Below the pieces are notes generated by a model, which saw nothing but the letters and a program-made list of their open reading frames with translations, searched no databases and was not told the origin of the DNA. 64,000 nt of DNA, from assembly GCF_900105985.1 (NCBI RefSeq), contig NZ_FNUB01000005.1:2356001-2420000 (forward strand), read 5' to 3'. The stretch is from Tenacibaculum sp. MAR_2010_89. Lineage in GTDB: Bacteria > Bacteroidota > Bacteroidia > Flavobacteriales > Flavobacteriaceae. This document shows positions 1-64,000 of this stretch, piece by piece. How positions within the stretch are numbered: position 1 is the first letter of the stretch; each line of letters begins with the position of its first letter. Position numbers and translations under genes: made by a program.

Positions 1-357
1 GCTATTGAAAATACAAATAACATGATTAAAGAATTATGGGAATATTGTCAATCTAATACATATTATAAAGGAAAAACCACATTTATAATAACAACAGACC
101 ATGGAAGGGGTACTGTACCATTAGAAAGTTGGAAAAGTCATGGTCAAAATTTAAAATATCATGGTCAAAATTTCACAGTAAAAGGTTCAGATGAGACTTG
201 GTTAGCAGTTTTAGGGCCTAATATTGAAGCTAAAGGTGAAATGAAAAATGAATTACAGTTATATAACAACCAAATAGCAAGTACTATTCAAAAATTGTTA
301 AAAGTAAACGTTATTAGCGCTGAGGTTAATCAAGAAAATTTACCAATAATACAATAA
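1..357 (+). CDS. Alkaline phosphatase-superfamily protein, C-terminal part (5' end outside window)
   Basis: The reading frame is open from base 1, so the gene starts before the window; the first in-frame ATG at 22 is internal. About 118 residues remain. The motif TTDHGRG is the metal-binding Asp-His signature of the alkaline phosphatase/sulfatase/type I phosphodiesterase fold, and a later His (SHGQN or YHGQN) may complete the site. The tail resembles that of predicted phosphodiesterases or phosphonoacetate-hydrolase-like enzymes. It lies 66 nt upstream of the DUF5690, FAD oxidoreductase and phosphonatase-like genes on the same strand. I infer a role in releasing phosphate or phosphonate from an organic ester. 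The exact substrate cannot be told from this fragment. Confidence 0.75.
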   Translation, partial: AIENTNNMIKELWEYCQSNTYYKGKTTFIITTDHGRGTVPLESWKSHGQNLKYHGQNFTVKGSDETWLAVLGPNIEAKGEMKNELQLYNNQIASTIQKLLKVNVISAEVNQENLPIIQ

Positions 358-423
358 CAACACCATTTCTATTAACTTAAATAAGTTCAACGTTTATCGA
401 GCTCGTTTGACTAAAAAAACACT

Positions 424-1686
424 ATGAATATACGTTTTATACTACAAGCATCTTTAGCAACATTTGGTACATATTTTTGTATGTATGCTTTCAGAAAACC
501 TTTTACAGTAGCTACTTTTTCAAATGAAGTATTTTGGGGGATAGATTACAAAATACTATTAATTATTGCCCAAATAATAGGGTATACAATATCTAAATTT
601 CTTGGAATAAAAGTGATTTCTGAAATGAAATCAAAAAAGAGAATACTATATTTAATTGGGTTTATTCTATTTGCTGAATTGGCTTTATTAGGTTTTGCTA
701 TTATTCCAGCACCTTATACAATCATATGTTTATTTTTAAATGGATTACCCTTAGGAATGATTTGGGGAATTGTTTTTTCTTATATAGAAGGACGTAAGGC
801 ATCTGAATTATTAGGGGTGATTTTATCATCTAGTTTTATAGTATCATCAGGGGTTGTGAAATCTATAGGGAAATGGACAATAGATGCTCTTAATGTTTCT
901 GAAAACTGGATGCCTTTTGTAACTGGATTGTTATTTATAACACCTTTAGTTTTATTTGCTTTTTTATTAGAAAAATTACCACAACCAACAGAAGAGGATC
1001 AATTATTAAAAACAATTCGACAACCATTAAATAAGAATCAACGTAGAACTATATTTAAACAATATGCTGCACCATTAACTTTTATTGTAATCTTTTTCAT
1101 AACCTTAACTTCAATAAGAGATTTTAGAGACAATTTTGCACGTGAAATATGGGATGCGTTAGGCTATAAAGACGCAACTATTTTTACAATATCTGAAATA
1201 CCAATAGCCTTAACAGTTCTTTTTATATTAGGTTATATAGGTAGTATTACTACAAACTATAAAGCATTTATGTATTATCATTATGTATTAATTATAGGCT
1301 CAATATCAATACTAATTTCAACTTATTTATTTCAATTGGGAGTTATTTCACCCTTTATATGGATGATAATATCTGGGCTAGGTTTATATAGCTCATATGT
1401 ACCGTTTAATGGAATATTTTTCGATAGAATGATTGCAACTTTTAAAATAAACGGAAATGTTGGTTTTTTAATATACATAGCAGATGCATTTGGATATTTA
1501 GGTAGTATTTTAATTTTAATATATAAAAACTTTGGAAAGGCTTCAATTTCCTGGTTATCATTTTTTATAGATTCATTATATATTTTAGGCTTTTTAGGTT
1601 TTCTAATAACGATATATAGCATCTACTTTTTTAAGAAAAAACAAAAAAAATCAATTACAATAAAGCAATTAGTTTATGAACAATAA
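424..1686 (+). CDS. DUF5690 family multi-pass membrane protein, probable transporter
   Basis: This 420-residue protein has about twelve hydrophobic segments with short loops and an MFS-like layout. The N-terminus (FGTYFCMYAFRKPF) matches my memory of DUF5690, a Bacteroidota family distantly like sugar-phosphate antiporters. The basic central loop (about residues 190-215) fits the cytoplasmic linker between two six-helix halves. Its 3' end overlaps the next gene by 11 bp, so the two are almost certainly co-transcribed and translationally coupled. With an FAD amine oxidase and a phosphonatase-like hydrolase following, import of an aminophosphonate or related phosphorylated compound is the likeliest role; that is inference from context. 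Confidence 0.75.
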   Translation: MNIRFILQASLATFGTYFCMYAFRKPFTVATFSNEVFWGIDYKILLIIAQIIGYTISKFLGIKVISEMKSKKRILYLIGFILFAELALLGFAIIPAPYTIICLFLNGLPLGMIWGIVFSYIEGRKASELLGVILSSSFIVSSGVVKSIGKWTIDALNVSENWMPFVTGLLFITPLVLFAFLLEKLPQPTEEDQLLKTIRQPLNKNQRRTIFKQYAAPLTFIVIFFITLTSIRDFRDNFAREIWDALGYKDATIFTISEIPIALTVLFILGYIGSITTNYKAFMYYHYVLIIGSISILISTYLFQLGVISPFIWMIISGLGLYSSYVPFNGIFFDRMIATFKINGNVGFLIYIADAFGYLGSILILIYKNFGKASISWLSFFIDSLYILGFLGFLITIYSIYFFKKKQKKSITIKQLVYEQ

Positions 1687-2830
1687 ATACGACTTATTAA
1701 TCGTAGGAGGTGGTGTTTTAGGAACATTTCATGCATACCATGCACTAAAAAAAGGGCTACGAGTTGCAATTTTAGAAAAAAACAGTATGCCACAAGGTGC
1801 TACTGTTAGAAATTTTGGTCAAGTAGTGCCTTCTGGGATGAATCAGAAATGGCAAAACTATGGAAGAGAAAGTTTAAATATTTATAAAGAAATCCAAGAT
1901 CAATTTGATATTTCAATTAGACAGAATGGTACCGTTTATTTAGCTTCTAATGATGATGAAGTACAATTAATAGAAGAATTACATCAAATTAATAAAAACA
2001 ATAATTATAGTTCACAATTATTAACGAAACAACAATGTTTAGATAAGTATAGTGGACTTAAAAAAGAGTATTGTAAAGCAGGATTGTTTTTTCCAGATGA
2101 AGTAACAGTAGAGCCTAGGGTAATGATTAATCGTTTACATATGTATATGCAAAAAGAGTTAAAAGCTACCATTTTATTTAATACCTCAGTTGTTAATGTT
2201 GAAGAGTCAAATGGAGAAACAATTGTATATACAGCTGAAGGACAAACATACAAATCGGTTAAAACGATTATATGTAATGGTAATGATTTTAAAATGCTAT
2301 TCCCTTCAATATACAATAAAAGTGATTTAGTAGTATCAAAATTGCAAATGATGCAAACTAAACCACAAATAAACTATCAATTAAAAGGTTCAATATTAAC
2401 GGGATTAACAATTCGTAGGTATGAGGCTTTTGAAGAATGTTCGTCATGGAAAGATGTGAAAACGAAAGAAAGCCCGAATAGTTTTGAAAAAAAATATGGG
2501 ATACATATATTATTTAAACAAGCTATGGATGGATCTGTTATTATTGGTGATTCTCATGAATATGCTTCAGCAAATAATATAGATAGTTTAGGGTTTGATT
2601 TAAAAGAAGAAATTGATGCTTTTATGATTAATGAAGCTAAAAAAATCATCGATTTACCTACTTATGAAATTCAACATAGATGGGCAGGTTTTTATAGTCA
2701 ATGTAAAACAAAAGACCTATTTGAGCACACTATTGGAAGTAATATTCACATAGTAACAGGAATAGGCGGTAAAGGAATGACTGGTAGTGCTGGGTATTCA
2801 AAACAAAATATTATAGAATTATATAAATAG
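1676..2830 (+). CDS. FAD-dependent oxidoreductase of the TIGR03364 type (aminophosphonate oxidation)
   Basis: A 384-residue DAO-fold flavoenzyme. The N-terminal Rossmann motif GGGVLG (G11-x-G13-x2-G16) and the following acidic residue at the end of beta-2 (ILEK) bind FAD. The C-terminal GIGGKGMTGSAG contacts the flavin in this superfamily. The length and the segment RNFGQVVPSG fit the family known to sit beside phosphonatase-like hydrolases. Characterised relatives (PbfD-type) oxidatively deaminate aminoethylphosphonate or its N-methyl derivatives to phosphonoacetaldehyde. The gene starts inside the DUF5690 gene and ends one base before the HAD hydrolase, so the three form one operon. Substrate assignment is inference. 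Confidence 0.85.
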   Translation: MNNKYDLLIVGGGVLGTFHAYHALKKGLRVAILEKNSMPQGATVRNFGQVVPSGMNQKWQNYGRESLNIYKEIQDQFDISIRQNGTVYLASNDDEVQLIEELHQINKNNNYSSQLLTKQQCLDKYSGLKKEYCKAGLFFPDEVTVEPRVMINRLHMYMQKELKATILFNTSVVNVEESNGETIVYTAEGQTYKSVKTIICNGNDFKMLFPSIYNKSDLVVSKLQMMQTKPQINYQLKGSILTGLTIRRYEAFEECSSWKDVKTKESPNSFEKKYGIHILFKQAMDGSVIIGDSHEYASANNIDSLGFDLKEEIDAFMINEAKKIIDLPTYEIQHRWAGFYSQCKTKDLFEHTIGSNIHIVTGIGGKGMTGSAGYSKQNIIELYK

Positions 2831-2831
2831 A

Positions 2832-3506
2832 ATGATGTTAAAAGAGATTAAAATGGTTGTTTTTGATATGGCCGGAACAACAGTAAATGAGCAAAATGTA
2901 GTTTATAAAACATTACATAAAGCTATTATGGAGCATGGTGTAGAGATAAATTTAGATTTAGTATTAAAAATAGGTGCAGGAAAAGAGAAGCATCAAGCTA
3001 TAAAAGACATATTAAAGCATATAAAATCGAATAAAATAAATGAATCACTTGTAATATTCAATCGCTTTAAAGTTTTATTAAATGAAGCTTATGAGAATTT
3101 AAATGTAATACCAATTGAAGGGGTAGAAGATGTATTATTAAAAATAAGAAATAAAAAGATAAAAGTTGTTTTAAATACTGGATACAGTAGAGAAATAGCT
3201 ACTTTTTTACTTCAAAAACTTAAATGGGAAGAAAATAAACAATATGACTTATTATTAACAGCGACAGATGTTGAAAGAGGGCGACCACACCCAGATATGA
3301 TATATAAAGCGATGAAAATTTTTAATATTGAAAATTCAAAACTTGTATTAAAAGCAGGAGATTCAGCAATTGATATAGAAGAAGGTAAAAATGCTAATTG
3401 TGGAATAACTGTAGGAGTATTATCTGGTGCACAAACGAAAGAACAATTAGAATCAATGAACCCTGATTTTATTGTAAACTCATTAGTTGATATAGATAAT
3501 GTATAA
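2832..3506 (+). CDS. Phosphonatase-like HAD hydrolase (phosphonoacetaldehyde hydrolase relative)
   Basis: A 224-residue HAD-superfamily protein. Motif I is FDMAGTT with nucleophile Asp12 and Ala14, as in phosphonoacetaldehyde hydrolase (PhnX) rather than the usual DxDGT. The cap segment IGAGKEKH carries Lys51, which aligns with the PhnX Schiff-base lysine. Motif III/IV is AGDSAIDIEEGKNA. PhnX splits phosphonoacetaldehyde into acetaldehyde and phosphate; TIGR03351-type relatives are syntenic with the flavoenzyme upstream. Gene spacing is one base. Start could be 2832 or 2835 (tandem ATGs). Retention of Lys51 supports true C-P bond cleavage, which is inferred. Confidence 0.85.
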   Translation: MMLKEIKMVVFDMAGTTVNEQNVVYKTLHKAIMEHGVEINLDLVLKIGAGKEKHQAIKDILKHIKSNKINESLVIFNRFKVLLNEAYENLNVIPIEGVEDVLLKIRNKKIKVVLNTGYSREIATFLLQKLKWEENKQYDLLLTATDVERGRPHPDMIYKAMKIFNIENSKLVLKAGDSAIDIEEGKNANCGITVGVLSGAQTKEQLESMNPDFIVNSLVDIDNV

Positions 3507-3757
3507 ATATGATTATTCAATTAAGTAAAAAATATAAAGAGTTATGGGGTATTTGTTTTCTTTTAAATCAATTTTTAAGTAGTTAGTAAGATACTCTTAA
3601 AATCACTAAAAAAGAATAAATGAAATTTTGAAAATACGTAAGATAGCTTAATTGAAATATGTCAATTCTTTAAATTAAATTATTGTAAAGTACTTGTTCT
3701 TAAATCATTGTTTAAATGTTACCTAAATTAAGTTTCTTTTAAGACTATAAAAAACTG

Positions 3758-3788
3758 TTGAATACTGTTTACTAATAGTATATTTTTG
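3758..3788 (+). promoter_or_regulatory. Predicted Bacteroidota promoter of the hemopexin-repeat phosphatase gene
   Basis: TTG at 3758-3760 and TATTTTTG at 3781-3788, with a 20-nt spacer, match the Bacteroidota -33/-7 consensus (TTTG ... TAnnTTTG). The start codon follows 30 nt downstream at 3819. Confidence 0.6.
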
Positions 3789-3810
3789 ATATATAAATTA
3801 ACTAATAGTA
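3770..3810. promoter_or_regulatory. Pair of palindromic decamers flanking the -7 box, candidate operator
   Basis: The decamer ACTAATAGTA occurs at 3771-3780 and again at 3801-3810. Its core ACTA-A-TAGT is an inverted repeat. The copies lie 30 bp apart (about three helical turns) on either side of the -7 box at 3781-3788, so a protein bound here would block the promoter. The half-sites (ACT/AGT) resemble those upstream of the XRE-cupin gene at 6301-6333. Confidence 0.45.
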
Positions 3811-3818
3811 AATAAATT

Positions 3819-5639
3819 ATGAGAAAATCACCCTTCATTCAACAAGTTATTTTAATAACAATATTATTATTTATTGGATGTCAAAATGAGCACGAAATTC
3901 ATCGTACAAAAGAAACAAAAAAAAGAGTAGTACTAGAAAAAACTTCTAAAAAAAAGAAAGTTTTATTAGTTGGAATTGATGGTTTGCAAATAGAAAAAAT
4001 TAGTAATGCAGCCACACCTAATCTCGATAAGTTATTAATAAAGAAAGGGTTTTCTGGAGGAATCACAGGAACAACTTCTGAACAAAAAACTAAAAGTGGA
4101 CCAGGTTGGACAACTATTTTAACAGGAGTATGGTTAAATAAACATGGAGTACCAGACAATAATAGCTCACATAAGTCTAAAGTTAAAAGCGTTTTTCAAT
4201 TTATAAAAGAACATGATAATAATTTAGAAACAGCAAGTGTTGCTACTTGGTCACCTATTCATGATTTTTTAAGAGATCAATTACAGTTTATAAATTATAA
4301 ACATCAGGGAGGTAGTGATGATAATGCGGTTAAAAATTCTGTCAATGAGCTTACAAATCACAATCCAGATTTTCTTTTTGTTCATTTAGATGAGGTAGAT
4401 GGAGTTGGCCATTCAAGTGGATTTGGTTCAAGCTATAATAGTGCTATTTCAAGAGCAGACAAACGATTAGGTACAATAATGAATGCTGTAGAAAATAGAA
4501 TAAATACAAAAAATGAAGACTGGCTTATTATTGTTACTACTGATCACGGAAGAGAAAATAGTGGGTATGGCCATGGAAATCAAACAACTTCTGAAAAAAC
4601 AATTTTTGTAGGAATGAATAAACAAGGGAATGCAGAATTTAATAATTACATAGGAACTATACCTAATAAAGATTTTAATGGTATTTATGGAAATGTTGCA
4701 CAAACTTCAATTATTCCAACTGTATTAACACATTTAAATATTCCAATAAAAAAAGAATGGCAATTAACATCAACATCTTTAATAGGTGAGGTAGGAGCTC
4801 AAAAAGTAATGATGAAAAATTCGAATACTTTGTATTGGCATGCTTCTTCATCAGGCAACATAGAAATTTATAGAAACAATCAATTTTTAACAAGTGTAAA
4901 TAGTTTACAAGGATACTATGTAGATACTGCACCTTCTAAAGGAGATACTAATTATACGTTGTTATTAAACGGACAAACTAGTTCCGTAACTATAAACAAT
5001 ACAAATATTATTGCTGGTCTAGACTGGAATGATTTTATAAATAATAAAGCTTACTTTTTTAGAGATGATATAAAGTATGTTCGTTATAATAAAACATTAG
5101 ACAAAGCTGATAGTGGGTATCCAATACAAACTAATAATTCCTCTTGGCCAGGACTTGGGAACTATAAAAATTTAATTAGTGCTGCCTTTAAATGGAGTAA
5201 TCATAAGGGTTTTTTCTTTTTAAACGATGGACGATATATTAGATATGATATGAATACTGATATTGCAGATACAGGGTATCCAATTAGAGTAACAAATCAA
5301 AATTGGCCAGGTTTAGAAGCGTATGCTAAAAAAATTGTGGCTGCAATAAATTGGAATAACTCAAAAGCATATTTCTTTTTAAATGACGGAACGTACCTAC
5401 GTTATAGTATTAAAAATGATAGGGTAGATTCAGGATATCCAAAACCGATAAACAATTCTACATGGCCAGGGTTAGGTAACTATGGAGCTAAAATAACAGC
5501 AGCAGTAGATTGGAATTTAACCTATTGCTATTTCTTTTTAAATAACAATACTTATATTAAGTATAATAAAACACTAGATAAAGCAGTTTCAGGATACCCA
5601 AAACCAATAAACAACTCTACATGGCCAGGTTTAAAATAA
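3819..5639 (+). CDS. Lipoprotein of the alkaline phosphatase superfamily with four C-terminal hemopexin-like repeats
   Basis: 606 residues. A signal peptide ends in lipobox FIGC (Cys21), so the protein is predicted to be membrane-anchored. Residues about 47-330 form a type I phosphodiesterase/alkaline phosphatase domain: Asp54 (GIDG), putative nucleophile Thr98 or Thr99 (GPGWTTILTG), Asp191/Asp194/His198 (DEVDGVGH), Asp242-His243 (TTDHGREN) and His252 (GHGN). After a linker, four repeats of about 49 residues (near 398, 453, 506 and 560) carry hemopexin-like features: W/F, YFFxxxxYxRY, D-x-GYP and WPGL. Hemopexin propellers usually bind proteins, metals or ligands at a surface. A surface enzyme using the propeller for substrate attachment is plausible. 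Its own promoter lies upstream. Confidence 0.85.
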   Translation: MRKSPFIQQVILITILLFIGCQNEHEIHRTKETKKRVVLEKTSKKKKVLLVGIDGLQIEKISNAATPNLDKLLIKKGFSGGITGTTSEQKTKSGPGWTTILTGVWLNKHGVPDNNSSHKSKVKSVFQFIKEHDNNLETASVATWSPIHDFLRDQLQFINYKHQGGSDDNAVKNSVNELTNHNPDFLFVHLDEVDGVGHSSGFGSSYNSAISRADKRLGTIMNAVENRINTKNEDWLIIVTTDHGRENSGYGHGNQTTSEKTIFVGMNKQGNAEFNNYIGTIPNKDFNGIYGNVAQTSIIPTVLTHLNIPIKKEWQLTSTSLIGEVGAQKVMMKNSNTLYWHASSSGNIEIYRNNQFLTSVNSLQGYYVDTAPSKGDTNYTLLLNGQTSSVTINNTNIIAGLDWNDFINNKAYFFRDDIKYVRYNKTLDKADSGYPIQTNNSSWPGLGNYKNLISAAFKWSNHKGFFFLNDGRYIRYDMNTDIADTGYPIRVTNQNWPGLEAYAKKIVAAINWNNSKAYFFLNDGTYLRYSIKNDRVDSGYPKPINNSTWPGLGNYGAKITAAVDWNLTYCYFFLNNNTYIKYNKTLDKAVSGYPKPINNSTWPGLK

Positions 5640-5666
5640 TAATAATTTAATATTCCCCTTTAATTA

Positions 5667-5718
5667 AAAAGCTCGTCGTTAGCAAAAGGTAAAATCTCAA
5701 ACTAATGGCGATGCTTTT
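5667..5718. terminator. Bidirectional terminator between convergent genes
   Basis: Arms 5667-5682 (AAAAGC then TCGTCGTTAG) and 5702-5718 (CTAATGGCGAT then GCTTTT) form a stem of about 16 bp with one bulge and two G-T wobbles around a 19-nt loop. A-tract on the left and T-tract on the right suit termination in both directions. Confidence 0.7.
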
Positions 5719-5723
5719 ATTTT

Positions 5724-6299
5724 TTAGTTATTATCTGAAAAAAAATATAAAACAAGCATAATACAATCTTCATCACTAGTATTTACAGGAACATGTGGTA
5801 AACGACCATTAAAATAAAGAGAATCACCTTCAGAAACGATTACTTCAGTAGTATCTATTAAATAAGTACAAGTTCCTTTTATAATGTATTTAAATTCCCA
5901 AGCGTCAGTAATTACTTTTTCTCTTTTTGAATTTGGAGATACAGTTAACATTACAGCTTCAAAGCCAACTGCATGCATGCTTTTACCAAAAATTTGAAAA
6001 TAAGTAAACCCTTTTGCTTCAACTTCTTTTTCTATAAGTTGTTGTTCTTCTTTTTTAACATGAATATATTTAGCACCAGTTCTTTTTTCAATACCTTCAA
6101 AAAAGGTACTAGCATCAATATCTAAAGCAGAAATGAGCTCTAAAAATACAGGTAAAGAAGGGATGGTTCTTCCGTTTTCAATCCTTGAAATTAATCCATT
6201 ACTAACACCAGCATTACTAGCTAAATTGCTAATGGTTGTGTTTTGTTTTTTACGTATTTCTTTAATACGTTTTCCAATACCTATTAAAAAATCATCCAT
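5724..6299 (-). CDS. XRE-family regulator with C-terminal cupin domain
   Basis: 191 residues. Residues about 8-62 are a Cro/CI-type helix-turn-helix (IGKRIKEIRKKQ ... GVSNGLISRIENGRTIPSLPV). Residues about 115-188 form a small cupin barrel (VITDAWEFKYIIKGTCTYLI ... EGDSLYFNGRLPHVPVN) with a conserved His near the end. Regulators of this build commonly sense a small metabolite through the cupin. The gene converges on the hemopexin-repeat phosphatase and lies next to the phosphonate operon, so it is a candidate local regulator; the target is inference. Two TACTAAAGTA sites immediately upstream suggest autoregulation. Confidence 0.85.
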   Translation of the reverse strand: MDDFLIGIGKRIKEIRKKQNTTISNLASNAGVSNGLISRIENGRTIPSLPVFLELISALDIDASTFFEGIEKRTGAKYIHVKKEEQQLIEKEVEAKGFTYFQIFGKSMHAVGFEAVMLTVSPNSKREKVITDAWEFKYIIKGTCTYLIDTTEVIVSEGDSLYFNGRLPHVPVNTSDEDCIMLVLYFFSDNN

Positions 6300-6300
6300 A

Positions 6301-6333
6301 TACTAAAGTAGACTCTATTTTTTTACTAAAGTA
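6301..6333. promoter_or_regulatory. Two TACTAAAGTA repeats upstream of the XRE-cupin gene, candidate autoregulatory operator
   Basis: TACTAAAGTA occurs at 6301-6310 and 6324-6333, 23 bp apart; each copy is a near-palindrome (TACT/AGTA half-sites). A related inverted TACTTTA follows near 6346. The sites lie within 35 bp of the start codon at 6299, where an autorepressor would be expected. Confidence 0.45.
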
Positions 6334-6372
6334 CTTAAAAAGGATACTTTAAAACAAATGAAAAAGTTATTT

Positions 6373-7122
6373 TTAATAATTAATCAAACCTTCCTGTACT
6401 AAAATATATTCAGTAATTTCATCTAATTCTCTTTTAGTTTCAGGATGAATACCCCTTGCTGTAAAAAACTCACGTTTTCCTTGATTATTACTACCATACC
6501 AGTAATTAGGAACACCTTCAGTAAAAAACTCCATATTTTTAGTAAGAACTACTTTTTTAAAACGAGCAATATCTATATGATACAGTGTATCACTAATAGC
6601 TCCTTCTGTAGTGCAAGTTATTCTTTCATAATGATCTTGATTCCATACAATGCAGTTACCTGTATTAAAGAAGTAATCTCTTTTGAAAAAGATAAAAGAT
6701 GATACGGATAGTAATGTAATGCTAATTGTAATTATTACTTTTTGTTTTATGCTGTTTGTGGGGGTGCTAGTAGTTGGTTTAGTTATATTAATACTAGTTT
6801 CTTTGTTACTAATATTTTCAATAGTATTATCTTTTATAAGATTACTATTTTTTAATTTAAAGTCTTCATAATCCTCAAACCCTAAATATTCTGCCATTAC
6901 ATCTTTTATAAAAAGGTCAGGGGCACTAACAGGAATATCCTTTTCTTTTTCTACATATCTCTTATGTAACCTACTAATTTTTTGCACACTTACATGATCA
7001 AATATTTCATTTCTTCTCTCTAGTAGTTCTTCCACAAAGAATACTGCTTTACCATTTCTAGATGTAATGGATTCATCTTTTTCTATACTAGTAAAAAAAT
7101 CTACAATAAGTTTTTCAATCAT
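6373..7122 (-). CDS. Uncharacterised single-pass membrane protein
   Basis: I do not recognise a named family. The 249-residue protein has an N-terminal soluble region of about 90 residues that looks helical and ends in YLGFEDYEDFK, a Ser/Thr/Asn-rich linker (about 95-125), one hydrophobic segment (about 128-147: IITISITLLSVSSFIFF) and a C-terminal domain of about 100 residues with a Cys pair (NCIVW, ITCTTEG). With no signal peptide, the N-terminal domain is probably cytoplasmic and the C-terminal part periplasmic, the layout of a membrane-anchored sensor or regulator. It is on the same strand as the XRE-cupin gene, 73 bp upstream of it. Confidence 0.6.
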   Translation of the reverse strand: MIEKLIVDFFTSIEKDESITSRNGKAVFFVEELLERRNEIFDHVSVQKISRLHKRYVEKEKDIPVSAPDLFIKDVMAEYLGFEDYEDFKLKNSNLIKDNTIENISNKETSINITKPTTSTPTNSIKQKVIITISITLLSVSSFIFFKRDYFFNTGNCIVWNQDHYERITCTTEGAISDTLYHIDIARFKKVVLTKNMEFFTEGVPNYWYGSNNQGKREFFTARGIHPETKRELDEITEYILVQEGLINY

Positions 7123-7520
7123 GATTAATCAATTGTTATACAAATCTTATCCAAAAGTAATTCTGTTGTACAAAAATTGATTACGGTTATCCATAAACTA
7201 GACAAATACCACTTGGTTAAAAATTGATAATGTTTTGATTAATGGTAAAATTCAGATAATCAGAATCTTTGCAGTGGCATTGATCGAGAAAACAAAAAAT
7301 AAAAATTCGATTAGTTCTAGTTAACAGATGTATAATCAGTGAATTTTCTTAGACAGGAAAGCTATTAAAAACTACTGATTTTCATCTTCACTTTCCACAA
7401 AAGAGGCTCGAGACTCTTTTAAAATTTTAGGCTTTTCCAAGCACTGTATCGACCTGAGCAATCAAGCTCGGAAAAGAAAACTAATGCTCAAAAATTTTAA
7501 AAGATTAAAAATTTTATAAT
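7123..7520. other. 398-bp intergenic region with a structured right half
   Basis: It separates divergent genes. No reading frame of note is visible before 7521. The right half, 7416-7503, folds as described separately and probably forms the leader of the small lipoprotein mRNA. No clear TAnnTTTG box with a well-spaced -33 element was found; the nearest candidate is CTTTG around 7270. Confidence 0.5.
7416..7503 (+). ncRNA. Predicted nested stem-loop in the leader of the small lipoprotein gene
   Basis: A 13-bp perfect outer stem pairs 7416-7428 (CTTTTAAAATTTT) with 7491-7503. Inside it CTTTTCC (7432-7438) pairs with GGAAAAG (7470-7476), and GAGC (7456-7459) pairs with GCTC (7466-7469). The structure ends 17 nt before the ATG at 7521, so it could gate translation or stabilise the mRNA. 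No known riboswitch class was recognised; function is unknown. Confidence 0.4.
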
Positions 7521-7682
7521 ATGAAGAAAATAATTTTTATAGCAGTTTTAGTAATAAGTGGAGTGTTTACATCATGTACAGATTTAACTGAAGACACCAT
7601 TCAGGAACAACAAGAATTAGAAATTCAAAATACTGGGGGTGAAGAAGGACAAACACCAGATGAAGATGAGGATGAAGGTTAA
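7521..7682 (+). CDS. Small acidic lipoprotein, 53 residues
   Basis: The product has a short signal peptide ending in VFTSC (Cys19) and a strongly acidic tail rich in Glu, Asp, Gln and Gly (ends PDEDEDEG). It is too short for a recognised domain. It resembles the many tiny lipoproteins of Flavobacteriaceae whose acidic stretch just after the Cys may act as a surface-export signal. It is preceded by a folded leader and followed by a T-tract and then a hairpin terminator, so it looks like its own transcription unit, upstream of the sensor kinase. Confidence 0.65.
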   Translation: MKKIIFIAVLVISGVFTSCTDLTEDTIQEQQELEIQNTGGEEGQTPDEDEDEG

Positions 7683-7723
7683 AAATTTTTTTTTTTGATA
7701 TTTATCAAAAGATAAAATTTATA

Positions 7724-7754
7724 AAAAAGGTTGAGTTTGTTACTCAGCCTTTTT
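7724..7754 (+). terminator. Intrinsic terminator after the small lipoprotein gene
   Basis: GGTTGAGT (7729-7736) pairs with ACTCAGCC (7742-7749) with one G-T wobble, extended by A-tract/T-tract pairing, and ends in TTTTT. The kinase gene starts 12 nt later. Confidence 0.75.
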
Positions 7755-7765
7755 ATTTTAGTAGA

Positions 7766-9661
7766 ATGAAAAAAAATAAGAATCTAGTTTTACTTTTTAG
7801 TATATTAATAATTATTTCATGCTATAATAATAAAGAAAACTTAACCCAAAAAGATAAAATATTAAAGTACTACTCATTGAGTAAAAATGATTCACTATCT
7901 ATTGATAAAAGGAAAGAGAATTTAAAGAAAGCTTTTAAACTTATTGAAGTTATAAAGTTTGATTCTTTAGAATTGAAAATGCTTAATTATAATGTTATTT
8001 TATTTAGAAAAGAGAAGAATTATAAAAAAGCTATTCAAGCATCTAAGCATTTATTAATAAAAGCTTTAAAATATAATGACAAAAGAAGTATTGGTGAAGC
8101 ATATTATAAACTTGGGTTGTATAATGAGAGAATTAACCAAAAAGATTCAGCATATTTTTTTTATAATAAATCTTTAAAAATTTATGAAGTTATAAATGAT
8201 AGTATGAAAATAGGTAGAAGACTTTTAAATATTGCTATTATTGAATCAAGTTTTGGAGATTATAAAAAAAGTAATGCTACAGCAGTAAAAGCATTACAAT
8301 TTTTCGATAAAAAAGGAACAGAATATATTGCTTCTATATATAATAATTTAGGTATAAATTCAAGAAAACAAGAGTTATATGAAAAAGCAATTAAATACTA
8401 TGAAAAAGCAATTACTTTATCAAAAAAAAGGAATAAAATTAATATTTATAAAAATAATATAGCTATTTCATGTAAAAAAATGAAAAATTATGACCAATCA
8501 ATCGATATTTTAAGCAAAATATTAATTGATTCTACTCTTAATAAATTTTTAGAAACTAAAGCTAGAGCTATTGATAATTTAGCCTATGTAAGGTGGTTGA
8601 AAAATTCAAAATTAAATGTATTGCCACAATTTTTGGAAGCTAAAAGAATAAGAATCAAAGAGAAAAATTTTGAAGGATTAATAGCTTCTTACGCACACTT
8701 ATCAGATTATTATGGAGAATTAGATAAGAGTAAGTCATTAACCTATGCTTATGAAATGTATAATATAGCAACTAAAGAGAAAAGTCCTTATGATATCATT
8801 GAAGCATTGGATAAGATTTCAATGTTAGAGACGGCTGATAAAGGAATAAATTTTGCAATAAAAAGAAATAAGTTAAAAGACAGCCTAATAAAGGTAAAAG
8901 ATAAAGAACAGTATAAATATGCTTTGGTGAAATATGAAAGTGAGGAAAATGAAAAAAAAGCATTAAAGAATAAGTATTTAGCTGAAGAACAAAAAACAGA
9001 AAAACAAGGTTGGATTTTTATTGGACTTACTACTATGTTAGGTTTTATAATGTATATCTATTACAAAAGAGCAAAAACCAAAAAAGAAAAAGTAATAGAG
9101 GTTTATAAAACTGAAACACGTTTAGCTAAAAAAATTCATGATGAATTGGCTAATGATGTATACTTAGCGATGAACAAAATACAAAATAAATCAGGAGAAG
9201 AATCTTCAATTTTAGCCGATTTAGAAAAAATATATTTGCAAACGAGAAATATCTCACACGAAAATAGTCCTGTGCTTACTGGAAATCAATTTGAAGGTTT
9301 TTTAAAACAGTTATTTGCTGATTTTTCTGCCGATGGTTGTAAAGTAATGAATAAAGGGCTGTCAGAAATAACTGTTAACGAGCTTTCTAAAGAAAAACAA
9401 ATAGTTATTTACAGAGTGTTGCAAGAGTTATTAGTTAATATGAAAAAATATAGTGAGGCTAATTTAGTAATAGTTTCATTTTCTCTAATAAAAGATACAT
9501 TACAAATACAATATAAAGACAATGGAATTGGAGTAGAAACACTAGAAATAAAAAATGGACTCCAAAATATGGAAACCCGTATAAAATCTATAGGAGGTTC
9601 TATTATTTTTGAATCAGAAATGCAAAAAGGATTTCAGGCAAAATTTCAATTTAAAAAGTAG
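7766..9661 (+). CDS. TPR-containing sensor histidine kinase
   Basis: 631 residues. The N-terminal hydrophobic segment ends in IISC (Cys19), a possible lipobox or signal anchor. Residues about 70-340 contain several tetratricopeptide repeats (for example YNNLGINSRKQELYEKAIKY), predicted periplasmic. One membrane helix lies at about 414-432, followed by a dimerisation region with His458 (LAKKIHDELANDV, HisKA_3-like) and a HATPase domain with N box (QELLVNMKKYSEA), DNGIGV and a final GGS...F segment. It phosphorylates the response regulator encoded 2 nt downstream. The signal is unknown. It could also control the accessory island that follows; that is inference. Confidence 0.85.
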   Translation: MKKNKNLVLLFSILIIISCYNNKENLTQKDKILKYYSLSKNDSLSIDKRKENLKKAFKLIEVIKFDSLELKMLNYNVILFRKEKNYKKAIQASKHLLIKALKYNDKRSIGEAYYKLGLYNERINQKDSAYFFYNKSLKIYEVINDSMKIGRRLLNIAIIESSFGDYKKSNATAVKALQFFDKKGTEYIASIYNNLGINSRKQELYEKAIKYYEKAITLSKKRNKINIYKNNIAISCKKMKNYDQSIDILSKILIDSTLNKFLETKARAIDNLAYVRWLKNSKLNVLPQFLEAKRIRIKEKNFEGLIASYAHLSDYYGELDKSKSLTYAYEMYNIATKEKSPYDIIEALDKISMLETADKGINFAIKRNKLKDSLIKVKDKEQYKYALVKYESEENEKKALKNKYLAEEQKTEKQGWIFIGLTTMLGFIMYIYYKRAKTKKEKVIEVYKTETRLAKKIHDELANDVYLAMNKIQNKSGEESSILADLEKIYLQTRNISHENSPVLTGNQFEGFLKQLFADFSADGCKVMNKGLSEITVNELSKEKQIVIYRVLQELLVNMKKYSEANLVIVSFSLIKDTLQIQYKDNGIGVETLEIKNGLQNMETRIKSIGGSIIFESEMQKGFQAKFQFKK

Positions 9662-9663
9662 TT

Positions 9664-10329
9664 ATGTTTCAAAAAGTATTAATAGCAGAAGATGTCGATT
9701 TTATGTCTAGTGGAATTAAAATGGCATTAGAAAGCTTACAAATTCCAGTAATAGAATATGCACAATATTGTGATGAAGCGTTTTTAAAACTTAAAAAAGC
9801 GTTTTTAGACAATGAACCATTCGATTTGTTAATTAGTGATTTATCATTTGTTGAAAATCCTAATCCGCAACGATTAACATCAGGAGAAGATTTAATAAGA
9901 GAAGCTAAAAAATTACAAGCCACATTACAAACTATTGTTTTTTCAGTAGAAGATAAACCCTACAGAGTACAGCAGTTATGTAATGAGTTAGTAGTGAATG
10001 GATATGTATGGAAATCGGTTAACGGACAAAGAGAACTTAAAAAAGCAATAAAAAAAGTTTTCGATGGAGAGTTTTTTATATCGCACCAATTAGCGCATAC
10101 ACTAAGAAGTAAAGAAACTTTTGAAATTACCGATTACGATGTGTTTTTATTAAAACATTTAGCTGAAGGTATGGATCAAAAAGAGATTAGCATTGAACTT
10201 AAAGAAAGTAATATAAAACCGCACAGTATTAGTTCGGTAGAAAAACGGTTAAAGACCTTAAAAGAAAACTTTAATGCGAATAATCCCACACAACTAATAG
10301 CGATTACTAAAGATTTCGGATTGATTTAA
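9664..10329 (+). CDS. Response regulator with C-terminal helix-turn-helix
   Basis: 221 residues. The receiver domain has an acidic pair Glu9-Asp10, phospho-acceptor Asp59 (LLISDLSF) and Lys117 (YVWKS). The C-terminal region (about 145-215) contains a LuxR/FixJ-like helix-turn-helix: LLKHLAEGMDQKEISIELKE ... SVEKRLKTLKENF. It is the cognate partner of the TPR sensor kinase, separated by two bases. Its mRNA ends at a hairpin that is the first member of the terminator family repeated through the downstream island. Confidence 0.85.
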   Translation: MFQKVLIAEDVDFMSSGIKMALESLQIPVIEYAQYCDEAFLKLKKAFLDNEPFDLLISDLSFVENPNPQRLTSGEDLIREAKKLQATLQTIVFSVEDKPYRVQQLCNELVVNGYVWKSVNGQRELKKAIKKVFDGEFFISHQLAHTLRSKETFEITDYDVFLLKHLAEGMDQKEISIELKESNIKPHSISSVEKRLKTLKENFNANNPTQLIAITKDFGLI

Positions 10330-10352
10330 AAGAACTTTACATATTATAATAG

Positions 10353-10376
10353 AACCCTACGGAAACCCGTAGGGTT
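10353..10376 (+). terminator. Terminator hairpin, island element 1
   Basis: AACCCTACGG (10353-10362) and CCGTAGGGTT (10367-10376) form a perfect 10-bp stem with a 4-nt loop, then TTTTCT. Near-identical hairpins lie at 11249, 12231 and, diverged, 13367. Confidence 0.85.
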
Positions 10377-10401
10377 TTCTGTTTTTAGCAAAGTAATTTT
10401 G
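10375..10401 (+). promoter_or_regulatory. Island promoter element 1 (TAATTTTG)
   Basis: The T tract TTTTC (10375-10379) of the terminator, exactly 14 nt, then TAATTTTG (10394-10401), a good Bacteroidota -7 box. The ATG follows 31 nt later at 10433. The same geometry recurs four more times. Confidence 0.65.
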
Positions 10402-10432
10402 AGGTAGTATTAATTTAAAAATATTAGAATTT

Positions 10433-10720
10433 ATGGATGTTAAAATTTGCGAAGCAATTTCACAAAAAAAAATAATTACTTTTTATTATGAAAATGAATT
10501 AAGGAAAGTTGAACCTCATTGTTATGGATTAACTACAGCTGGTAATAAAGGATTAAGGGCTTATCAGGTAGATGGCTATAGTAAATCTGGTAAGTACGGT
10601 TGGAAAATGTATGATCTAAATAAATCTGAACAAATTAAGATAGTTCTTGAAAATTTTAATTTAAGAAATGATTATAAAAAGGGAGATAAAGGAATGACTT
10701 TAATTTATTGTGAGGCTTAA
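10433..10720 (+). CDS. Stand-alone WYL-like domain protein
   Basis: 95 residues. The pattern ITFYYENELRKVEPHCYGL, LRAYQVDGYSKSG and GWKMYDLNK is that of the WYL domain, an SH3-like ligand-sensing fold normally found in transcription factors and defence regulators. Here there is no DNA-binding domain, so it may sense a ligand or bind a partner. It is the first gene of the first island unit and is followed 12 nt later by a DUF4177-like gene. Function is unknown. Confidence 0.6.
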   Translation: MDVKICEAISQKKIITFYYENELRKVEPHCYGLTTAGNKGLRAYQVDGYSKSGKYGWKMYDLNKSEQIKIVLENFNLRNDYKKGDKGMTLIYCEA

Positions 10721-10732
10721 TTAAAAAAAATT

Positions 10733-10963
10733 ATGGAATATAAAGTAATACCATTCATTCCTTCTATTAATAGAAATAAAGAGAACTCAACACAGGTTGC
10801 TCAACAATTGGAGGATATTATAGCTAATTATACTAATCAAGGCTGGCAATACATTCGTTTAGAAAGCGTACAAACATATATAGTACCAGACCAAGGGTGT
10901 TTTGGTTTAGGCGCAAAACCAGGGTTTACAGCGTATAGACAAATGCTTGTTTTTGGAAAATAA
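10733..10963 (+). CDS. Small DUF4177-like protein
   Basis: 76 residues, no signal peptide. The layout MEYKVIPF ... LEDIIANYTNQGWQYIRLESVQTY ... YRQMLVFGK matches the short DUF4177 family (beta-strand, helix with GW(E/Q)Y, strand, strand). No biochemical role is known. Its last base overlaps the start of the YidD-like gene (TAATG arrangement), so the two are translationally coupled. Confidence 0.6.
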   Translation: MEYKVIPFIPSINRNKENSTQVAQQLEDIIANYTNQGWQYIRLESVQTYIVPDQGCFGLGAKPGFTAYRQMLVFGK

Positions 10964-11244
10964 TGAAATATATTTTATTAATAATAATAAAACTGTATTG
11001 GTTGTTTAAAGCTAAAAACAAACCTCCTTGTTGTATTTTTAAAAAAAACTGTTCAAGGTATGTATATGAAGAAACAAAAAAGAAAGGTTTTTACATGGGA
11101 CTTTTAGCTTTAAAATATAGAATACAGAATTGTAAATATAGTTTTGAAATTTATACTAACCCCAATAGTGGTAAATTAGAAATGATATTACCAAAAGGAG
11201 ATATACTTGAAACAGAAAAGATAGCAGAACGATTATTAAATTAG
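10963..11244 (+). CDS. YidD-like membrane protein insertion efficiency factor homologue
   Basis: 93 residues. An N-terminal amphipathic/hydrophobic stretch (IIIKLYWLFK) is followed by CCIFKKNCSRYVYEETKKKGFYMGLLALKYRIQNCK. This matches the YidD pattern (P-x-CRF-x-PTCS-x-YA-x-EA, G, G, R-x-x-x-C) with several substitutions. Classic yidD lies in the rpmH-rnpA-yidC locus; this copy is in an accessory island and is diverged, so it is probably a paralogue with a specialised or unknown role. The unit ends with a hairpin 5 nt after the stop. Confidence 0.6.
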   Translation: MKYILLIIIKLYWLFKAKNKPPCCIFKKNCSRYVYEETKKKGFYMGLLALKYRIQNCKYSFEIYTNPNSGKLEMILPKGDILETEKIAERLLN

Positions 11245-11248
11245 TTTT

Positions 11249-11274
11249 AAACCCTACGGAAATCCGTAGGGTTT
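11249..11274 (+). terminator. Terminator hairpin, island element 2
   Basis: AAACCCTACGG (11249-11259) pairs perfectly with CCGTAGGGTTT (11264-11274) around a 4-nt loop, then TG and further T. It is almost identical to the hairpins at 10353 and 12231. Confidence 0.85.
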
Positions 11275-11298
11275 TGTGTTTTTACTAGAGTAGTTTTG
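11272..11298 (+). promoter_or_regulatory. Island promoter element 2 (TAGTTTTG)
   Basis: TTTTG (11272-11276), 14 nt, TAGTTTTG (11291-11298), then 28 nt to the ATG at 11327. Same spacing as the other island elements. Confidence 0.65.
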
Positions 11299-11326
11299 AA
11301 GAAATATTAACTTAAAAAACAAGGAA

Positions 11327-11791
11327 ATGAAAAAAACTATAATTATTTTATTGTTGGTAACATTTAGCTCATGTTATTCAGCCAAAGTTGTAACAACTCC
11401 AAAGCCAATACATAGAATAATCAAAACTAAGTTTAAGAAAAGTAAAAACTATATTAAAGCGAATGAATGGATGGTTGAATCTTTTATTAGCTCTAAAAGT
11501 GTAATTCAATTTAGTGATAAAGAAGAAGGTATAATTAAAGGAAAGTATTTAATGTATCAAGGAATACAAGGAACAAAATATACACCTAGTTCTAAACCTT
11601 ATTATGGAATTATAACAATTCGGGTAAAAGATAATTCAGTAAAAATAGAAATTACTCCTTTAGGAGAATTTAAAGTTATGAAATATATGGGAAGTAATTA
11701 TGGTTTTACTCCTGAACAGTTCATAATAAAAGGGAATTCTCTAGTAAATGACTTTAATGTGTATTTGAAAAATAACGAAGATACTTGGTAA
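11327..11791 (+). CDS. Lipoprotein of unknown function
   Basis: 154 residues. A signal peptide ends in TFSSC (Cys16). The mature part looks like a compact alpha/beta fold (MVESFISSKSVIQFSDKEEGIIKGKYLMYQG ... YYGIITIRVKDNSVKIEITPLGEF). This is reminiscent of the DUF4468/TBP-like-fold lipoproteins of Bacteroidota, although I cannot assign it firmly. It is the first of two lipoprotein genes in the second island unit; the next starts 9 nt after its stop. Confidence 0.6.
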   Translation: MKKTIIILLLVTFSSCYSAKVVTTPKPIHRIIKTKFKKSKNYIKANEWMVESFISSKSVIQFSDKEEGIIKGKYLMYQGIQGTKYTPSSKPYYGIITIRVKDNSVKIEITPLGEFKVMKYMGSNYGFTPEQFIIKGNSLVNDFNVYLKNNEDTW

Positions 11792-11800
11792 AATATAGGT

Positions 11801-12232
11801 ATGAAAAATAAATTTTTAATCGTTGTAATATTAATTTTAATAAGTTCTTGTTCCAGTGTATATAATACATATGATGTAAATGAAGATTTAATTTTATATA
11901 AATCTAAGTCTTTGGGGAGTAAAAAAATTATTGTGATTCCCAAAGGAGAGGTAGTTAAAGTTAAAGGAACAAAAGAGTATAAAAAAATTAAATATAAAAA
12001 TTATTTAGGATGGGGTTATAAGCCAAAAGTAAGTAGAATAGCTTTTAAAATACGTAAAAATAAGTCTAGTTTTCATTCTACTAATAGTAGTTTTGGAACT
12101 GTATCTGTAAAGGGGTATTATAGAAAAGATGGAACTTATGTAAGGTCACACACAAGAGGAAAGCCTAAAGCTAAAAAACATGAAAGCTATTACAGAAAAA
12201 GAAAATATAAAAAAAAGAAGACGTTAAAGTAA
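11801..12232 (+). CDS. Basic lipoprotein with SH3-like and YYRKDGTYV motif
   Basis: 143 residues. The lipobox is ISSC or SSCS near Cys17. Residues about 28-75 look like a small SH3-type barrel (ILYKSKSLGSKKIIVIPKGEVVKVKG ... WGYKPKV). Residues about 103-123 hold VSVKGYYRKDGTYVRSHTR, a motif I have seen repeated in other Bacteroidota surface proteins. The tail is very Lys/Arg-rich. The stop codon overlaps the left arm of the terminator hairpin. It is probably a periplasmic or surface protein binding wall or anionic polymer; that is inference. Confidence 0.6.
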   Translation: MKNKFLIVVILILISSCSSVYNTYDVNEDLILYKSKSLGSKKIIVIPKGEVVKVKGTKEYKKIKYKNYLGWGYKPKVSRIAFKIRKNKSSFHSTNSSFGTVSVKGYYRKDGTYVRSHTRGKPKAKKHESYYRKRKYKKKKTLK

Positions 12233-12258
12233 AACCCTACGGAAATCCGTAGGGTTTT
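12231..12258 (+). terminator. Terminator hairpin, island element 3
   Basis: AAAACCCTACGG (12231-12242) pairs perfectly with CCGTAGGGTTTT (12247-12258) around loop AAAT. It overlaps the stop codon of the preceding gene. Confidence 0.85.
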
Positions 12259-12281
12259 GTTTTTTGGGTACTCTAGTTTTG
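12255..12281 (+). promoter_or_regulatory. Island promoter element 3 (TAGTTTTG)
   Basis: TTTTG (12255-12259), 14 nt, TAGTTTTG (12274-12281), then 29 nt to the ATG at 12311. It shows that translation does not start at the earlier in-frame ATG at 12257, which would lie upstream of the transcript start. Confidence 0.65.
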
Positions 12282-12310
12282 TTTTTATTAATACTCATAA
12301 TCCCCCGAAA

Positions 12311-12889
12311 ATGAAAAATATCAAAAAGGAAACCTATCAGTTACTAATTCCTGTTATCCTAATCAGTTTACTTCTAAGTAAAAGTCAGCAGCATACAAGT
12401 ATTTTAAAAAAAAGAAGCAAAAATATACCCGTACTAGGGTGTTATATTGATATTGGTGGACGATGTACAGGTTCAGCTTATTGTAGGGCATGTAAAAATT
12501 GTAGTAGTTGTAAGTATTGTAATAATGGAGGTTCTTGTGGGGTGTGCTCAGATGGGTATAAAGCCCCCAGAAGGAAAAAGAGAAAAAGAACTTACCCTAA
12601 AAAACAAAAATCAATAAAGAAAAATATATATGATGGTCGAAATAATAGTTTAACAACTACGCAGCAATTAAAAGAGGAGCCTCTGTATTTAAGAATTTTG
12701 TTAGTTAATAAAGAAAACTTAAGCCTTAGAAGTGGTCCCAGTATTACCAATTATGAAATTCAACAACTACGAAAAGGAGAGGAGTTAGTAGTATTGGCAA
12801 TGCATGCTCAATGGATTAAAGTTAAAGTAAAGAGAACCCAAACAATCGGTTTTGTGTATTATAAATATGTTGTTTTGGTTAATGATTAA
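12311..12889 (+). CDS. Cys-rich protein with C-terminal bacterial SH3 domain
   Basis: 192 residues from the ATG at 12311, chosen because the promoter box is at 12274-12281. A hydrophobic N-terminus (about 9-22) is a likely signal peptide or anchor. A Cys-rich segment follows (CYIDIGGRC then CRACKNCSSCKYC then CGVC), a possible metal knuckle or disulfide cluster. After a basic linker comes an SH3 domain (about 137-190: NLSLRSGPSITNYEIQQL, KGEELVVLA, WIKVKV, GFVYYKYV), a fold that often binds peptidoglycan. It is the only gene in its unit. Function is unknown. Confidence 0.65.
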   Translation: MKNIKKETYQLLIPVILISLLLSKSQQHTSILKKRSKNIPVLGCYIDIGGRCTGSAYCRACKNCSSCKYCNNGGSCGVCSDGYKAPRRKKRKRTYPKKQKSIKKNIYDGRNNSLTTTQQLKEEPLYLRILLVNKENLSLRSGPSITNYEIQQLRKGEELVVLAMHAQWIKVKVKRTQTIGFVYYKYVVLVND

Positions 12890-12933
12890 TTAAGTTTTGA
12901 GATAAAAATTATCGATAATGGATTCCCGTAATG

Positions 12934-12960
12934 TTTTAGAATTAACTAAAATTAGTTTTG
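12934..12960 (+). promoter_or_regulatory. Island promoter element 4 (TAGTTTTG, no good hairpin)
   Basis: TTTTA (12934-12938), 14 nt, TAGTTTTG (12953-12960), then 31 nt to the ATG at 12992. The upstream ATAATGG/CCGTAAT pairing is only a weak, degenerate relative of the terminator stem. Confidence 0.55.
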
Positions 12961-12991
12961 AAAAAGTATAAATTTAAAAATAATTATAAAA

Positions 12992-13327
12992 ATGGGTAAA
13001 CCAAAATTCGAAATTACAAAAAGAGTAAACAATGAGTTTATGTTTAATTTAAAAGCAGGAAACGGAGAAATAATCTTAACGAGTGAAGGTTATGATAATA
13101 AACAGGGATGTAAAAACGGAATAATTTCGGTTAAAGAAAATGCACCTGAAGATAATAACTATGAAAAGAAAACAGCTTCTAATGGTAAATATTATTTTGT
13201 GTTAAAAGCACTAAATAATAAAGTAATAGGTAAAAGTCAAATGTATACCAGCACTTCAGGTAGAGATAAAGGAATAGAATCAGTAAAAGATAACGGACCT
13301 TCAGCAGATACAGTTGACTTAACATAA
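12992..13327 (+). CDS. YegP/DUF1508 (UPF0339) family protein
   Basis: 111 residues without a signal peptide, with two tandem DUF1508 repeats. The first is FMFNLKAGNGEIILTSEGYDNKQGCKNGI, ISVKENAPE; the second is YYFVLKALNNKVIGKSQMYTS, GIESVKDNGP. Each repeat forms a short beta-alpha unit with F-x-L-K-A and a G-I-x-S-V-K signature. Many bacteria carry such small cytosolic proteins and their role is not established. It forms its own unit between two island promoter elements. Confidence 0.8.
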   Translation: MGKPKFEITKRVNNEFMFNLKAGNGEIILTSEGYDNKQGCKNGIISVKENAPEDNNYEKKTASNGKYYFVLKALNNKVIGKSQMYTSTSGRDKGIESVKDNGPSADTVDLT

Positions 13328-13366
13328 ACAATTATCTGTAGAAGATAAAATTTATATAGTATTCAT

Positions 13367-13392
13367 AAGCCTTATGGGAAACCGTAAGGTTT
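13367..13392 (+). terminator. Terminator hairpin, island element 5 (diverged)
   Basis: CCTTATGG (13370-13377) pairs with CCGTAAGG (13382-13389), one G-T wobble, extended by AAG/TTT, then TTGTTGTTT. It keeps the loop GAAA and the shape of the other island hairpins but differs in sequence. Confidence 0.75.
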
Positions 13393-13416
13393 TGTTGTTT
13401 AAGGAGAGTAGATTTG
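13390..13416 (+). promoter_or_regulatory. Island promoter element 5 (TAGATTTG)
   Basis: TTTTG (13390-13394), 14 nt, TAGATTTG (13409-13416), then 30 nt to the ATG at 13447. It probably drives the long run of closely spaced genes to 18335. Confidence 0.65.
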
Positions 13417-13446
13417 AAGTAAATAACCAAACTAATATTTATTATA

Positions 13447-13650
13447 ATGAAAGAGTTAAAAATTACCAGTGTCTTTATTTTATTTATTTTGATTTTAAGT
13501 TGTTCAACAGATAATACTGAAAAATTAACAGAATGGAGATGTGGTACACACAATGGTAACGAACTATGGACAGGACCTAAAGGAGGATGCTATTATAAGA
13601 ATAGTAATGGAAATAAGACATATGTAGATAGATCAGAATGTGATTGTTAG
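13447..13650 (+). CDS. Small Cys-containing lipoprotein
   Basis: 67 residues. A signal peptide ends in LILSC (Cys19). The mature part has WRCGTHNGNELWTGPKGGCYYKNSNGNKTYVDRSECDC, with four Cys that could form two disulfides. The YY-x-NSNGNKTYVDR-x-x-C pattern is known to me from small secreted proteins and nuclease-associated tails, without an assigned role. It is the first gene of the longest island operon; the channel gene begins 10 nt after its stop. Confidence 0.7.
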   Translation: MKELKITSVFILFILILSCSTDNTEKLTEWRCGTHNGNELWTGPKGGCYYKNSNGNKTYVDRSECDC

Positions 13651-13660
13651 TCGAAAGAAC

Positions 13661-14408
13661 ATGAAAACAAAAGCTACTCAATTACTTAATTATAACTTTT
13701 TTTTTTGCAAAAGGTATTTACCTTTTAATAATTTTAAATGCAATTTGTTTAATTCTTGAATCTTTCAAAGTACTGCGAGTACAATATGCTACTTTTTTTC
13801 AAATGATAGAGGAATTTTCTATAGTGATTTTTACTTTAGAATTTATTACAAGAATTATAATAGCAGAAAAGAAAAATGAAAAGGGGTGGAATTCTTATGT
13901 GTTTTCTGGCTATGGTATTTTAGATTTATTATCAATATTGCCTTTTTATTTACCCTTAATTTTTCCTTTCGATTTAAGAATGTTAAGAGTACTTAGACTT
14001 TTAAGATTAGTAAGGATTTTTAAATTAGGGAGGTATTCAAAATCTTTTAAAACAATTAATTTAATACTTAGGGAAGCTAAACCAGAATTATTAATAACAG
14101 CATTTATAGCTTTAGTATTAGTAATGTTGTCTTCTACTTTAATTTTTTATGCTGAAAATGAAGCACAACCAGATAAATTTTCAAGTATTATAGAAGCGTT
14201 TTGGTGGTCTTTAGGAACTTTAACTACGGTTGGAGTTGCAGATGTGTACCCAGTAACCCCACTAGGAAAGTTTTTAAGCGCATTAATTGGAGTAATTGGT
14301 ATTGGCTTTGTAGCCTTACCAACTGGTATTATAAGTTCTGCTTTAATTGATAAAGTAAAAGAAGATAAAAAAGATTGTATCGATTGCCCTAATTGTGGTA
14401 TAAAATAA
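13661..14408 (+). pseudogene. Voltage-gated K+ channel-like ion transporter, frameshifted at a T10 tract
   Basis: The ATG at 13661, 10 nt after the upstream gene, opens MKTKATQLLNYNFFF and then goes out of frame at the ten T of 13697-13706. With nine T the frame runs on through S1 (GIYLLIILNAICLILE) into the intact part that is open from ATG 13803. The repaired product would be 248 residues. Visible parts are S4 with spaced Arg (RMLRVLRLLRLVRIFK), the pore helix (EAFWWSLGTLTTVG), an unusual filter TTVGVAD (codons 14223-14243) in place of TTVGYGD, and S6 (LIGVIGIGFVALPTGI). The tail has CIDCPNC. If the ATG at 13803 is used, S1 is lost. This may be phase variation, a sequence error or decay. 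Confidence 0.75.
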
Positions 14409-14425
14409 ATAACAAGTAAAATGAT

Positions 14426-14674
14426 ATGGGATTACAATTTTATAGACGCCTAAAATTAGGAAAAGGTTTAGGGTTAAATATTAGTAAGTCAGGAATATCT
14501 CCAAGTTTACGAACTAAAATAGGTGCAGTAAGCTCAAAAGGATACTCAATAAAAACAGGTATAAAAGGACTTAATTATAGAAAATACTATTCTAAAAAAG
14601 AAGCTATTGGGTGTTTCGGGATTGTATTTACAATCATTAGTGTTTTTATAGCATTATTAACTAAAAGAAAATGA
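14426..14674 (+). CDS. DUF4236 domain protein
   Basis: 82 residues. The N-terminal half is a clear DUF4236 match: MGLQFYRRLKLGKGLGLNIS, KSGISPSLRTKIG, then a GY-x-I-KTGIKGLNYR segment. A C-terminal hydrophobic helix (IGCFGIVFTIISVFIALL) probably anchors it in the membrane. Family members are small, widespread and of unknown role. Its last four bases overlap the next start (ATGA), so it is coupled to the following membrane protein. Confidence 0.8.
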   Translation: MGLQFYRRLKLGKGLGLNISKSGISPSLRTKIGAVSSKGYSIKTGIKGLNYRKYYSKKEAIGCFGIVFTIISVFIALLTKRK

Positions 14675-15042
14675 AAAAACAAAATTATTTAAGATTACTA
14701 AACATAGTATGTTCAGTATCCTTATTTGTAGCAATAACCAACCTTCCTATAATATATTATAATTTTTTAAGAATACTAGTTTTTATAGGTTGTCTATTTA
14801 TTGTTTTCAATTATAAAATCAAAAAAATGTGGAGGTTAGTATTTGTTCCGATAGCCATACTTTTTAATCCAATTTTTCCTGTTTTTTTATATTTAAAACC
14901 ATATTGGATTCCTTTAGATATACTAGCAGGTATTCTATTTCTACTAGTAACTTTTTATGGGGCTGTTTTTAGTGAGATAGAATCAAAAACAACAACAAAG
15001 CAAGTTGTGAAAAATAGAAATATGTATAACGTAAAATATTAA
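14671..15042 (+). CDS. Small four-helix membrane protein, DUF6804-like
   Basis: 123 residues with about four hydrophobic helices and the signature YYNFLRILVFIGCLF ... PIAILFNPIFPVFLYLKPYW, which I associate with DUF6804. No function is known. It starts within the DUF4236 gene (ATGA overlap) and ends 3 nt before the TerB-like gene, so it belongs to the same operon. Confidence 0.7.
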   Translation: MKKQNYLRLLNIVCSVSLFVAITNLPIIYYNFLRILVFIGCLFIVFNYKIKKMWRLVFVPIAILFNPIFPVFLYLKPYWIPLDILAGILFLLVTFYGAVFSEIESKTTTKQVVKNRNMYNVKY

Positions 15043-15045
15043 TAA

Positions 15046-15444
15046 ATGAATGAAATAACTACCGAACTTAAAAGTCATTTTCTTAGATTATATCAAATGG
15101 CTTTTTCAGATGATAATTTTGATGTATTAGAAATGCAAATGTTATACAAATTTGCAGAAGAAAGGAAAGTATCTAAGAAAGAACTTGATACTATTTTATT
15201 ATCACCTTATCATGATAGTTCTATACCAAATAGTCTTGAACTAAAAATAGAATATTTGTACGATTTAGCTGTAATGATTTGGGCAGATGAAAAAGTAACA
15301 AATGATGAAATTACAACTTTAAAAAAATACTGTTCAAAGTTTGGATTTCTTGAAGAAAATTTAAATGAGCTTACTGATTTTTTAATTGAAAATGCCAAAA
15401 GAAGTACATCAAAAACTGAATTATTAAAACAACTAATTGATTAA
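15046..15444 (+). CDS. TerB-like helical protein
   Basis: 132 residues, all-helical, no signal peptide. The pattern of an N-terminal FLRLYQMAFSDDNFDVLEMQML and a central YLYDLAVMIWADEKVTNDEITTLKKYC repeats the TerB motif of paired acidic residues (D-D/E at helix starts) that can bind a divalent metal. TerB-type proteins act in envelope-stress and tellurite-type systems with vWA proteins. Here it precedes a coiled-coil membrane protein and a vWA-like lipoprotein, which suggests a three-part assembly. Function is inferred. Confidence 0.65.
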   Translation: MNEITTELKSHFLRLYQMAFSDDNFDVLEMQMLYKFAEERKVSKKELDTILLSPYHDSSIPNSLELKIEYLYDLAVMIWADEKVTNDEITTLKKYCSKFGFLEENLNELTDFLIENAKRSTSKTELLKQLID

Positions 15445-15448
15445 CAAA

Positions 15449-16723
15449 ATGGAAGCATTAAAAAAAATATTTATCACTAAGAAAGAAGAACCTGTAAAAA
15501 AAGTAGAAACAATAAGTGAAGATAAAAAGGATCATAAGTTTACTTTTTTTGAAAGTGGATATGGTTCATCAAAACAAGCATCTGGAAATCATAAAGTTTT
15601 TAGAGCTTGTTTAAATGATGTTTACATGGATTATAAAAGTAAATGCGCCGAAGATGATAAATTACAAAACAAATTAAAAGAACCACACATACAAGAAAAA
15701 GGTAGAGAGGGGATTGAGTTAAAAAAAAGACAAACTGTTAAAGGTATCTTAGAAGAAGAGATAAAGAAAGATGAGGAAGAAATAGAAGACTGTAAAAATC
15801 AAATAATTGATGTTAAAGAAGATCCAGAAAAGTATGTTGAAGATGTAGATAAAAAGCCTAAAGCTCAATTTTATATAGGATTAATAGTATTAGTACCAAT
15901 TACTCTTTACTTGTTAGTGTTTTATATTTCAGCTTCCTATTCTGCCTTTTTTAAAGACTTTGAAAGTATTTCAAGTTTAGGGGTAAATAATACAATATTT
16001 TCTGCTGATGCTTTAACAAGTGCTTTTAATGATGGGGTTATGGAGGGGGTTTTTGTGTTAACAATTCCTTTTGCTTTTATGGGGTTAGGATATTTAATTC
16101 ACATGTTTCAAAAGCACAAAAGTTGGGTGTCTTATGTTAAAATAGGTGTTCTATTTGTTATAACATTCATTTTTGATGCTATTCTAGCATACTTAATTGA
16201 AATGAAAATTTATGAATTTAATAAAACACCAGATTCACCAGATTTTAATTTATCAATAGCTTTTAGTAAAGTAGAATTCTGGGGGATAATTTTTGCAGGT
16301 TTTGTAGTATATATTATATGGGGGTTAGTTTTTGACTTTATTATGAAAGAATATGAAAATATAGATAAAATAAAAGCTTTTATTAGAGGGAAAAGGGAGA
16401 CTATTGAAAATTTAAAAAAATCAATAATAGAAGCTGTAGAGAAGTTAAATGGTATTAAAAAAGATATTTCAGGAATAGAAGCTAGAATTACAGATTTACA
16501 GAGTACTATTGATGGATTTGTATTTCCTAATAAACGTTATTTAACTTATCATGCAGAATATGTAAAAGGTTGGTATTTAGCTGTTACAGATAATTTTGAT
16601 AACTTAAAAAGGAGAAACGAATTACTATCTGAATGTGAAACAATAGAAAAAGAACACCTTTCAAAATATGATTTAACGAATGAAAATACTGAAGGAATAA
16701 TTTATAAATCACAATTAAACTAA
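15449..16723 (+). CDS. Coiled-coil protein with four membrane helices
   Basis: 424 residues from the ATG at 15449; an in-frame TTG lies at 15437 but overlaps the previous gene. Residues about 60-130 are charged and coiled-coil-like (EEEIKKDEEEIEDCKNQI). Four hydrophobic segments follow: about 136-158 (FYIGLIVLVPITLYLL), 195-215 (GVFVLTIPFAFMGLGYLI), 226-248 and 272-296. A second coiled coil (about 300-360) then leads to a conserved-looking C-terminal helical part (NKRYLTYHAEYVKGWYLAV). I do not recognise a named family. Its place between TerB-like and vWA-like genes suggests a membrane scaffold. Confidence 0.65.
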   Translation: MEALKKIFITKKEEPVKKVETISEDKKDHKFTFFESGYGSSKQASGNHKVFRACLNDVYMDYKSKCAEDDKLQNKLKEPHIQEKGREGIELKKRQTVKGILEEEIKKDEEEIEDCKNQIIDVKEDPEKYVEDVDKKPKAQFYIGLIVLVPITLYLLVFYISASYSAFFKDFESISSLGVNNTIFSADALTSAFNDGVMEGVFVLTIPFAFMGLGYLIHMFQKHKSWVSYVKIGVLFVITFIFDAILAYLIEMKIYEFNKTPDSPDFNLSIAFSKVEFWGIIFAGFVVYIIWGLVFDFIMKEYENIDKIKAFIRGKRETIENLKKSIIEAVEKLNGIKKDISGIEARITDLQSTIDGFVFPNKRYLTYHAEYVKGWYLAVTDNFDNLKRRNELLSECETIEKEHLSKYDLTNENTEGIIYKSQLN

Positions 16724-16729
16724 AGAAAA

Positions 16730-17629
16730 ATGCGAATATATTTAATTATAGTTCTGAGTATTTTATTTTTTTCATGTAAAAAAGAAGTAGTACCTAATAA
16801 TGAAAGCAGTAGTTATAAAAAGGTTAGTGTTAAAAAAAATAAAAAAAAACAAAATTTGAATATTAGTATTCTATTAGATTTATCTGACAGAATAGACTCT
16901 GTGAAATTTTCAAATCCATCTATGGAATATTATCAACGAGATTTAGGATACATTGAAAGTATTACAAAAGTATTTGAAAGTCATTTAATGAATAAAAAAA
17001 CGTACAGTATTAATGATAAAATACAGTTATTTATAGATCCTGAACCATCAGATAGGGCACTAAATAAAAAAATAACTAACCTTAAAATTCAATTTGATAA
17101 AAAAAATGCGACTAAAAATAAAATAAAACAAACCTCTATAAAGTACAAAGAAGTTTGTACTGATATTTATAATACTGCAATTTCTGATGGAAAATACATA
17201 GGATCAAATATAAGAGGTTTCTTTAAAAACAAAATGAATGATTATTGTATAGATAATAAGTATCGAAATATTGTAATAATTTTAACGGACGGGTATATTT
17301 TTCATAAGCATGATATAATAAAAAGCAAGAATAAAACATCGTATTTAACACCAAAAACTATAAAAGGATTCGGTTTAAATACTGAAAAATGGAATAAAAA
17401 AATGGAAAGACATAATTATGGTTTTCTATCAATAGATAAGAAGTTAGAAAATATTGAAGTTTTAGTTTTAGGGATAAATCCAAGTAATAACAATCCTTAT
17501 GAAGGAGAAGTAATCAAGGCATATTGGTCAAAATGGTTAACAGAGATGAGTATTAAAAAGTTTCAATTAAAAACTGCAGATTTACCAACCCATATTGATG
17601 ATGTCATTAATAATTTCATTTTAAATTAA
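16730..17629 (+). CDS. vWA-like lipoprotein
   Basis: 299 residues. A signal peptide ends in FFSC (Cys16). From about residue 45 a von Willebrand A-like fold is suggested: strand plus MIDAS-like ISILLDLSDRID (D-x-S-x-R instead of D-x-S-x-S) and a later strand NIVIILTDGY carrying the second acidic site. No extra domain is seen. It probably binds a metal and a protein partner in the periplasm. It sits 6 nt after the coiled-coil membrane protein and 2 nt before the nuclease gene. Confidence 0.65.
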   Translation: MRIYLIIVLSILFFSCKKEVVPNNESSSYKKVSVKKNKKKQNLNISILLDLSDRIDSVKFSNPSMEYYQRDLGYIESITKVFESHLMNKKTYSINDKIQLFIDPEPSDRALNKKITNLKIQFDKKNATKNKIKQTSIKYKEVCTDIYNTAISDGKYIGSNIRGFFKNKMNDYCIDNKYRNIVIILTDGYIFHKHDIIKSKNKTSYLTPKTIKGFGLNTEKWNKKMERHNYGFLSIDKKLENIEVLVLGINPSNNNPYEGEVIKAYWSKWLTEMSIKKFQLKTADLPTHIDDVINNFILN

Positions 17630-17631
17630 CC

Positions 17632-18105
17632 ATGCATCTAAAAACAATATTCCTTTTTCTTTTATTTTTTATAGTTAAACAAAAAGTACCCAAAGAATTT
17701 TATGCAAAAGTAATTGGTGTAAAAGATGGAGACACTATTGAAGTTTTATATAAAAAGAAACCATTAATTATAAGGTTAGCGCATATAGATTGTCCAGAAA
17801 AGAAACAAGCATTTGGCAATAAAGCAAAACAGTTTGTAGCTACCAAAATATTTGGTAAAAATGTGCGGATAATTAATAAAGGAAAGTGGCACTGGAATCG
17901 ATTAATAGCAGAAGTATATTATAATAAAGTGGAAAATATAAATGAAACTTTAGTTGAAAATGGATTGGCAATGCATTTTAAAAAATACTCAAAAAGTAAA
18001 AGATACCATAATTTAGAACAAGTGGCTAAGAAACAAAAAATAGGAATATGGTCACAACCAAATAGTATTACACCATGGCAATACAGAAAATCAAACTACC
18101 CATGA
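17632..18105 (+). CDS. Thermonuclease-family (SNase) exported nuclease
   Basis: 157 residues with an N-terminal hydrophobic signal (IFLFLLFFIV). The SNase fold is clear: YAKVIGVKDGDTIEV, IRLAHIDCPEKKQAFG (catalytic Arg and Asp region), RLIAEVYY and NETLVENGLAMHFKKYS, then GIWSQPNSITPWQYRK. Staphylococcal-type catalytic Asp, Arg, Glu and Arg positions appear to be present. It degrades DNA or RNA with Ca2+ in known members. Its stop overlaps the next start (ATGA). Confidence 0.85.
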   Translation: MHLKTIFLFLLFFIVKQKVPKEFYAKVIGVKDGDTIEVLYKKKPLIIRLAHIDCPEKKQAFGNKAKQFVATKIFGKNVRIINKGKWHWNRLIAEVYYNKVENINETLVENGLAMHFKKYSKSKRYHNLEQVAKKQKIGIWSQPNSITPWQYRKSNYP

Positions 18106-18335
18106 AAAATATTTTATTAGTACTCATAATTTTTTCATTAACAGCATTTCAACAAATTAAAGAGAAGGAAGTATATGTTTGTAAAAGTGTTGCAAGCAAG
18201 CGATATCACTTAAAAAAAAATTGTAAAGGACTTACTTCCTGTAAAACCGAAATAAAAAAAACTACGAAAAAAAAAGCAAAAAGATACGGGCGAACACTCT
18301 GTAAATGGGAAAGAAAACTATTAAAAAAAAAATAA
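18102..18335 (+). CDS. Small exported Cys/His protein following the nuclease
   Basis: 77 residues from the ATG at 18102, which overlaps the nuclease stop; an in-frame ATG at 18075 would remove the signal-peptide layout. A signal peptide (ILLVLIIFSLTAFQ) precedes VYVCKSVASKRYHLKKNCKG, then LTSCKTEI and GRTLCKW. The Cys-x(n)-YH-x(n)-C-x-GL-x-x-C pattern is a small metal-binding-like motif often found beside or fused to SNase domains. The very basic composition suggests nucleic-acid binding. It is the last gene of the island operon. Confidence 0.65.
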   Translation: MKNILLVLIIFSLTAFQQIKEKEVYVCKSVASKRYHLKKNCKGLTSCKTEIKKTTKKKAKRYGRTLCKWERKLLKKK

Positions 18336-18342
18336 ATTATAA

Positions 18343-18368
18343 CTCTGTTGAAAACTAATTCAACAGAG
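18343..18368 (+). terminator. Intrinsic terminator closing the island
   Basis: CTCTGTTGAA (18343-18352) pairs perfectly with TTCAACAGAG (18359-18368), 6-nt loop, followed by CTTTTTATTTTTT. Its sequence is unrelated to the island hairpins. Confidence 0.9.
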
Positions 18369-18428
18369 CTTTTTATTTTTTAATGTTTAATCTTATTTTA
18401 GCGAATACTTCAATATTACAAGATATTT

Positions 18429-20285
18429 ATGGCACAAGAAACACAATATACCGAAGATAATATACGATCGCTCGACTGGAAAGAACACATTAGAATGCGT
18501 CCAGGTATGTATATCGGAAAATTAGGAGATGGTTCATCCCCTGATGATGGTATTTATATTCTTGTAAAAGAAGTTTTAGATAACTCGATTGACGAGTTTG
18601 TAATGGGAGGAGGAAAAACCATTGAAGTGTCTGTACAAGGAAATAAAGTAATTGTAAGAGATTATGGACGTGGGATACCGTTAGGAAAAGTGGTAGATGT
18701 AGTATCTAAAATGAATACTGGTGGTAAATATGACTCTAAAGCATTTAAAAAATCTGTAGGATTAAATGGGGTGGGTACTAAAGCAGTAAATGCATTATCT
18801 ACGTTTTTTAGAGTAGAATCTACACGTGACGGTAAATCTGCTGCAGCTGAATTCGAAAGAGGTAACTTAACAAATCAAGAGTTATTAGAAGAAACATCAC
18901 GTAGAAAAGGAACGAAGGTAACTTTTATTGCTGATGAAACTATTTTTAAGAATTATAAATATCGCCCTGAGTATATTATAAAGCTTCTTAAAAATTATGT
19001 GTACCTAAATCCAGGATTAACTATTGTTTTTAATGGAGAGAAGTTTTATTCTGAAAACGGGTTAAAAGATTTATTGGAAGATAATAACAATCAGGAAGAT
19101 ATGTTATATCCAATAATTCATTTGCGAGGTGATGATATTGAGGTAGCAATTACACATAGTAAAACTCAATATTCTGAAGAATACCACTCATTTGTAAACG
19201 GTCAACATACCACACAGGGAGGAACGCATCAAGCAGCCTTTAGAGAAGCTTTAGTGAAAACTATTCGTGAGTTTTTTGGTAAGAATTTTGAAGCATCTGA
19301 CATTCGTAAATCAATTATATCTGCTATTTCCATAAAAGTAATGGAACCAGTTTTTGAAAGTCAAACAAAAACTAAATTAGGATCTACTGAAATGGGAGGG
19401 AATCTTCCAACAGTAAGAACTTATATTAACGACTTTCTAAAAAAGAAATTAGATAATTATTTACATAAAAATACAGTCGTTGCTGAGCAACTTCAAAAGA
19501 AAATATTACAAGCAGAGAAAGAACGTAAAGAACTTTCAGGAATACGTAAATTAGCGCGTGATAGAGCTAAAAAAGCTAGTTTGCACAATAAAAAATTACG
19601 TGATTGTCGTATTCATTTTGGAGATACAAAAAAAGAAAGTTATTTAGATACTACATTGTTTATTACTGAGGGAGATTCGGCAAGTGGATCAATTACTAAA
19701 TCAAGAAATGTAAATACTCAAGCAGTTTTTAGTTTAAAAGGAAAGCCTTTAAATTCATACGGACTAAGTAAAAAAATTGTGTATGAAAATGAAGAGTTTA
19801 ACTTGTTACAGGCTGCATTAAATATTGAAGATGGCTTAGAAGGATTACGTTATAATAATGTTGTAATTGCAACGGATGCCGATGTTGATGGTATGCACAT
19901 TCGATTATTATTGATTACATTTTTTCTACAATTTTTTCCTGAAGTAATAAAAGAAGGACATTTATATATTTTAGAAACTCCTTTATTTAGAGTTCGAAAT
20001 AAAAAAGAAACTTTTTATTGTTATTCTGAAGAAGAAAAACAGGAAGCTATTAATAAACTAAGAGGTAAACCTGAGATAACTCGATTTAAAGGACTTGGGG
20101 AGATTTCACCAAACGAATTTGTTCATTTTATTGGAGATAATATTCGATTAGATCCTGTAATGTTAGATAAAGAAATGTCTATTGAACAAATGCTTGAATT
20201 CTACATGGGTAAGAATACACCAGATCGTCAGAAATTTATTATAAATAATCTAAAAGTAGAGTTAGATTTGTTAGAAGATAATTAA
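18429..20285 (+). CDS. parE: DNA topoisomerase IV subunit B
   Basis: 618 residues, the short form typical of Bacteroidota ParE. The GHKL ATPase has [19 protein letters not shown] and [14 protein letters not shown]. The transducer domain includes [14 protein letters not shown]. The TOPRIM domain has [11 protein letters not shown] and [12 protein letters not shown] with the Mg2+-binding acidic residues. It ends with the family [12 protein letters not shown] segment. With ParC it forms the A2B2 enzyme that decatenates daughter chromosomes. It starts a new unit after the island terminator and lies 105 bp before parC. Confidence 0.95.
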
Positions 20286-20302
20286 AAGTGAAAAAGAAAA
20301 TA

Positions 20303-20350
20303 ATTTTGATTAAAATGTATGTGAATAATACATTTAAATAGAATCAAAAT
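20303..20350. repeat. Two-part inverted repeat between parE and parC
   Basis: ATTTTGATT (20303-20311) pairs with AATCAAAAT (20342-20350), and AAATGTAT (20313-20320) pairs with ATACATTT (20328-20335). There is no T tract after it, so it is not an ordinary terminator. It could be a protein-binding site, an mRNA element or a supercoiling-sensitive cruciform. Confidence 0.5.
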
Positions 20351-20390
20351 TAAAAAAATAATAACCCCAAACGTATAAACGTTACTGTAA

Positions 20391-23102
20391 ATGAGTGAAG
20401 ACAATAACAATTACGAACACGACGAAGAATTAAATCAAGAACCTATTGAAAATGCAGAAACCATTACGAAAGTAACGGGGATGTATAAAGAATGGTTTTT
20501 AGATTATGCTTCATATGTAATTCTAGAACGTGCTGTACCTTCTATAGAAGATGGATTTAAGCCTGTGCAACGTCGTATTATGCATTCAATGAAAGACTTA
20601 GATGATGGGCGCTACAATAAGGTAGCAAACATCGTAGGTCATACAATGCAGTACCACCCGCACGGTGATGCTTCTATTGGAGATGCAATGGTACAACTAG
20701 GGCAAAAAGAGTTGTTAATTGATATGCAGGGTAACTGGGGTAATATATTAACTGGTGATCGTGCTGCTGCCTCTCGTTATATAGAAGCTCGTTTGTCTAA
20801 GTTTGCTTTAGATGTTGTTTTTAACCCAAAAACAACAGAATGGAAAATGTCGTATGATGGTAGAAGAAAAGAGCCTGTTGATTTACCAGTTAAGTTTCCG
20901 CTTTTATTAGCACAAGGAGCAGAAGGTATTGCTGTAGGTTTGTCTACAAAAATTTTACCACACAACTTTAATGAACTAATTGATGCTTCCATTAAGTATT
21001 TAAAAGGAAGAAGCTTCACAATTGTACCTGATTTTTTAACTGGTGGAATCGCTGATTTTACTAATTATAACGATGGTAAAAGAGGAGGAAAGGTTCGTGT
21101 AAGAGCAAAAATATCTCAGTTAGATAAAAAAACATTGGTAATTACTGAAATTCCATTCAGTACTACTACATCCTCTTTAATTGATAGTATTTTAAAGGCG
21201 AATGATAAGGGGAAAATTAAAATAAAAAAGATTGAAGATAATACAGCAGCAAATGTTGAAATAGTAGTGCATTTGCCACCAAATATTTCTCCAGATAAAA
21301 CTATAGATGCACTGTATGCTTTTACAAATTGTGAAAACTCAATATCACCATTAGCGTGTACAATTCAAAATAACAAACCTGTTTTTGTGGGGGTTTCGGA
21401 AATGTTAAAGCATTCAACCGACTTAACAGTTAAATTATTAAAAAGAGAATTAGAGATTCAATTACATGAGCTAGAAGAACAATGGCATTTTGCTTCTTTA
21501 GAACGTATTTTTATTGAAAATAGAATTTATCGTGATATTGAGGAGGTAGAAACATGGGAAGGAGTTATTGAAGCTATTGATAAAGGATTACAACCACATA
21601 TTAAGCACTTAAAAAGAGAAGTAACCGAAGAAGATATAGTTCGATTAACAGAAATTAGAATTAAGAAAATTTCTAAGTTTGATATTGATAAAGCAAAGCA
21701 ATTTATTGAAAGTTTAGAAGAAAAAATAGCAGAAGTAAAACACCATTTAGATAATTTAATTGATTTTGCTATTGATTATTTTAAAGTATTAAAAACTAAA
21801 TACGGAAAAGGAAAAGAACGTAAAACTGAAATTAGAATTTTTGATGATATTGTTGCTACTAAAGTAGTAATGCGTAATTCTAAACTTTATGTAAATAAAG
21901 AAGAAGGTTTCGTAGGTACGTCGTTAAAAAAAGATGAATATATTACTGACTGTGCCGACATTGATGATGTTATTATTTTTAGAGATAACGGAACAATGTT
22001 AGTTACTAAAGTTGCCTCTAAAACATTTGTAGGTAAAGGTATTATTCACATTGCAATCTTTAAGAAAAAAGATAAACGTACTGTGTATAATATGATTTAT
22101 AAAGACGGAGCAAAGGGGCCTAGTTATATGAAACGTTTCAATGTAACTAGTATCACAAGAGATAAAGAATACGACTTAACTAATGGTAGTAAAGGTTCTA
22201 AAATGCTATACTTTACTGCAAATCCGAATGGAGAAGCTGAAGTTATTACTATTTTACTAAGAGCAGTTGGAAGTATTAAAAAATTAAAATGGGATATTGA
22301 TTTTGCAGATTTAGGTATAAAAAGTAGAAGTGCAAGAGGAAATCAAGTAACTAAATATGCAATTAAGAAAATAGAATTTAAATCTGCCGGAGCATCAACA
22401 CTAAAACCAAGAAAAGTATGGTTTGATGATACTGTTCAACGTTTAAATGTTGATGGAAGAGGTGAATTACTAGGAGAGTTTAAAGCAGAAGATAAAATTT
22501 TAATAGCTACTCAAAGTGGTAAAATAAAAGCAGTAACACCAGAGTTAACAATGCATTTTGAAAATGACATGATAGTTTTGGAAAAATGGAATTCTAAAAA
22601 ACCACTATCTGTAATTTATTTTGATGGTGAAAAAGAACGTTATTATGTAAAAAGGTTCTTGGTAGAAACTGTAGATAAAGAAGAGCATTTTATTTCAGAA
22701 CATGAAAAATCAAAGCTAGAAATTATAGCTACTGATTATCGACCAATGGCTGAAGTTATATTTTCAAAACGTAGTTTAGATAAAATTGAAGTAAATTTCG
22801 AAGATTTTATTTCAATAAAAGGAATGAAAGCTTTGGGTAATCAATTAACTACAGATAAAATTCGCACGGTTAATTTATTAGAATCATTACCTTATGATGA
22901 ACCTGAAGAAGAAAAAGTAGAAGAAATAGAGGTTAATGAAGAAGAAGAAATTACAGAAGAAGCATTACCGCTTGAAGTAGAAGAAGTAGTGAAGCCTAAA
23001 GAATTTGAAGAAAGTAAAGATTCTAAAGCAAAAAAAGCATTAGAAAGAGCACTTCAAAAAAAGAAAAAGGGCTCGGATGATGATCAAACAGCTTTGTTTT
23101 AA
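20391..23102 (+). CDS. parC: DNA topoisomerase IV subunit A
   Basis: 903 residues. The breakage-reunion domain starts with a winged helix (DGFKPVQRRIMHSM), the quinolone-contact region HPHGDASIGDAM, and the catalytic Tyr130 in AAASRYIEARLS. A coiled-coil tower follows (about 340-460). The C-terminal half has degenerate beta-pinwheel blades (for example GRGELLGEFKAEDKILIAT). An acidic and then Lys-rich tail (about 830-903) is usual for flavobacterial ParC. It pairs with the parE product for ATP-dependent decatenation. Confidence 0.95.
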   Translation: MSEDNNNYEHDEELNQEPIENAETITKVTGMYKEWFLDYASYVILERAVPSIEDGFKPVQRRIMHSMKDLDDGRYNKVANIVGHTMQYHPHGDASIGDAMVQLGQKELLIDMQGNWGNILTGDRAAASRYIEARLSKFALDVVFNPKTTEWKMSYDGRRKEPVDLPVKFPLLLAQGAEGIAVGLSTKILPHNFNELIDASIKYLKGRSFTIVPDFLTGGIADFTNYNDGKRGGKVRVRAKISQLDKKTLVITEIPFSTTTSSLIDSILKANDKGKIKIKKIEDNTAANVEIVVHLPPNISPDKTIDALYAFTNCENSISPLACTIQNNKPVFVGVSEMLKHSTDLTVKLLKRELEIQLHELEEQWHFASLERIFIENRIYRDIEEVETWEGVIEAIDKGLQPHIKHLKREVTEEDIVRLTEIRIKKISKFDIDKAKQFIESLEEKIAEVKHHLDNLIDFAIDYFKVLKTKYGKGKERKTEIRIFDDIVATKVVMRNSKLYVNKEEGFVGTSLKKDEYITDCADIDDVIIFRDNGTMLVTKVASKTFVGKGIIHIAIFKKKDKRTVYNMIYKDGAKGPSYMKRFNVTSITRDKEYDLTNGSKGSKMLYFTANPNGEAEVITILLRAVGSIKKLKWDIDFADLGIKSRSARGNQVTKYAIKKIEFKSAGASTLKPRKVWFDDTVQRLNVDGRGELLGEFKAEDKILIATQSGKIKAVTPELTMHFENDMIVLEKWNSKKPLSVIYFDGEKERYYVKRFLVETVDKEEHFISEHEKSKLEIIATDYRPMAEVIFSKRSLDKIEVNFEDFISIKGMKALGNQLTTDKIRTVNLLESLPYDEPEEEKVEEIEVNEEEEITEEALPLEVEEVVKPKEFEESKDSKAKKALERALQKKKKGSDDDQTALF

Positions 23103-23161
23103 ATAAATAATACATTTATTAATAAAGCTTAATAGTTTTTAGCTAAATATATCCGAATAAT

Positions 23162-24901
23162 ATGAAAAACATATTGAAAATTGTACAAGAAAAACTAGCT
23201 CCATATATTGGTAAAGTTTCTTTTGTAATGGCATTATTAGCGTTATTAATCACTGTTATTACACTCTATACAAAAGGAAGTGAGACATTGTATTATGTTG
23301 TAAGTACATTTAGGTATGTAGATTTACAATTTTTAAAATTCGATTTTTTTGAAGTTTCTGGAGGTACTTTTTCAAACTCTAGTAGTTATAATAGACTTAA
23401 TGGATTAAATATATCTTTTAATATAATTTTATTACTAGGTAGTATCTTTTATATTAAAACAAATAAAAAGGATCAAGGTTTATTACAATTTGCTCACGCT
23501 ATTATATTATTTAGCTCTATAATCAGTGTTTTGTCTTTTGTAATACATCAGTTTAATAATTTCACTTTATTCAAACCAATTGTTTTCTTCTTTTTTGTTC
23601 TAAATATAGCTCAATTACTATTTAGTTATTTCGTATTAATGATAACTGAAGCTAAATATAGTAATGTAAAAAATATAAAGTTTGAAGAATTTAAAGATAA
23701 TGAGTACCCCTTAGCTATAAAATATAAACGATTTTTACATTTATTGTTAGATAGTTTTTTATTCATGTCATTAACTTTTAACGCTTTTAAGCTATTACCA
23801 AGAGGTATTTTATATGATATGACAAAACTAATAGGTGATAGGTTTACTTTAACTATACTATTTGTTATTAGTGCTATTGTATATTATGGTTTTTTTGAAA
23901 CATTTTTTAGAAGAACACCAGCTAAGTTTTTAACAAATACTTTTGTTTTAGGTACAGTAAAAGAAAAAGTTAAGTTCGATAATATTTTGGTACGTTCTGT
24001 ATCTAGAAAAATTCCATTTAATACTTTTTCATTTTTATGGGGTACAGGATGGCATGATTCTATTTCAGAAACTACGGTAGTTTCTTTAGATGATAATAGA
24101 ATACCTAAAAAATATTGGTTAATAATACCGTTTTTAATCTTGTTTTTCTTTACAAATTATCAGTTCAATAAGTTTAGAGTTGACTATATAAGATATAAAA
24201 TTGAAAATGGAAAAATTGAAAGTGAAGCTGAAGTTTTAGATAAGAAAATAAATAATTTACAATTGTATGATTTTATTACTTTAAAAAACACTCATAATAA
24301 TTGGGGTAGATCATATTTTTATAAAGTAATAGAAGTAAAAGGAGATCAATTAACTTTAGCAGAGATTAAAAAAACATATAATGAAAGGAATATAGAAGAA
24401 ATTGATTTTTTATATGAATCTAAGCCAGATGAGTTTAAAAAACATAATGTGGATAAAGACTATTTGCGTAATGGAGTTTGCAGAGAGTATAGTTTTTTTA
24501 GCGGTTTTAAAGGCCAAGGAGTAACTTATATTGAAGGAGAAGAGCCAATGCGTATTTATGCTATTAATAATACATTTGAACCAATTCTTTTTTTTAAGTC
24601 TTATTATAATAGAAGTGACAATGAAGTAGAAATCGAGCTTGAAAATTATGGAATGATTTGTAAGCTTGTTAATGCCCGTGTATTAGAAGGTGATATAAAA
24701 ATAAGTAAAAGGAATAGTTTTCCTCAAAAGGTTAGCAAGTACAATAATGATTTTGAAGTTTATATTGAGTTTAATAAAGAACGAAGTCCATTCTCAATTG
24801 AGTTAACTTTTGAAGATAATATTGATATCTATGAAAAACACCGATATGTATTCAAATCTGATGGAGCATTTAAGCATAGTTTTACTAAAGTAGAAGAGTG
24901 A
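23162..24901 (+). CDS. RDD-family membrane protein
   Basis: 579 residues. Three or four N-terminal helices (about 18-35, 85-98, 110-125, 135-160) precede an RDD domain at about 185-330: RFLHLLLDSFLFM, YYGFFETFFRRTPAKFLTNTFVLG, and RKIPFNTFSFLWGTGWHDSISETTVV. The RDD signature Arg and Asp are present. A further helix at about 320-335 is followed by a soluble C-terminal half of about 240 residues with no recognised domain. The family is linked to ion transport (some are Na+/H+ antiporters), but this long version is uncharacterised. Confidence 0.75.
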   Translation: MKNILKIVQEKLAPYIGKVSFVMALLALLITVITLYTKGSETLYYVVSTFRYVDLQFLKFDFFEVSGGTFSNSSSYNRLNGLNISFNIILLLGSIFYIKTNKKDQGLLQFAHAIILFSSIISVLSFVIHQFNNFTLFKPIVFFFFVLNIAQLLFSYFVLMITEAKYSNVKNIKFEEFKDNEYPLAIKYKRFLHLLLDSFLFMSLTFNAFKLLPRGILYDMTKLIGDRFTLTILFVISAIVYYGFFETFFRRTPAKFLTNTFVLGTVKEKVKFDNILVRSVSRKIPFNTFSFLWGTGWHDSISETTVVSLDDNRIPKKYWLIIPFLILFFFTNYQFNKFRVDYIRYKIENGKIESEAEVLDKKINNLQLYDFITLKNTHNNWGRSYFYKVIEVKGDQLTLAEIKKTYNERNIEEIDFLYESKPDEFKKHNVDKDYLRNGVCREYSFFSGFKGQGVTYIEGEEPMRIYAINNTFEPILFFKSYYNRSDNEVEIELENYGMICKLVNARVLEGDIKISKRNSFPQKVSKYNNDFEVYIEFNKERSPFSIELTFEDNIDIYEKHRYVFKSDGAFKHSFTKVEE

Positions 24902-24941
24902 TTTAAAAAGTTATATTATAGATATAAAATAATTGTTATAA

Positions 24942-25628
24942 ATGAAAACAATAGGATTAATTGGAGGTATAACTCCACAGTCAACAATCATGTACTATCA
25001 AGTTTTAAATAACTTAGCTAGTAAAGAATATGGTGATAAACATTCGGCTAAAGTAATTATTAATTCTGTTGATTTTGGAGAAATATCTAAGCTCCAATCT
25101 GAGGGTAAATGGGATGTTTTAGACGGTATAATGGCCAATGCTGCTAAAAGTTTAGAAAATGCTGGAGCTACTAGTATATTAATTTGTGCAAACACCATGC
25201 ATTTAACTATTGAAGCTATTAGGAAAGTGGTACAAATACCAGTAATTCATATTGCAAAAGCCACAGGTGAACAAATTTTAGAAAAAAAAATATCTAAAGT
25301 AGCTTTATTAGGTACAAAATACACCATGGAAAAAACATTTTATATTGATGTATTGAAGAGTATGGGAATAGAGGTTATTATTCCTGAAAAAACAGATAGA
25401 GAAATAGTTCATACAATTATTTATGATGAGTTATCTAAAGGAGTATTAAAAGCTACCTCAAAAGAAGCATATATTACAATCATTAATAAGCTAGAAAAAA
25501 AAGGAGCTGAAGGAGTTATTTTAGGATGTACTGAAATACCTTTATTAATTCAGCAAGAAGATGTGTCAATCCCTGTTTTTGATACGACAACAATTCATGC
25601 AACCAAAGCGTTTAACCTTTCAAAATAA
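24942..25628 (+). CDS. Aspartate/glutamate racemase family protein
   Basis: 228 residues, the usual size. The two catalytic Cys lie in ILICANTMH and VILGCTEIPLL, the pair that removes and adds the alpha proton in PLP-independent Asp/Glu racemases. The N-terminal GLIGGITPQSTIMYYQ and a central ALLGTKYTM are family motifs. It probably makes D-Asp or D-Glu, or isomerises a related acid. Its stop overlaps the MscS start by one base, so the two are coupled. Confidence 0.88.
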   Translation: MKTIGLIGGITPQSTIMYYQVLNNLASKEYGDKHSAKVIINSVDFGEISKLQSEGKWDVLDGIMANAAKSLENAGATSILICANTMHLTIEAIRKVVQIPVIHIAKATGEQILEKKISKVALLGTKYTMEKTFYIDVLKSMGIEVIIPEKTDREIVHTIIYDELSKGVLKATSKEAYITIINKLEKKGAEGVILGCTEIPLLIQQEDVSIPVFDTTTIHATKAFNLSK

Positions 25629-26482
25629 TGAAAGATTTATTTACATATCAATTTGATTTAGATTCTTTTATAGGAATCATAGCTTATATTATTCTTGTAG
25701 TTTTTATAGCTTGGTTAATATCTAGAGGAATTCGATATATTATTTTACAAATAATAAAATATAGAAAAAGAGATAGGTTTGGTGGAACAAGTATTCAGTT
25801 TTTAAGAAACTCAATTAAGTTTATTATTGGTGTTCTAGGGATCATGTATATTATTATGACGGTGCCTCTTTTTAGAAACAAAGCTTCTTTTATTTTTTCA
25901 GGGGCAGGAATACTTGCAGCTATTATTGGTTTTGCTGCACAAGCAGCTTTATCTAATTTAATTGCAGGAGCATTCATTGTTATTTTTCGTCCATTTAGAG
26001 TAGGAGATTATATTAAACTAGATGAGCAACGAATGGGAATAGTTGAAGATATAACGCTTAGACATACGGTAATTAATAATTTTGAAAATAAAAGATTGAT
26101 TATTCCTAATTCGGTAATTAGTACCGATTCAGTATTAAACCATACGATTGAAGATTCTAATATTTTAAGTTTCAATAATTTTAAAATAGGATTAAAGGCT
26201 GATATTGATTTAGCAAGAAAAATTATTCAAGAAGAAGCTATAAAACAACCGAATGTAATTGATAATAGAACACCTGCACAAGTATTAACTTCTTCTAATC
26301 AAGTAGATGTCCGTGTAATTGATGTTCATCCTGATCATATTCATATGAGAGCCTATGTTTGGTTAAATGAACCTTTTTTAGAGTTTAAAACTAAATGTGC
26401 TTTAAAGGAATCAGTTCATAAACGTTTTCTTAGTGAAGGAGTTCACTTACCAATTCCGATTAATAAAATTCTTAAACTATAA
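25628..26482 (+). CDS. Small-conductance mechanosensitive (MscS-type) channel
   Basis: 284 residues. Helices at about 14-34 and 61-80 precede the pore-lining TM3 (about 90-125), which is rich in Gly and Ala: SGAGILAAIIGFAAQAALSNLIAGAFIVIF. The next part, RPFRVGDYIKLDEQRMGIVEDITLRHTVI, is the MscS beta domain, followed by the alpha/beta C-terminal cage domain. It releases osmolytes on hypo-osmotic shock. Confidence 0.9.
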   Translation: MKDLFTYQFDLDSFIGIIAYIILVVFIAWLISRGIRYIILQIIKYRKRDRFGGTSIQFLRNSIKFIIGVLGIMYIIMTVPLFRNKASFIFSGAGILAAIIGFAAQAALSNLIAGAFIVIFRPFRVGDYIKLDEQRMGIVEDITLRHTVINNFENKRLIIPNSVISTDSVLNHTIEDSNILSFNNFKIGLKADIDLARKIIQEEAIKQPNVIDNRTPAQVLTSSNQVDVRVIDVHPDHIHMRAYVWLNEPFLEFKTKCALKESVHKRFLSEGVHLPIPINKILKL

Positions 26483-26663
26483 CTACTTAATAGTTTTTTG
26501 ATGTAAATAGTTTAGATTATAAGAAAACTCAAGAAATTCTATAAAATATAGAACTACTCTCAAAGTAATATTGATTAAAAAGGAGTAGTTTCGCGGTCTA
26601 ATAATAGTTTAACATTAATTTCTTTTAATTAGAGCACCAATTGTAAAGAATAAAAATAAAATT

Positions 26664-27998
26664 ATGGCCACTACATTTAAAGAATTAGGAGTTAACCCTT
26701 TTTTAATAAAAGCATTAAATACTTTAGATATTAAAACTCCTACACTTGTTCAGGAAAAGGTAATCCCTGTAATTTTACATCAAAAAAGAGATGTAGTTGC
26801 TTTGTCTAAAACAGGTACAGGTAAAACAATTGCTTTTGGATTGCCATTATTACAATTAATAAAAGAAGAGAAAAGCCATATTCAAGCTGTTATTTTAGCA
26901 CCAACTAGAGAGTTAAGTCAACAAATTTTCAACAATTTAGAAGCTATTGTTCCAGAGAGCTCTAATATCTCTATAGCTTCTATTAATGGAGGAGTTCCTG
27001 TAAAATCTCAAATAGAGCGTTTAAAAGAAGATACTCATATTGTAGTAGCTACTCCTGGTCGTTTATCAGATTTAATAAAACGTGAAGCTATTAATGTCAA
27101 AAATATTTCTTATTTTATTTTAGATGAGGCTGATGAAATGGTAAGTGCTTTAAAAGAAGAGTTAGATAATGTTATAAAAGAAATTCCAAAATTAAGAAGA
27201 ACATTATTGTTTACAGCAACGATGCCTGGAGCTATAAAACAATTGGTTCAAAATTACATGTCTAAACATGTGCTTCAAATTGAAGCAGATATGGCAACAG
27301 TTGGTAATAAAAGTATTGATCATCAATATGTAGTTGTTGAACCTATTGAAAAGTTAGATGTATTACTTCATTTTTTAAACTCGAGGGTTGGAGAACGAGG
27401 AATTATATTTTGTAAAACAAAAGCTGCTGTTAATAAATTGGCTAAAAAATTAGCTATAAATAAGTTTTCATCTGGTGCTATTCATGGTAGTTTAACACAA
27501 GGAATTCGTGATCGTATCATGGGGCAGTTTAGAGAAGGTTTTATTGATATATTAGTTGCTACGGATTTAGCAGCAAGAGGTATTGATGTAAAAGACGTTT
27601 CTTTTGTAGTTAATTACCATTTACCAGATACTTATGATGCCTATGTTCATAGAAGTGGGCGAACAGCTAGAGCTGGAGCAAATGGTTTATCATTAACTAT
27701 TATTCAAGAAGAAGAAGTAGAAGATATAGCTGATTTTGAAGCTGAGTTAGACATTGTATTTAAGCCCTTTAAAAAGGCAGATGCTAAGAGTATTGAAGAA
27801 AACAACGGACTTATTTGGGCTAAGAAAATATTTAAAACTAAACCGAATAGAGAGGTTTCTCAAGATTTTAAAGCTAAAATAAAAACAATATTTCATCATT
27901 TAACAAAAGAAGAATTGATAGATAAGTTAGTGGCTAATTATTTAAATGAAACGAAAAGCTCACTAATAAAAGATGAAACTTTAAAAAAGAAAAAATAG
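26664..27998 (+). CDS. DEAD-box RNA helicase
   Basis: 444 residues. Q motif region (FKELGVNPFLIKALN ... PTLVQEKVIP), Walker A as SKTGTGKT, motif Ia PTRELSQQI, motif II DEADEM, motif III TAT (usual SAT), motif V ATDLAARGIDV and motif VI HRSGRTARAG are all present. The C-terminal extension (about 365-444) is basic and may bind RNA. The protein probably remodels ribosomal or mRNA structure. It resembles the short flavobacterial helicases rather than DbpA with its special RNA-binding domain. Confidence 0.93.
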   Translation: MATTFKELGVNPFLIKALNTLDIKTPTLVQEKVIPVILHQKRDVVALSKTGTGKTIAFGLPLLQLIKEEKSHIQAVILAPTRELSQQIFNNLEAIVPESSNISIASINGGVPVKSQIERLKEDTHIVVATPGRLSDLIKREAINVKNISYFILDEADEMVSALKEELDNVIKEIPKLRRTLLFTATMPGAIKQLVQNYMSKHVLQIEADMATVGNKSIDHQYVVVEPIEKLDVLLHFLNSRVGERGIIFCKTKAAVNKLAKKLAINKFSSGAIHGSLTQGIRDRIMGQFREGFIDILVATDLAARGIDVKDVSFVVNYHLPDTYDAYVHRSGRTARAGANGLSLTIIQEEEVEDIADFEAELDIVFKPFKKADAKSIEENNGLIWAKKIFKTKPNREVSQDFKAKIKTIFHHLTKEELIDKLVANYLNETKSSLIKDETLKKKK

Positions 27999-28057
27999 TT
28001 AATTGGCATATAGTTATTCGAGTTTATTACTTTAGTAAAAAGATTAACTAACTAGAA

Positions 28058-29185
28058 ATGTCTAAACTACCAAATACTCCTACAAGTATATTCTCTATAA
28101 TGTCGCAATTAGCGAACAAACATGGAGCCATAAATTTATCGCAAGGGTTTCCTAATTTCCCTGTTGATGAGCGTTTATTGAATATAACTAAAAATCTAAT
28201 AGGCAAAAATGTTCATCAATATACCCCGATGAACGGTTTGCCTTCATTATTAGAGAATATAGCATCCTTAACATTTAAAAATTATAAGCGTAAAGTTAAT
28301 ATAGCTTCAGAAATGTTAATAACAGCAGGTGCTACACAAGGTATTTACACGGTTATTAATTCATTTGTTAAAAACAATGATGAAGTAATTATTTTAGACC
28401 CTAGTTACGATAGTTATGAGCCTTCAGTACTTGTAGCTGGGGGTAAACCTGTACGTATTTCTTTGAACGATGATTATTCTCCTAACTTTAATAGAATTGA
28501 AGACGCAATTACTAAGAATACAAAATTAATTATAATAAATAACCCTCATAATCCTACGGGTAAAATTTGGAAAGAAAGTGAATTTCAAGCACTAGAAAGT
28601 CTTTTAGAAAAGCATGACCGTGTTTTATTACTAAGTGATGAAGTGTATGAATATATTTCATTTTTACACCCTCATATTTCTATAAATACAAGGCCCAAAT
28701 TAAGAGATAAAGCAATTGTAGCATCTTCTTTTGGAAAATCATTACATGTTACTGGATGGAAAGTAGGCTATTTAATAGCTCCAGAAAAGTTAATGTTAGA
28801 AATAAAAAAAATACATCAATTTTTAGTTTTTAGCATTAGTAGCTTATCACAACATGCGATTTCTGAATACTTAGACATTGTTGATTTCAATGAAATTGAA
28901 AAAATGTATGTTAGTAAAAGAACTTTATTTCAAAATTTATTAAAAAATAGCAAGTTTGAATTACTACCCTGTGAAGGAACATATTTTCAAGTTGTAAATT
29001 ATAAACAAATTAGTACAAAAGGAGATATGGATTTTGCTAAAGAGTTAATAGTAAAGCATGGAGTTGCAGCTATTCCTATTTCCGTATTTTATAAAGATTC
29101 AACTGATAAACAAATGTTGAGATTTTGTTTTGCAAAGACTGACGAAACGTTAATTGCAGCGGCTGAAAAATTAGTTAAAATTTAA
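28058..29185 (+). CDS. Methionine aminotransferase-type PLP enzyme
   Basis: 375 residues, class I/II fold. Conserved parts are INLSQGFPNFPVDERL, the PLP-phosphate AGATQGIYT, NNPHNPTGKIW (Asn contacting PLP O3'), SDEVYEYI (Asp) and SSFGKSLHVTGWKVGY (the Schiff-base Lys and substrate Arg region). The sequence is closest in feel to YbdL-type enzymes, which prefer methionine, and to kynurenine aminotransferase homologues. It may serve methionine salvage by transaminating 2-oxo-4-methylthiobutyrate. Confidence 0.9.
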   Translation: MSKLPNTPTSIFSIMSQLANKHGAINLSQGFPNFPVDERLLNITKNLIGKNVHQYTPMNGLPSLLENIASLTFKNYKRKVNIASEMLITAGATQGIYTVINSFVKNNDEVIILDPSYDSYEPSVLVAGGKPVRISLNDDYSPNFNRIEDAITKNTKLIIINNPHNPTGKIWKESEFQALESLLEKHDRVLLLSDEVYEYISFLHPHISINTRPKLRDKAIVASSFGKSLHVTGWKVGYLIAPEKLMLEIKKIHQFLVFSISSLSQHAISEYLDIVDFNEIEKMYVSKRTLFQNLLKNSKFELLPCEGTYFQVVNYKQISTKGDMDFAKELIVKHGVAAIPISVFYKDSTDKQMLRFCFAKTDETLIAAAEKLVKI

Positions 29186-29273
29186 TTAGTTTTTGTTTCT
29201 GAAAACGAGTATTTGTTTAGTTGAATTATTAACAGAATAAGGTAAAATAGTGTTATAATCAACCGTTTTATCC

Positions 29274-29303
29274 GTTGCCAACTAGTAGATTGTTTTAACT
29301 TTG
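29274..29303 (+). promoter_or_regulatory. Predicted promoter of the YitT-family gene
   Basis: GTTG (29274-29277), 18-nt spacer, and TAACTTTG (29296-29303), a perfect TAnnTTTG -7 box; the ATG is 20 nt downstream at 29323. Confidence 0.6.
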
Positions 29304-29322
29304 CAGCTTATATATTTTTAGA

Positions 29323-30165
29323 ATGAAAAAAGAGTTTTTTAATTATACTTTTATAATTGTAGGTTGTGCTTTAATGGCATTTGGAGTTGTTGGTTTCTTG
29401 AGTCCTAATAGTATTGCTATGGGAGGTACAGGAGGTTTAGCTATTATTTTCAATAGCCTTTTTAAAATATCTATTGGTATATTATTTGCAATTATAAATA
29501 TTCCTTTGTTATTGGTAAGTATAAAGTATTTAGGAAAGTATTTTGCTATAAAAAGTACGATAGCTATTTTATTAATTAGTGCATTTATAGACACACTTTC
29601 TCACTTTGTTAGTTTAGAACCATTAAGTAATGAACCTTTATTAGCTACTTTATATGGTGGAGTATTTGTTGGAGCCGGAATTGGTTTTATATTTAAAGGA
29701 GGTGGTTCAGCAGGTGGAGGTACGATAATAGCAAGAATAATAACCTCTAAAACATCATTAAAAACAGGAACCGTAATTCTTATTTTAGATTCTATTGTTG
29801 TTGTAGCTACAGGATTTGTTTTCAATAATGTTGAATTAGCATTATGGAGTATGATTAGTATTTTTATTACTACAAAAATGGTAGACGTTATTTTAACAGG
29901 ACGACCTAATGGCCGAATAGTTCATATTTCTTCACCAAACAATTTAGAAGCTATTGGTTTGTTAATAAATGAAAAAATTGGAGTGAATGGGACTTTAATT
30001 AAAGGTAATAATTTAAGTTTAACTCAGGAAAAACACATGATATTTGTAACAGTTCCAATAAATAGATTGAGTACTTTAAGGCAATTAATACGTACTGAAG
30101 ATACTTCTGCTAAAATGATTGTAATGGATGCTTCAGAAATGTTAGGAACCAAGTTTTTAAATTAG
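29323..30165 (+). CDS. YitT family membrane protein
   Basis: 280 residues with five or six N-terminal helices, including the family signature GVVGFLSPNSIAMGGTGGLA and the Gly-rich GAGIGFIFKGGGSAGGGTII. The soluble C-terminal domain (about 200-280) is a DUF2179 fold (GVNGTLIKGNNLSLTQEKHMIFVTV). YitT proteins are widespread; transport is suspected but not shown. It has its own promoter. Confidence 0.9.
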   Translation: MKKEFFNYTFIIVGCALMAFGVVGFLSPNSIAMGGTGGLAIIFNSLFKISIGILFAIINIPLLLVSIKYLGKYFAIKSTIAILLISAFIDTLSHFVSLEPLSNEPLLATLYGGVFVGAGIGFIFKGGGSAGGGTIIARIITSKTSLKTGTVILILDSIVVVATGFVFNNVELALWSMISIFITTKMVDVILTGRPNGRIVHISSPNNLEAIGLLINEKIGVNGTLIKGNNLSLTQEKHMIFVTVPINRLSTLRQLIRTEDTSAKMIVMDASEMLGTKFLN

Positions 30166-30215
30166 GTATTTCAAGTATTTTATAAATATAGTTTTTTAAA
30201 TTACCATATAAGTTA

Positions 30216-30740
30216 ATGGCTAACGCAATTATTAGTATCCATAGAATGAAAAAAAAATGGGAAATAACTGAAAAAGTCATAGGTGCATTTCAAATATTTT
30301 TTGGAATTTTAATCTTAGTACTAGAAATATGGAGTATTAAACTATCGTTTAATATAGGACTCAAACACTACAATTATTCTTGGGAAAATATATCTATATT
30401 TAAAGTATTCAAAAATTACCATTATCAAATATTAATTCCATTATTAACCATATTTGCTGGTGTAACATTAATGTTAAAGAAGAGAATAGGTTGGTTATTT
30501 GGAGTTGTTACATCAGTTTTACATGTAATGTCAATGATTTTATTTTCAGTAACAAATGCAACTGTAGAAAATAAGTATTTAAATTTCATTTATGTTTTTA
30601 TTTCAACTTTATTTATCCTAATAACTGTATTGTTAATGAATAAGCATATTCGAAGTAAATATAATCTTACAAAACAAACTTGGGTAATAATTGGTTTACT
30701 CCTTATTTTATTGTTCTTAGATAAATTATTCATAAAATAA
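30216..30740 (+). CDS. Four-helix membrane protein of unknown function
   Basis: 174 residues with about four hydrophobic segments: FQIFFGILILVLEI, ILIPLLTIFAGVTLML, LFGVVTSVLHVMSMIL or FIYVFISTLFILITVLL, and WVIIGLLLILLFLDKLF. No family is recognised. The ATG at 30246 (MKKKWEITEKV) is an alternative start and would put the charged segment at the N-terminus; the upstream sequence does not decide. Same strand as YitT, about 50 nt apart. Confidence 0.6.
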   Translation: MANAIISIHRMKKKWEITEKVIGAFQIFFGILILVLEIWSIKLSFNIGLKHYNYSWENISIFKVFKNYHYQILIPLLTIFAGVTLMLKKRIGWLFGVVTSVLHVMSMILFSVTNATVENKYLNFIYVFISTLFILITVLLMNKHIRSKYNLTKQTWVIIGLLLILLFLDKLFIK

Positions 30741-30856
30741 ATTTATTGTAATAAATAGTTTTTTCATATAATGCTTCTAATTTTTTAAAGTTACGTTTTA
30801 TTTAAAAATACTATCTTTATTCATTCAATTATCTTTTTAACTAAAAACAGAAATGA

Positions 30857-33694
30857 ATGAGACTTTCAACTATTGCAATTATATTATGTAGTTCTTTTTT
30901 TCTCTCTTGTAAAACCGAGGGAAATTCAAAATCAAATGCTTCCTCCAAAGCAGACAAAGAGTTTAAAATTGACTATGAAAAATTTACTTTAAGCAATGGC
31001 TTAGAGGTTATTTTACATGAAGATCATAGTGACCCTATAGTTGCAGTGGCTACTATGATGCATGTTGGATCTAATAGAGAGAAACCTGGAAAAACTGGTT
31101 TTGCTCATTTCTTTGAGCATATGAGTTTTAATGATTCAGAGAATGTTCCTGTAGGAGCAAATAGAAAGATGATTCCTGAATGGGGAGGAAGTAGAAATGG
31201 TGGTACTTGGAGTGATGGAACTGTATATTATGAAGTAGTGCCAAAAGATGCTTTTGAAAAAATTCTTTGGATTGATAGTGATCGTTATGGGTATATGATT
31301 AATACGGTTACGAAAGCTGCTTTAGAAAGAGAAAAGCAAGTGGTGAAAAATGAAAAACGTCAGCGTGTTGATAATGCTCCTTATGGTTATACTGATGAAA
31401 TTATAAGAAAAAATCTTTATCCAGAAGGGCACCCTTATAATTGGACTGTAATTGGTGCATTACCTGATTTACAAGCGGCAACTATTGACGATGTTAAAGA
31501 GTTTTATGCAAAATACTATGGAGCAAAAAATGGATCTTTAGTAATTGCAGGGGATATAAACATTGAAGAAACAAAAAAATTAGTAAAAAAATGGTTTGGT
31601 GAAATACCGAGTGGACCTGATGTGGAAGAACTGCAACCAATGCCTGTAACATTAACTCAAAATAAATCACTGTATTTTGAAGATAATTTCGCAAAACTTC
31701 CAGAGTTACGAATGGTAATTCCAACGATTGAAGAATACAATAAAGATGTATATCCACTTCAAGTTCTTAGCCAATTATTAAGTGGAAGTAAAAAAGCTCC
31801 ATTATATCAAGTAGTGGTTGAAGAAAAAAAATTAGCCCCTAATATTAGTATTTATCAAAGAAGTAGTGAAATAGCAGGAGAATTTGTTATTAGAGCAAGA
31901 GCTAATGCAGGTACAGATTTAGATGATTTAAAATCTGCTATAGACGAAGGGTTGAAACGTTTTGAAAGTAATGGTGTTAGTGAACAAGATTTAAAACGTA
32001 TCAAAGCAGAATTAGAAACAGGATTATATCAAAGTGTAAGTACTGTTTTAAACAAAGCATTTAAGTTAGTTCAAGATAATGAGTTTAACGGAGATCCTAG
32101 CTATATTACAAAAGCTGCTAAATTAATGAATTCAGTAACTGCAGCTGATGTTATGAGAGTTTATAACCATTACATTAAAAACAAAAACTATGTAATGACA
32201 AGTGTTGTTCCTAAAGGACAATTAGAATTAGCTATTACTGATGCTAAAGAAGCCAAAGTTTGGATAGAAGAAGTAAAGCAAAATGTAGCTAATGAAGAGG
32301 TAGGGCAAGGTGAAGAAGCTAAGTATGAAAAAACTCCAAGTACGTATGATAGGAGTGAACCAGCCTTTGGAGAATTACCTTTATTTAAATCTCCTGAGGT
32401 TTGGACTACATCTATAGATAATGGAATAAAAGTTTATGGAATAGAGAATAATGAAGTTCCTTTAGTTCAATTTGATTTGACAATTCCTGGTGGACATTTA
32501 TTAGATTTTAAAGGTAAAGAAGGTGTAGGAAGTTTATTAAGTGATTTAATGATGGAAGGAACAGCATCTAAAACTCCTGCTGAACTTGAGGAAGCTATAG
32601 GTTTATTGGGTGCTAGCATAAGTGTATATAGTGCTAATGAAGATTTTCATATTGTAGGATCTTGTTTAACAAAGAACTTTAAAAGTACAATTGCTCTTGT
32701 AAAAGAAATATTGTTAGAACCTCGTTGGGATCAAAAAGAATTTGATAGATTAAAACAAGCATTAGAAACTAGTTTAAAAGGACGTGAAGCAAATCCAAAT
32801 GTAATTGCTTCTACGGTAATGAATAAGTTAATTTTTGGAGATAAACATATGTTTAGTATTCCAGGTTCAGGTACTTTAAATACAATTAAAACAATTACAG
32901 TAGATGATTTGAAGTCGTATTATAAAAAATTATCACCTAAAAAAGCGACTTTTCATGTTGCTGGTGCTATAACAGAAGATGAAGCTTCAAAAACAATAAG
33001 TACACTAAATGATTTTAACGGTATTGATATTATACTTCCAAAACAAGAGTTACCTAGTGAATCAAAAGCTGGTAATTTATATTTTGTAGATGTACCAGGG
33101 TCTAAACAATCTGTAATTATGATTGGTAAATTGGTTTTATCTGCTACTGATGAGAATGCTAATAATTTAGATTTTGCAAATGAAATTCTTGGAGGAGGTT
33201 CAAGTGGAAGATTGTTTCAAACTTTACGAATTGAAAAAGGATATACATATGGAGCTTATTCTAGCTTTAGAAATAGTAAAGAAATTTCTCCGTTTTTAGT
33301 AAGAACAAGCGTTAGGGCTAATGCTACATTAAAATCTTTAGAAATAATTAAAAACATGATAAGCAATTATTCGAAGGATTTTACTCAATCTGATGTAGAA
33401 TTAACAAGAAACAAACTTTTAAAAGCTGATACAAGAGCATTTGAAAGTTTAGGGGCAAAACTAAGAATGGTTCGTAATATGAGTAAATATAATAGATCTT
33501 CTAATTATACAGAAATGAATCAGAAAGAATTAGTTTCAATGACTTTAGAAGATTATAAAAAAATTATAGATACCTATTTACAAGAAAAGGAAATGATTTA
33601 TTTAATAGTTGGTGATAAAGCATCACAATTAAAAGAAGTCAAAAAATTAGGTAAACCAGTAATTGAATTGGATATCTATGGTAATACTATTTAG
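30857..33694 (+). CDS. M16-family (pitrilysin/insulinase-type) zinc peptidase, lipoprotein
   Basis: 945 residues. A signal peptide ends in FLSC (Cys18), so it is membrane-anchored. The inverted zinc motif H84-FF-E87-H88 (GFAHFFEHMSF) and the later Glu region (KQVVKNEKRQ) lie in the N-terminal catalytic half. The C-terminal half (about 530-930) repeats the fold without zinc ligands and contains the R-x-x-x-x-Y site as GGGSSGRLFQTLRIEKGYTYGAYS. The two halves clamp peptides of limited size. It probably degrades signal or imported peptides in the periplasm. It has no obvious operon partner. Confidence 0.92.
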   Translation: MRLSTIAIILCSSFFLSCKTEGNSKSNASSKADKEFKIDYEKFTLSNGLEVILHEDHSDPIVAVATMMHVGSNREKPGKTGFAHFFEHMSFNDSENVPVGANRKMIPEWGGSRNGGTWSDGTVYYEVVPKDAFEKILWIDSDRYGYMINTVTKAALEREKQVVKNEKRQRVDNAPYGYTDEIIRKNLYPEGHPYNWTVIGALPDLQAATIDDVKEFYAKYYGAKNGSLVIAGDINIEETKKLVKKWFGEIPSGPDVEELQPMPVTLTQNKSLYFEDNFAKLPELRMVIPTIEEYNKDVYPLQVLSQLLSGSKKAPLYQVVVEEKKLAPNISIYQRSSEIAGEFVIRARANAGTDLDDLKSAIDEGLKRFESNGVSEQDLKRIKAELETGLYQSVSTVLNKAFKLVQDNEFNGDPSYITKAAKLMNSVTAADVMRVYNHYIKNKNYVMTSVVPKGQLELAITDAKEAKVWIEEVKQNVANEEVGQGEEAKYEKTPSTYDRSEPAFGELPLFKSPEVWTTSIDNGIKVYGIENNEVPLVQFDLTIPGGHLLDFKGKEGVGSLLSDLMMEGTASKTPAELEEAIGLLGASISVYSANEDFHIVGSCLTKNFKSTIALVKEILLEPRWDQKEFDRLKQALETSLKGREANPNVIASTVMNKLIFGDKHMFSIPGSGTLNTIKTITVDDLKSYYKKLSPKKATFHVAGAITEDEASKTISTLNDFNGIDIILPKQELPSESKAGNLYFVDVPGSKQSVIMIGKLVLSATDENANNLDFANEILGGGSSGRLFQTLRIEKGYTYGAYSSFRNSKEISPFLVRTSVRANATLKSLEIIKNMISNYSKDFTQSDVELTRNKLLKADTRAFESLGAKLRMVRNMSKYNRSSNYTEMNQKELVSMTLEDYKKIIDTYLQEKEMIYLIVGDKASQLKEVKKLGKPVIELDIYGNTI

Positions 33695-33708
33695 CAGATT
33701 TTAAAAGA

Positions 33709-33752
33709 AATAACGTTAATAAACTTTATGAATAGAGTTTATTAACGTTATT
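33709..33752. terminator. Bidirectional terminator between the M16 gene and the LytTR gene
   Basis: A perfect 17-bp inverted repeat (33709-33725 with 33736-33752) surrounds a 10-nt loop that carries the LytTR stop codon. T-rich tracts lie on both sides (TTTTTAT to the right; TTTCTTTT on the opposite strand to the left). Confidence 0.85.
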
Positions 33753-34427
33753 TTTATAAGTTTGCCCAATAGGTACTTTATGCTCATTAATTAAAATACG
33801 ATTTCCTTCAATAAATTTTATTTTATTTATTGCAACAATAAATGATTTATGTACTCTTAAGAAATCATTTGCATTTAATATATCTTCATAATACGAGATT
33901 TTTTCATGACTCACAATCATCTCATTTGTTAAAAATAATTTAGTGTAATTTCCATAAGCTTCAATATATAGAAGGTCATTTAAATTAATTTGATGATGTT
34001 TTTTATTGCCTTTAACAAAAAAACGAAAATTTGTTTCAGAAGTAGTATCTACTTCTTTAATCACTGTTTTAATAGTATTTAAATCAGTTATTTTATTAAC
34101 TGCTTTTACTAAGCGATCAAAACTAAAAGGTTTTAAAATATAATCTACAACATTTAATTCAAACCCTTCTAAAGCATATTCTTTATATGCTGTTGTAATA
34201 ATAGTTTTTGGAGGTTTTGTAAGTGTTTTTAAAAAGTCAAGCCCTCTAAGTTTCGGCATATTAATATCTAAAAACATAAAATCTATAGTATGTTCATTTA
34301 AATATTGCATAGCTTCCATTGCATTATAACAATTTTTTTTCAATGTTAAATGAGGTAACATGTTACAGAACTCTTCAATAATCTCATGAGCTAAAGGTTC
34401 GTCATCAATTATAATATAGTTAAGCAT
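33726..34427 (-). CDS. LytTR-family response regulator
   Basis: 233 residues. The receiver domain has the acidic IIIDDEPLA, phospho-acceptor Asp54 (FMFLDINMP) and Lys99 (YILKPF). The LytTR DNA-binding domain (about 130-233) has HHQINLNDLLYIEAYGNYTKL and FLRVHKSFIVAINKI. It overlaps the upstream kinase gene by 8 bp, so the two are an operon. It is divergent from the ABC exporter genes at 35757, which are plausible targets. Confidence 0.92.
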   Translation of the reverse strand: MLNYIIIDDEPLAHEIIEEFCNMLPHLTLKKNCYNAMEAMQYLNEHTIDFMFLDINMPKLRGLDFLKTLTKPPKTIITTAYKEYALEGFELNVVDYILKPFSFDRLVKAVNKITDLNTIKTVIKEVDTTSETNFRFFVKGNKKHHQINLNDLLYIEAYGNYTKLFLTNEMIVSHEKISYYEDILNANDFLRVHKSFIVAINKIKFIEGNRILINEHKVPIGQTYKNNVNKLYS

Positions 34428-35550
34428 TTTTATTTATTTTTAGAGTGGTTTTATAAACGTTATTGGATATATCTATAGTTAATTCATGCTTATTATTGTA
34501 CAATAAAGAAAGTCTTTTTTTAAGGTTTTCTAACCCAATACCTTTAGTTTTATTTATTTCATTAGGATCAAAATTATTTTCAATAACAAAAAATATAGCA
34601 TCATTTGTATCGTATAAATTTATATTGATAAAAGCATTTTCAGTAAGAGTGTCAATACCATGCTTAAAAGAGTTTTCTAAAAACATTATATATAGTAAAG
34701 GTGCTATTGTTAAATGATGATTAACATCTTTATAATTGAAAGAAATTTCTACTGATTTTTTGTGCCTAATTTTATGGAGTTCAATGTAATTATTTAAATA
34801 CTCAATTTCATCTAAAAGTTTTACAGTTTCTTTTTCTCCTTCATATATAGTGTAACGCATCATATCTGATAGCTTTAAAATAACATCAGGAGCTTGTTTA
34901 GAGTTCTTTATAGTTAAAGCGTATAAGTTATTTAATGTATTGAAGAAAAAGTGTGGATTTATTTGTGTTCTAAGTAACGATAATTCAGTTTTTGCTTTTT
35001 CATTTTTTAAATTTTGTAACCATTTCCATTGTTCAAAAACCCATACTAAAAAGAATAAAGGAATTGGTAAAAAGAAGATGTAAATTGGAAAATTTTCTTT
35101 AATCTTTAAATAAGCATCTAAATTTCCTGAAAGTAGCCTTAAATAGAAAAAGTATAAAAGTAATGGGGCGTAAATAAGTGTTATTAGTTTCCAATATTTT
35201 GTAAAGAATTTTGGAGCTATAATGTATGCAAAGCCTAACCAAAAGACTAATAAAAGGGTAAAAGTTATTGGGTTATCTGGTACCTTCATATAAGAATCTA
35301 TTACTAATGCTACAAAGAAAATAGCGATTATAGCAAATACTTTTAACAGAACATTTTTTTTAGTTATTAGATACTTGTAATGATGAATAGGTAACGCAAT
35401 TACTAACCACCAAAATAGAGTAATAATAAACACTTCAAAAGGTTGATCACGAGGTATGTTTAAATATTTGGTAGTATCTAAAAAGTAAAATATTGGAATA
35501 ATAATTAAACCAATAAAGAAGGCTTTGTATTTTTTAAAAAACTTAATCAT
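34420..35550 (-). CDS. LytS-type sensor histidine kinase
   Basis: 376 residues. The N-terminal part has about five or six membrane helices with almost no extracellular domain, the layout of intramembrane-sensing kinases. The kinase core of the His_kinase/LytS type has the phospho-acceptor region TQINPHFFFNTLNNLYAL, the N box NSFKHGI and a G box GIGLENLKKRL. It is the partner of the LytTR regulator downstream. Such pairs often sense antimicrobial peptides or an exporter they control. Confidence 0.92.
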   Translation of the reverse strand: MIKFFKKYKAFFIGLIIIPIFYFLDTTKYLNIPRDQPFEVFIITLFWWLVIALPIHHYKYLITKKNVLLKVFAIIAIFFVALVIDSYMKVPDNPITFTLLLVFWLGFAYIIAPKFFTKYWKLITLIYAPLLLYFFYLRLLSGNLDAYLKIKENFPIYIFFLPIPLFFLVWVFEQWKWLQNLKNEKAKTELSLLRTQINPHFFFNTLNNLYALTIKNSKQAPDVILKLSDMMRYTIYEGEKETVKLLDEIEYLNNYIELHKIRHKKSVEISFNYKDVNHHLTIAPLLYIMFLENSFKHGIDTLTENAFININLYDTNDAIFFVIENNFDPNEINKTKGIGLENLKKRLSLLYNNKHELTIDISNNVYKTTLKINKNA

Positions 35551-35756
35551 ATATCAAAACTACTAATGTTCTTATGTTTTTACAACTATATTGATATACA
35601 GTATGAAAATTATGATGAACAAGATCATTTTTATGATGAACCTAGTTTTAATGTAAAAAATAGTATATGTATGTAAATAAGTTAATTGTACGTCACTTTA
35701 AGTTTTAAAAAGAAGATAAAAAAAACACATTTGTAATGTAATTAAAAAGGATCATT

Positions 35757-36644
35757 ATGAATACACTAAAAATAGAAAACTTAACTAAAACATATTCAAA
35801 CGGAGTAAAAGCATTAAAGGATATTAATATAGAAATTACTAACGGAATGTTTGGCTTATTAGGAGCTAATGGGGCTGGAAAATCATCTTTAATGAGAACT
35901 ATTGCTTCTTTACAAGAACCTACTTCAGGAACTATTACATTTAATGACTCAAATATAGTAGAAACTCCAGAAAAGATTAGAAATTGCTTAGGGTATTTAC
36001 CACAAGAATTTGGCGTATATCCAAAAATATCTGCAGAAAAACTATTAAATCATTTAGCAGTTTTAAAGGGGATTATTAATAAAAAAGAGCGTAAAGAACA
36101 AGTAACAGCATTACTACAACAAGTTAATTTATATCAACATAGAAAAAAAGCAGTGCATACATTTTCAGGAGGTATGCGTCAGCGTTTTGGTATTGCCCAA
36201 GCATTATTAGGAAATCCTCAAATAATTATTGTAGATGAACCAACAGCTGGTTTGGATCCAGAGGAAAGCAATCGTTTTTTAAATTTATTAAGTGAAATAG
36301 GGGAGAACGTTATTGTAATTTTATCAACACATATCGTTGAAGATGTAAAAAATTTATGCCCAAAAATGGCTATTCTCTCAAATGGTCAAATTATATCAGA
36401 AGGAAATCCAAAAACATTGGTAGAGAGTATTAAAAACAAAATATGGAGTAAAATTATACGCAAAGAAGATATTGAATCGTATAAAAAAGCTTTTGATGTT
36501 ATTTCAACAAAATTAGTTTCTGGTGATACACAAGTAAGGGTTTTATCAGAGACTAAACCGGAAATAGGTTTTGAGTTAATTACTCCAAATTTAGAAGATT
36601 TTTACTTTGCAACACTTTTTAATAATCAATTAAAAAACGCATAA
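35757..36644 (+). CDS. ABC transporter ATP-binding protein
   Basis: 295 residues. Walker A GANGAGKSS, Q-loop YLPQEFGVYP, signature FSGGMRQRFG, Walker B IIIVDEPTAGLDP and the switch His in STHIVED are intact. The C-terminal extension (about 215-295) is the usual regulatory tail of antibiotic/bacteriocin-type exporters. It starts 206 bp from the divergent LytS kinase and 3 bp before the permease-peptidase gene, its probable membrane partner. Confidence 0.93.
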   Translation: MNTLKIENLTKTYSNGVKALKDINIEITNGMFGLLGANGAGKSSLMRTIASLQEPTSGTITFNDSNIVETPEKIRNCLGYLPQEFGVYPKISAEKLLNHLAVLKGIINKKERKEQVTALLQQVNLYQHRKKAVHTFSGGMRQRFGIAQALLGNPQIIIVDEPTAGLDPEESNRFLNLLSEIGENVIVILSTHIVEDVKNLCPKMAILSNGQIISEGNPKTLVESIKNKIWSKIIRKEDIESYKKAFDVISTKLVSGDTQVRVLSETKPEIGFELITPNLEDFYFATLFNNQLKNA

Positions 36645-36647
36645 ATT

Positions 36648-39600
36648 ATGTTTAAACAGCTATTAAATTTTGAGGTTTATTATCAATTAAAACAACGTGC
36701 ATTTCCAATATTTGTTATTTTATTTTTAGCGCTAGGTTATTTTGTAGGTAAGCAAGGATTTGCTCCTAAGGGAGTTCATTTTAATTCAGTATATCAAGTT
36801 TATTTTCATACAAGTCTTTTTACATTAGGAAGTGTATTTATTATTATGTTTTTCGCTGTTAGCGCAATGCTTAGAGATAAACAACATAATATGGAGAATT
36901 TAATTTACAGTTCTTCAATTAAAAAATCACACTATTTTTGGAGTAGATTTTTAGGTACATTTATTTTTAGTACACTAGCTTTTTCGCCTTTTATAGTAGG
37001 TTATATTGGTGGGAATTATTTTTCAAATTTAGATCCAGAACGTTTAGGTGATTTTAAACTATTAACATATTTACAGCCTTGGCTATATATTGTTGTTCCT
37101 AATATCTTTATTTGTACAACGGTTGTTTTTTCTGTAAGCACATTAACCAAAAGTAGTATAGCAACTTATATTAGTGCTGTATTTTTATACATGCTGTATT
37201 TCGTTTGTTCAATCTTTTTAAATTCTCCACTTCTTGCACAATCTGTTCCTGCATCACCAGAAAGTATGGCTATAGCTGCTGTTGCAGATTTGTTTGGGAT
37301 TGCAGCATTTTTTGAACAAACACAATATTGGACTCCATTTCAAAAAAACACGCAATTATTATCATTTTCAGGTTACTTTTTTATGAATAGATTAACTTGG
37401 CTTCTTGTTTCCTTTGGAGTTTTATTAAGTACTTATAAATTATTTTCTTTTAGGAAAATAACAAAAAAAATAAAGAAAAAAAGGAGATTTAATAAAGAAA
37501 ATATAACTTTAATAGACTATAAACCATTAGAGCAAATCCATAATTTTAAAACAAAAATAAAAACATTTATATCTTTAATAAAATTAGAATTAGTAAGTGT
37601 TTTTAAGAGTTTACCTTTTATTGCAGTTCTTATAATGTGGTTGTTTATTGTGTTTTCAGAATTATATGCAACAGTAATAGAAGGAGGTGAATATGGAGTT
37701 AGTTCGTATCCTTTTACGAATCAATTAATAGCTTTAATAGTTGACCCTCTAACAATTTTTAGTTTACTATTAATTATATTCTATAGTGCAGAAATTGTAT
37801 GGAGAGAGCGTAGCTTAAATTTTAATTTAATTATAGATGCGGTTCCAACAAAAAATAGCACATTCTTTTTAGCCAAATTTTTTGTAGTAGTATTATTACC
37901 AATTATTTTAATAACTACAGGAATTTTAATGTGTATTATTTTTCAAGTAAGTTTAAGTTATACAAACTTTGAGTTTAGTTTGTATGCCTCATTGTATTAC
38001 CATTATGGTTTACAATTAATGGTTTTCTCAATGATAGCAATTTTTGTGAATAGTATTACTAAAAGTAAATATGCTGGAATGGGAATTTTTAGTTTAATTG
38101 TAATATTAAGTTTAAAATCTAGTTTAATAGGACTAGAGCACCCGTTAACAAGTATTGGTTTTATGCCACGAGTTGCATATTCAAATATGAATGGTTTTTA
38201 TGGAGGCTCAAGTTTATTTAACCATTTAGCATTGTATTGGTTAGTTTTTGGTCTTTTTTTAATGACTTTATCATTTAAAATGTGGAATAGAGGAGTAGTA
38301 TCAGATCATTTATTTAAACTAAAAAAGCTACGCTATGAGTTGACTAAAATTCAAAAAGTATCAATTTCATTTTTAGTAGTACTATTTATTAGTTTTGGGT
38401 CAATAATATTTTATAATATGAATGTGATTGATACCTATGAAAGTTTCAATAATCAATTAGATTTTAGAGAACAATATGAGAAAAAGTTTAAAAAATATGA
38501 AAATTTAGAAAGACTTTTTCCAATATCTAGAAAAACAGAAGTAGCTATTTTTCCTTCAGATAGACGCTATACTGTAAAAGCAAATTATATTTTGAAAAAT
38601 GGTAGTTCAAAACCAATATCAGAAGTTTTTATAACAGAAAGAGTTCCGTTAAAGTCTATTTCTTTAGAAAAAGGAACGCTTATTAAAAAAAATAATGAAT
38701 TTGGTATATACATATTCAAATTAAACGAGGATATTCAACCAAATGACTCATTATTATTTAATTATGAGTTGGCTTATAAAGTTAAAAAATACGAAAACAA
38801 TAAAACGATTGTTAAAAGCGGAACATATATAACACACAGAACATTTGAACCTATGCTTGGGTATAGCAATAGTTTAGAAATAACTAACAGAGTAGAACGA
38901 GAAAAAAGAAATTTACCAAAAAGAAAAGAAGTAGAAATATCAGATTCTCATATTGAATTAGATGATTTTAATAATGAAAAAATACATTTTGAAACCATTG
39001 TATCAACAAATAAAAATCAAAAAGCTTTAAGTTCGGGTAGTTTAATAAATGAATGGGTTGAAAATGATAGGAATTATTATCATTACAAGTCTAAAAATAA
39101 GATTATACCTATGATAGCTTATTTTTCAGGAGTATATAAAACTAAAAAAGTTAATCATAATGGGGTTTTAATTGAGCAATACTATGATGAAAACCACTCT
39201 TTCAATATTGAAGAAATAGAAGAAAGCGCAAAACAAACTTTAGATTATTGTCAAGCTAACTTTGGTAAGTATAATTTCAATCACCTAAGAATAGCTGAAA
39301 TACCTTTACATTGGTCATTTGGAGGTTTTGCACACCCAGGAGTTATAAGTATGGTAGAAGACCGATTGTATTTATCAAATGTAAGTGATTCCTCAATATT
39401 CAATTTAGTAGCAAAAAGAACAATTCATGAAGTAGGACATCAATGGTGGGGACATACATTATCAGCAAAACCAGTTGCAGGAGGGGCTATTTTTGTTGAA
39501 GGCTTTGCAAAGTATACTGAGGCTGTAGTTATGGAAAAAATGTATGGAAAAAGAGCTTTATACGAATTAAGTGATAACACTAGAAGAAGATATTTTTATG

Positions 39601-40205
39601 GTAGAGCTTTTGCTGGTGAACAAGAGCCTCCAGTTTATAAAGTATTAGGACAAGGATATATTTCTTATGGAAAAGCATTAACCGTTTTATTAGCTGTAAG
39701 AGATTTAATAGGTGAGAAAGAATTAAATATAGTATTAAAGAGTTTAACAAAGAAATATAGAAATAGCAAAACTTTAGAAGTAAATTCCATTGAGTTTTTA
39801 GAGGCTTTGTATGATGTAACTCCTTTAAAATATCATGAATTAATTGATGATTGGTTTAAAAGAGTAATTACGTATGATTTAGCAATAGATAGAGGAGAGT
39901 TTAAACAATTAAAAAATGGAAAGTTTAAAGTAACTGTTACATTAAAAGCAAAACGATTTAATACTTTGGAATCAGGAGAAATTGAAGAGAAATCTATTAA
40001 TGAACCAATAAAAATAGGAGTATTTAATTCACACCCTTCTAAAATAAAACGTAATGATCAAATATTATATTATCAATCATTCATGATTAATAAAGAAACT
40101 TTAGAGGTTACAATAATAGTTAATGAAGAACCAAAATATATCAGTATTGACCCATTTGGTACAAGAAATGATGAAAATTTAATAGATAATACTATAAAAC
40201 TTTAG
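36648..40205 (+). CDS. ABC permease fused to an M1-type zinc aminopeptidase domain
   Basis: 1185 residues. Two sets of about six helices (near 15-270 and 310-590) form an ABC-2-type permease. From about 640 a soluble part follows: a beta domain and then an M1 (gluzincin) catalytic domain with HEVGHQWWGH (His927, Glu928, His931) and a downstream Glu in FVEGFAKYTEAV. The usual GAMEN exopeptidase motif is not seen; HWSFGGFAHPG lies at that place. The fused type occurs in Bacteroidota and a few other groups. It probably exports or trims peptides. It follows the ATPase by 3 nt and faces a LytTR/LytS pair. Confidence 0.92.
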   Translation: MFKQLLNFEVYYQLKQRAFPIFVILFLALGYFVGKQGFAPKGVHFNSVYQVYFHTSLFTLGSVFIIMFFAVSAMLRDKQHNMENLIYSSSIKKSHYFWSRFLGTFIFSTLAFSPFIVGYIGGNYFSNLDPERLGDFKLLTYLQPWLYIVVPNIFICTTVVFSVSTLTKSSIATYISAVFLYMLYFVCSIFLNSPLLAQSVPASPESMAIAAVADLFGIAAFFEQTQYWTPFQKNTQLLSFSGYFFMNRLTWLLVSFGVLLSTYKLFSFRKITKKIKKKRRFNKENITLIDYKPLEQIHNFKTKIKTFISLIKLELVSVFKSLPFIAVLIMWLFIVFSELYATVIEGGEYGVSSYPFTNQLIALIVDPLTIFSLLLIIFYSAEIVWRERSLNFNLIIDAVPTKNSTFFLAKFFVVVLLPIILITTGILMCIIFQVSLSYTNFEFSLYASLYYHYGLQLMVFSMIAIFVNSITKSKYAGMGIFSLIVILSLKSSLIGLEHPLTSIGFMPRVAYSNMNGFYGGSSLFNHLALYWLVFGLFLMTLSFKMWNRGVVSDHLFKLKKLRYELTKIQKVSISFLVVLFISFGSIIFYNMNVIDTYESFNNQLDFREQYEKKFKKYENLERLFPISRKTEVAIFPSDRRYTVKANYILKNGSSKPISEVFITERVPLKSISLEKGTLIKKNNEFGIYIFKLNEDIQPNDSLLFNYELAYKVKKYENNKTIVKSGTYITHRTFEPMLGYSNSLEITNRVEREKRNLPKRKEVEISDSHIELDDFNNEKIHFETIVSTNKNQKALSSGSLINEWVENDRNYYHYKSKNKIIPMIAYFSGVYKTKKVNHNGVLIEQYYDENHSFNIEEIEESAKQTLDYCQANFGKYNFNHLRIAEIPLHWSFGGFAHPGVISMVEDRLYLSNVSDSSIFNLVAKRTIHEVGHQWWGHTLSAKPVAGGAIFVEGFAKYTEAVVMEKMYGKRALYELSDNTRRRYFYGRAFAGEQEPPVYKVLGQGYISYGKALTVLLAVRDLIGEKELNIVLKSLTKKYRNSKTLEVNSIEFLEALYDVTPLKYHELIDDWFKRVITYDLAIDRGEFKQLKNGKFKVTVTLKAKRFNTLESGEIEEKSINEPIKIGVFNSHPSKIKRNDQILYYQSFMINKETLEVTIIVNEEPKYISIDPFGTRNDENLIDNTIKL

Positions 40206-40369
40206 TGTTTAAATTAAAAAAGTAACTAATAATTTCTACCTGAATTTTGAATGATTTTTATGAAATAAGAAACAGAAATAGTGGTAATACTTATAAAATT
40301 AATTCTGATTAATATGAATGTCCAAGAAAAATATATAAAAAGGTTACAATTAGTTTAAAGTAAAAACTG

Positions 40370-40495
40370 ATGAGAGGAAATATTAGAATGTATGGTACGC
40401 CTCTTTCAATTAAAGCAAACACACTTAATTATCATTTTGATAAACTTGAACAATTAGTAGAAAGTGAGTATAGCAAAAATAAATATGAATTATAA
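40370..40495 (+). CDS. Very small hypothetical protein, 41 residues, possibly a gene remnant
   Basis: The frame reads MRGNIRMYGTPLSIK ... YHFDKLEQLVESEY and ends KNKYEL. No signal peptide or known motif. It sits directly before a terminator, so a transcript end here is plausible. It could be the tail of a decayed gene together with the 14-codon frame just upstream; low confidence that it is translated. Confidence 0.25.
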   Translation: MRGNIRMYGTPLSIKANTLNYHFDKLEQLVESEYSKNKYEL

Positions 40496-40512
40496 TATTA
40501 TGTAATTCAAGT

Positions 40513-40536
40513 AAGCCATTGTTAATTCAATGGCTT
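40513..40536. terminator. Intrinsic terminator
   Basis: AAGCCATTG (40513-40521) pairs perfectly with CAATGGCTT (40528-40536), 6-nt loop, then TATTTG. It serves the plus strand; on the minus strand the hairpin is followed by ACTTGAATT, which is weak. Confidence 0.75.
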
Positions 40537-40579
40537 TATTTGTATATAATACTTTGTTTTTATTAAAAATGTGTTGTGA

Positions 40580-42634
40580 TTATTGATTTTTTACACGAAG
40601 ATTTTTTTTAGCCCAATTAAGATTATTTTTTGCAAATTGAAATGTAGAATCAATTTGTAATGATTTGGTTAAAGCTATTATTGCTTCTTCACGATTTTTT
40701 AATGCTATAAATGCACTACCTATATTATTGTAAGCAAATTTATTTTTAGGGTCAAATTCTAATGCCTTCTCAGAAGCAATAATACATTTTTTATATAATT
40801 TTTCATTATAATAAGCTAAACTTAAATTAATGTAATTATCCGCTGAGGGTGAATTTTTAGCTAAATCTTCTACTGATTTTAACTTTAGGTTTATTGTTTT
40901 TCTATTATTCAAATAAAAATTAGATAAAGAATCTTTAGGTATAATTTTCAAAGTTTCTTTAACCAAGTTATCTAATTTTTTATAATTTCGAGATTGATTA
41001 TATATTTTCATTAATAAATGTCTTGTTTCTATACTAACATTATTTAATGAAAGAGCTATTTTAGCATTAGAAAGCGATTCTTGAAAACGACTTTTCTTAA
41101 AAAGAAAATCAGCATAAAAATGATAGCATTCGCTATTTTTTGGAGCATACCTAATAGCTTTTTTATAATAGGATTCAGCTTCAACAGGTTTATTCATGGC
41201 ATTGTTTACTACAGCAATATTTACGTACAAAGTTGAATAATATGGAGAATATACAAGGGCTTTTGTAAAATAATCTAAAGCTATATCGTATTTTCCAATT
41301 TTCATTTGAGTTAAACCATAATTCATAAGTCCTCTTCCGTTTTTAGGACTTTTTATTGTTACATCATACCAAAGGCTTTCTTCAGAATGCCATACTTTAT
41401 TACGTTCTCTTGTACCTGTTGTATATGCTGAAAGAATAATAATTCCTAGTATAATTATACCATATTTATACAAAGGCTTTGAATTTATAATTGATTGACG
41501 ATTAATTATAAGAATACCAATTGACCATGTAACACTAAGTGTCAAACCTACAAAAGGAAAAAACATACGGTGGTCATTTGTAACTTCAGCAAGAGAAATA
41601 AAACTAGATGTAGGTGCTAAAGAAATAAAAAACCAAATAATACCAAAAGCTATAGGCCTTGTTTCTTCTTTTTTCGATGTTTTGAATGCAATTACAATTA
41701 TAGTAATAACAAAAGCCAAACCAGCATAAATTCGTTCATCAAACACATTTGAAAATGCAGACAAATCAGTGTCAGCAGATAAATTAGTTGGAATAAAAAA
41801 TGTGAAAATATAATGGAATAATACCCAAGGTTGAGTCATCAAATAATTTAAGGTTGAAACTCCTCCAGGTTCAAAAGATGGGCTTTGCATTTTTAAAACA
41901 AAAACACCCAAGAGACCACAAACTATAAAAGCTGGTAAAGTTTGAAGGAACGTTTGTTTTATAATAGTTACTCCATTTTTACTAAATATTTCGAATAAAG
42001 ACTTTTTAACTTCAAACAACAATACATAGAAAAATAATATAGGAGCAAACATTGTGGCAGTTTCCTTTGTAAGAATACCAATTACCACAGGAATTAAATA
42101 CAAAAATTTTTTTCGTTTCTTAGGATAAGATATGTATAAATAAAATCCAGCAATAACTGATAATGTAGATAAAGAATCACCTCTTTGATAAATGTAATTT
42201 ATAGTTTCAGCATTTGCAGGATGAATTCCATAAAGTGCTACAGCAAAAAAGACTATAAAATCTGACCATTTATTTTGAGTTACTTTTGAAATTATTTTTC
42301 TGAATAGAAAAAACATAACTATCAATTGAATTAAAAACCAGATAAACGTACTCAAGTGAAAATAAAAAGGATTTAAACCACTTGCAACGTAATAATCAAT
42401 GGTTAAAGACATCATTGTTAGTGGTCTGTATGTTTGATGGTTAGCCAAAGTAGAAGAGGTGGTGGCATCTTTAAAAAAAGAAGGAATGTTTTTTATATCT
42501 CGCACATAAGAGTTGTCCACTATTTGGTTATAGTCATCAAAAGCAAAGGTATTGTTAAAGTGGTTAGAGTATGTTAGTGTTACTAAAATTAGTATAGTTA
42601 CCAACATTAATAACTTTTGTGTTTTTTTACGCAT
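40580..42634 (-). CDS. TPR-containing membrane protein like TMTC/GT-C O-glycosyltransferases
   Basis: 684 residues. The N-terminal 410 residues have about ten helices and a GT-C-like first loop with AFDDYNQIVDNSYV (Asp-Asp, probable metal/lipid-sugar site) and YRPLTMMSLTIDYYV. The C-terminal 270 residues contain several TPRs (for example IALDYFTKALVYSPYYSTLY, AESYYKKAIRYAPKNSECYH). This resembles the TMTC O-mannosyltransferase layout. It is the distal gene of an operon with a methyltransferase and a GT2 enzyme, so a role in lipid-linked or protein glycosylation is likely. Confidence 0.8.
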   Translation of the reverse strand: MRKKTQKLLMLVTILILVTLTYSNHFNNTFAFDDYNQIVDNSYVRDIKNIPSFFKDATTSSTLANHQTYRPLTMMSLTIDYYVASGLNPFYFHLSTFIWFLIQLIVMFFLFRKIISKVTQNKWSDFIVFFAVALYGIHPANAETINYIYQRGDSLSTLSVIAGFYLYISYPKKRKKFLYLIPVVIGILTKETATMFAPILFFYVLLFEVKKSLFEIFSKNGVTIIKQTFLQTLPAFIVCGLLGVFVLKMQSPSFEPGGVSTLNYLMTQPWVLFHYIFTFFIPTNLSADTDLSAFSNVFDERIYAGLAFVITIIVIAFKTSKKEETRPIAFGIIWFFISLAPTSSFISLAEVTNDHRMFFPFVGLTLSVTWSIGILIINRQSIINSKPLYKYGIIILGIIILSAYTTGTRERNKVWHSEESLWYDVTIKSPKNGRGLMNYGLTQMKIGKYDIALDYFTKALVYSPYYSTLYVNIAVVNNAMNKPVEAESYYKKAIRYAPKNSECYHFYADFLFKKSRFQESLSNAKIALSLNNVSIETRHLLMKIYNQSRNYKKLDNLVKETLKIIPKDSLSNFYLNNRKTINLKLKSVEDLAKNSPSADNYINLSLAYYNEKLYKKCIIASEKALEFDPKNKFAYNNIGSAFIALKNREEAIIALTKSLQIDSTFQFAKNNLNWAKKNLRVKNQ

Positions 42635-42692
42635 AAAAATTATAAGGTTAAAAGGCTTGTTAACAAATAATAAAAATGTAAAATTTTATATT

Positions 42693-43304
42693 TTATAGCT
42701 CTTTTTTTCTAAGCACGGTTATAAAATGTAAATCTCTTCCAAAAATTAAATTAAAAGGAAATGGATAAATAGGTACTTTGCAATTAATATTTTCAATTTC
42801 CAATCCTAACTCAGAAAAAGTAGTTTTCCAAAAATCTAGATTTTTGAAATTATAAATAACTTTAACACCATGTGGAGCATTTCCAACCCAATCCATAAAC
42901 TTTAATATACCAAAATCAAGAGCATTATTATAATGATGATCTTTAATGATAATATATTTTTTACTTACCCTTGCTGCTTCAGTTATCAATTCTTTAATAT
43001 TCGTTGTATGATGTAAAACATCTACAAATAGAGTAGCGTCAAATTCATCATCAGTATGTGGAATAGTTTTACCATCAAACATTTTAAATGGTATGGCACA
43101 ACTTTCACGAGCAAAAACATCTATGCCTTTTATCGTTATGTTTTTTTTGTTATCTAGAACCATTTTTGAGATGGTACCATCTCCGCAACCAATGTCTAAT
43201 AGATTAATATTGTCAGGAATTTGTATAGCTATTTGATTTGAAAGTACATCTATTCTTCGCAAGAATACATATTTATGATGTAATTTTTTAAATAAATTGA
43301 GCAT
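42693..43304 (-). CDS. Class I SAM-dependent methyltransferase
   Basis: 203 residues. SAM-binding motif I is LLDIGCGDGT (about 35-44), the acidic residue after beta-2 is in GIDVF, and motif IV is in ATLFVDVLHH. The fold is the Methyltransf_11 type. Acceptor is unknown. It sits between the GT2 and TMTC-like genes on the same strand, with 39 and 58 nt gaps, so it may modify a sugar or lipid carrier product of this pathway. Confidence 0.85.
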   Translation of the reverse strand: MLNLFKKLHHKYVFLRRIDVLSNQIAIQIPDNINLLDIGCGDGTISKMVLDNKKNITIKGIDVFARESCAIPFKMFDGKTIPHTDDEFDATLFVDVLHHTTNIKELITEAARVSKKYIIIKDHHYNNALDFGILKFMDWVGNAPHGVKVIYNFKNLDFWKTTFSELGLEIENINCKVPIYPFPFNLIFGRDLHFITVLRKKEL

Positions 43305-43343
43305 GTTTTTTATTAAAATTTATAAGTGGATTAAATTTTTTAT

Positions 43344-44528
43344 TTATTCATCTAAAAACTTAATATTTTGAATTGTTCCAATAATACTTGAAAGAAAACT
43401 TAAAAAAATAGTTTGAATACCTACAATTATCATAACTACAGATGGAATCAAAACTCTGAAGGAAACATTTAGATCATTTATATTCCCGTATCCTTCTTGT
43501 CTCCAATCCATAAATAAATTTAAGCTTGATAAAAAACCTAAAATAAATATGAATATACCCGCTAGTAATCCTTTTTCAAGATTAAAAAAATTAAATATAT
43601 TTAAGAATTTTTTTTCAACAGGAATTAGTCCTTGATTAATTGCATAAATTCGACTTAGAAAAGAAAAGCTTAATATTTGATAACTTAATATTATTCCAGC
43701 ACCACAATAGGTTAGAGTATGCAAATCAAAAGTTAGTTCTTTTGCATGAATAGGATTGATACTTATTATTATAAAAAAAAGTGTTGATAGTAAAAAGAAG
43801 AACATTCCTGGATAAAAGAATAACCATTTAGGACTATACATTAATAAGAATTTTAAATGTCTCCATCCATCTCTCCATGTCCTTAAATGTGGAGGTCTAC
43901 TTCTACCATCTTTTGATAATATTGTCGGTACTTCGGTAATTTTTAATTTAAAAATACTAGACTTTACAACCATTTCAGAAGCGAATTCCATCCCAGTAGT
44001 TCTGAGTTCAAGCTTTTTAATACTATCTTTTCTGAATCCTCTTAAACCACAATGAAAATCTCTTATTTTAATTTTGAAAAATAATCTACCAATAAATGAA
44101 AGTACAGGATTACCAAGGTACTTGTGTAAAAAAGGCATGGCTCCTTTTTTTATACCTCCTTTAAATCTATTTCCCATAACTAAATCATAACCTTCCCTTA
44201 ATTTTAAAATGTAAGGCATTAAGTTTGAAAAATCATAACTGTCATCAGCATCTCCCATAATTATAAATTTACCTCTAGCTGCTTCTATAGCTCCCATTAA
44301 AGCTGCTCCATATCCCTTTTTGTTAATATGTACCAAGCGTGCTCCATTTTTCTTGATTAATTCAATTGAACCATCTTTACTTCCATTATCACCAACTACA
44401 ATTTCTCCAGATATATTATTCGTTAATAAGAATTTTTTTGCTTTTTTAATGCATATTTCTATCGTTTCCGCTTCATCTAAACAAGGAATTACTATAGATA
44501 ATTCTATATTATTTTTTTGATCAATCAT
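43344..44528 (-). CDS. GT2-family glycosyltransferase, dolichyl-phosphate sugar synthase-like
   Basis: 394 residues. The N-terminal GT-A domain has SIVIPCLDEAETI, VVGDNGSKDGS, GYGAALMGAIEAARG and the metal-binding GDADDSYDF. FRGFRKD-like (LRGFRKDSIKKLELR) and GMEFASEMV are typical of DPM1/polyprenyl-phosphate sugar synthases. The C-terminal part has four membrane helices (about 232-255, 268-290, 315-335, 355-380). It probably makes a polyprenyl-phosphate sugar used by the TMTC-like enzyme encoded downstream. Confidence 0.9.
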   Translation of the reverse strand: MIDQKNNIELSIVIPCLDEAETIEICIKKAKKFLLTNNISGEIVVGDNGSKDGSIELIKKNGARLVHINKKGYGAALMGAIEAARGKFIIMGDADDSYDFSNLMPYILKLREGYDLVMGNRFKGGIKKGAMPFLHKYLGNPVLSFIGRLFFKIKIRDFHCGLRGFRKDSIKKLELRTTGMEFASEMVVKSSIFKLKITEVPTILSKDGRSRPPHLRTWRDGWRHLKFLLMYSPKWLFFYPGMFFFLLSTLFFIIISINPIHAKELTFDLHTLTYCGAGIILSYQILSFSFLSRIYAINQGLIPVEKKFLNIFNFFNLEKGLLAGIFIFILGFLSSLNLFMDWRQEGYGNINDLNVSFRVLIPSVVMIIVGIQTIFLSFLSSIIGTIQNIKFLDE

Positions 44529-44910
44529 AATTATTTTTTCTTAATAGTTAAATTGAATTAGAAGTTTCTTATAATTAAAGTTTTATACCTATAATTTTAG
44601 ATCCAAATTCTTTTTAAAGCTAAGTATTTTAATTAAATGTGTATTATTAATTTTTGGTAACATCTCGTCTAAAAAAGTGTTACCAGTGTTGGCGTAAATT
44701 TAATAAAAAAAGACGAATATTAGCTAAGTTAAGATATTTTCTAAATTAGAAAATGGAATGATTTTTCTGAAATTATTAACATAAAAACGTGAAAATTTGT
44801 TTTTTGCTTTTTATCCTTTTTTTTTGTTAAAATAGAAAAGTAGGTATTATTTATAAAATCAATTTATTTCCTTTATGAGTAAATAAAAAACAGAAATTTT
44901 TTATCTAATT
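44529..44910. other. 382-bp intergenic region
   Basis: It lies between two minus-strand genes. Apart from an 8-bp inverted repeat at 44655-44685 and T-rich runs near 44810, nothing clear is seen. I find no TAnnTTTG box in good position on the minus strand. Confidence 0.5.
44655..44685. repeat. Inverted repeat upstream of the glycosyltransferase operon
   Basis: TGGTAACA (44655-44662) and TGTTACCA (44678-44685) are a perfect 8-bp dyad with a 15-bp spacer. No T tract follows on either strand, so it is more like an operator or leader structure than a terminator. It lies about 130 nt upstream of the GT2 start. Confidence 0.4.
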
Positions 44911-45756
44911 TTATAAATAAATAATTAGTGGTAATTCAGGCCTTAAGTCAAATGATTTTTTTTGAATATTATTATCAAAATATAATTCCATTAAATGTAC
45001 ATTACTTTTTTTAACTGATAATCTTTCAATTTTGTTTACAGCTTTTATAGTTTTTGTTTTTAAATCTAAATCTGTTGAAGTAATAATAATATTTGTTAAT
45101 TTTTTTGCCCCATTCGGGTGCTTATAAAACTCCCTAGCAAATGCGTATTCATTTGGAATTTTTTTTAAATCAGACAATGTTTCAAATTTTTCTGATTCTA
45201 TTTCAGGATATACAACAAAAATAGAAGGTTCTTTAAGGTTCTTTTTTGAATTCTTAGCTGAATAAATATACATATTTTCCTTCATCCATTTTTGATGGTA
45301 GCTTATTTTTTCAAATGGAATTTTTTCTATGTCATAATTTTTTATTTTTAAAGCTATACTAAAAGGTGAGGCTCCATTGTTTCTGAAATTTGCTCTTTCT
45401 ATAAAATCAAGCTCTTTATTTTTTAAATTATTGTTCTCTAATTCTTTTTGATTATAGACAAAAATAAGCTCCAAATAACCATTTAAAAAATGGAAGTATT
45501 TTCCTGATGTACCTTGCCCTAAATGAATTTTAGATAGAGAATCGGGAACAGATGTAAACCCAATATCAGTTAATTTTTTTTTTGCTTTTTTGGGATTATC
45601 AACCCAAATATTGAAATGGTCGAATTGTAAATTAGATAAAACATTTTTTTTTGCTTTTTTAGTATTAGATTCTCTCTCTTCATACTTACAAGAGAATAAA
45701 CTAATTAATAAAAATAAAAGTATAAAGCGATTACAAAATAGTTCTTTTTGGTACAT
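44911..45756 (-). CDS. VOC/glyoxalase-like lipoprotein
   Basis: 281 residues. The lipobox is LFSC (Cys23). The mature part begins a VOC-type fold with LQFDHFNIWVDNPKKAKKKLTDIGF and YFHFLNGYLELIFVY (first beta-alpha-beta-beta-beta module with a His and a Glu that could bind metal). A second module appears further on (ITSTDLDLKTKTIKAVNKI). It resembles glyoxalase-like (PF13468) proteins. Substrate is unknown. An exported VOC protein is less usual. Confidence 0.7.
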   Translation of the reverse strand: MYQKELFCNRFILLFLLISLFSCKYEERESNTKKAKKNVLSNLQFDHFNIWVDNPKKAKKKLTDIGFTSVPDSLSKIHLGQGTSGKYFHFLNGYLELIFVYNQKELENNNLKNKELDFIERANFRNNGASPFSIALKIKNYDIEKIPFEKISYHQKWMKENMYIYSAKNSKKNLKEPSIFVVYPEIESEKFETLSDLKKIPNEYAFAREFYKHPNGAKKLTNIIITSTDLDLKTKTIKAVNKIERLSVKKSNVHLMELYFDNNIQKKSFDLRPELPLIIYL

Positions 45757-45905
45757 TGTTATTATTTTATGTATGTATTACTTAGTGTCTTTTGTTCTAG
45801 AATAAATAAAAAACATTTGTTTTAGCTTTTAGTATATACTTTTAGAACTACTATTAAGATAGTAATCAAATGTATTGTGTTTGTTAACAATGGTTCTTAA
45901 TTTTT

Positions 45906-46274
45906 CTATTTACGGAGTATTTTTTCCATTTTACGGCCTTTTGCTAACTCATCTATAAGTTTTTCCATTCGCCTACATTGTTTATACACTTTAAATTGAT
46001 CATCTATTTCTTCAATTCGATAACCACAAACTACTCCTTTAATCATGTGTGCATTTGAATGTATTTCTGCTTTTTCAAAAAATGTTTTAAATGTTACTTT
46101 CTCTTTAATAAGTGTTTGCAATTTATTTTCATCAAAACCAGTAAACCATTCTATTACTTGATGAAATTCTTTTTTTGTTCTACCATTCTTTTCTAATCTG
46201 TTCCAATAAAGAGGGTAAATAGAAGCAAAAATCATATTTGCAACTTTTTCATTTTTTTCAGTTGTAACCTTCAT
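45906..46274 (-). CDS. DUF2200 family protein
   Basis: 122 residues. The sequence follows the DUF2200 pattern: MIFASIYPLYWNRLEKNGRTKKEFHQVIEWFTG, HSNAHMIKGVVCGYRIEEIDD and QCRRMEKLIDELAKGR-x-MEKI. These are small cytosolic proteins without known biochemistry. No operon partner is evident; the next gene upstream on the strand is 112 nt away. Confidence 0.88.
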   Translation of the reverse strand: MKVTTEKNEKVANMIFASIYPLYWNRLEKNGRTKKEFHQVIEWFTGFDENKLQTLIKEKVTFKTFFEKAEIHSNAHMIKGVVCGYRIEEIDDQFKVYKQCRRMEKLIDELAKGRKMEKILRK

Positions 46275-46386
46275 TTTTTAAGATTTTAAATTGGTTTTAA
46301 TAATAAGTAAAAGCACAATGCAAGATAATAGAAAATTATCTGATTTTTGAGGTGGTACTTAACCAAAATCTTGTGTTATAAATAGT

Positions 46387-46863
46387 TTATAATTCATATT
46401 TAAATAAAACTCTATGTTCATTTATTCCATCATAATTTTCAAAATATGAAATCCCATCTATTTCTTTATTTCCTTTTTGAATTGAAAAACCTAAACTTTT
46501 ATGAAAATTAATCGAGAGTTTGTTTTTAATAGAGGTTACACATTCTATTTCTTTTAATTTTAAACATTTAGCCTCTTTAAAAAAGTGAGCATATAGTTTT
46601 TTCCCTAAATTGAGTTTCCTAAATTCTGGATTTACCCCAATAAAATGTACATAACCTAATTTTGGATTATCTTGAGATATAAAACCAATAATGAATCCTA
46701 ATATTTGATTTTGATCTTTTACAATGAAACTTGTATTAGTAAAATATTTAAAAAATAGCCGAGGCAACATATCTGTCATCTTTCGGCCTCCCCACCAATT
46801 ATTTAATTCATTTATTATAAAATTATAATCTTCAGGACTTATCTTAGATATTTTAGCATTCAT
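46387..46863 (-). CDS. GNAT-family N-acetyltransferase
   Basis: 158 residues. The acetyl-CoA site is VNPEFRKLNLGKKLYAHFFKEA (R/Q-x-x-G-x-G/K variant), followed by the C-terminal INFHKSLGF motif. The N-terminal ISPEDYNFIINELNNWWGGRKMTDMLPRLF is common in Bacteroidota/Firmicutes GNATs with W-x-G-x-R-M. Substrate is unknown. Confidence 0.88.
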   Translation of the reverse strand: MNAKISKISPEDYNFIINELNNWWGGRKMTDMLPRLFFKYFTNTSFIVKDQNQILGFIIGFISQDNPKLGYVHFIGVNPEFRKLNLGKKLYAHFFKEAKCLKLKEIECVTSIKNKLSINFHKSLGFSIQKGNKEIDGISYFENYDGINEHRVLFKYEL

Positions 46864-47318
46864 AATTTTAATTATCTAGAACATATTCTTATAAAATTAA
46901 TTGAGTTTTCAATGACTAAATTTAGTAAATATATTACAAAAAGAAAGTCACTGATACTTTTTTGTGAGATTAACTTTATACTGTATTTTTTAGCTTCCAA
47001 ATAATCTCGTTTGACTCTTTTTTTATTTAGTATTTTAAAAATAAATAAAATTTTTACTTTTTTAAGTTCTGATTAGGGGGCAAAAAAGGAATTACATAAT
47101 TAAAATATACTATTTTAAGTCAAAATTTTTTTACTATTTTTCAGAGTAACTTCTTAATTAGATACAATAATTTTGCTTAGTTACAAAAGGATTTTTTTTT
47201 CTCTAAAAGAACTCATTTAATTAATTATATTTTTTTAATATTTTGTAAAAGAATGTTTTTTATCAATAACAGCAATTTTCAGATTGTTATAAATTTCACC
47301 TCTTATTAAATTAGCCAT
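46864..47318. other. 455-bp intergenic region between divergent genes
   Basis: Very AT-rich, with poly-T runs near 47120-47250 and no open frame of note. TAATTTTG at 47168-47175 is a -7-like box on the plus strand, but no -33 element is evident and it is 143 nt before the decarboxylase ATG. No hairpin or repeat stands out. Confidence 0.5.
47168..47175 (+). promoter_or_regulatory. Possible -7 box for the PLP decarboxylase gene
   Basis: TAATTTTG matches TAnnTTTG, but the -33 partner is not clear and the implied leader is about 135 nt long. Confidence 0.3.
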
Positions 47319-48791
47319 ATGAAATCAAATAATAATTTAGAAGATATTAATGGGTTAGATCCTGAGAATTGGGAAGAAATGAGAGAACTTGGTCATCAAA
47401 TGATTGATGATATGATTTCTTTTTTAAAGAATATTCATCTTGAACCAAGTTGGAAAGAAATTCCAAAAGATACTAAAGCATATTTTAAAGAAGATTTACC
47501 TGTGGAACCTCAGAATTCTAAAAAGGTGTATCAAGATTTTAAACGGTATATATTACCATATCATAAAGGAAATATTCACCCGAGATTCTTTGCTTGGGTT
47601 CAAGGTTCAGGAACCCTTATGGGGGCTTATAGTGAGATGTTAGCTGCTGTTATGAATCCAAATGTAACTATTGGTGAGCATGCAGCAATGTATGTTGATG
47701 AGCAGGTAGTAAAATGGTGTAAGCAAATGCTTAATTACCCTAATTCTAGTTCTGGAATATTATTAAGTGGAGGATCTATGGCAAACATTACTGGATTAAC
47801 TGTTGCAAGGAATGCTCATTCAAATTTAATTCGTGAACACGGTATTCAAAAGAATAGCAAAAAATTAGTAGTGTATTGTTCTGAAGAAACACATAGCTGT
47901 ATTACTAAAGCAGCAGAAATAATAGGAATAGGGAATAAATTTGTTAGGAAGATTAAAACAAATTCAGAGTATGAAATGGATTGCGATAAACTTTTAGAAC
48001 AGTTACTTTTAGATATAAAAGAAGGGCTACAACCATTTTGTATTGTTGCAACTACAGGTACAGTGAATACGGGTGCAATTGACCCTTTAGAAGATATTTA
48101 TAACATTTGCAAAAAATATAATTTATGGCTTCATATTGATGGAGCTTATGGAGCCTTAGCTAAATTAGACCCCAATATAGCACCAAAACTTAAATATATC
48201 GAATTAGCAGATAGTGTTGCTTTTGATTTACACAAATGGCTTCATGTTCCTTATGAATTAGGATGCTTATTGGTGAAGGATGCTGATACTCATAGAAGCA
48301 CTTTTGCTATAACACCAAACTATTTATTACAAACTGGAAGAGGATTAGCTGGAGGTTTAGATGCCATTAATAACTATGGTTTCGAATTATCGAGAAGCTT
48401 TAAGGCATTAAAAGTTTGGATGAGTTTAAAGGAAACCGGAATTAAAAAACATGCCCAATTAATTTCAAAAAATAATGAACAGGCAAAATATCTTGAAAGC
48501 AAAATACTTAAAAGTAATGAATTAGAAATATTAGCTCCTGTAACAATGAGTATTGTTTGTTTCAGATATTTCAATAAAAAATTAAGCATGGAGAAAATCA
48601 ATAAATTAAATGAAGAAATCATCATTCAATTGCAAGAAAAAGGAATAGCTTCTCCATCCTCTACAATACTTAATGATAAGTATTGTATTAGGGTTTGTAT
48701 CGTAAATCATAAAACTAAAAAAGAAGATTTAGATTTTTTAATAAGTGGAGTTATTCAACTTGGTTCTGAAATTTTAAAAAATAATTTCTAA
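47319..48791 (+). CDS. Group II PLP-dependent amino-acid decarboxylase (aromatic-L-amino-acid type)
   Basis: 490 residues, the family length. The Schiff-base lysine is Lys306 in AFDLHKWLHVPYE; Asp274 (LHIDGAYGAL) contacts the pyridine N; His192 (EETHSC) stacks on PLP; GSMANITGL binds the phosphate. The N-terminal HPRFFAWVQGSGT is typical. It converts an aromatic or other L-amino acid to the amine. Substrate cannot be fixed: tyrosine, DOPA, tryptophan and others are all possible. It stands alone. Confidence 0.92.
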   Translation: MKSNNNLEDINGLDPENWEEMRELGHQMIDDMISFLKNIHLEPSWKEIPKDTKAYFKEDLPVEPQNSKKVYQDFKRYILPYHKGNIHPRFFAWVQGSGTLMGAYSEMLAAVMNPNVTIGEHAAMYVDEQVVKWCKQMLNYPNSSSGILLSGGSMANITGLTVARNAHSNLIREHGIQKNSKKLVVYCSEETHSCITKAAEIIGIGNKFVRKIKTNSEYEMDCDKLLEQLLLDIKEGLQPFCIVATTGTVNTGAIDPLEDIYNICKKYNLWLHIDGAYGALAKLDPNIAPKLKYIELADSVAFDLHKWLHVPYELGCLLVKDADTHRSTFAITPNYLLQTGRGLAGGLDAINNYGFELSRSFKALKVWMSLKETGIKKHAQLISKNNEQAKYLESKILKSNELEILAPVTMSIVCFRYFNKKLSMEKINKLNEEIIIQLQEKGIASPSSTILNDKYCIRVCIVNHKTKKEDLDFLISGVIQLGSEILKNNF

Positions 48792-48947
48792 GATTATTTT
48801 TTGTATAAGTGATTTTCTTTAAAACAAAGGAGGTTTTAGTTGTTGATTATCAGTGTATAACCTTGTTTTTTAAGTTTTGTTGTTTTATAATTTTGTTGTA
48901 ACATTTTGCAATTTGTAATACAATTATTAAACTTAAATTATTTAAAA

Positions 48948-50046
48948 ATGAAAACTTTAGAAAAGACAAAAGAAGGAATAATTAATGAAGGGTTATCTGA
49001 AGAATCTTTTGAAGGGGTAGAAGTAAATTCAGAAAATGAATTTACAGAATTTGATGAAAACAATAATGAAGAAGCTGCACTAGATGATTACCATGAAGTA
49101 AGTAATGAAAATGAAACTATACTTGGTGAGGATACCGATAGTGAAGAACCTTTTTTAGGAGGTAATTCAGAATTGAATGAAAATGTTATTGAAAATACTG
49201 AAGACGATACTTTAGAAAAAATAGAGGGCTATGATTATTCTGTTGTAGATTCTAAAGAAAATACACCTCAGAGCATAGAAGGGGAGGGATTAAATGCTTA
49301 TTATGGTAGTTATGGTGATGCAGATTTAGCTGAGTTAATGAGAACTGAAAGTGGGCAAAAAATGGTTCAAGAAGTTGTTATTGGTAAAGATGATCGTAAA
49401 AAAATAAATGGAACTACAAAATACCCGTGGAGAGCTATTTGTTCTTTAAAAATTAAAGCTAAAGATGGAACTAGTTGGATAGGTACTGGTTTTTTTAATA
49501 GGACCAAGAACTGTAATTACTGCTGGACATGTTGTTTATATGCATAAACATGGTGGATGGGCAAAAAGTATAGAAGTAATACCTGGACGTAATGGAGCAA
49601 GTAAACCCTTTGGGTCATGTAAAACAAGTCATTTCCACTCTGTAAAAGGATGGACAAAAAGCAAAAAAAGAAGTAATGACTATGGAGCTATTATTTTACC
49701 AAAAAACTGTAAGTTTGGAAACAAAGTTGGTTATTTTGGCTATGCAAATTATAACTTTTTCAGTTTACTTGGTTTAAAAGTAAACTTATCAGGATATCCT
49801 GGAGATAAACCAGCAGGAACACAATGGTGGCATTGTAGAAGAATTAAATTAGTTACACCTAGAACTTTAGTGTATAATATTGATTCTGCAGGTGGACAAA
49901 GTGGCTCTCCAGTATGGAAATATAAAAATGGTAAAAGATATGTAGTTGGAATTCATACGAATGGATCTTCACTAGGAAATTCGGCTACAAGAATAACTTC
50001 AGCTGTTTATAAGAATCTTAAAAATTGGAAAAATAAGTATAAATAA
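48948..50046 (+). pseudogene. Trypsin-like (glutamyl endopeptidase-type) serine protease, frameshifted
   Basis: Start ATG 48948 gives a strongly acidic N-terminal region of about 140 residues without any signal peptide. The peptidase domain then begins (YPWRAICSLKIKAKDGTSWIGTGF) but the frame is lost at the T7/AA tract of 49490-49498. Dropping one base restores GPRTVITAGHVV, with the catalytic His codon at 49528-49530. The rest continues to 50046 with the Asp in NDYGAIILP and Ser in SAGGQSGSPV. The repaired length is 365 residues. As given, translation stops at 49547 before the Asp and Ser; a restart at 49540 would lack the His. This may be a sequencing indel, phase variation or a true pseudogene. 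Confidence 0.8.
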
Positions 50047-50067
50047 AATAGTATTAAACTAATAAGG

Positions 50068-50119
50068 AGGCTGTCTAAAAGGGTGTTAATCGAATATAAA
50101 AATCTTTTTAGATAGCCTT
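50068..50119 (+). terminator. Intrinsic terminator after the serine protease gene
   Basis: AGGCTGTCTAAAAG (50068-50081) pairs with CTTTTTAGATAGCCT (50104-50118), one bulge and one wobble, then TATTTTTATT. The next ATG is only 10 nt further at 50129. Confidence 0.75.
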
Positions 50120-50128
50120 ATTTTTATT

Positions 50129-50395
50129 ATGAATAAAGTTACAGGAACAATTGTAGATAAAATATCAAATAGTCCTATATATGAAGCAGTAATTCTATTA
50201 AATAATGTGAAATTTCCATCAAATGATATTGCCCAATTAAGTAATAAAAAGGGAATATTTAAATTGGTAAATTTAGAAGTAGGGGAGTATACTATTCAAG
50301 TAATAGCAGAATCATATAAAAGTGAAATTTTAAATTTCAAGTGTGAAATAAACAGTGAAATAAATCTTGAAATACTATTAGAAAGCAAAAAATAA
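50129..50395 (+). CDS. Carboxypeptidase regulatory-like (CarboxypepD_reg) single-domain protein
   Basis: 88 residues. VTGTIVDKISNSPIYEAVILLNNVKFPSNDIAQLSNKKGIFKLVNLEVGEYTIQVIAESYKSEILNF is one complete beta-sandwich of the kind found at the N-terminus of TonB receptors, but here it is alone and has no signal peptide. It begins 10 nt after a terminator hairpin, so either read-through or a promoter inside the hairpin region is needed. Being next to a protease that also lacks a signal peptide, it could be its inhibitor, chaperone or co-exported partner. This is only inference. Confidence 0.7.
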   Translation: MNKVTGTIVDKISNSPIYEAVILLNNVKFPSNDIAQLSNKKGIFKLVNLEVGEYTIQVIAESYKSEILNFKCEINSEINLEILLESKK

Positions 50396-50436
50396 TAAAT
50401 TTATTAGATCTAAATGTTGACATAAGTATTTATATT

Positions 50437-50751
50437 TTAAAGAATTCCTAAAGTTAATTTAGCTTCTTCACTAATCATTGATCTATTCCAATTTGGTTGC
50501 CAAGTTAATTCAACTTCCACTTTATTAATCAATTTTAATTCTTCTATTTTTCTTTTTACTAGTTGTGGTAATGTTTCAGCAACAGGGCAAGATGGTGATG
50601 TTAATGTCATTGAAACATGTACACTATTATTTTCATGAATAATAACATCATATATTAATCCTAATTCATAAACATCTACAGGTATTTCAGGATCAAAAAC
50701 TTCTTTAATTTTTTTTATTATTTCGTTTTGTAATTGTTTATTTATTTCCAT
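50437..50751 (-). CDS. SufT/MIP18-like (DUF59) iron-sulfur assembly protein
   Basis: 104 residues. The fold markers are IKEVFDPEIPVDVYELGLIYDV and VSMTLTSPSCPVAETLP with the conserved Cys; the last part (VEVELTWQPNWNRSMISEEAK) is the PaaD/SufT signature. Such proteins help Fe-S cluster maturation. It follows the NO reductase gene on the same strand but is separated by a terminator. Its presence beside NO defence genes fits repair of NO-damaged clusters. Confidence 0.9.
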   Translation of the reverse strand: MEINKQLQNEIIKKIKEVFDPEIPVDVYELGLIYDVIIHENNSVHVSMTLTSPSCPVAETLPQLVKRKIEELKLINKVEVELTWQPNWNRSMISEEAKLTLGIL

Positions 50752-50791
50752 ATTCTATTATTTAATTTTTCTTTTCAATTTCTAGTTTAAA

Positions 50792-50832
50792 ACCATTACT
50801 CAATGCTATTATTCTTAACAAAGAGTAATGGT
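50792..50832 (-). terminator. Terminator after the NO reductase gene
   Basis: ACCATTACTC (50792-50801) and GAGTAATGGT (50823-50832) are a perfect 10-bp stem with a 21-nt loop; on the minus strand it is followed by TTTTAAA. Confidence 0.7.
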
Positions 50833-50845
50833 ATTACTTTAAAAA

Positions 50846-53071
50846 TTAGTTTATCTTTTTCCTTTTATAATTATATATAGTTTCTGAGATGGTAAACCAA
50901 CAGAAGTAATATATACCAATAGAGAAAATAATATCACCTATCATGCGTAACCATTTTAAAGTTTGAACAACAGGAGAGTATAATAATTCAGCATCTCTTG
51001 CAAATGAATAACCTTGAGTAATTGATATATAAGCTTGAATTATACCAATAGGCAGTAAACTAAATAGAACCATAGCAATTAAGCCAATATTTAAAAACCA
51101 AAAAGCTCTTTTTAATTTTTTACTTTCCCAAGTTCTATTAGAATAAAATCGTAAGCAAATTATAATGAACCCCATACCTAACATTCCATAAACACCAAAT
51201 AAAGCAGTATGTGCATGAACAGCAGTTGTATTTAATCCTTGAATATAGTACAATGCGATTGGAGGATTAATAAGAAATCCAAACACACCAGCACCTATAA
51301 AGTTCCAAAATGATACAGCTATAAAAAAGAAGATAGGCCATTTATATTTTTGCATCCATGGCTTACTTTTTAAAAGTGTCCAACTCTCTTTTATTTCAAA
51401 ACCCATAAGGGTTAGTGGAACAACTTCTAAAGCACTAAATGTTGCTCCTAAAGCAATTGCTTGAACTGGAGTTCCTGAATAATATAAATGATGTAAGGTT
51501 CCTATTATACCTCCGGCTAAAAATATGGTTGCAGAAGCAATAGAAACTCTTCCAGCTGTTCTTGCAGAAATTATTTCCATTTTTGAAAAAATAAAAGCAA
51601 TAACAACTGTTGCAAAAACTTCGAAAAAACCTTCAACCCATAAATGAACTAGCCACCATCTCCAATAGTTAATAACAGGTAAACTACTATTTTCTCCATA
51701 CATTAGTCCTGAGAAAAAGAACATCCCAATTGCAACTACTGATATTAATAAAATTGTAAGTAATTGTTTAGAAGCATCATTTTTACGAATAGCATAAACA
51801 ATATGCCTCCCAACCATAAACACCCATAGTATTAAACCTATACCTAAAAATAGTTGCCAAAATCTACCTAAGTCCATGTATTCATAACCTTGATGACCAA
51901 AGAAAAAATTAGTTGTTAAATCTAAAAATTGATGAACTCCTAACCATTCTCCTAACATAGATCCCAAAACAATAATTAATAGCGCAACAAATAAAAAGTT
52001 TATTCCAAAAACCTGATACTTAAATTCTTTTCCAGAAATCATGGGAGCTAAGAATAAACCTGTAGATAACCAAGTTGCAGCTATCCAAAATACAGCTAAT
52101 TGGGTATGCCAAGTTCTAGTTATAGAATAAGGTAAAAAACTAGCTAAGTCAATACCAAAAAAGGCTTGTCCTTCTACTGTGTAATGAACTGTTATAATAC
52201 CTAAAACAACTTGTAAACCAATTAATAATGAAATTACAATAAAATATTTTAAAATTGCTTTTTGTGAGCGTACTAATTTCATTCCTGTCAAAGGATCAGT
52301 ATTCGGTTTAGTTATTACATCACCTTTTTCATGATTTCTTAAATAATAAAAAGTTAAGATTCCTATAAAAAGAAGTAACAATACAATTGATAACCCTGAC
52401 CATATAACTGAATCTTTTGTAATGACATTGTCTATTAAAGGTTCGTGAGGCCAATTAGAGGTATATGTATAATCTTTATTAGGTCTATTAGTACTCGCCG
52501 CCCAAGAAGTCCAAAATAGAAAAGCATTTAATTGTTCTAATTTAACAGAGTCAGTTAAAGCTCCTTTAGGTATAGCATATTCTTCTTTACCATCAGAAAA
52601 AATAGATGTATAATGTTTTACATTAGATTTAATAGCTGCTAATCTTTCTTTTGATATTGTAATTATATTAGTACTAGCATTAAATGTATTGGTTTTAATA
52701 TCATTGATTAAACGTGCTTTAATAGCTGCTTTTCTTTCTACATTCAAGCTGTCATATGGTACTTGAAATTCTGTCTTTGACCAATGATTTAGTAAATATA
52801 TAGCTTCTTTATGTATCCAATCTGCTGTCCAGTCAGGAGCTACATAACTACCATGTCCCCAGATAGAACCAACTTCCATTCCTCCAATAGATTCCCAAAC
52901 ATTTTGCCCTGTTTGAATGTCTTCTTTTGTGTAAATAATTTCTCCAGAATTTTTTATAACAACCTTTTCTGGAATAGGCGGTTGTGTTTGATATACTTCA
53001 GTTCCTACCCAAATTAACGCTATAAACGAAAGGGTTACAACACTTATAAATGCGATCCAAGTTTTTCTCAT
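50846..53071 (-). CDS. norB: Quinol-dependent nitric oxide reductase (qNOR)
   Basis: 741 residues. The N-terminal extension with one helix and a soluble domain (about 30-230: IGGMEVGSIWGHGSYVAPDWTADWIHKEA) is the qNOR feature that replaces NorC. About 13 further helices follow the haem-copper oxidase fold, with His ligands in TRTWHTQLAVFW, WWLVHLWVEGFFEV and HAHTALFG. It reduces 2 NO to N2O using quinol at the inner membrane. The RIC gene is 8 nt upstream on the same strand, and an NsrR-like Rrf2 gene lies nearby. Confidence 0.95.
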   Translation of the reverse strand: MRKTWIAFISVVTLSFIALIWVGTEVYQTQPPIPEKVVIKNSGEIIYTKEDIQTGQNVWESIGGMEVGSIWGHGSYVAPDWTADWIHKEAIYLLNHWSKTEFQVPYDSLNVERKAAIKARLINDIKTNTFNASTNIITISKERLAAIKSNVKHYTSIFSDGKEEYAIPKGALTDSVKLEQLNAFLFWTSWAASTNRPNKDYTYTSNWPHEPLIDNVITKDSVIWSGLSIVLLLLFIGILTFYYLRNHEKGDVITKPNTDPLTGMKLVRSQKAILKYFIVISLLIGLQVVLGIITVHYTVEGQAFFGIDLASFLPYSITRTWHTQLAVFWIAATWLSTGLFLAPMISGKEFKYQVFGINFLFVALLIIVLGSMLGEWLGVHQFLDLTTNFFFGHQGYEYMDLGRFWQLFLGIGLILWVFMVGRHIVYAIRKNDASKQLLTILLISVVAIGMFFFSGLMYGENSSLPVINYWRWWLVHLWVEGFFEVFATVVIAFIFSKMEIISARTAGRVSIASATIFLAGGIIGTLHHLYYSGTPVQAIALGATFSALEVVPLTLMGFEIKESWTLLKSKPWMQKYKWPIFFFIAVSFWNFIGAGVFGFLINPPIALYYIQGLNTTAVHAHTALFGVYGMLGMGFIIICLRFYSNRTWESKKLKRAFWFLNIGLIAMVLFSLLPIGIIQAYISITQGYSFARDAELLYSPVVQTLKWLRMIGDIIFSIGIYYFCWFTISETIYNYKRKKIN

Positions 53072-53079
53072 GGTTTCTA

Positions 53080-53802
53080 TTAATTTTGTAGAGTTTTTTC
53101 TAATTCTACTCCTTTTTTAAATAATATGTTATTTTCTAAATGAATGTGTTTATGTAAATCTTCTTCAAATTCTTGTAATAATTGATAGGTTACTTTATAT
53201 GTATTACAGGCATCTACAGGAGGAGAGTAATTATTACTTGATTCAGCAATTTTTCTAAATCGATGCCCTTCATTATCATGCTCTTTATGCATCATTGCTA
53301 TCGGACTTTTTATACTATCAAACTGATTACTAGAAATAGTCGACTTGTTTTTACTAGCTTCAACTAATTTTTTGAAATAAGGGAATAGAATTAATTCCTC
53401 TTTTTTCATATGCATTGTTAAATCGTTAGCACTTTCAGTAAACAATTTATATATTTCAAATAGTTCAGGGTGACATATACCATGAACTTTACATAATTTA
53501 TCAAGATACAATTTTAATTCTGGTATCGTTTTTTCTATGTATTTATGGTGTTTGTTGTAAATATAATCTGAAAGAAAATCTATATCCCAAGATTGGTAAT
53601 TGTTGGTATCAACTTCTGTGTTGAAACAATTATTTAATTTGTTTATTAGTATATTTTCATTAATATTTTTGGTATTGCAAACAGTTTCTATACTTCTATT
53701 ACCATTGCAGCAAAAATCTATACCATATGATTTAAAAATAGTAGCTGATTTGTAATTTTCTGCAACAATAGTACTTATTAAAGTGTTTTTATTAATATTC
53801 AT
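53080..53802 (-). CDS. ric: RIC (YtfE/ScdA-type) di-iron iron-sulfur repair protein
   Basis: 240 residues. The N-terminal ScdA_N domain (about 1-60) has the CC motif in YGIDFCCNGNRS. The C-terminal hemerythrin-like bundle provides the di-iron ligands: HKYIEKTIPELK, HGICHPELFEI, HMKKEELILFPYFK, MHKEHDNEGHRF and HIHLENNILF. It repairs Fe-S clusters damaged by NO or peroxide. It probably shares a transcript with norB, 8 nt downstream. Confidence 0.95.
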   Translation of the reverse strand: MNINKNTLISTIVAENYKSATIFKSYGIDFCCNGNRSIETVCNTKNINENILINKLNNCFNTEVDTNNYQSWDIDFLSDYIYNKHHKYIEKTIPELKLYLDKLCKVHGICHPELFEIYKLFTESANDLTMHMKKEELILFPYFKKLVEASKNKSTISSNQFDSIKSPIAMMHKEHDNEGHRFRKIAESSNNYSPPVDACNTYKVTYQLLQEFEEDLHKHIHLENNILFKKGVELEKTLQN

Positions 53803-53990
53803 TACTTTATGTTTTAAATGTAATTAATGATTTTAATGAAGGATATTTTGTTGTAAGTCATTGTTTTTTTGATTTTAAAAAAAGGGTAAGAGTTCCCAAT
53901 AAGCTCTTTTACTCGTGCTTTTATGATATTTAATAAGATGTTGGGTTTATTGTTTGTTTATGAATTAAAAACAGTATTTAATTCATTTAT

Positions 53991-54428
53991 TCATTCATTT
54001 TGTACAGTTAATTTCTTTAATAATTTAATTCCAAACATGAAAAGGCAAACTATTTTTATTACTTCTAATAAAATATATATTAAGTGAGCATTACTTTTAC
54101 TTATAGTAATGCCTTGAATGATTTTCTCCGCTCGTTCATTTAAAATAGGTAGTAACCAAGTTGTTTGTATCAAAATTATTGCAACTACTATTAGAAATGA
54201 ATAGTGAATTAGTTTACTCTCTTTATTGTATAATGATATAATATGTACTGATATACTTATTAGAAATATAATTTCCATAATATTTAAGGCCCTAAAAACT
54301 AATTGTCCAATACCTAAACCAAGTTCAGTAGTCATGTTTGGTGCTTGAAATTTTAACCAAGACTCCATAAAACTTATGGCGCCTACAAAACCAATCCATA
54401 TAAATGTTATAACTATAATTTTTTTCAT
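53991..54428 (-). CDS. Four-helix membrane protein of the NO-defence cluster
   Basis: 145 residues with four hydrophobic helices (about 4-17, 42-66, 75-93 and 120-136). FVGAISFMESWLKFQAP resembles the start of DUF4149-type proteins, but no firm family assignment is possible. It lies between the RIC and Rrf2 genes on the same strand and may be regulated with them. Function is unknown. Confidence 0.7.
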   Translation of the reverse strand: MKKIIVITFIWIGFVGAISFMESWLKFQAPNMTTELGLGIGQLVFRALNIMEIIFLISISVHIISLYNKESKLIHYSFLIVVAIILIQTTWLLPILNERAEKIIQGITISKSNAHLIYILLEVIKIVCLFMFGIKLLKKLTVQNE

Positions 54429-54470
54429 AAAATATATTCGGATCTTTTTATCTTTTTTGAAATTGTTTTT

Positions 54471-54905
54471 TTATCTTTTTAAAAAAAATGTATCAATATT
54501 CATATCATTAACTAGCATTAATAATGTGGTATTGTTTAACATTGATTTAAGTTTATTTCTAACTTCAATGAATTGAAAATGTAAGGGGCATGGTGATTTA
54601 TCATTACACTCTTTTAAACCTAAACCACAACTAGTAAAAATAGAATCTCCATCTAAAACCTTTACAACGTCGCTCAACTTTATAGTATTCATTTTAAAAT
54701 CTTCTATAACGAAACCTCCATATGGGCCTTTAATAGATTTTACTATATCTTTTCTAGTAAGCTGCTGTAATACTTTGGCTGTAAATGCTTGTGGAGAATC
54801 TATAGCACTTGATATAGTTGATAAACTCACTTTGATATCTTGAGCACTTTGTTGAGCAATAAAAATTATAGCCCTTAATCCATATTCACATGATTTTGAA
54901 AACAT
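54471..54905 (-). CDS. Rrf2-family transcriptional regulator, NsrR-like
   Basis: 144 residues. The winged helix is MFSKSCEYGLRAIIFIA ... SPQAFTAKVLQQLTRKDIVKSIKGPYGGF. The iron-sulfur-binding loop contains Cys93, Cys100 and Cys106 (TSCGLGLKECNDKSPCPLH), the three-Cys pattern of NsrR and IscR. NsrR-type regulators lose repression when their cluster meets NO. It lies upstream of the membrane protein, RIC and NO reductase genes, the expected targets. Confidence 0.9.
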   Translation of the reverse strand: MFSKSCEYGLRAIIFIAQQSAQDIKVSLSTISSAIDSPQAFTAKVLQQLTRKDIVKSIKGPYGGFVIEDFKMNTIKLSDVVKVLDGDSIFTSCGLGLKECNDKSPCPLHFQFIEVRNKLKSMLNNTTLLMLVNDMNIDTFFLKR

Positions 54906-55124
54906 CTATTTAAATATTATACGGCAAAGTTAGTATATAATTTCATAAGAGACAAATTTATCCTTTATAAAAAAAAGCTTTATTTTTGAAGTGAAAATTA
55001 TTTATAAATTATAATTGAAACTAAGCAATATAAATATTAAATAGATTTTTTAAAAGAGAGTATATATTTTAGCGTATTATGCGAAATAAATATTTAAATA
55101 ATTTAAAACTTGCTATAATTCAAT

Positions 55125-56396
55125 ATGAAAACACTAGAAAATCAAAAATATAATTTTAAAAGAAAATTGTTTTGGAGGTTTATATTTTTATATATAATTC
55201 TTTATATTTTTCCTTATGGATTTGAATATATAAATGAGTTAAATCCTGAAAATATTTCCTTTTGGAAAGGAATTACTATTTGGTTTGGACAAACGTTTTT
55301 AGGTTGGGAATTTTATATTAATAATTTGCAAAATGGCTTTGATTCAAAATATGATTATTCAAGGTTTCTATTAATCGTATCCATTTCAGCAACAGGCTCT
55401 GTAATTTGGCTTTTTATAGATTCAAAAATAAAATATTCATACACAAATAAACTAAAAGTTTTATTACAAACTATTCTTAGATATCATATAGGTTTAACTT
55501 TAATTCTTTATGGCTTAGCTAAAGTGTTTTTATTGCAATTTGGTTCTTTAGATATTAATGATTTAGAAAATAATCTTGGAAATCAAAGTGGAATGGGTTT
55601 TTTATGGAAGTTCATGAGTTATTCTGATTTCTATTCAATAAGTACAGGGTTGATAGAGGTTATAGGTGGTGTTTTAGTATTATTTAGAAGAACAACTTTT
55701 ATTGGGGCTTTTATTTTATTTATAGCCATGGTAAATGTAGTACTTGTTGATATAGGATATGATGTTAGTGTTAAAATGTTTGCTATTCATTTATTATTAA
55801 TGACTGTTCTTTTAATTTTTGATAATTTAAAACAGCTAATTAATTTTTTCATCACCAATAAACCAACAATACCATATAATTTTGCTCCCCTTTTTAATTC
55901 AAAAAAAATTAGATATGGTTTGAAAGGAATTATTTTAATATATTTTATAATATCATTTAGAAATAGTTTTAAAGAAAGAATAAGGACTGAGAAGAACCCA
56001 AATAATATAGAAATGACTGGAATATATGATATTGATATTTTTATAAAAAATAGAGATACTATAAATAGTTTAAATGGTGATAGATTAGAATGGAAAACTA
56101 TGAGGCTAAATTGTAATAAATATTACCCTAAACATGTTGTAATAAAAAATAGTGATGGTCAAACACAATGGTTTAAATTTGAAGAAAATGTACTAGATAA
56201 AACAATAACTTTTAAACCTATTGAAAATGCTTCAGGAAGTGATTATTTATTTTTTTATAAAAAAACAGGTAAAAATAAATTTACTTTTTCTGGAATTTAT
56301 AAAGGTGATACTTTATCGTTTTCAGCTAAATCAAAAACTTTAAAAGATTATTTACTTACTAAAAATGAAACACAATGGATTAGAGATTTAGAATAA
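55125..56396 (+). CDS. DoxX-like integral membrane protein
   Basis: 423 residues. About seven or eight helices are seen in residues 14-290. A DoxX-like core lies at about 115-240: RYHIGLTLILYGLAKVFLLQF, FYSISTGLIEVIGGVLVLFRRTTFIGAFILFIAM, VKMFAIHLLLM. The last 120 residues are soluble and beta-rich (WKTMRLNCNKYYPKHVVIKNSDG, ITFKPIENASGSDYLFFY). DoxX relatives act in sulfur or redox processes; the role here is unknown. Confidence 0.75.
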   Translation: MKTLENQKYNFKRKLFWRFIFLYIILYIFPYGFEYINELNPENISFWKGITIWFGQTFLGWEFYINNLQNGFDSKYDYSRFLLIVSISATGSVIWLFIDSKIKYSYTNKLKVLLQTILRYHIGLTLILYGLAKVFLLQFGSLDINDLENNLGNQSGMGFLWKFMSYSDFYSISTGLIEVIGGVLVLFRRTTFIGAFILFIAMVNVVLVDIGYDVSVKMFAIHLLLMTVLLIFDNLKQLINFFITNKPTIPYNFAPLFNSKKIRYGLKGIILIYFIISFRNSFKERIRTEKNPNNIEMTGIYDIDIFIKNRDTINSLNGDRLEWKTMRLNCNKYYPKHVVIKNSDGQTQWFKFEENVLDKTITFKPIENASGSDYLFFYKKTGKNKFTFSGIYKGDTLSFSAKSKTLKDYLLTKNETQWIRDLE

Positions 56397-56417
56397 ATAT
56401 CTACTTAAATAGTATAA

Positions 56418-56469
56418 AAAAAACACCAATAAAAGAGTTACATTTACTAAGATTTTATTGGTGTTTTTT
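56418..56469. terminator. Bidirectional terminator between DoxX-like and M23 genes
   Basis: A perfect 17-bp stem pairs 56418-56434 (A6, CACCAATAAAA) with 56453-56469 (TTTTATTGGTG, T6). A and T runs on both sides serve both directions. Confidence 0.88.
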
Positions 56470-56490
56470 GTTAGAAATTAAAAACTAAAT

Positions 56491-57375
56491 TTATTGAATT
56501 AAAACAAGTTTCTGACCAATTTTCAAGGTGCTTGATTTTCTAATTGAATTTGTTTTACAAATTGAAGTTATAGATATTCGATGTTTACTTGAAATTTTTG
56601 AAAGAGTATCTCCTTTTTTTATAACATATACTTGTTTTGTCTTTTTACTCTTTTTAATAGCCTCTTCATAGGTGTTACAAATCAAAATAGAACTTTGCCT
56701 TTTTGAATTATGTATATATGGAGTTACCCAATTTTTAGTTACCCATATGTTTTGAGATCGTATGTTGTTTTTTTCATTAAAAGAAAATAAATATTCAGGA
56801 TATATATAAGTTCCTTTAAAACTAACTTCAAGGTGAAGATGGCTACCTCTTGCATTTCCAGTTGTACCTCCTTTACCTATTATTTGCCCTTTAACAACTG
56901 TATCATTTACTTTTACTAATTGTTTAGATAAATGAGAATAAGATGTTTCTAATCCATTATAATGCCTTACAACTACAACTTTTCCATGTCCTGAATGGTA
57001 ATTTACATAACGTACTTTTCCATCAAGCATCACCTTAACATCATCACCAGTTACTAAGTCGATATCAATTCCTTTATGAGCTCTTCTTCTTCGCCATCCA
57101 TAACGAGAAGTTATAACTTTTTTTCTATCAATAGGAGAAGAATAAAGGCTGTCCTTAAAAACTATATTAAAAGGATATTTTTTAATCTTAATTTTATAAG
57201 GGTTATAAGTAGATGTATCCCAATTCTCTTCCATAAATGAATTTGATATACTATCTTTTACTATGTTTTTAAAGTTTAATATTGAATCTATATTATATTC
57301 AAAAATTTGATGAATTTGTCCATAATTATTTGTGCTTAGAAACAGTATTAAAAAGAATGCAAATAATGATTTCAT
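56491..57375 (-). CDS. M23 peptidase with LysM domain
   Basis: 294 residues with a signal peptide (LFAFFLILFLSTNNYG). LytM-type zinc motifs: His100-x3-Asp104 (HKGIDID), His148 (YSHLS), His179-x-His181 (SHLHLE). A C-terminal LysM at about 250-293 (YVIKKGDTLSKISSKHRISI) binds peptidoglycan. It probably cuts peptide cross-links of the cell wall in growth or division. It lies 104 nt downstream of the M56-M23 gene on the same strand. Confidence 0.92.
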   Translation of the reverse strand: MKSLFAFFLILFLSTNNYGQIHQIFEYNIDSILNFKNIVKDSISNSFMEENWDTSTYNPYKIKIKKYPFNIVFKDSLYSSPIDRKKVITSRYGWRRRRAHKGIDIDLVTGDDVKVMLDGKVRYVNYHSGHGKVVVVRHYNGLETSYSHLSKQLVKVNDTVVKGQIIGKGGTTGNARGSHLHLEVSFKGTYIYPEYLFSFNEKNNIRSQNIWVTKNWVTPYIHNSKRQSSILICNTYEEAIKKSKKTKQVYVIKKGDTLSKISSKHRISITSICKTNSIRKSSTLKIGQKLVLIQ

Positions 57376-57478
57376 ATATTTTTATTAACGTAGTTATAAG
57401 GTTCTATTTATGAATAGAACCAATGGTTTGATTAAAACTTTTATTTAAATACAGGTAATAATGATTTAAATAGAAAAA

Positions 57479-58804
57479 TTATTTAATAAAATTTAATGGG
57501 TTTAAACGTTTACCATTTTGTTTTACTTCATAATGTAAGTGTGGACCTAATGAACGTCCTGTGTTTCCTACAAAACCTATAATATCTCCTTTTTTTACTT
57601 TTTGATTTTTAATAACATTAAAATCATTTAAGTGTGCATACCATGTTTCGTAACCATTGGCATGTGTAATTATAATTAAGTTCCCCCAAGCATTTTCAAG
57701 AGAGGCTTTATTAATAATACCGTCAGCAGTAGCTATAACAGGAGTTCCTATAGAAGCTTTAATATCAATGCCTCCATGAACAACTTTCTTTTTTATAATT
57801 GAGTTTTTTCTAAATTTTCCAAATAGACTTGTAATGTCTTTTTTTGAAGCATTTTTAACAGGAAATAGGGAAGGAGGGTTACTTACTAGATTTGATATAT
57901 TTATTGTTTTTATAAATGAATCATTTGTACTTGATGGTTTGGTAAATGCTAAAGTTAGTATAGTGAATACAGGAAAAAGCACTATATATATAAGTTTAGA
58001 TAGGTTTTTAGATTTAGGTTTTGTCATCATAGTAATTCTTTTTTTTAGTATTGGTTGATTAAAGTAGTTGTATAAATTATTTGGTTTTTGAATTTCAAGA
58101 CTTTGTAATAATAACTCCATATATTGTGAAGTTTTAATTCCTTTTTGAAGAACTCCTTTGTCAGCTTGAAATTCATGAATAGATTTGAGTGATTTTCTAT
58201 AAAAATAGAGTAACGGATTAAACCAAAAAAAGGAGATGTAAAATTCACTTAAAATAACATCCCAAGAATGTTTTAGTTTAATATGTATTTTTTCGTGTTC
58301 TACAATTTGTTGATTATATTTTTTAAATTCTTTTTTAGGAATAAATATCCATTTGAAATATGAAAATATTTCTGGAACATCAGCAAATACTAACTTATAT
58401 CCATCTTCTCTTTGAATTATTGACTTATTTTTTATAATAAATATAGATCTTGTATTAATTAAAATTCTGATTAAATAAACAATAACAATCAAAAAATAAA
58501 TAACTATCAATATTGAATTGAAATTTAAAAATGAAGAGGCTAATTCTTTTTGATTACTATCAAATACTTGGTGATTTTGAGAATTAACTATATACTCAAA
58601 TAAGGGAACTTCTATAATTTTTGAAGATAAAACAGGAAACAAGTTACTTAAAATAGGTAGCAAGATAGAAACAGGAAGTAATAATATTAATATTCTTCGA
58701 TTTATAATATGAAAAGTTAATCTGTTAAAAAACAGTATGTATATAAAGTATAATACAGAAAAAATACTAGTTACTTGTATTAGGTATACTAAAATATTAC
58801 TCAT
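57479..58804 (-). CDS. BlaR1-type M56 membrane peptidase fused to a LytM/M23 domain
   Basis: 441 residues. Helices at about 5-26, 36-60 and 95-115 precede the cytoplasmic gluzincin motif His170-Glu171-x2-His174 (VEHEKIHIKL), with further helices at about 185-205 and 268-286. The periplasmic C-terminal part is an M23 fold with His343-x3-Asp347 (VHGGIDIKA), His391 (YAHL) and His422-x-His424 (PHLHYE). In BlaR1 that place holds a penicillin-binding sensor; here the sensor could read peptidoglycan instead. It overlaps the BlaI gene by 8 bp. Confidence 0.92.
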   Translation of the reverse strand: MSNILVYLIQVTSIFSVLYFIYILFFNRLTFHIINRRILILLLPVSILLPILSNLFPVLSSKIIEVPLFEYIVNSQNHQVFDSNQKELASSFLNFNSILIVIYFLIVIVYLIRILINTRSIFIIKNKSIIQREDGYKLVFADVPEIFSYFKWIFIPKKEFKKYNQQIVEHEKIHIKLKHSWDVILSEFYISFFWFNPLLYFYRKSLKSIHEFQADKGVLQKGIKTSQYMELLLQSLEIQKPNNLYNYFNQPILKKRITMMTKPKSKNLSKLIYIVLFPVFTILTLAFTKPSSTNDSFIKTINISNLVSNPPSLFPVKNASKKDITSLFGKFRKNSIIKKKVVHGGIDIKASIGTPVIATADGIINKASLENAWGNLIIITHANGYETWYAHLNDFNVIKNQKVKKGDIIGFVGNTGRSLGPHLHYEVKQNGKRLNPLNFIK

Positions 58805-59180
58805 TTTTTGCTTTTAATTTTTCAATTTTACTTTCTAGCATTCCTTTCATTTTTTCTAACTCTGTAAGATTTAAATCTTCATTATTAGTAAAAAATAATG
58901 CAAATTTACTAGCAGATCCGCTAAAAAAATTACCTATCACATCTTTCATGTGTTTTTTGAAATAAGTATCTTTTGATATTCTAGGATAATACTGCCTTAC
59001 TTTACCAAATGTTTCAAATTTTAAAAATTCTTTTTTAACCAATACTCTTACTACCGTTGATATTGTAGTGTAGGCTGGTTTAGGTTCAGGGAATTCTGCT
59101 ACTATATCTTTTAAAAATGCTTTTTCAAGTTTCCAAGCATATTTCATTACTTGTTCTTCAGCTTTTGTTAATTCATTCAT
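58797..59180 (-). CDS. BlaI/MecI/CopY-family repressor
   Basis: 127 residues. The N-terminal winged helix is LTKAEEQVMKYAWKLEKAFLKDIVAEFP, PAYTTISTVVRVLVKKEFLKF. The C-terminal part forms the dimer helices and is the expected site for cleavage by the M56 partner. Its start lies next to a 15-bp perfect dyad with TACA/TGTA cores at 59211-59246, the classic operator of the family. Confidence 0.93.
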   Translation of the reverse strand: MNELTKAEEQVMKYAWKLEKAFLKDIVAEFPEPKPAYTTISTVVRVLVKKEFLKFETFGKVRQYYPRISKDTYFKKHMKDVIGNFFSGSASKFALFFTNNEDLNLTELEKMKGMLESKIEKLKAKNE

Positions 59181-59210
59181 AAGGCAAATATATAAATATT
59201 TTTAAATTAC

Positions 59211-59246
59211 GACTACAAATATAGTAATATAACTATATTTGTAGTC
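59211..59246. promoter_or_regulatory. BlaI-type operator dyad
   Basis: GACTACAAATATAGT (59211-59225) and ACTATATTTGTAGTC (59232-59246) are a perfect 15-bp inverted repeat with a 6-bp centre. The ACTACA/TGTAGT ends match BlaI/MecI half-sites. It is placed to control both the blaI-like operon and the divergent HIT gene. Confidence 0.8.
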
Positions 59247-59326
59247 ATAAAGTTTTCTTAATAGGATAAATTATAGCGGTGTATTTTTTAAAAATTATTA
59301 TTTTTGATGAAAAGAGTTTAATAAAT

Positions 59327-59773
59327 ATGTTTCAGAAATATTTAGTAGCAACTATTTTAATAGTTAATGTGTTTTTTAGTTTTGGTCAAAGTAAAGATTA
59401 CCAGGAAATAAAAGCTGAAAAAATAGAGAAAGGATCCGTTTTTACAAAAATAATTAATAAAGAATTACCTGCTAAAGTTATTTATGAAGATGACGATATA
59501 ATAGCTTTTTTACCTTTAAGATTACAGGCTAGAGTACATGTTCTGATTATTCCTAAAAAAGAAATTCATACAGTTAATGATATTACAGAAAATGATGCTT
59601 TAGTTTTGGGAAAGTTATTTTTGGTAGCAAAAAAGATAGCTAAAGAGCAAGGCATTGCAAAAACAGGATATCGCTTAACAATGAATGTAAATGAAGATGC
59701 AGGGCAATCTGTTTTTCATTTACACTTACATTTATTAGGAGGTGAGAACTTAGGTCCTATGATGAAAAAATAA
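59327..59773 (+). CDS. Exported HIT-family (histidine triad) protein
   Basis: 148 residues from the ATG at 59327. An upstream in-frame GTG at 59279 would give a poor N-terminus. A signal peptide (YLVATILIVNVFFSFGQ) precedes the HIT fold: SVFTKIINKELPAKVIYEDDDIIAFLP, HVLIIPKKEI and the triad HLHLHLLGG (His131, His133, His135). HIT proteins hydrolyse nucleoside phosphoramidates and dinucleotides in the cytosol, so an exported form is unusual. It is divergent from the BlaI operon and may share its operator. Confidence 0.85.
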   Translation: MFQKYLVATILIVNVFFSFGQSKDYQEIKAEKIEKGSVFTKIINKELPAKVIYEDDDIIAFLPLRLQARVHVLIIPKKEIHTVNDITENDALVLGKLFLVAKKIAKEQGIAKTGYRLTMNVNEDAGQSVFHLHLHLLGGENLGPMMKK

Positions 59774-59794
59774 ATATTTTTTGAACTACAATAA

Positions 59795-60352
59795 TTATTT
59801 TAATCCATTTAATGTTCTGTTTAAGCTACGAATAGTAATACCTAAATAATTGGCAATATCATTTTTAGAAAATATTTTATCATAATCCGGATAATTGTGT
59901 TTTAGTTTTAAAATATTTTCTTCAATAGAGTAGGATTGTTGAAAAGAATGCCTTGGTGCTTTATAACCTATTTTTAAAGCCATTGACTTTATTACTAATC
60001 TATTAAATAAACGATCATTATCAAGCAAATAGTTGTAGTTTTTATATGATATTTTGTAAACAACGACTTTTGATATTGCTTCAATAGAACAATAACTTAA
60101 ATTCCCACTAAAAACTTCTAATTCACCAAACTCCATTCCTTTACCTAAAAATTCTTGAATAAAATCTTTTCCATTTTCATCAGATAAATAGCACTTAGTT
60201 ATACCATTTTTAATGATATATAATGATTGATATCTTTTTTGTTGCTTTAATATAACTTCTTTTGGGTTATAATTCTCTAATAAAAAAAAGTTAGGATATT
60301 TTTCATTTAATAATTCAATGTATGTTAAAAAATCAACGTTAGTTCTAATCAT
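59795..60352 (-). CDS. Crp/Fnr-family transcriptional regulator
   Basis: 185 residues. The cyclic-nucleotide-binding beta-roll (about 25-110) includes YIIKNGITKCYLSDENGKDFIQEFLGKGMEFGELEVFSG. The C-terminal helix-turn-helix is FSKNDIANYLGITIRSLNRTLNGLK. The effector is unknown. A perfect 12-bp palindrome lies 11 nt before its start and separates it from the divergent HD hydrolase/MFS operon, a likely target. Confidence 0.9.
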   Translation of the reverse strand: MIRTNVDFLTYIELLNEKYPNFFLLENYNPKEVILKQQKRYQSLYIIKNGITKCYLSDENGKDFIQEFLGKGMEFGELEVFSGNLSYCSIEAISKVVVYKISYKNYNYLLDNDRLFNRLVIKSMALKIGYKAPRHSFQQSYSIEENILKLKHNYPDYDKIFSKNDIANYLGITIRSLNRTLNGLK

Positions 60353-60362
60353 TTTTGAGTTG

Positions 60363-60374
60363 GGACAATTGTCC
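60363..60374. promoter_or_regulatory. Perfect palindrome GGACAATTGTCC, candidate Crp/Fnr-type operator
   Basis: This 12-bp perfect palindrome lies in the 93-bp gap between the regulator (start 60352) and the HD gene (start 60446). The position suits autoregulation or control of the divergent operon. Confidence 0.55.
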
Positions 60375-60445
60375 TTTTTTAAAATTTCTAATAGGAAGTA
60401 ATTTGCATTGTAAAATTATATAATAAATTAGAAATACAAATAAGA

Positions 60446-61018
60446 ATGAATACATTATTACAGCAAATTCAATTTATAAAAGAAATAGATAAATTAAAGT
60501 ATATACAACGTAAAACAAAGTTGTTTAATAGTGATAAACATGAAAATGATGCAGAGCATAGTTGGCATTTAGCTATGATGGCTTTAATTTTAGTTGAACA
60601 TAGTAATGAAGAAATTAATCTTTTTAAAGTACTGAAAATGGTATTGATTCATGATATTGTTGAAATTGATTCAGGTGATATTTTTATTTTTGATACAACT
60701 AAAAATCATAATAATACTGAGGAAGAATTAAAGGCAGCGAAAAGGATTTTTGGAATGTTACCAGAAATTCAAGCTAAAGAATTTATTGATATATGGTTAG
60801 AGTTTGAAAGAGGGGAAACAAATGAAGCAAAATTTGCAAAAGCCATGGATCGGTTTGAACCTATTTTACAAAATGTTTCTAATAAAGGAGGAACTTGGAA
60901 AGAATACAATGTGGCTAAAGAAAAAGTTATAGAGAAAACCAAGCCAGTCATTTTGGGATCTAAAGCTATTTGGGATTACTCATTAGAGGAAATAGAAATG
61001 TCGTTTGAAAAAATATAA
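60446..61018 (+). CDS. HD-domain phosphohydrolase (YfbR/HDDC2-like)
   Basis: 190 residues. The metal ligands are His38 (ENDAEHSWHLA) and His69-Asp70 (KMVLIHDIVEIDSGD), with a later Asp (FAKAMDRFEPILQN). This layout is that of 5'-nucleotidase-like HD proteins that hydrolyse dNMPs. It probably cleans up nucleotides, but the exact substrate is not clear. The MFS gene begins 4 nt after its stop, so the two are co-transcribed. Confidence 0.9.
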   Translation: MNTLLQQIQFIKEIDKLKYIQRKTKLFNSDKHENDAEHSWHLAMMALILVEHSNEEINLFKVLKMVLIHDIVEIDSGDIFIFDTTKNHNNTEEELKAAKRIFGMLPEIQAKEFIDIWLEFERGETNEAKFAKAMDRFEPILQNVSNKGGTWKEYNVAKEKVIEKTKPVILGSKAIWDYSLEEIEMSFEKI

Positions 61019-61022
61019 TGTT

Positions 61023-62189
61023 ATGATGGTTTCTAGTCAAAAAATTTATACCCCTCAATTTATTTTTATTTGTTTGAGTTCGCTGTTTTTTTCTGCAAGT
61101 TATAACATGTTAATTCCAGAGTTACCAAGTTATTTAAGTAATTTAGGTGGTGTTGAATATAAAGGACTCATTATTGCTTTGTTTACATTAACAGCTGGTT
61201 TTTCAAGGCCATTTAGTGGGAAATTAACTGATACTATTGGTAGAAAATCAGTGTTGATTATAGGTGCTCTAGTTTGTGTAGTTTCAGGGTTGTTTTATCC
61301 AATATTAACCAGTGTTTCTGGTTTTCTTTTTTTACGATTAGTGCATGGATTTTCTACAGGGTTTAGCCCAACAGCAATTGCAGCATATGTATCAGATATT
61401 ATTCCCAAAAAACGATTAGGTGAAGCAATGGGAATTCAGGGAATGTGTTTTAGTACAGGATTAGCTTTAGGACCTGCTTTAGGGAGTTATATTAAACTAT
61501 ACTCCAATTATAATGTATTGTTTTACAGTTCTTCAATGATGGCTTTATTATCTATTATTTTAATTTTAAGAGTAAAAGAAACATTGGTTAATAAACAGCA
61601 ATTTACACTACAGACACTTAAAATATCAAAATCAGATATTATTGCAAAAGAAGCTTTACCAGCTGCATATGTCACTTTCAGTACTTACTTAAGTTTTGGA
61701 GTTATATTAACTTTAATTCCTGATTGGAGTGATCATTTAGGTATTATTAATAAAGGAACATTTTTTATTGCATTTACAATAGCATCCCTTTTTGTACGAT
61801 TACTAGCGGGTAAAATTTCTGATGTTTATGGTCGTAAAATAATAATTACTATAGGATTAGTTATTTTAAGTATTGCACTATTGTTACTTGGTAAATTAGA
61901 AAGTATTAATGGAATGTTGATAGCTGCAACATTATATGGAATAGCAATGGGAATAATCTCTCCAACGGTAAATGCTTGGACAATTGATTTGAGTAATCCA
62001 TTAACAAAAGGTAAATCTATTGCTACTATGTATATTGCTTTAGAAGCAGGAATTGGACTAGGAGCATTTTTCTCGGGATGGTATTATACTAACATGGTAG
62101 AAAAAATACCTCAAATATTTTTTGTTTGTTCTATTATTGCATTTTTTGGATTGATTTATATGCTAGTTGAAAATAATCAAAAGTCTTGA
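61023..62189 (+). CDS. MFS transporter, drug-efflux type
   Basis: 388 residues from the ATG at 61023; a second ATG follows at 61026, and a TTG at 61005 lies inside the HD gene. Twelve helices are visible. Motif A between helices 2 and 3 is GKLTDTIGRKSV, with its echo GKISDVYGRK between helices 8 and 9. GFSTGFSPTAIAAY and GLALGPALGSY fit a drug/H+ antiporter. It shares an operon with the HD hydrolase. Confidence 0.9.
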   Translation: MMVSSQKIYTPQFIFICLSSLFFSASYNMLIPELPSYLSNLGGVEYKGLIIALFTLTAGFSRPFSGKLTDTIGRKSVLIIGALVCVVSGLFYPILTSVSGFLFLRLVHGFSTGFSPTAIAAYVSDIIPKKRLGEAMGIQGMCFSTGLALGPALGSYIKLYSNYNVLFYSSSMMALLSIILILRVKETLVNKQQFTLQTLKISKSDIIAKEALPAAYVTFSTYLSFGVILTLIPDWSDHLGIINKGTFFIAFTIASLFVRLLAGKISDVYGRKIIITIGLVILSIALLLLGKLESINGMLIAATLYGIAMGIISPTVNAWTIDLSNPLTKGKSIATMYIALEAGIGLGAFFSGWYYTNMVEKIPQIFFVCSIIAFFGLIYMLVENNQKS

Positions 62190-62289
62190 TAGTGTTTTTG
62201 AAATAAGAAGCATAAATTAATTGGCAATTTTTTTAAGTAATACATAGTCGTTTAAGCTATCTTTGATAAGATATTTCTAGATAAAAAAC

Positions 62290-64000
62290 ATGAAAGAATA
62301 CCAACATACAGCATCAATAGAAAAAGTGGGTAAAAAGAAGCCTAGAATAACTATAGCTAAAGCTTTTAAAACTATTATTTGGCCACGACGTAACTTGGTT
62401 TTTATAGGATTAGTTTTAATAGTAATCAGCCGTATGGCTAGTTTGGTGTTACCTTGGCAATCTAAAATTTTATTAGATGAAGTTATTCCTAATAAAGATA
62501 TAACCAAGCTCTATGAAGTATTATTGTTTGTAGGAATAGCATTGTTATTACAAGCAATTACATCATTTTTGCTTACACGTATTTTGAGTGTACAAGCACA
62601 ATATGTTATATCAGAACTAAGAGCACAAGTTCAAAAAAAGGTATTATCATTACCTATTAGTTTTTTTGATAACACAAAATCTGGAAACTTAGTTTCTCGT
62701 ATTATGAGTGATGTAGAAGGTGTACGTAATTTAATAGGAACAGGACTTGTTCAATTGGTTGGAGGAACTATTACAGCTGTAGTTTCTGTTGTATTATTGA
62801 TTCGTATTAATGCTTGGATGACATTATTTGTATTTCTTCCTGTTGTTATTTTTGGTTTTGTAGCTTTGAAAGCATTTAAATACATTCGACCTATTTTTAG
62901 AAATAGAGGAAAAATTAATGCAGAAGTGAAAGGTCGGTTAACAGAAACTCTTGCAGGTGTACGTGTAATCAAAGGTTTTAATGCGGAACAGCAAGAGAAT
63001 AGAATTTTTGAAAAAGGTGTAGATCTTTTATTTCAAAATGTAAAAAAGAGTTTAACAGCAACTGCAATTATGTCAAGTTCTTCTACTTTTTTACTAGGAC
63101 TAGCTTCTTTAGGAATTATGGGAATAGGAGGTTATTTTATGATTCAAGGAAAGATGTCTACGGGTGATTTTTTATCTTTTACCTTGTACTTAGGATTAAT
63201 GATAGCTCCAATTATACAAATGAGTAATATAGGAAGTCAATTTACTGAAGCTTTAGCAGGATTAGATCGAACTGAAGAGCTAATGAATATGACTCCAGAA
63301 GAAGAGCTAGGAAACCGTACTATAGAACTAGGTAATTTTAAAGGGAACTTAACATTTAAAAATGTGTCATTTGCATATGAAGAAGGAAAAAATGTTATAC
63401 ATGATGTAAGTTTTCAAGCAGAAGCTGGTTCAGTAATAGCTCTTGTTGGAAGTTCTGGTTCAGGTAAATCTACGATTGCAGGGTTGAGTGCAACATTTTT
63501 AAATCCACAATCTGGAACAATTACAATTGATGGAGAGGATTTAGCTAAACTTAAATTAAGTAGTTTTAGAAAACATTTAGGCGTAGTATTACAAGATGAG
63601 TTTTTATTTGAAGGTACCATACGAGATAATATTTTATTTCCAAGGCCCGAAGCTAGTGAAGAAGAATTACTACAAGCTGTAAAAGCTGGATATGTAAATG
63701 AGTTTACTGATCGTTTTGAAAATGGTTTGGATACGTTAATAGGAGAGCGGGGGGTAAAACTTTCTGGAGGGCAACGACAACGTATTGCTATAGCTAGAGC
63801 AATTTTAGCTAATCCTAAAATTATTATTTTAGATGAAGCTACATCAAATCTAGATACAGAAAGTGAGGCACTTATTCAGAAATCACTTGCAACACTTGTA
63901 AAAGATAGAACAACTATTGTTATTGCACATCGTTTGAGTACTATTAAAAAAGCTGATCAAATTTTAGTAATAGAATCTGGACGAATTGCAGAACAAGGAA
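62290..64000 (+). CDS. MsbA-like ABC exporter, half transporter (3' end outside window)
   Basis: The frame from ATG 62290 stays open to the last base, giving 570 complete codons so far. Six membrane helices lie in residues about 35-310, with the type IV exporter coupling region SFFDNTKSGNLVSRIMSDVEG. The ATPase has Walker A GSSGSGKST (about 388-396), Q-loop VVLQDEFLFEG, signature LSGGQRQR, Walker B IIILDEATSNLD and switch His in IAHRLS. It probably flips a lipid, lipid-linked product or peptide. It starts 100 nt after the MFS gene on the same strand. Confidence 0.93.
   Translation, partial: MKEYQHTASIEKVGKKKPRITIAKAFKTIIWPRRNLVFIGLVLIVISRMASLVLPWQSKILLDEVIPNKDITKLYEVLLFVGIALLLQAITSFLLTRILSVQAQYVISELRAQVQKKVLSLPISFFDNTKSGNLVSRIMSDVEGVRNLIGTGLVQLVGGTITAVVSVVLLIRINAWMTLFVFLPVVIFGFVALKAFKYIRPIFRNRGKINAEVKGRLTETLAGVRVIKGFNAEQQENRIFEKGVDLLFQNVKKSLTATAIMSSSSTFLLGLASLGIMGIGGYFMIQGKMSTGDFLSFTLYLGLMIAPIIQMSNIGSQFTEALAGLDRTEELMNMTPEEELGNRTIELGNFKGNLTFKNVSFAYEEGKNVIHDVSFQAEAGSVIALVGSSGSGKSTIAGLSATFLNPQSGTITIDGEDLAKLKLSSFRKHLGVVLQDEFLFEGTIRDNILFPRPEASEEELLQAVKAGYVNEFTDRFENGLDTLIGERGVKLSGGQRQRIAIARAILANPKIIILDEATSNLDTESEALIQKSLATLVKDRTTIVIAHRLSTIKKADQILVIESGRIAEQG

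Follow-up and report, generated by a model that had tools for sequence, protein, structure and literature searches.

A dyad at fixed distance from the -7 box as the predicted operator-promoter of a two-component regulon in Tenacibaculum and related flavobacteria

Inverted-repeat operators are usual for response regulators of the NarL/RcsB/UhpA type. Integron cassette arrays consist of unrelated small genes in a row, with a repeated element between the units. The FimS/FimR system of Porphyromonas gingivalis is described as pairing a kinase of the inner membrane, whose sensor domain is of the TPR type, with a partner regulator that raises the expression of a gene cluster (PMC11053733), and in F. 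psychrophilum the -7 box, TAnnTTTG, is placed at -12 to -5 (PMC9723704). No description of the dyad or the system reported below was found in the accessible portions of the open-access literature.

The window, a stretch of 64,000 nucleotides from Tenacibaculum sp. MAR_2010_89, contains adjoining genes for a sensor kinase and a response regulator (their domain matches are partly under Pfam cut-offs, those to Response_reg and HATPase being just below), followed by five units of small genes, each headed by a copy of a short module. The features are as follows.

6373..7122, - strand: predicted target gene, 249 aa, without a Pfam, NCBIfam or PADLOC match
7152..7195, - strand: divergent predicted operator-promoter with one mismatch, preceding gene 7122-6373
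7766..9661, + strand: sensor histidine kinase gene with TPR repeats; HATPase_c match just under the Pfam cut-off
9568..9611, + strand: kinase-internal predicted operator-promoter; dyad 9568-9581 with one mismatch, -7 box 9604-9611, 52 nt 5' of the regulator ATG
9664..10329, + strand: response regulator gene, remotely RcsB/NarL/UhpA-like
10353..10401, + strand: module 1; dyad core 10358-10371 inside a longer hairpin, -7 box 10394-10401
10433..10720, + strand: unit 1 gene, 95 aa, without a Pfam match
10733..10963, + strand: unit 1 gene, DUF4177-like, Pfam match below cut-off
10963..11244, + strand: unit 1 gene, YidD, passes the Pfam cut-off
11250..11298, + strand: module 2; dyad core 11255-11268, -7 box 11291-11298
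11327..11791, + strand: unit 2 gene, DUF4468, lipoprotein-like, passes the Pfam cut-off
11801..12232, + strand: unit 2 gene, SH3_3-like, lipoprotein-like, Pfam match below cut-off
12233..12281, + strand: module 3; dyad core 12238-12251, -7 box 12274-12281
12311..12889, + strand: unit 3 gene, Cys-rich with SH3_3, which passes the Pfam cut-off
12917..12960, + strand: module 4; degenerate dyad 12917-12930 with two mismatches, -7 box 12953-12960, no stable hairpin
12992..13327, + strand: unit 4 gene, DUF1508 (YegP-like), passes the Pfam cut-off
13367..13416, + strand: module 5; dyad core 13373-13386 with one mismatch, -7 box 13409-13416
13447..13650, + strand: unit 5 gene, small, lipoprotein-like; in the window, as in T. 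ovolyticum and T. aiptasiae, no module-headed gene follows it
13803..18335, + strand: co-directional genes to parE (ion channel, DUF4236, DUF6804, TerB, two unknown, SNase and one small ORF), which may be transcribed from module 5

Among the gene names proposed in the earlier note, YidD, YegP (DUF1508) and one SH3_3 (12311-12889) pass Pfam cut-offs, and DUF4177 and the SH3_3 of 11801-12232 fall below them; the name 'WYL-like' for the first gene of unit 1 was dropped, there being no Pfam match. A defence-island reading was likewise rejected, since none of eight window proteins tested had a PADLOC match. The sole PADLOC match among the proteins tested was Cas1 of locus L178, and the HSDR_N protein of locus L125 gave none. 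Predicted target proteins of sites with up to two mismatches comprise 116 distinct proteins in 42 clusters.

Each unit had been said to start with a T-rich tract, exactly 14 nt, TAnnTTTG and then 28-31 nt to the ATG. All five boxes were verified (10394, 11291, 12274, 12953 and 13409), and the distance to the ATG holds at every one. The T-tract turned out to be the weaker part of that description. What stays invariant in the module is a dyad of fixed sequence, TACGGNNNNCCGTA, whose end lies exactly 22 nt 5' of TAnnTTTG, not a terminator plus a promoter. TAnnTTTG by itself is ordinary, with 112 occurrences in the window on both strands. The dyad (up to two mismatches) lies exactly 22 nt before it at seven window sites, three of them without a mismatch, three with one and one with two, whereas 200 first-order Markov sequences averaged 0.0; thus, the module is not a product of chance. 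Two of the seven had not been noted before, at 9568-9611 (+ strand, within the kinase gene) and at 7195-7152 (- strand). Box 4 had been reported to lack a hairpin; a degenerate dyad, AATGGattcCCGTA, is present there at the exact position, and it does not fold. The exact hairpin CCCTACGG/CCGTAGGG has three copies in the 4.17 Mb genome, every one at this locus.

The spacing was followed in the best 80 of at least 519 relatives ranked by response-regulator protein, some genomes being represented twice (e.g. L132/L135 and L180/L183). These gave 103 exact dyads across 61 of the 80 loci. TAnnTTTG was found 5-44 nt downstream of 81 of the 103, the other 22 having no exact box in that range, and the spacing was 22 nt in all 81 (4 kinase-internal, 77 not); binomial figures take related sequences as independent. 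At least one downstream site (up to two mismatches) was present in 67 of 81 loci. A strict motif was found in 82 of 397 genomes of the family, with no matches to the reversed control, and in 2 of 240 class genomes outside the family. The flanks of the strict scan drop most kinase-internal matches, two of which remain, at -751 and -759. A looser scan (spacing 20-24) matched 108 of the 397 genomes with ∼4 reversed-control matches; it includes kinase-internal matches and a few other spacings, and was left out of the external-site counts. A regulator orthologue was present in 143 of the 397 genomes and was strongly associated with the strict motif: 75 genomes had both, 7 the motif only, 68 the regulator only and 247 neither (Fisher 2.5e-32). 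At least 63 of 122 strict sites lay within 12 kb downstream of a listed regulator, on the same strand. By the orthologue count, the two-component system is widespread in the flavobacterial family.

Within the kinase gene, the site (up to two mismatches) is present in 77 of 81 loci by direct motif count; a first comparison by protein motif had left 4 of the 81 kinases unparsed. Of the 68 regulator genomes without a strict site, 20 were examined. The kinase-internal site was found in 19 of these 20 further loci, or 17 of 18 after removal of duplicates (L231 is the same DNA as L142, and L233 the same as L188, so that 18 were new). A codon alignment was obtained for 78 of the 81 kinases, after dropping L154 and L176 (frame not resolved) and L156 (Gly for Glu). 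All 78 have CGT or CGC as the Arg codon of the site, and the wobble positions of codons -4, -3, -2, -1 and +8 are unvarying, set against codons such as -7, -5, +1, +2, +3 and +11, where the wobble equals background. When wobble columns were ranked by bias in the 64 of 81 kinases with 300 codons, the top seven of 323 all fell within the site. Two further codons of the site, for Glu and Phe, ranked only 13th and 14th because their usual codon already fits it.

We consider it very probable, from these comparisons, that the repeated module serves as operator and promoter in a two-component regulon, whose regulator would activate its own gene and variable units of small genes. Control of all copies by the neighbouring kinase/regulator pair was suggested in an aside of the earlier note; this is now the strongest part of that note, owing to the spacing, the association and the frozen synonymous sites. 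In the proposed mechanism, the TPR sensor kinase (7766-9661) would signal to the NarL/RcsB-like regulator (9664-10329), which, probably as a dimer, would bind the dyad TACGGNNNNCCGTA. Given the published position of the -7 box in F. psychrophilum, the centre of the dyad would be at ∼ -41.5, from where the bound regulator would activate RNA polymerase at TAnnTTTG in the style of a class-II activator. The predicted targets, each with a putative start site ∼5 nt past the TTTG, are (a) the gene of the regulator itself, whose promoter would sit within the 3' coding sequence of the kinase gene (start near 9616), (b) the divergent upstream gene (near 7147, - strand) and (c) the five consecutive small-gene units downstream (near 10406, 11303, 12286, 12965 and 13421). 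The regulator may repress rather than activate.

Could the kinase-internal match reflect protein or codon constraint only, with no regulatory role? Conservation of the protein motif N-x-E-x-R-I...F speaks for this; however, rare wobble choices are fixed solely at bases of the dyad and the -7 box (expected G 0.17, C 0.28, Arg T 0.15), and in 11 paralogous kinases with a similar motif the codons vary (Arg is CGT in 3, CGC in 2 and AGA in 6, with free wobbles). A coding artefact was rejected on the frozen wobble positions and the conservation of the site in relatives, and we regard constraint of this sort as extremely improbable. It is also unlikely that another or a paralogous response regulator binds the dyad and that the adjacent pair is only a target. 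Such a scheme would fit the ten strict sites found in the 7 genomes that have no regulator match at E 1e-30, and also 40 strict sites far from any listed regulator, some of which may be near an unlisted paralogue. Paralogues may share the operator: behind L030, one of them, an exact dyad lies 36 nt past the stop, and a one-mismatch box follows it at 22 nt. Against this, the orthologue is present in 75 of the 82 motif genomes, and the copy in the kinase gene, found in nearly all loci, lies just 5' of the regulator, which points to autoregulation.

The remaining alternatives concern the hairpins and the mobility of the units. The earlier note had taken the module primarily as a terminator-promoter joint giving each unit its own stop and start. 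A start is predicted at each unit, and a plausible stop at four of the five modules only. The hairpins, near-identical before boxes 1-3 and diverged before box 5, are as claimed: these four fold strongly as RNA (z -4.2 to -5.6) and carry T-tracts, and terminator-like features occur at 18 of 23 downstream sites in the Tenacibaculum group and at 19 of 29 in Lutibacter/Polaribacter. An intrinsic terminator beside an ordinary promoter, without regulator binding and with copies similar through duplication, would nevertheless not call for a set sequence, nor for a constant spacing to the -7 box that follows. The stable hairpin with T-run is absent at 12917, 9568 and 7195, and terminator-like features are found at only 1 of 77 kinase-internal sites, 1 of 14 divergent sites and 7 of 45 downstream sites in Flavobacterium and others, while dyad and spacing are kept at the remaining 76, 13 and 38. 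Termination as the primary role was rejected for this reason, and joints of this kind are very improbable; the operator kept without a terminator at kinase-internal and divergent sites counts for a regulon. In Tenacibaculum, Lutibacter and Polaribacter, dyads after a gene are mostly longer and have a T-tract, and would probably also end the preceding unit, termination being, in the best reading, a lineage-specific second use of the dyad. An integrase-free cassette array, in which units would be gained, lost and reshuffled by recombination between identical modules, is compatible with a regulon and seems rather unlikely. By the earlier note, one and the same gene order in all relatives would have refuted this idea; among 14 Tenacibaculum-type loci, gene content and order 3' of the regulator vary (clusters built on mechanical ORFs). 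The unit with DUF1508, for instance, takes fourth place in the window and second in T. ovolyticum. Thus, units differ and move between species, and modules 1 and 2 share 86% identity across 69 nt, leader included. The module before the last unit, however, is a TTA/TAA variant in the window and likewise in both T. ovolyticum and T. aiptasiae, most others being CTA/TAG, which argues against general homogenisation.

Returning to the predicted regulon, a fuller picture can be offered tentatively, as possible rather than probable: a widespread flavobacterial two-component system that carries its operator-promoter within the reading frame of its kinase gene (hence synonymous constraint and autoregulation), an operator that doubles as a terminator in some genera, and insulated, self-contained units that can build up next to the regulator as a regulated, integrase-free array of small accessory genes. 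If the operator also terminates, this would explain how units are added beside the regulator without read-through. The analysis defines the operator sharply and predicts a regulon for a widespread two-component system, which offers a way into many small genes whose function is unknown. With the predicted promoter fixed inside the kinase gene, bacterial synonymous sites would be clearly seen to be constrained by regulatory DNA.

Compared with the described systems, the pair resembles FimS/FimR in combining a TPR kinase with a regulator, although the match of the window kinase to the FimS profile is far below cut-off, and the targets differ, being fimbriae for FimS/FimR and other genes here. With flavobacterial sigma-A promoters the module shares the TAnnTTTG -7 box; it differs in the dyad at a fixed 22 nt upstream, which the sections of that description at hand do not mention (PMC9723704). 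The regulator is like NarL/RcsB/UhpA types in having a receiver and a C-terminal region with remote profile matches, and its DNA-binding domain is predicted from this remote similarity; unlike them, its matches are all far below equivalog cut-offs, and of 40 regulators, 19 have a C-terminal match to DUF5932 and 1 has one to GerE. Finally, the locus is similar to integron arrays in its unrelated small genes separated by a repeated element, whereas the repeats in the window are directly oriented predicted operator-promoters.

All five TAnnTTTG boxes heading the small-gene units (10394, 11291, 12274, 12953 and 13409) were found exactly where the earlier note had placed them. According to PMC9723704 this is the ordinary -7 box of Flavobacteriaceae, and it occurs 112 times in the window, counting both strands. 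What distinguishes the five is a dyad with the core TACGGNNNNCCGTA, whose 3' end lies 22 nt from the box. The dyad is exact in three cases and has one mismatch in a fourth, matching the three near-identical hairpins and one diverged hairpin of the note. Box 4 had been described as lacking a hairpin; its copy at 12917 does fold poorly (z = 0.52), but a two-mismatch dyad is present in register. Allowing up to two mismatches, the combination of dyad, 22 nt and box gave 7 sites in the window, against a mean of 0.0 in 200 first-order Markov sequences. The array lies between the following features of the 4.17 Mb genome:

7195-7152, minus strand: predicted divergent operator-promoter, one-mismatch dyad with exact spacing, before a 249-aa gene
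7766-9661, plus strand: TPR sensor histidine kinase, with a further copy of the motif at 9568-9611 (plus)
9664-10329, plus strand: response regulator; with the kinase it flanks the array on one side
18429: gyrB/parE-type gene, on the other side of the array
20391: parC-type gene, on the same side, labelled from homology to the compared relatives' loci

Loci were gathered by regulator protein, as the best 80 of at least 519 relatives, among which the closest named ones are Tenacibaculum (80-81% identity to T. larymnensis and T. ovolyticum). TPR repeats in the kinase pass the Pfam cut-off, while its HATPase_c match falls just under it, as does the receiver match of the window's regulator. Response_reg is matched at E 0.01 in 38/40 regulator orthologues, DUF5932 in 19/40 and GerE in 1/40, and among proteins of solved structure the remote relatives are RcsB, NarL and other NarL-like regulators.

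The 80 loci held 103 exact dyads, spread over 61 loci, 63 of them beginning within 500 nt past the regulator. Wherever TAnnTTTG occurred anywhere 5-44 nt downstream of an exact dyad, the spacing was 22 nt (81/81; 4 kinase-internal, 77 elsewhere). The remaining 22 lack an exact box in that interval; a one-mismatch box at 22 nt follows 17 downstream dyads, the window included. A strict motif, with stricter flanks that leave out most kinase-internal matches, was found in 82/397 family genomes (66/237 genera) and in 2/240 genomes of a class sample outside the family, while the reversed-control search of the 397 gave zero matches. The motif and the regulator orthologue (E 1e-30; 143/397 genomes) co-occur: 75 genomes have both, 7 the motif only, 68 the regulator only and 247 neither. 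Among the regulator matches listed, one lies within 12 kb of 72/122 strict sites, 63 of these being on its strand and downstream of it, and 40/122 lie elsewhere in regulator-bearing genomes; 10/122 are in genomes without an orthologue at E 1e-30.

Matches also lie ~750-770 nt before the regulator end, inside the kinase coding sequence and in most cases 44-64 nt upstream of the regulator ATG. The protein motif N-x-E-x-R-I could by itself produce such matches, a reading that was dropped since the dyad and -7-box bases are fixed at synonymous positions. In the 78 kinases aligned, out of 81, the wobble is T in the Asn codon (Tyr in one; 78/78), G at a position counted where its codon is degenerate (53/53; expected 0.17), A in the Glu codon (78/78), C at another position (78/78; expected 0.28), T in the Arg codon (76/78, C in 2/78; T expected 0.15), T at the start of the box (78/78; expected 0.45) and T in the Phe codon of the box (77/78); the binomial probabilities overstate the case, because related sequences are counted as independent, and the better control is the freely varying neighbour codons of the same sequences. 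Codons -7, -5, +1, +2, +3, +11 and +12 show background variation; -6, +4, +6 and +9 are biased too, none being invariant. Arg codon counts in the rest of these kinases are AGA 266, CGA 86, CGT 81, AGG 43, CGC 37 and CGG 15. When 323 columns of 64 kinases were ranked by wobble bias, the top seven were all within the kinase-internal stretch, including one spacer column. Paralogous kinases with a similar protein motif, 11 in the genus sample, have CGT in 3, CGC in 2 and AGA in 6 for the Arg codon, and their other wobbles vary. As a further check, 20 regulator loci were fetched from the 68 regulator-only genomes, two duplicating earlier loci; the site was present with exact spacing and at most two mismatches in 19/20 (17/18 new ones). 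L235, the exception, keeps the dyad wobbles but has TTG instead of the Phe codon. The copy frozen in the kinase gene probably serves autoregulation.

The divergent site precedes related genes in 14/14 Tenacibaculum-type loci, the window included (1 mismatch in 8, 2 in 6). The next ORF beyond it in the window, at 7521, has the opposite orientation, so no co-directional gene lies directly upstream to be terminated. Counting as terminator-like a site with two or more extra stem pairs and five or more T in 8, the downstream exact-dyad sites qualify in 18/23 cases in the Tenacibaculum group, 19/29 in Lutibacter/Polaribacter and 7/45 in Flavobacterium and others, the kinase-internal sites in 1/77 and the divergent sites in 1/14. 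Four array hairpins of the window fold strongly (z -4.2 to -5.6); like 12917, the kinase-internal and divergent copies showed no strong fold (z -1.83 and -0.62). With such features at only some copies, the dyad is the constant part and the putative terminator a local addition, the predicted operator-promoter apparently doubling as a terminator in some genera. Class-II activators usually bind at -41.5. Since the -7 box spans -12 to -5 (PMC9723704), the dyad core falls at -48 to -35, centred at -41.5.

The predicted targets are a mixed set of small proteins, 116 different ones in 42 clusters, among them DUF1508, HSDR_N, bacterial PH-domain and Cys-rich types. Gene content past the regulator differs among the 14 Tenacibaculum-type loci, with no downstream sites in five (L122, L126, L128, L129, L153) and six in T. 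ovolyticum (L121). The first unit in the window includes the DUF4177-like/YidD pair, which belongs to the fourth in T. ovolyticum, and the DUF1508 unit is fourth and second, respectively; a small lipoprotein unit closes the series in the window, T. ovolyticum and T. aiptasiae alike. Units have thus been gained, lost and moved between species. In two Tenacibaculum loci (L122 and L124, ~11200-17300), the region past the regulator contains tandem members of a family of small lipoprotein-like proteins, F1, together with two larger genes; the L124 motif units lie ~8 kb from the regulator.

Outside the window, ~80 kb from the array, a one-mismatch operator-promoter (G000:C5:2449805; L207 1502-1887) precedes a 105-aa ORF by 26 nt, a likely in-trans member of the predicted regulon. 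In L125, L148, L186 and L194 the genes following the operator encode related proteins, the L125 member having a type I restriction HSDR_N domain. In an Aequorivita MAG (L178 11399-12350), an exact dyad with the one-mismatch box TACTTTGG lies 26 nt before cas1, where control of CRISPR adaptation by the kinase and regulator is possible. In L030, one of the 11 paralogues (regulator ~28% identity), an exact dyad lies 36 nt past the regulator and has a one-mismatch box 22 nt further on; the predicted operator may therefore be common to a wider regulator family. A repeat resembling TACGGATACCCGTAAAGTAA...TATATATTTA, elsewhere in the genome (C4:294962, C4:43092, C5:1453513, C5:2850868, C5:3161333), is probably a separate family and not the dyad operator.

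No description of the dyad or the system came up in searches of open-access papers. As read from sequence, one predicted operator-promoter is repeated ahead of a changing set of small genes; the predicted system is of a known kind, a two-component regulon, in a form that appears new and unusually clear.
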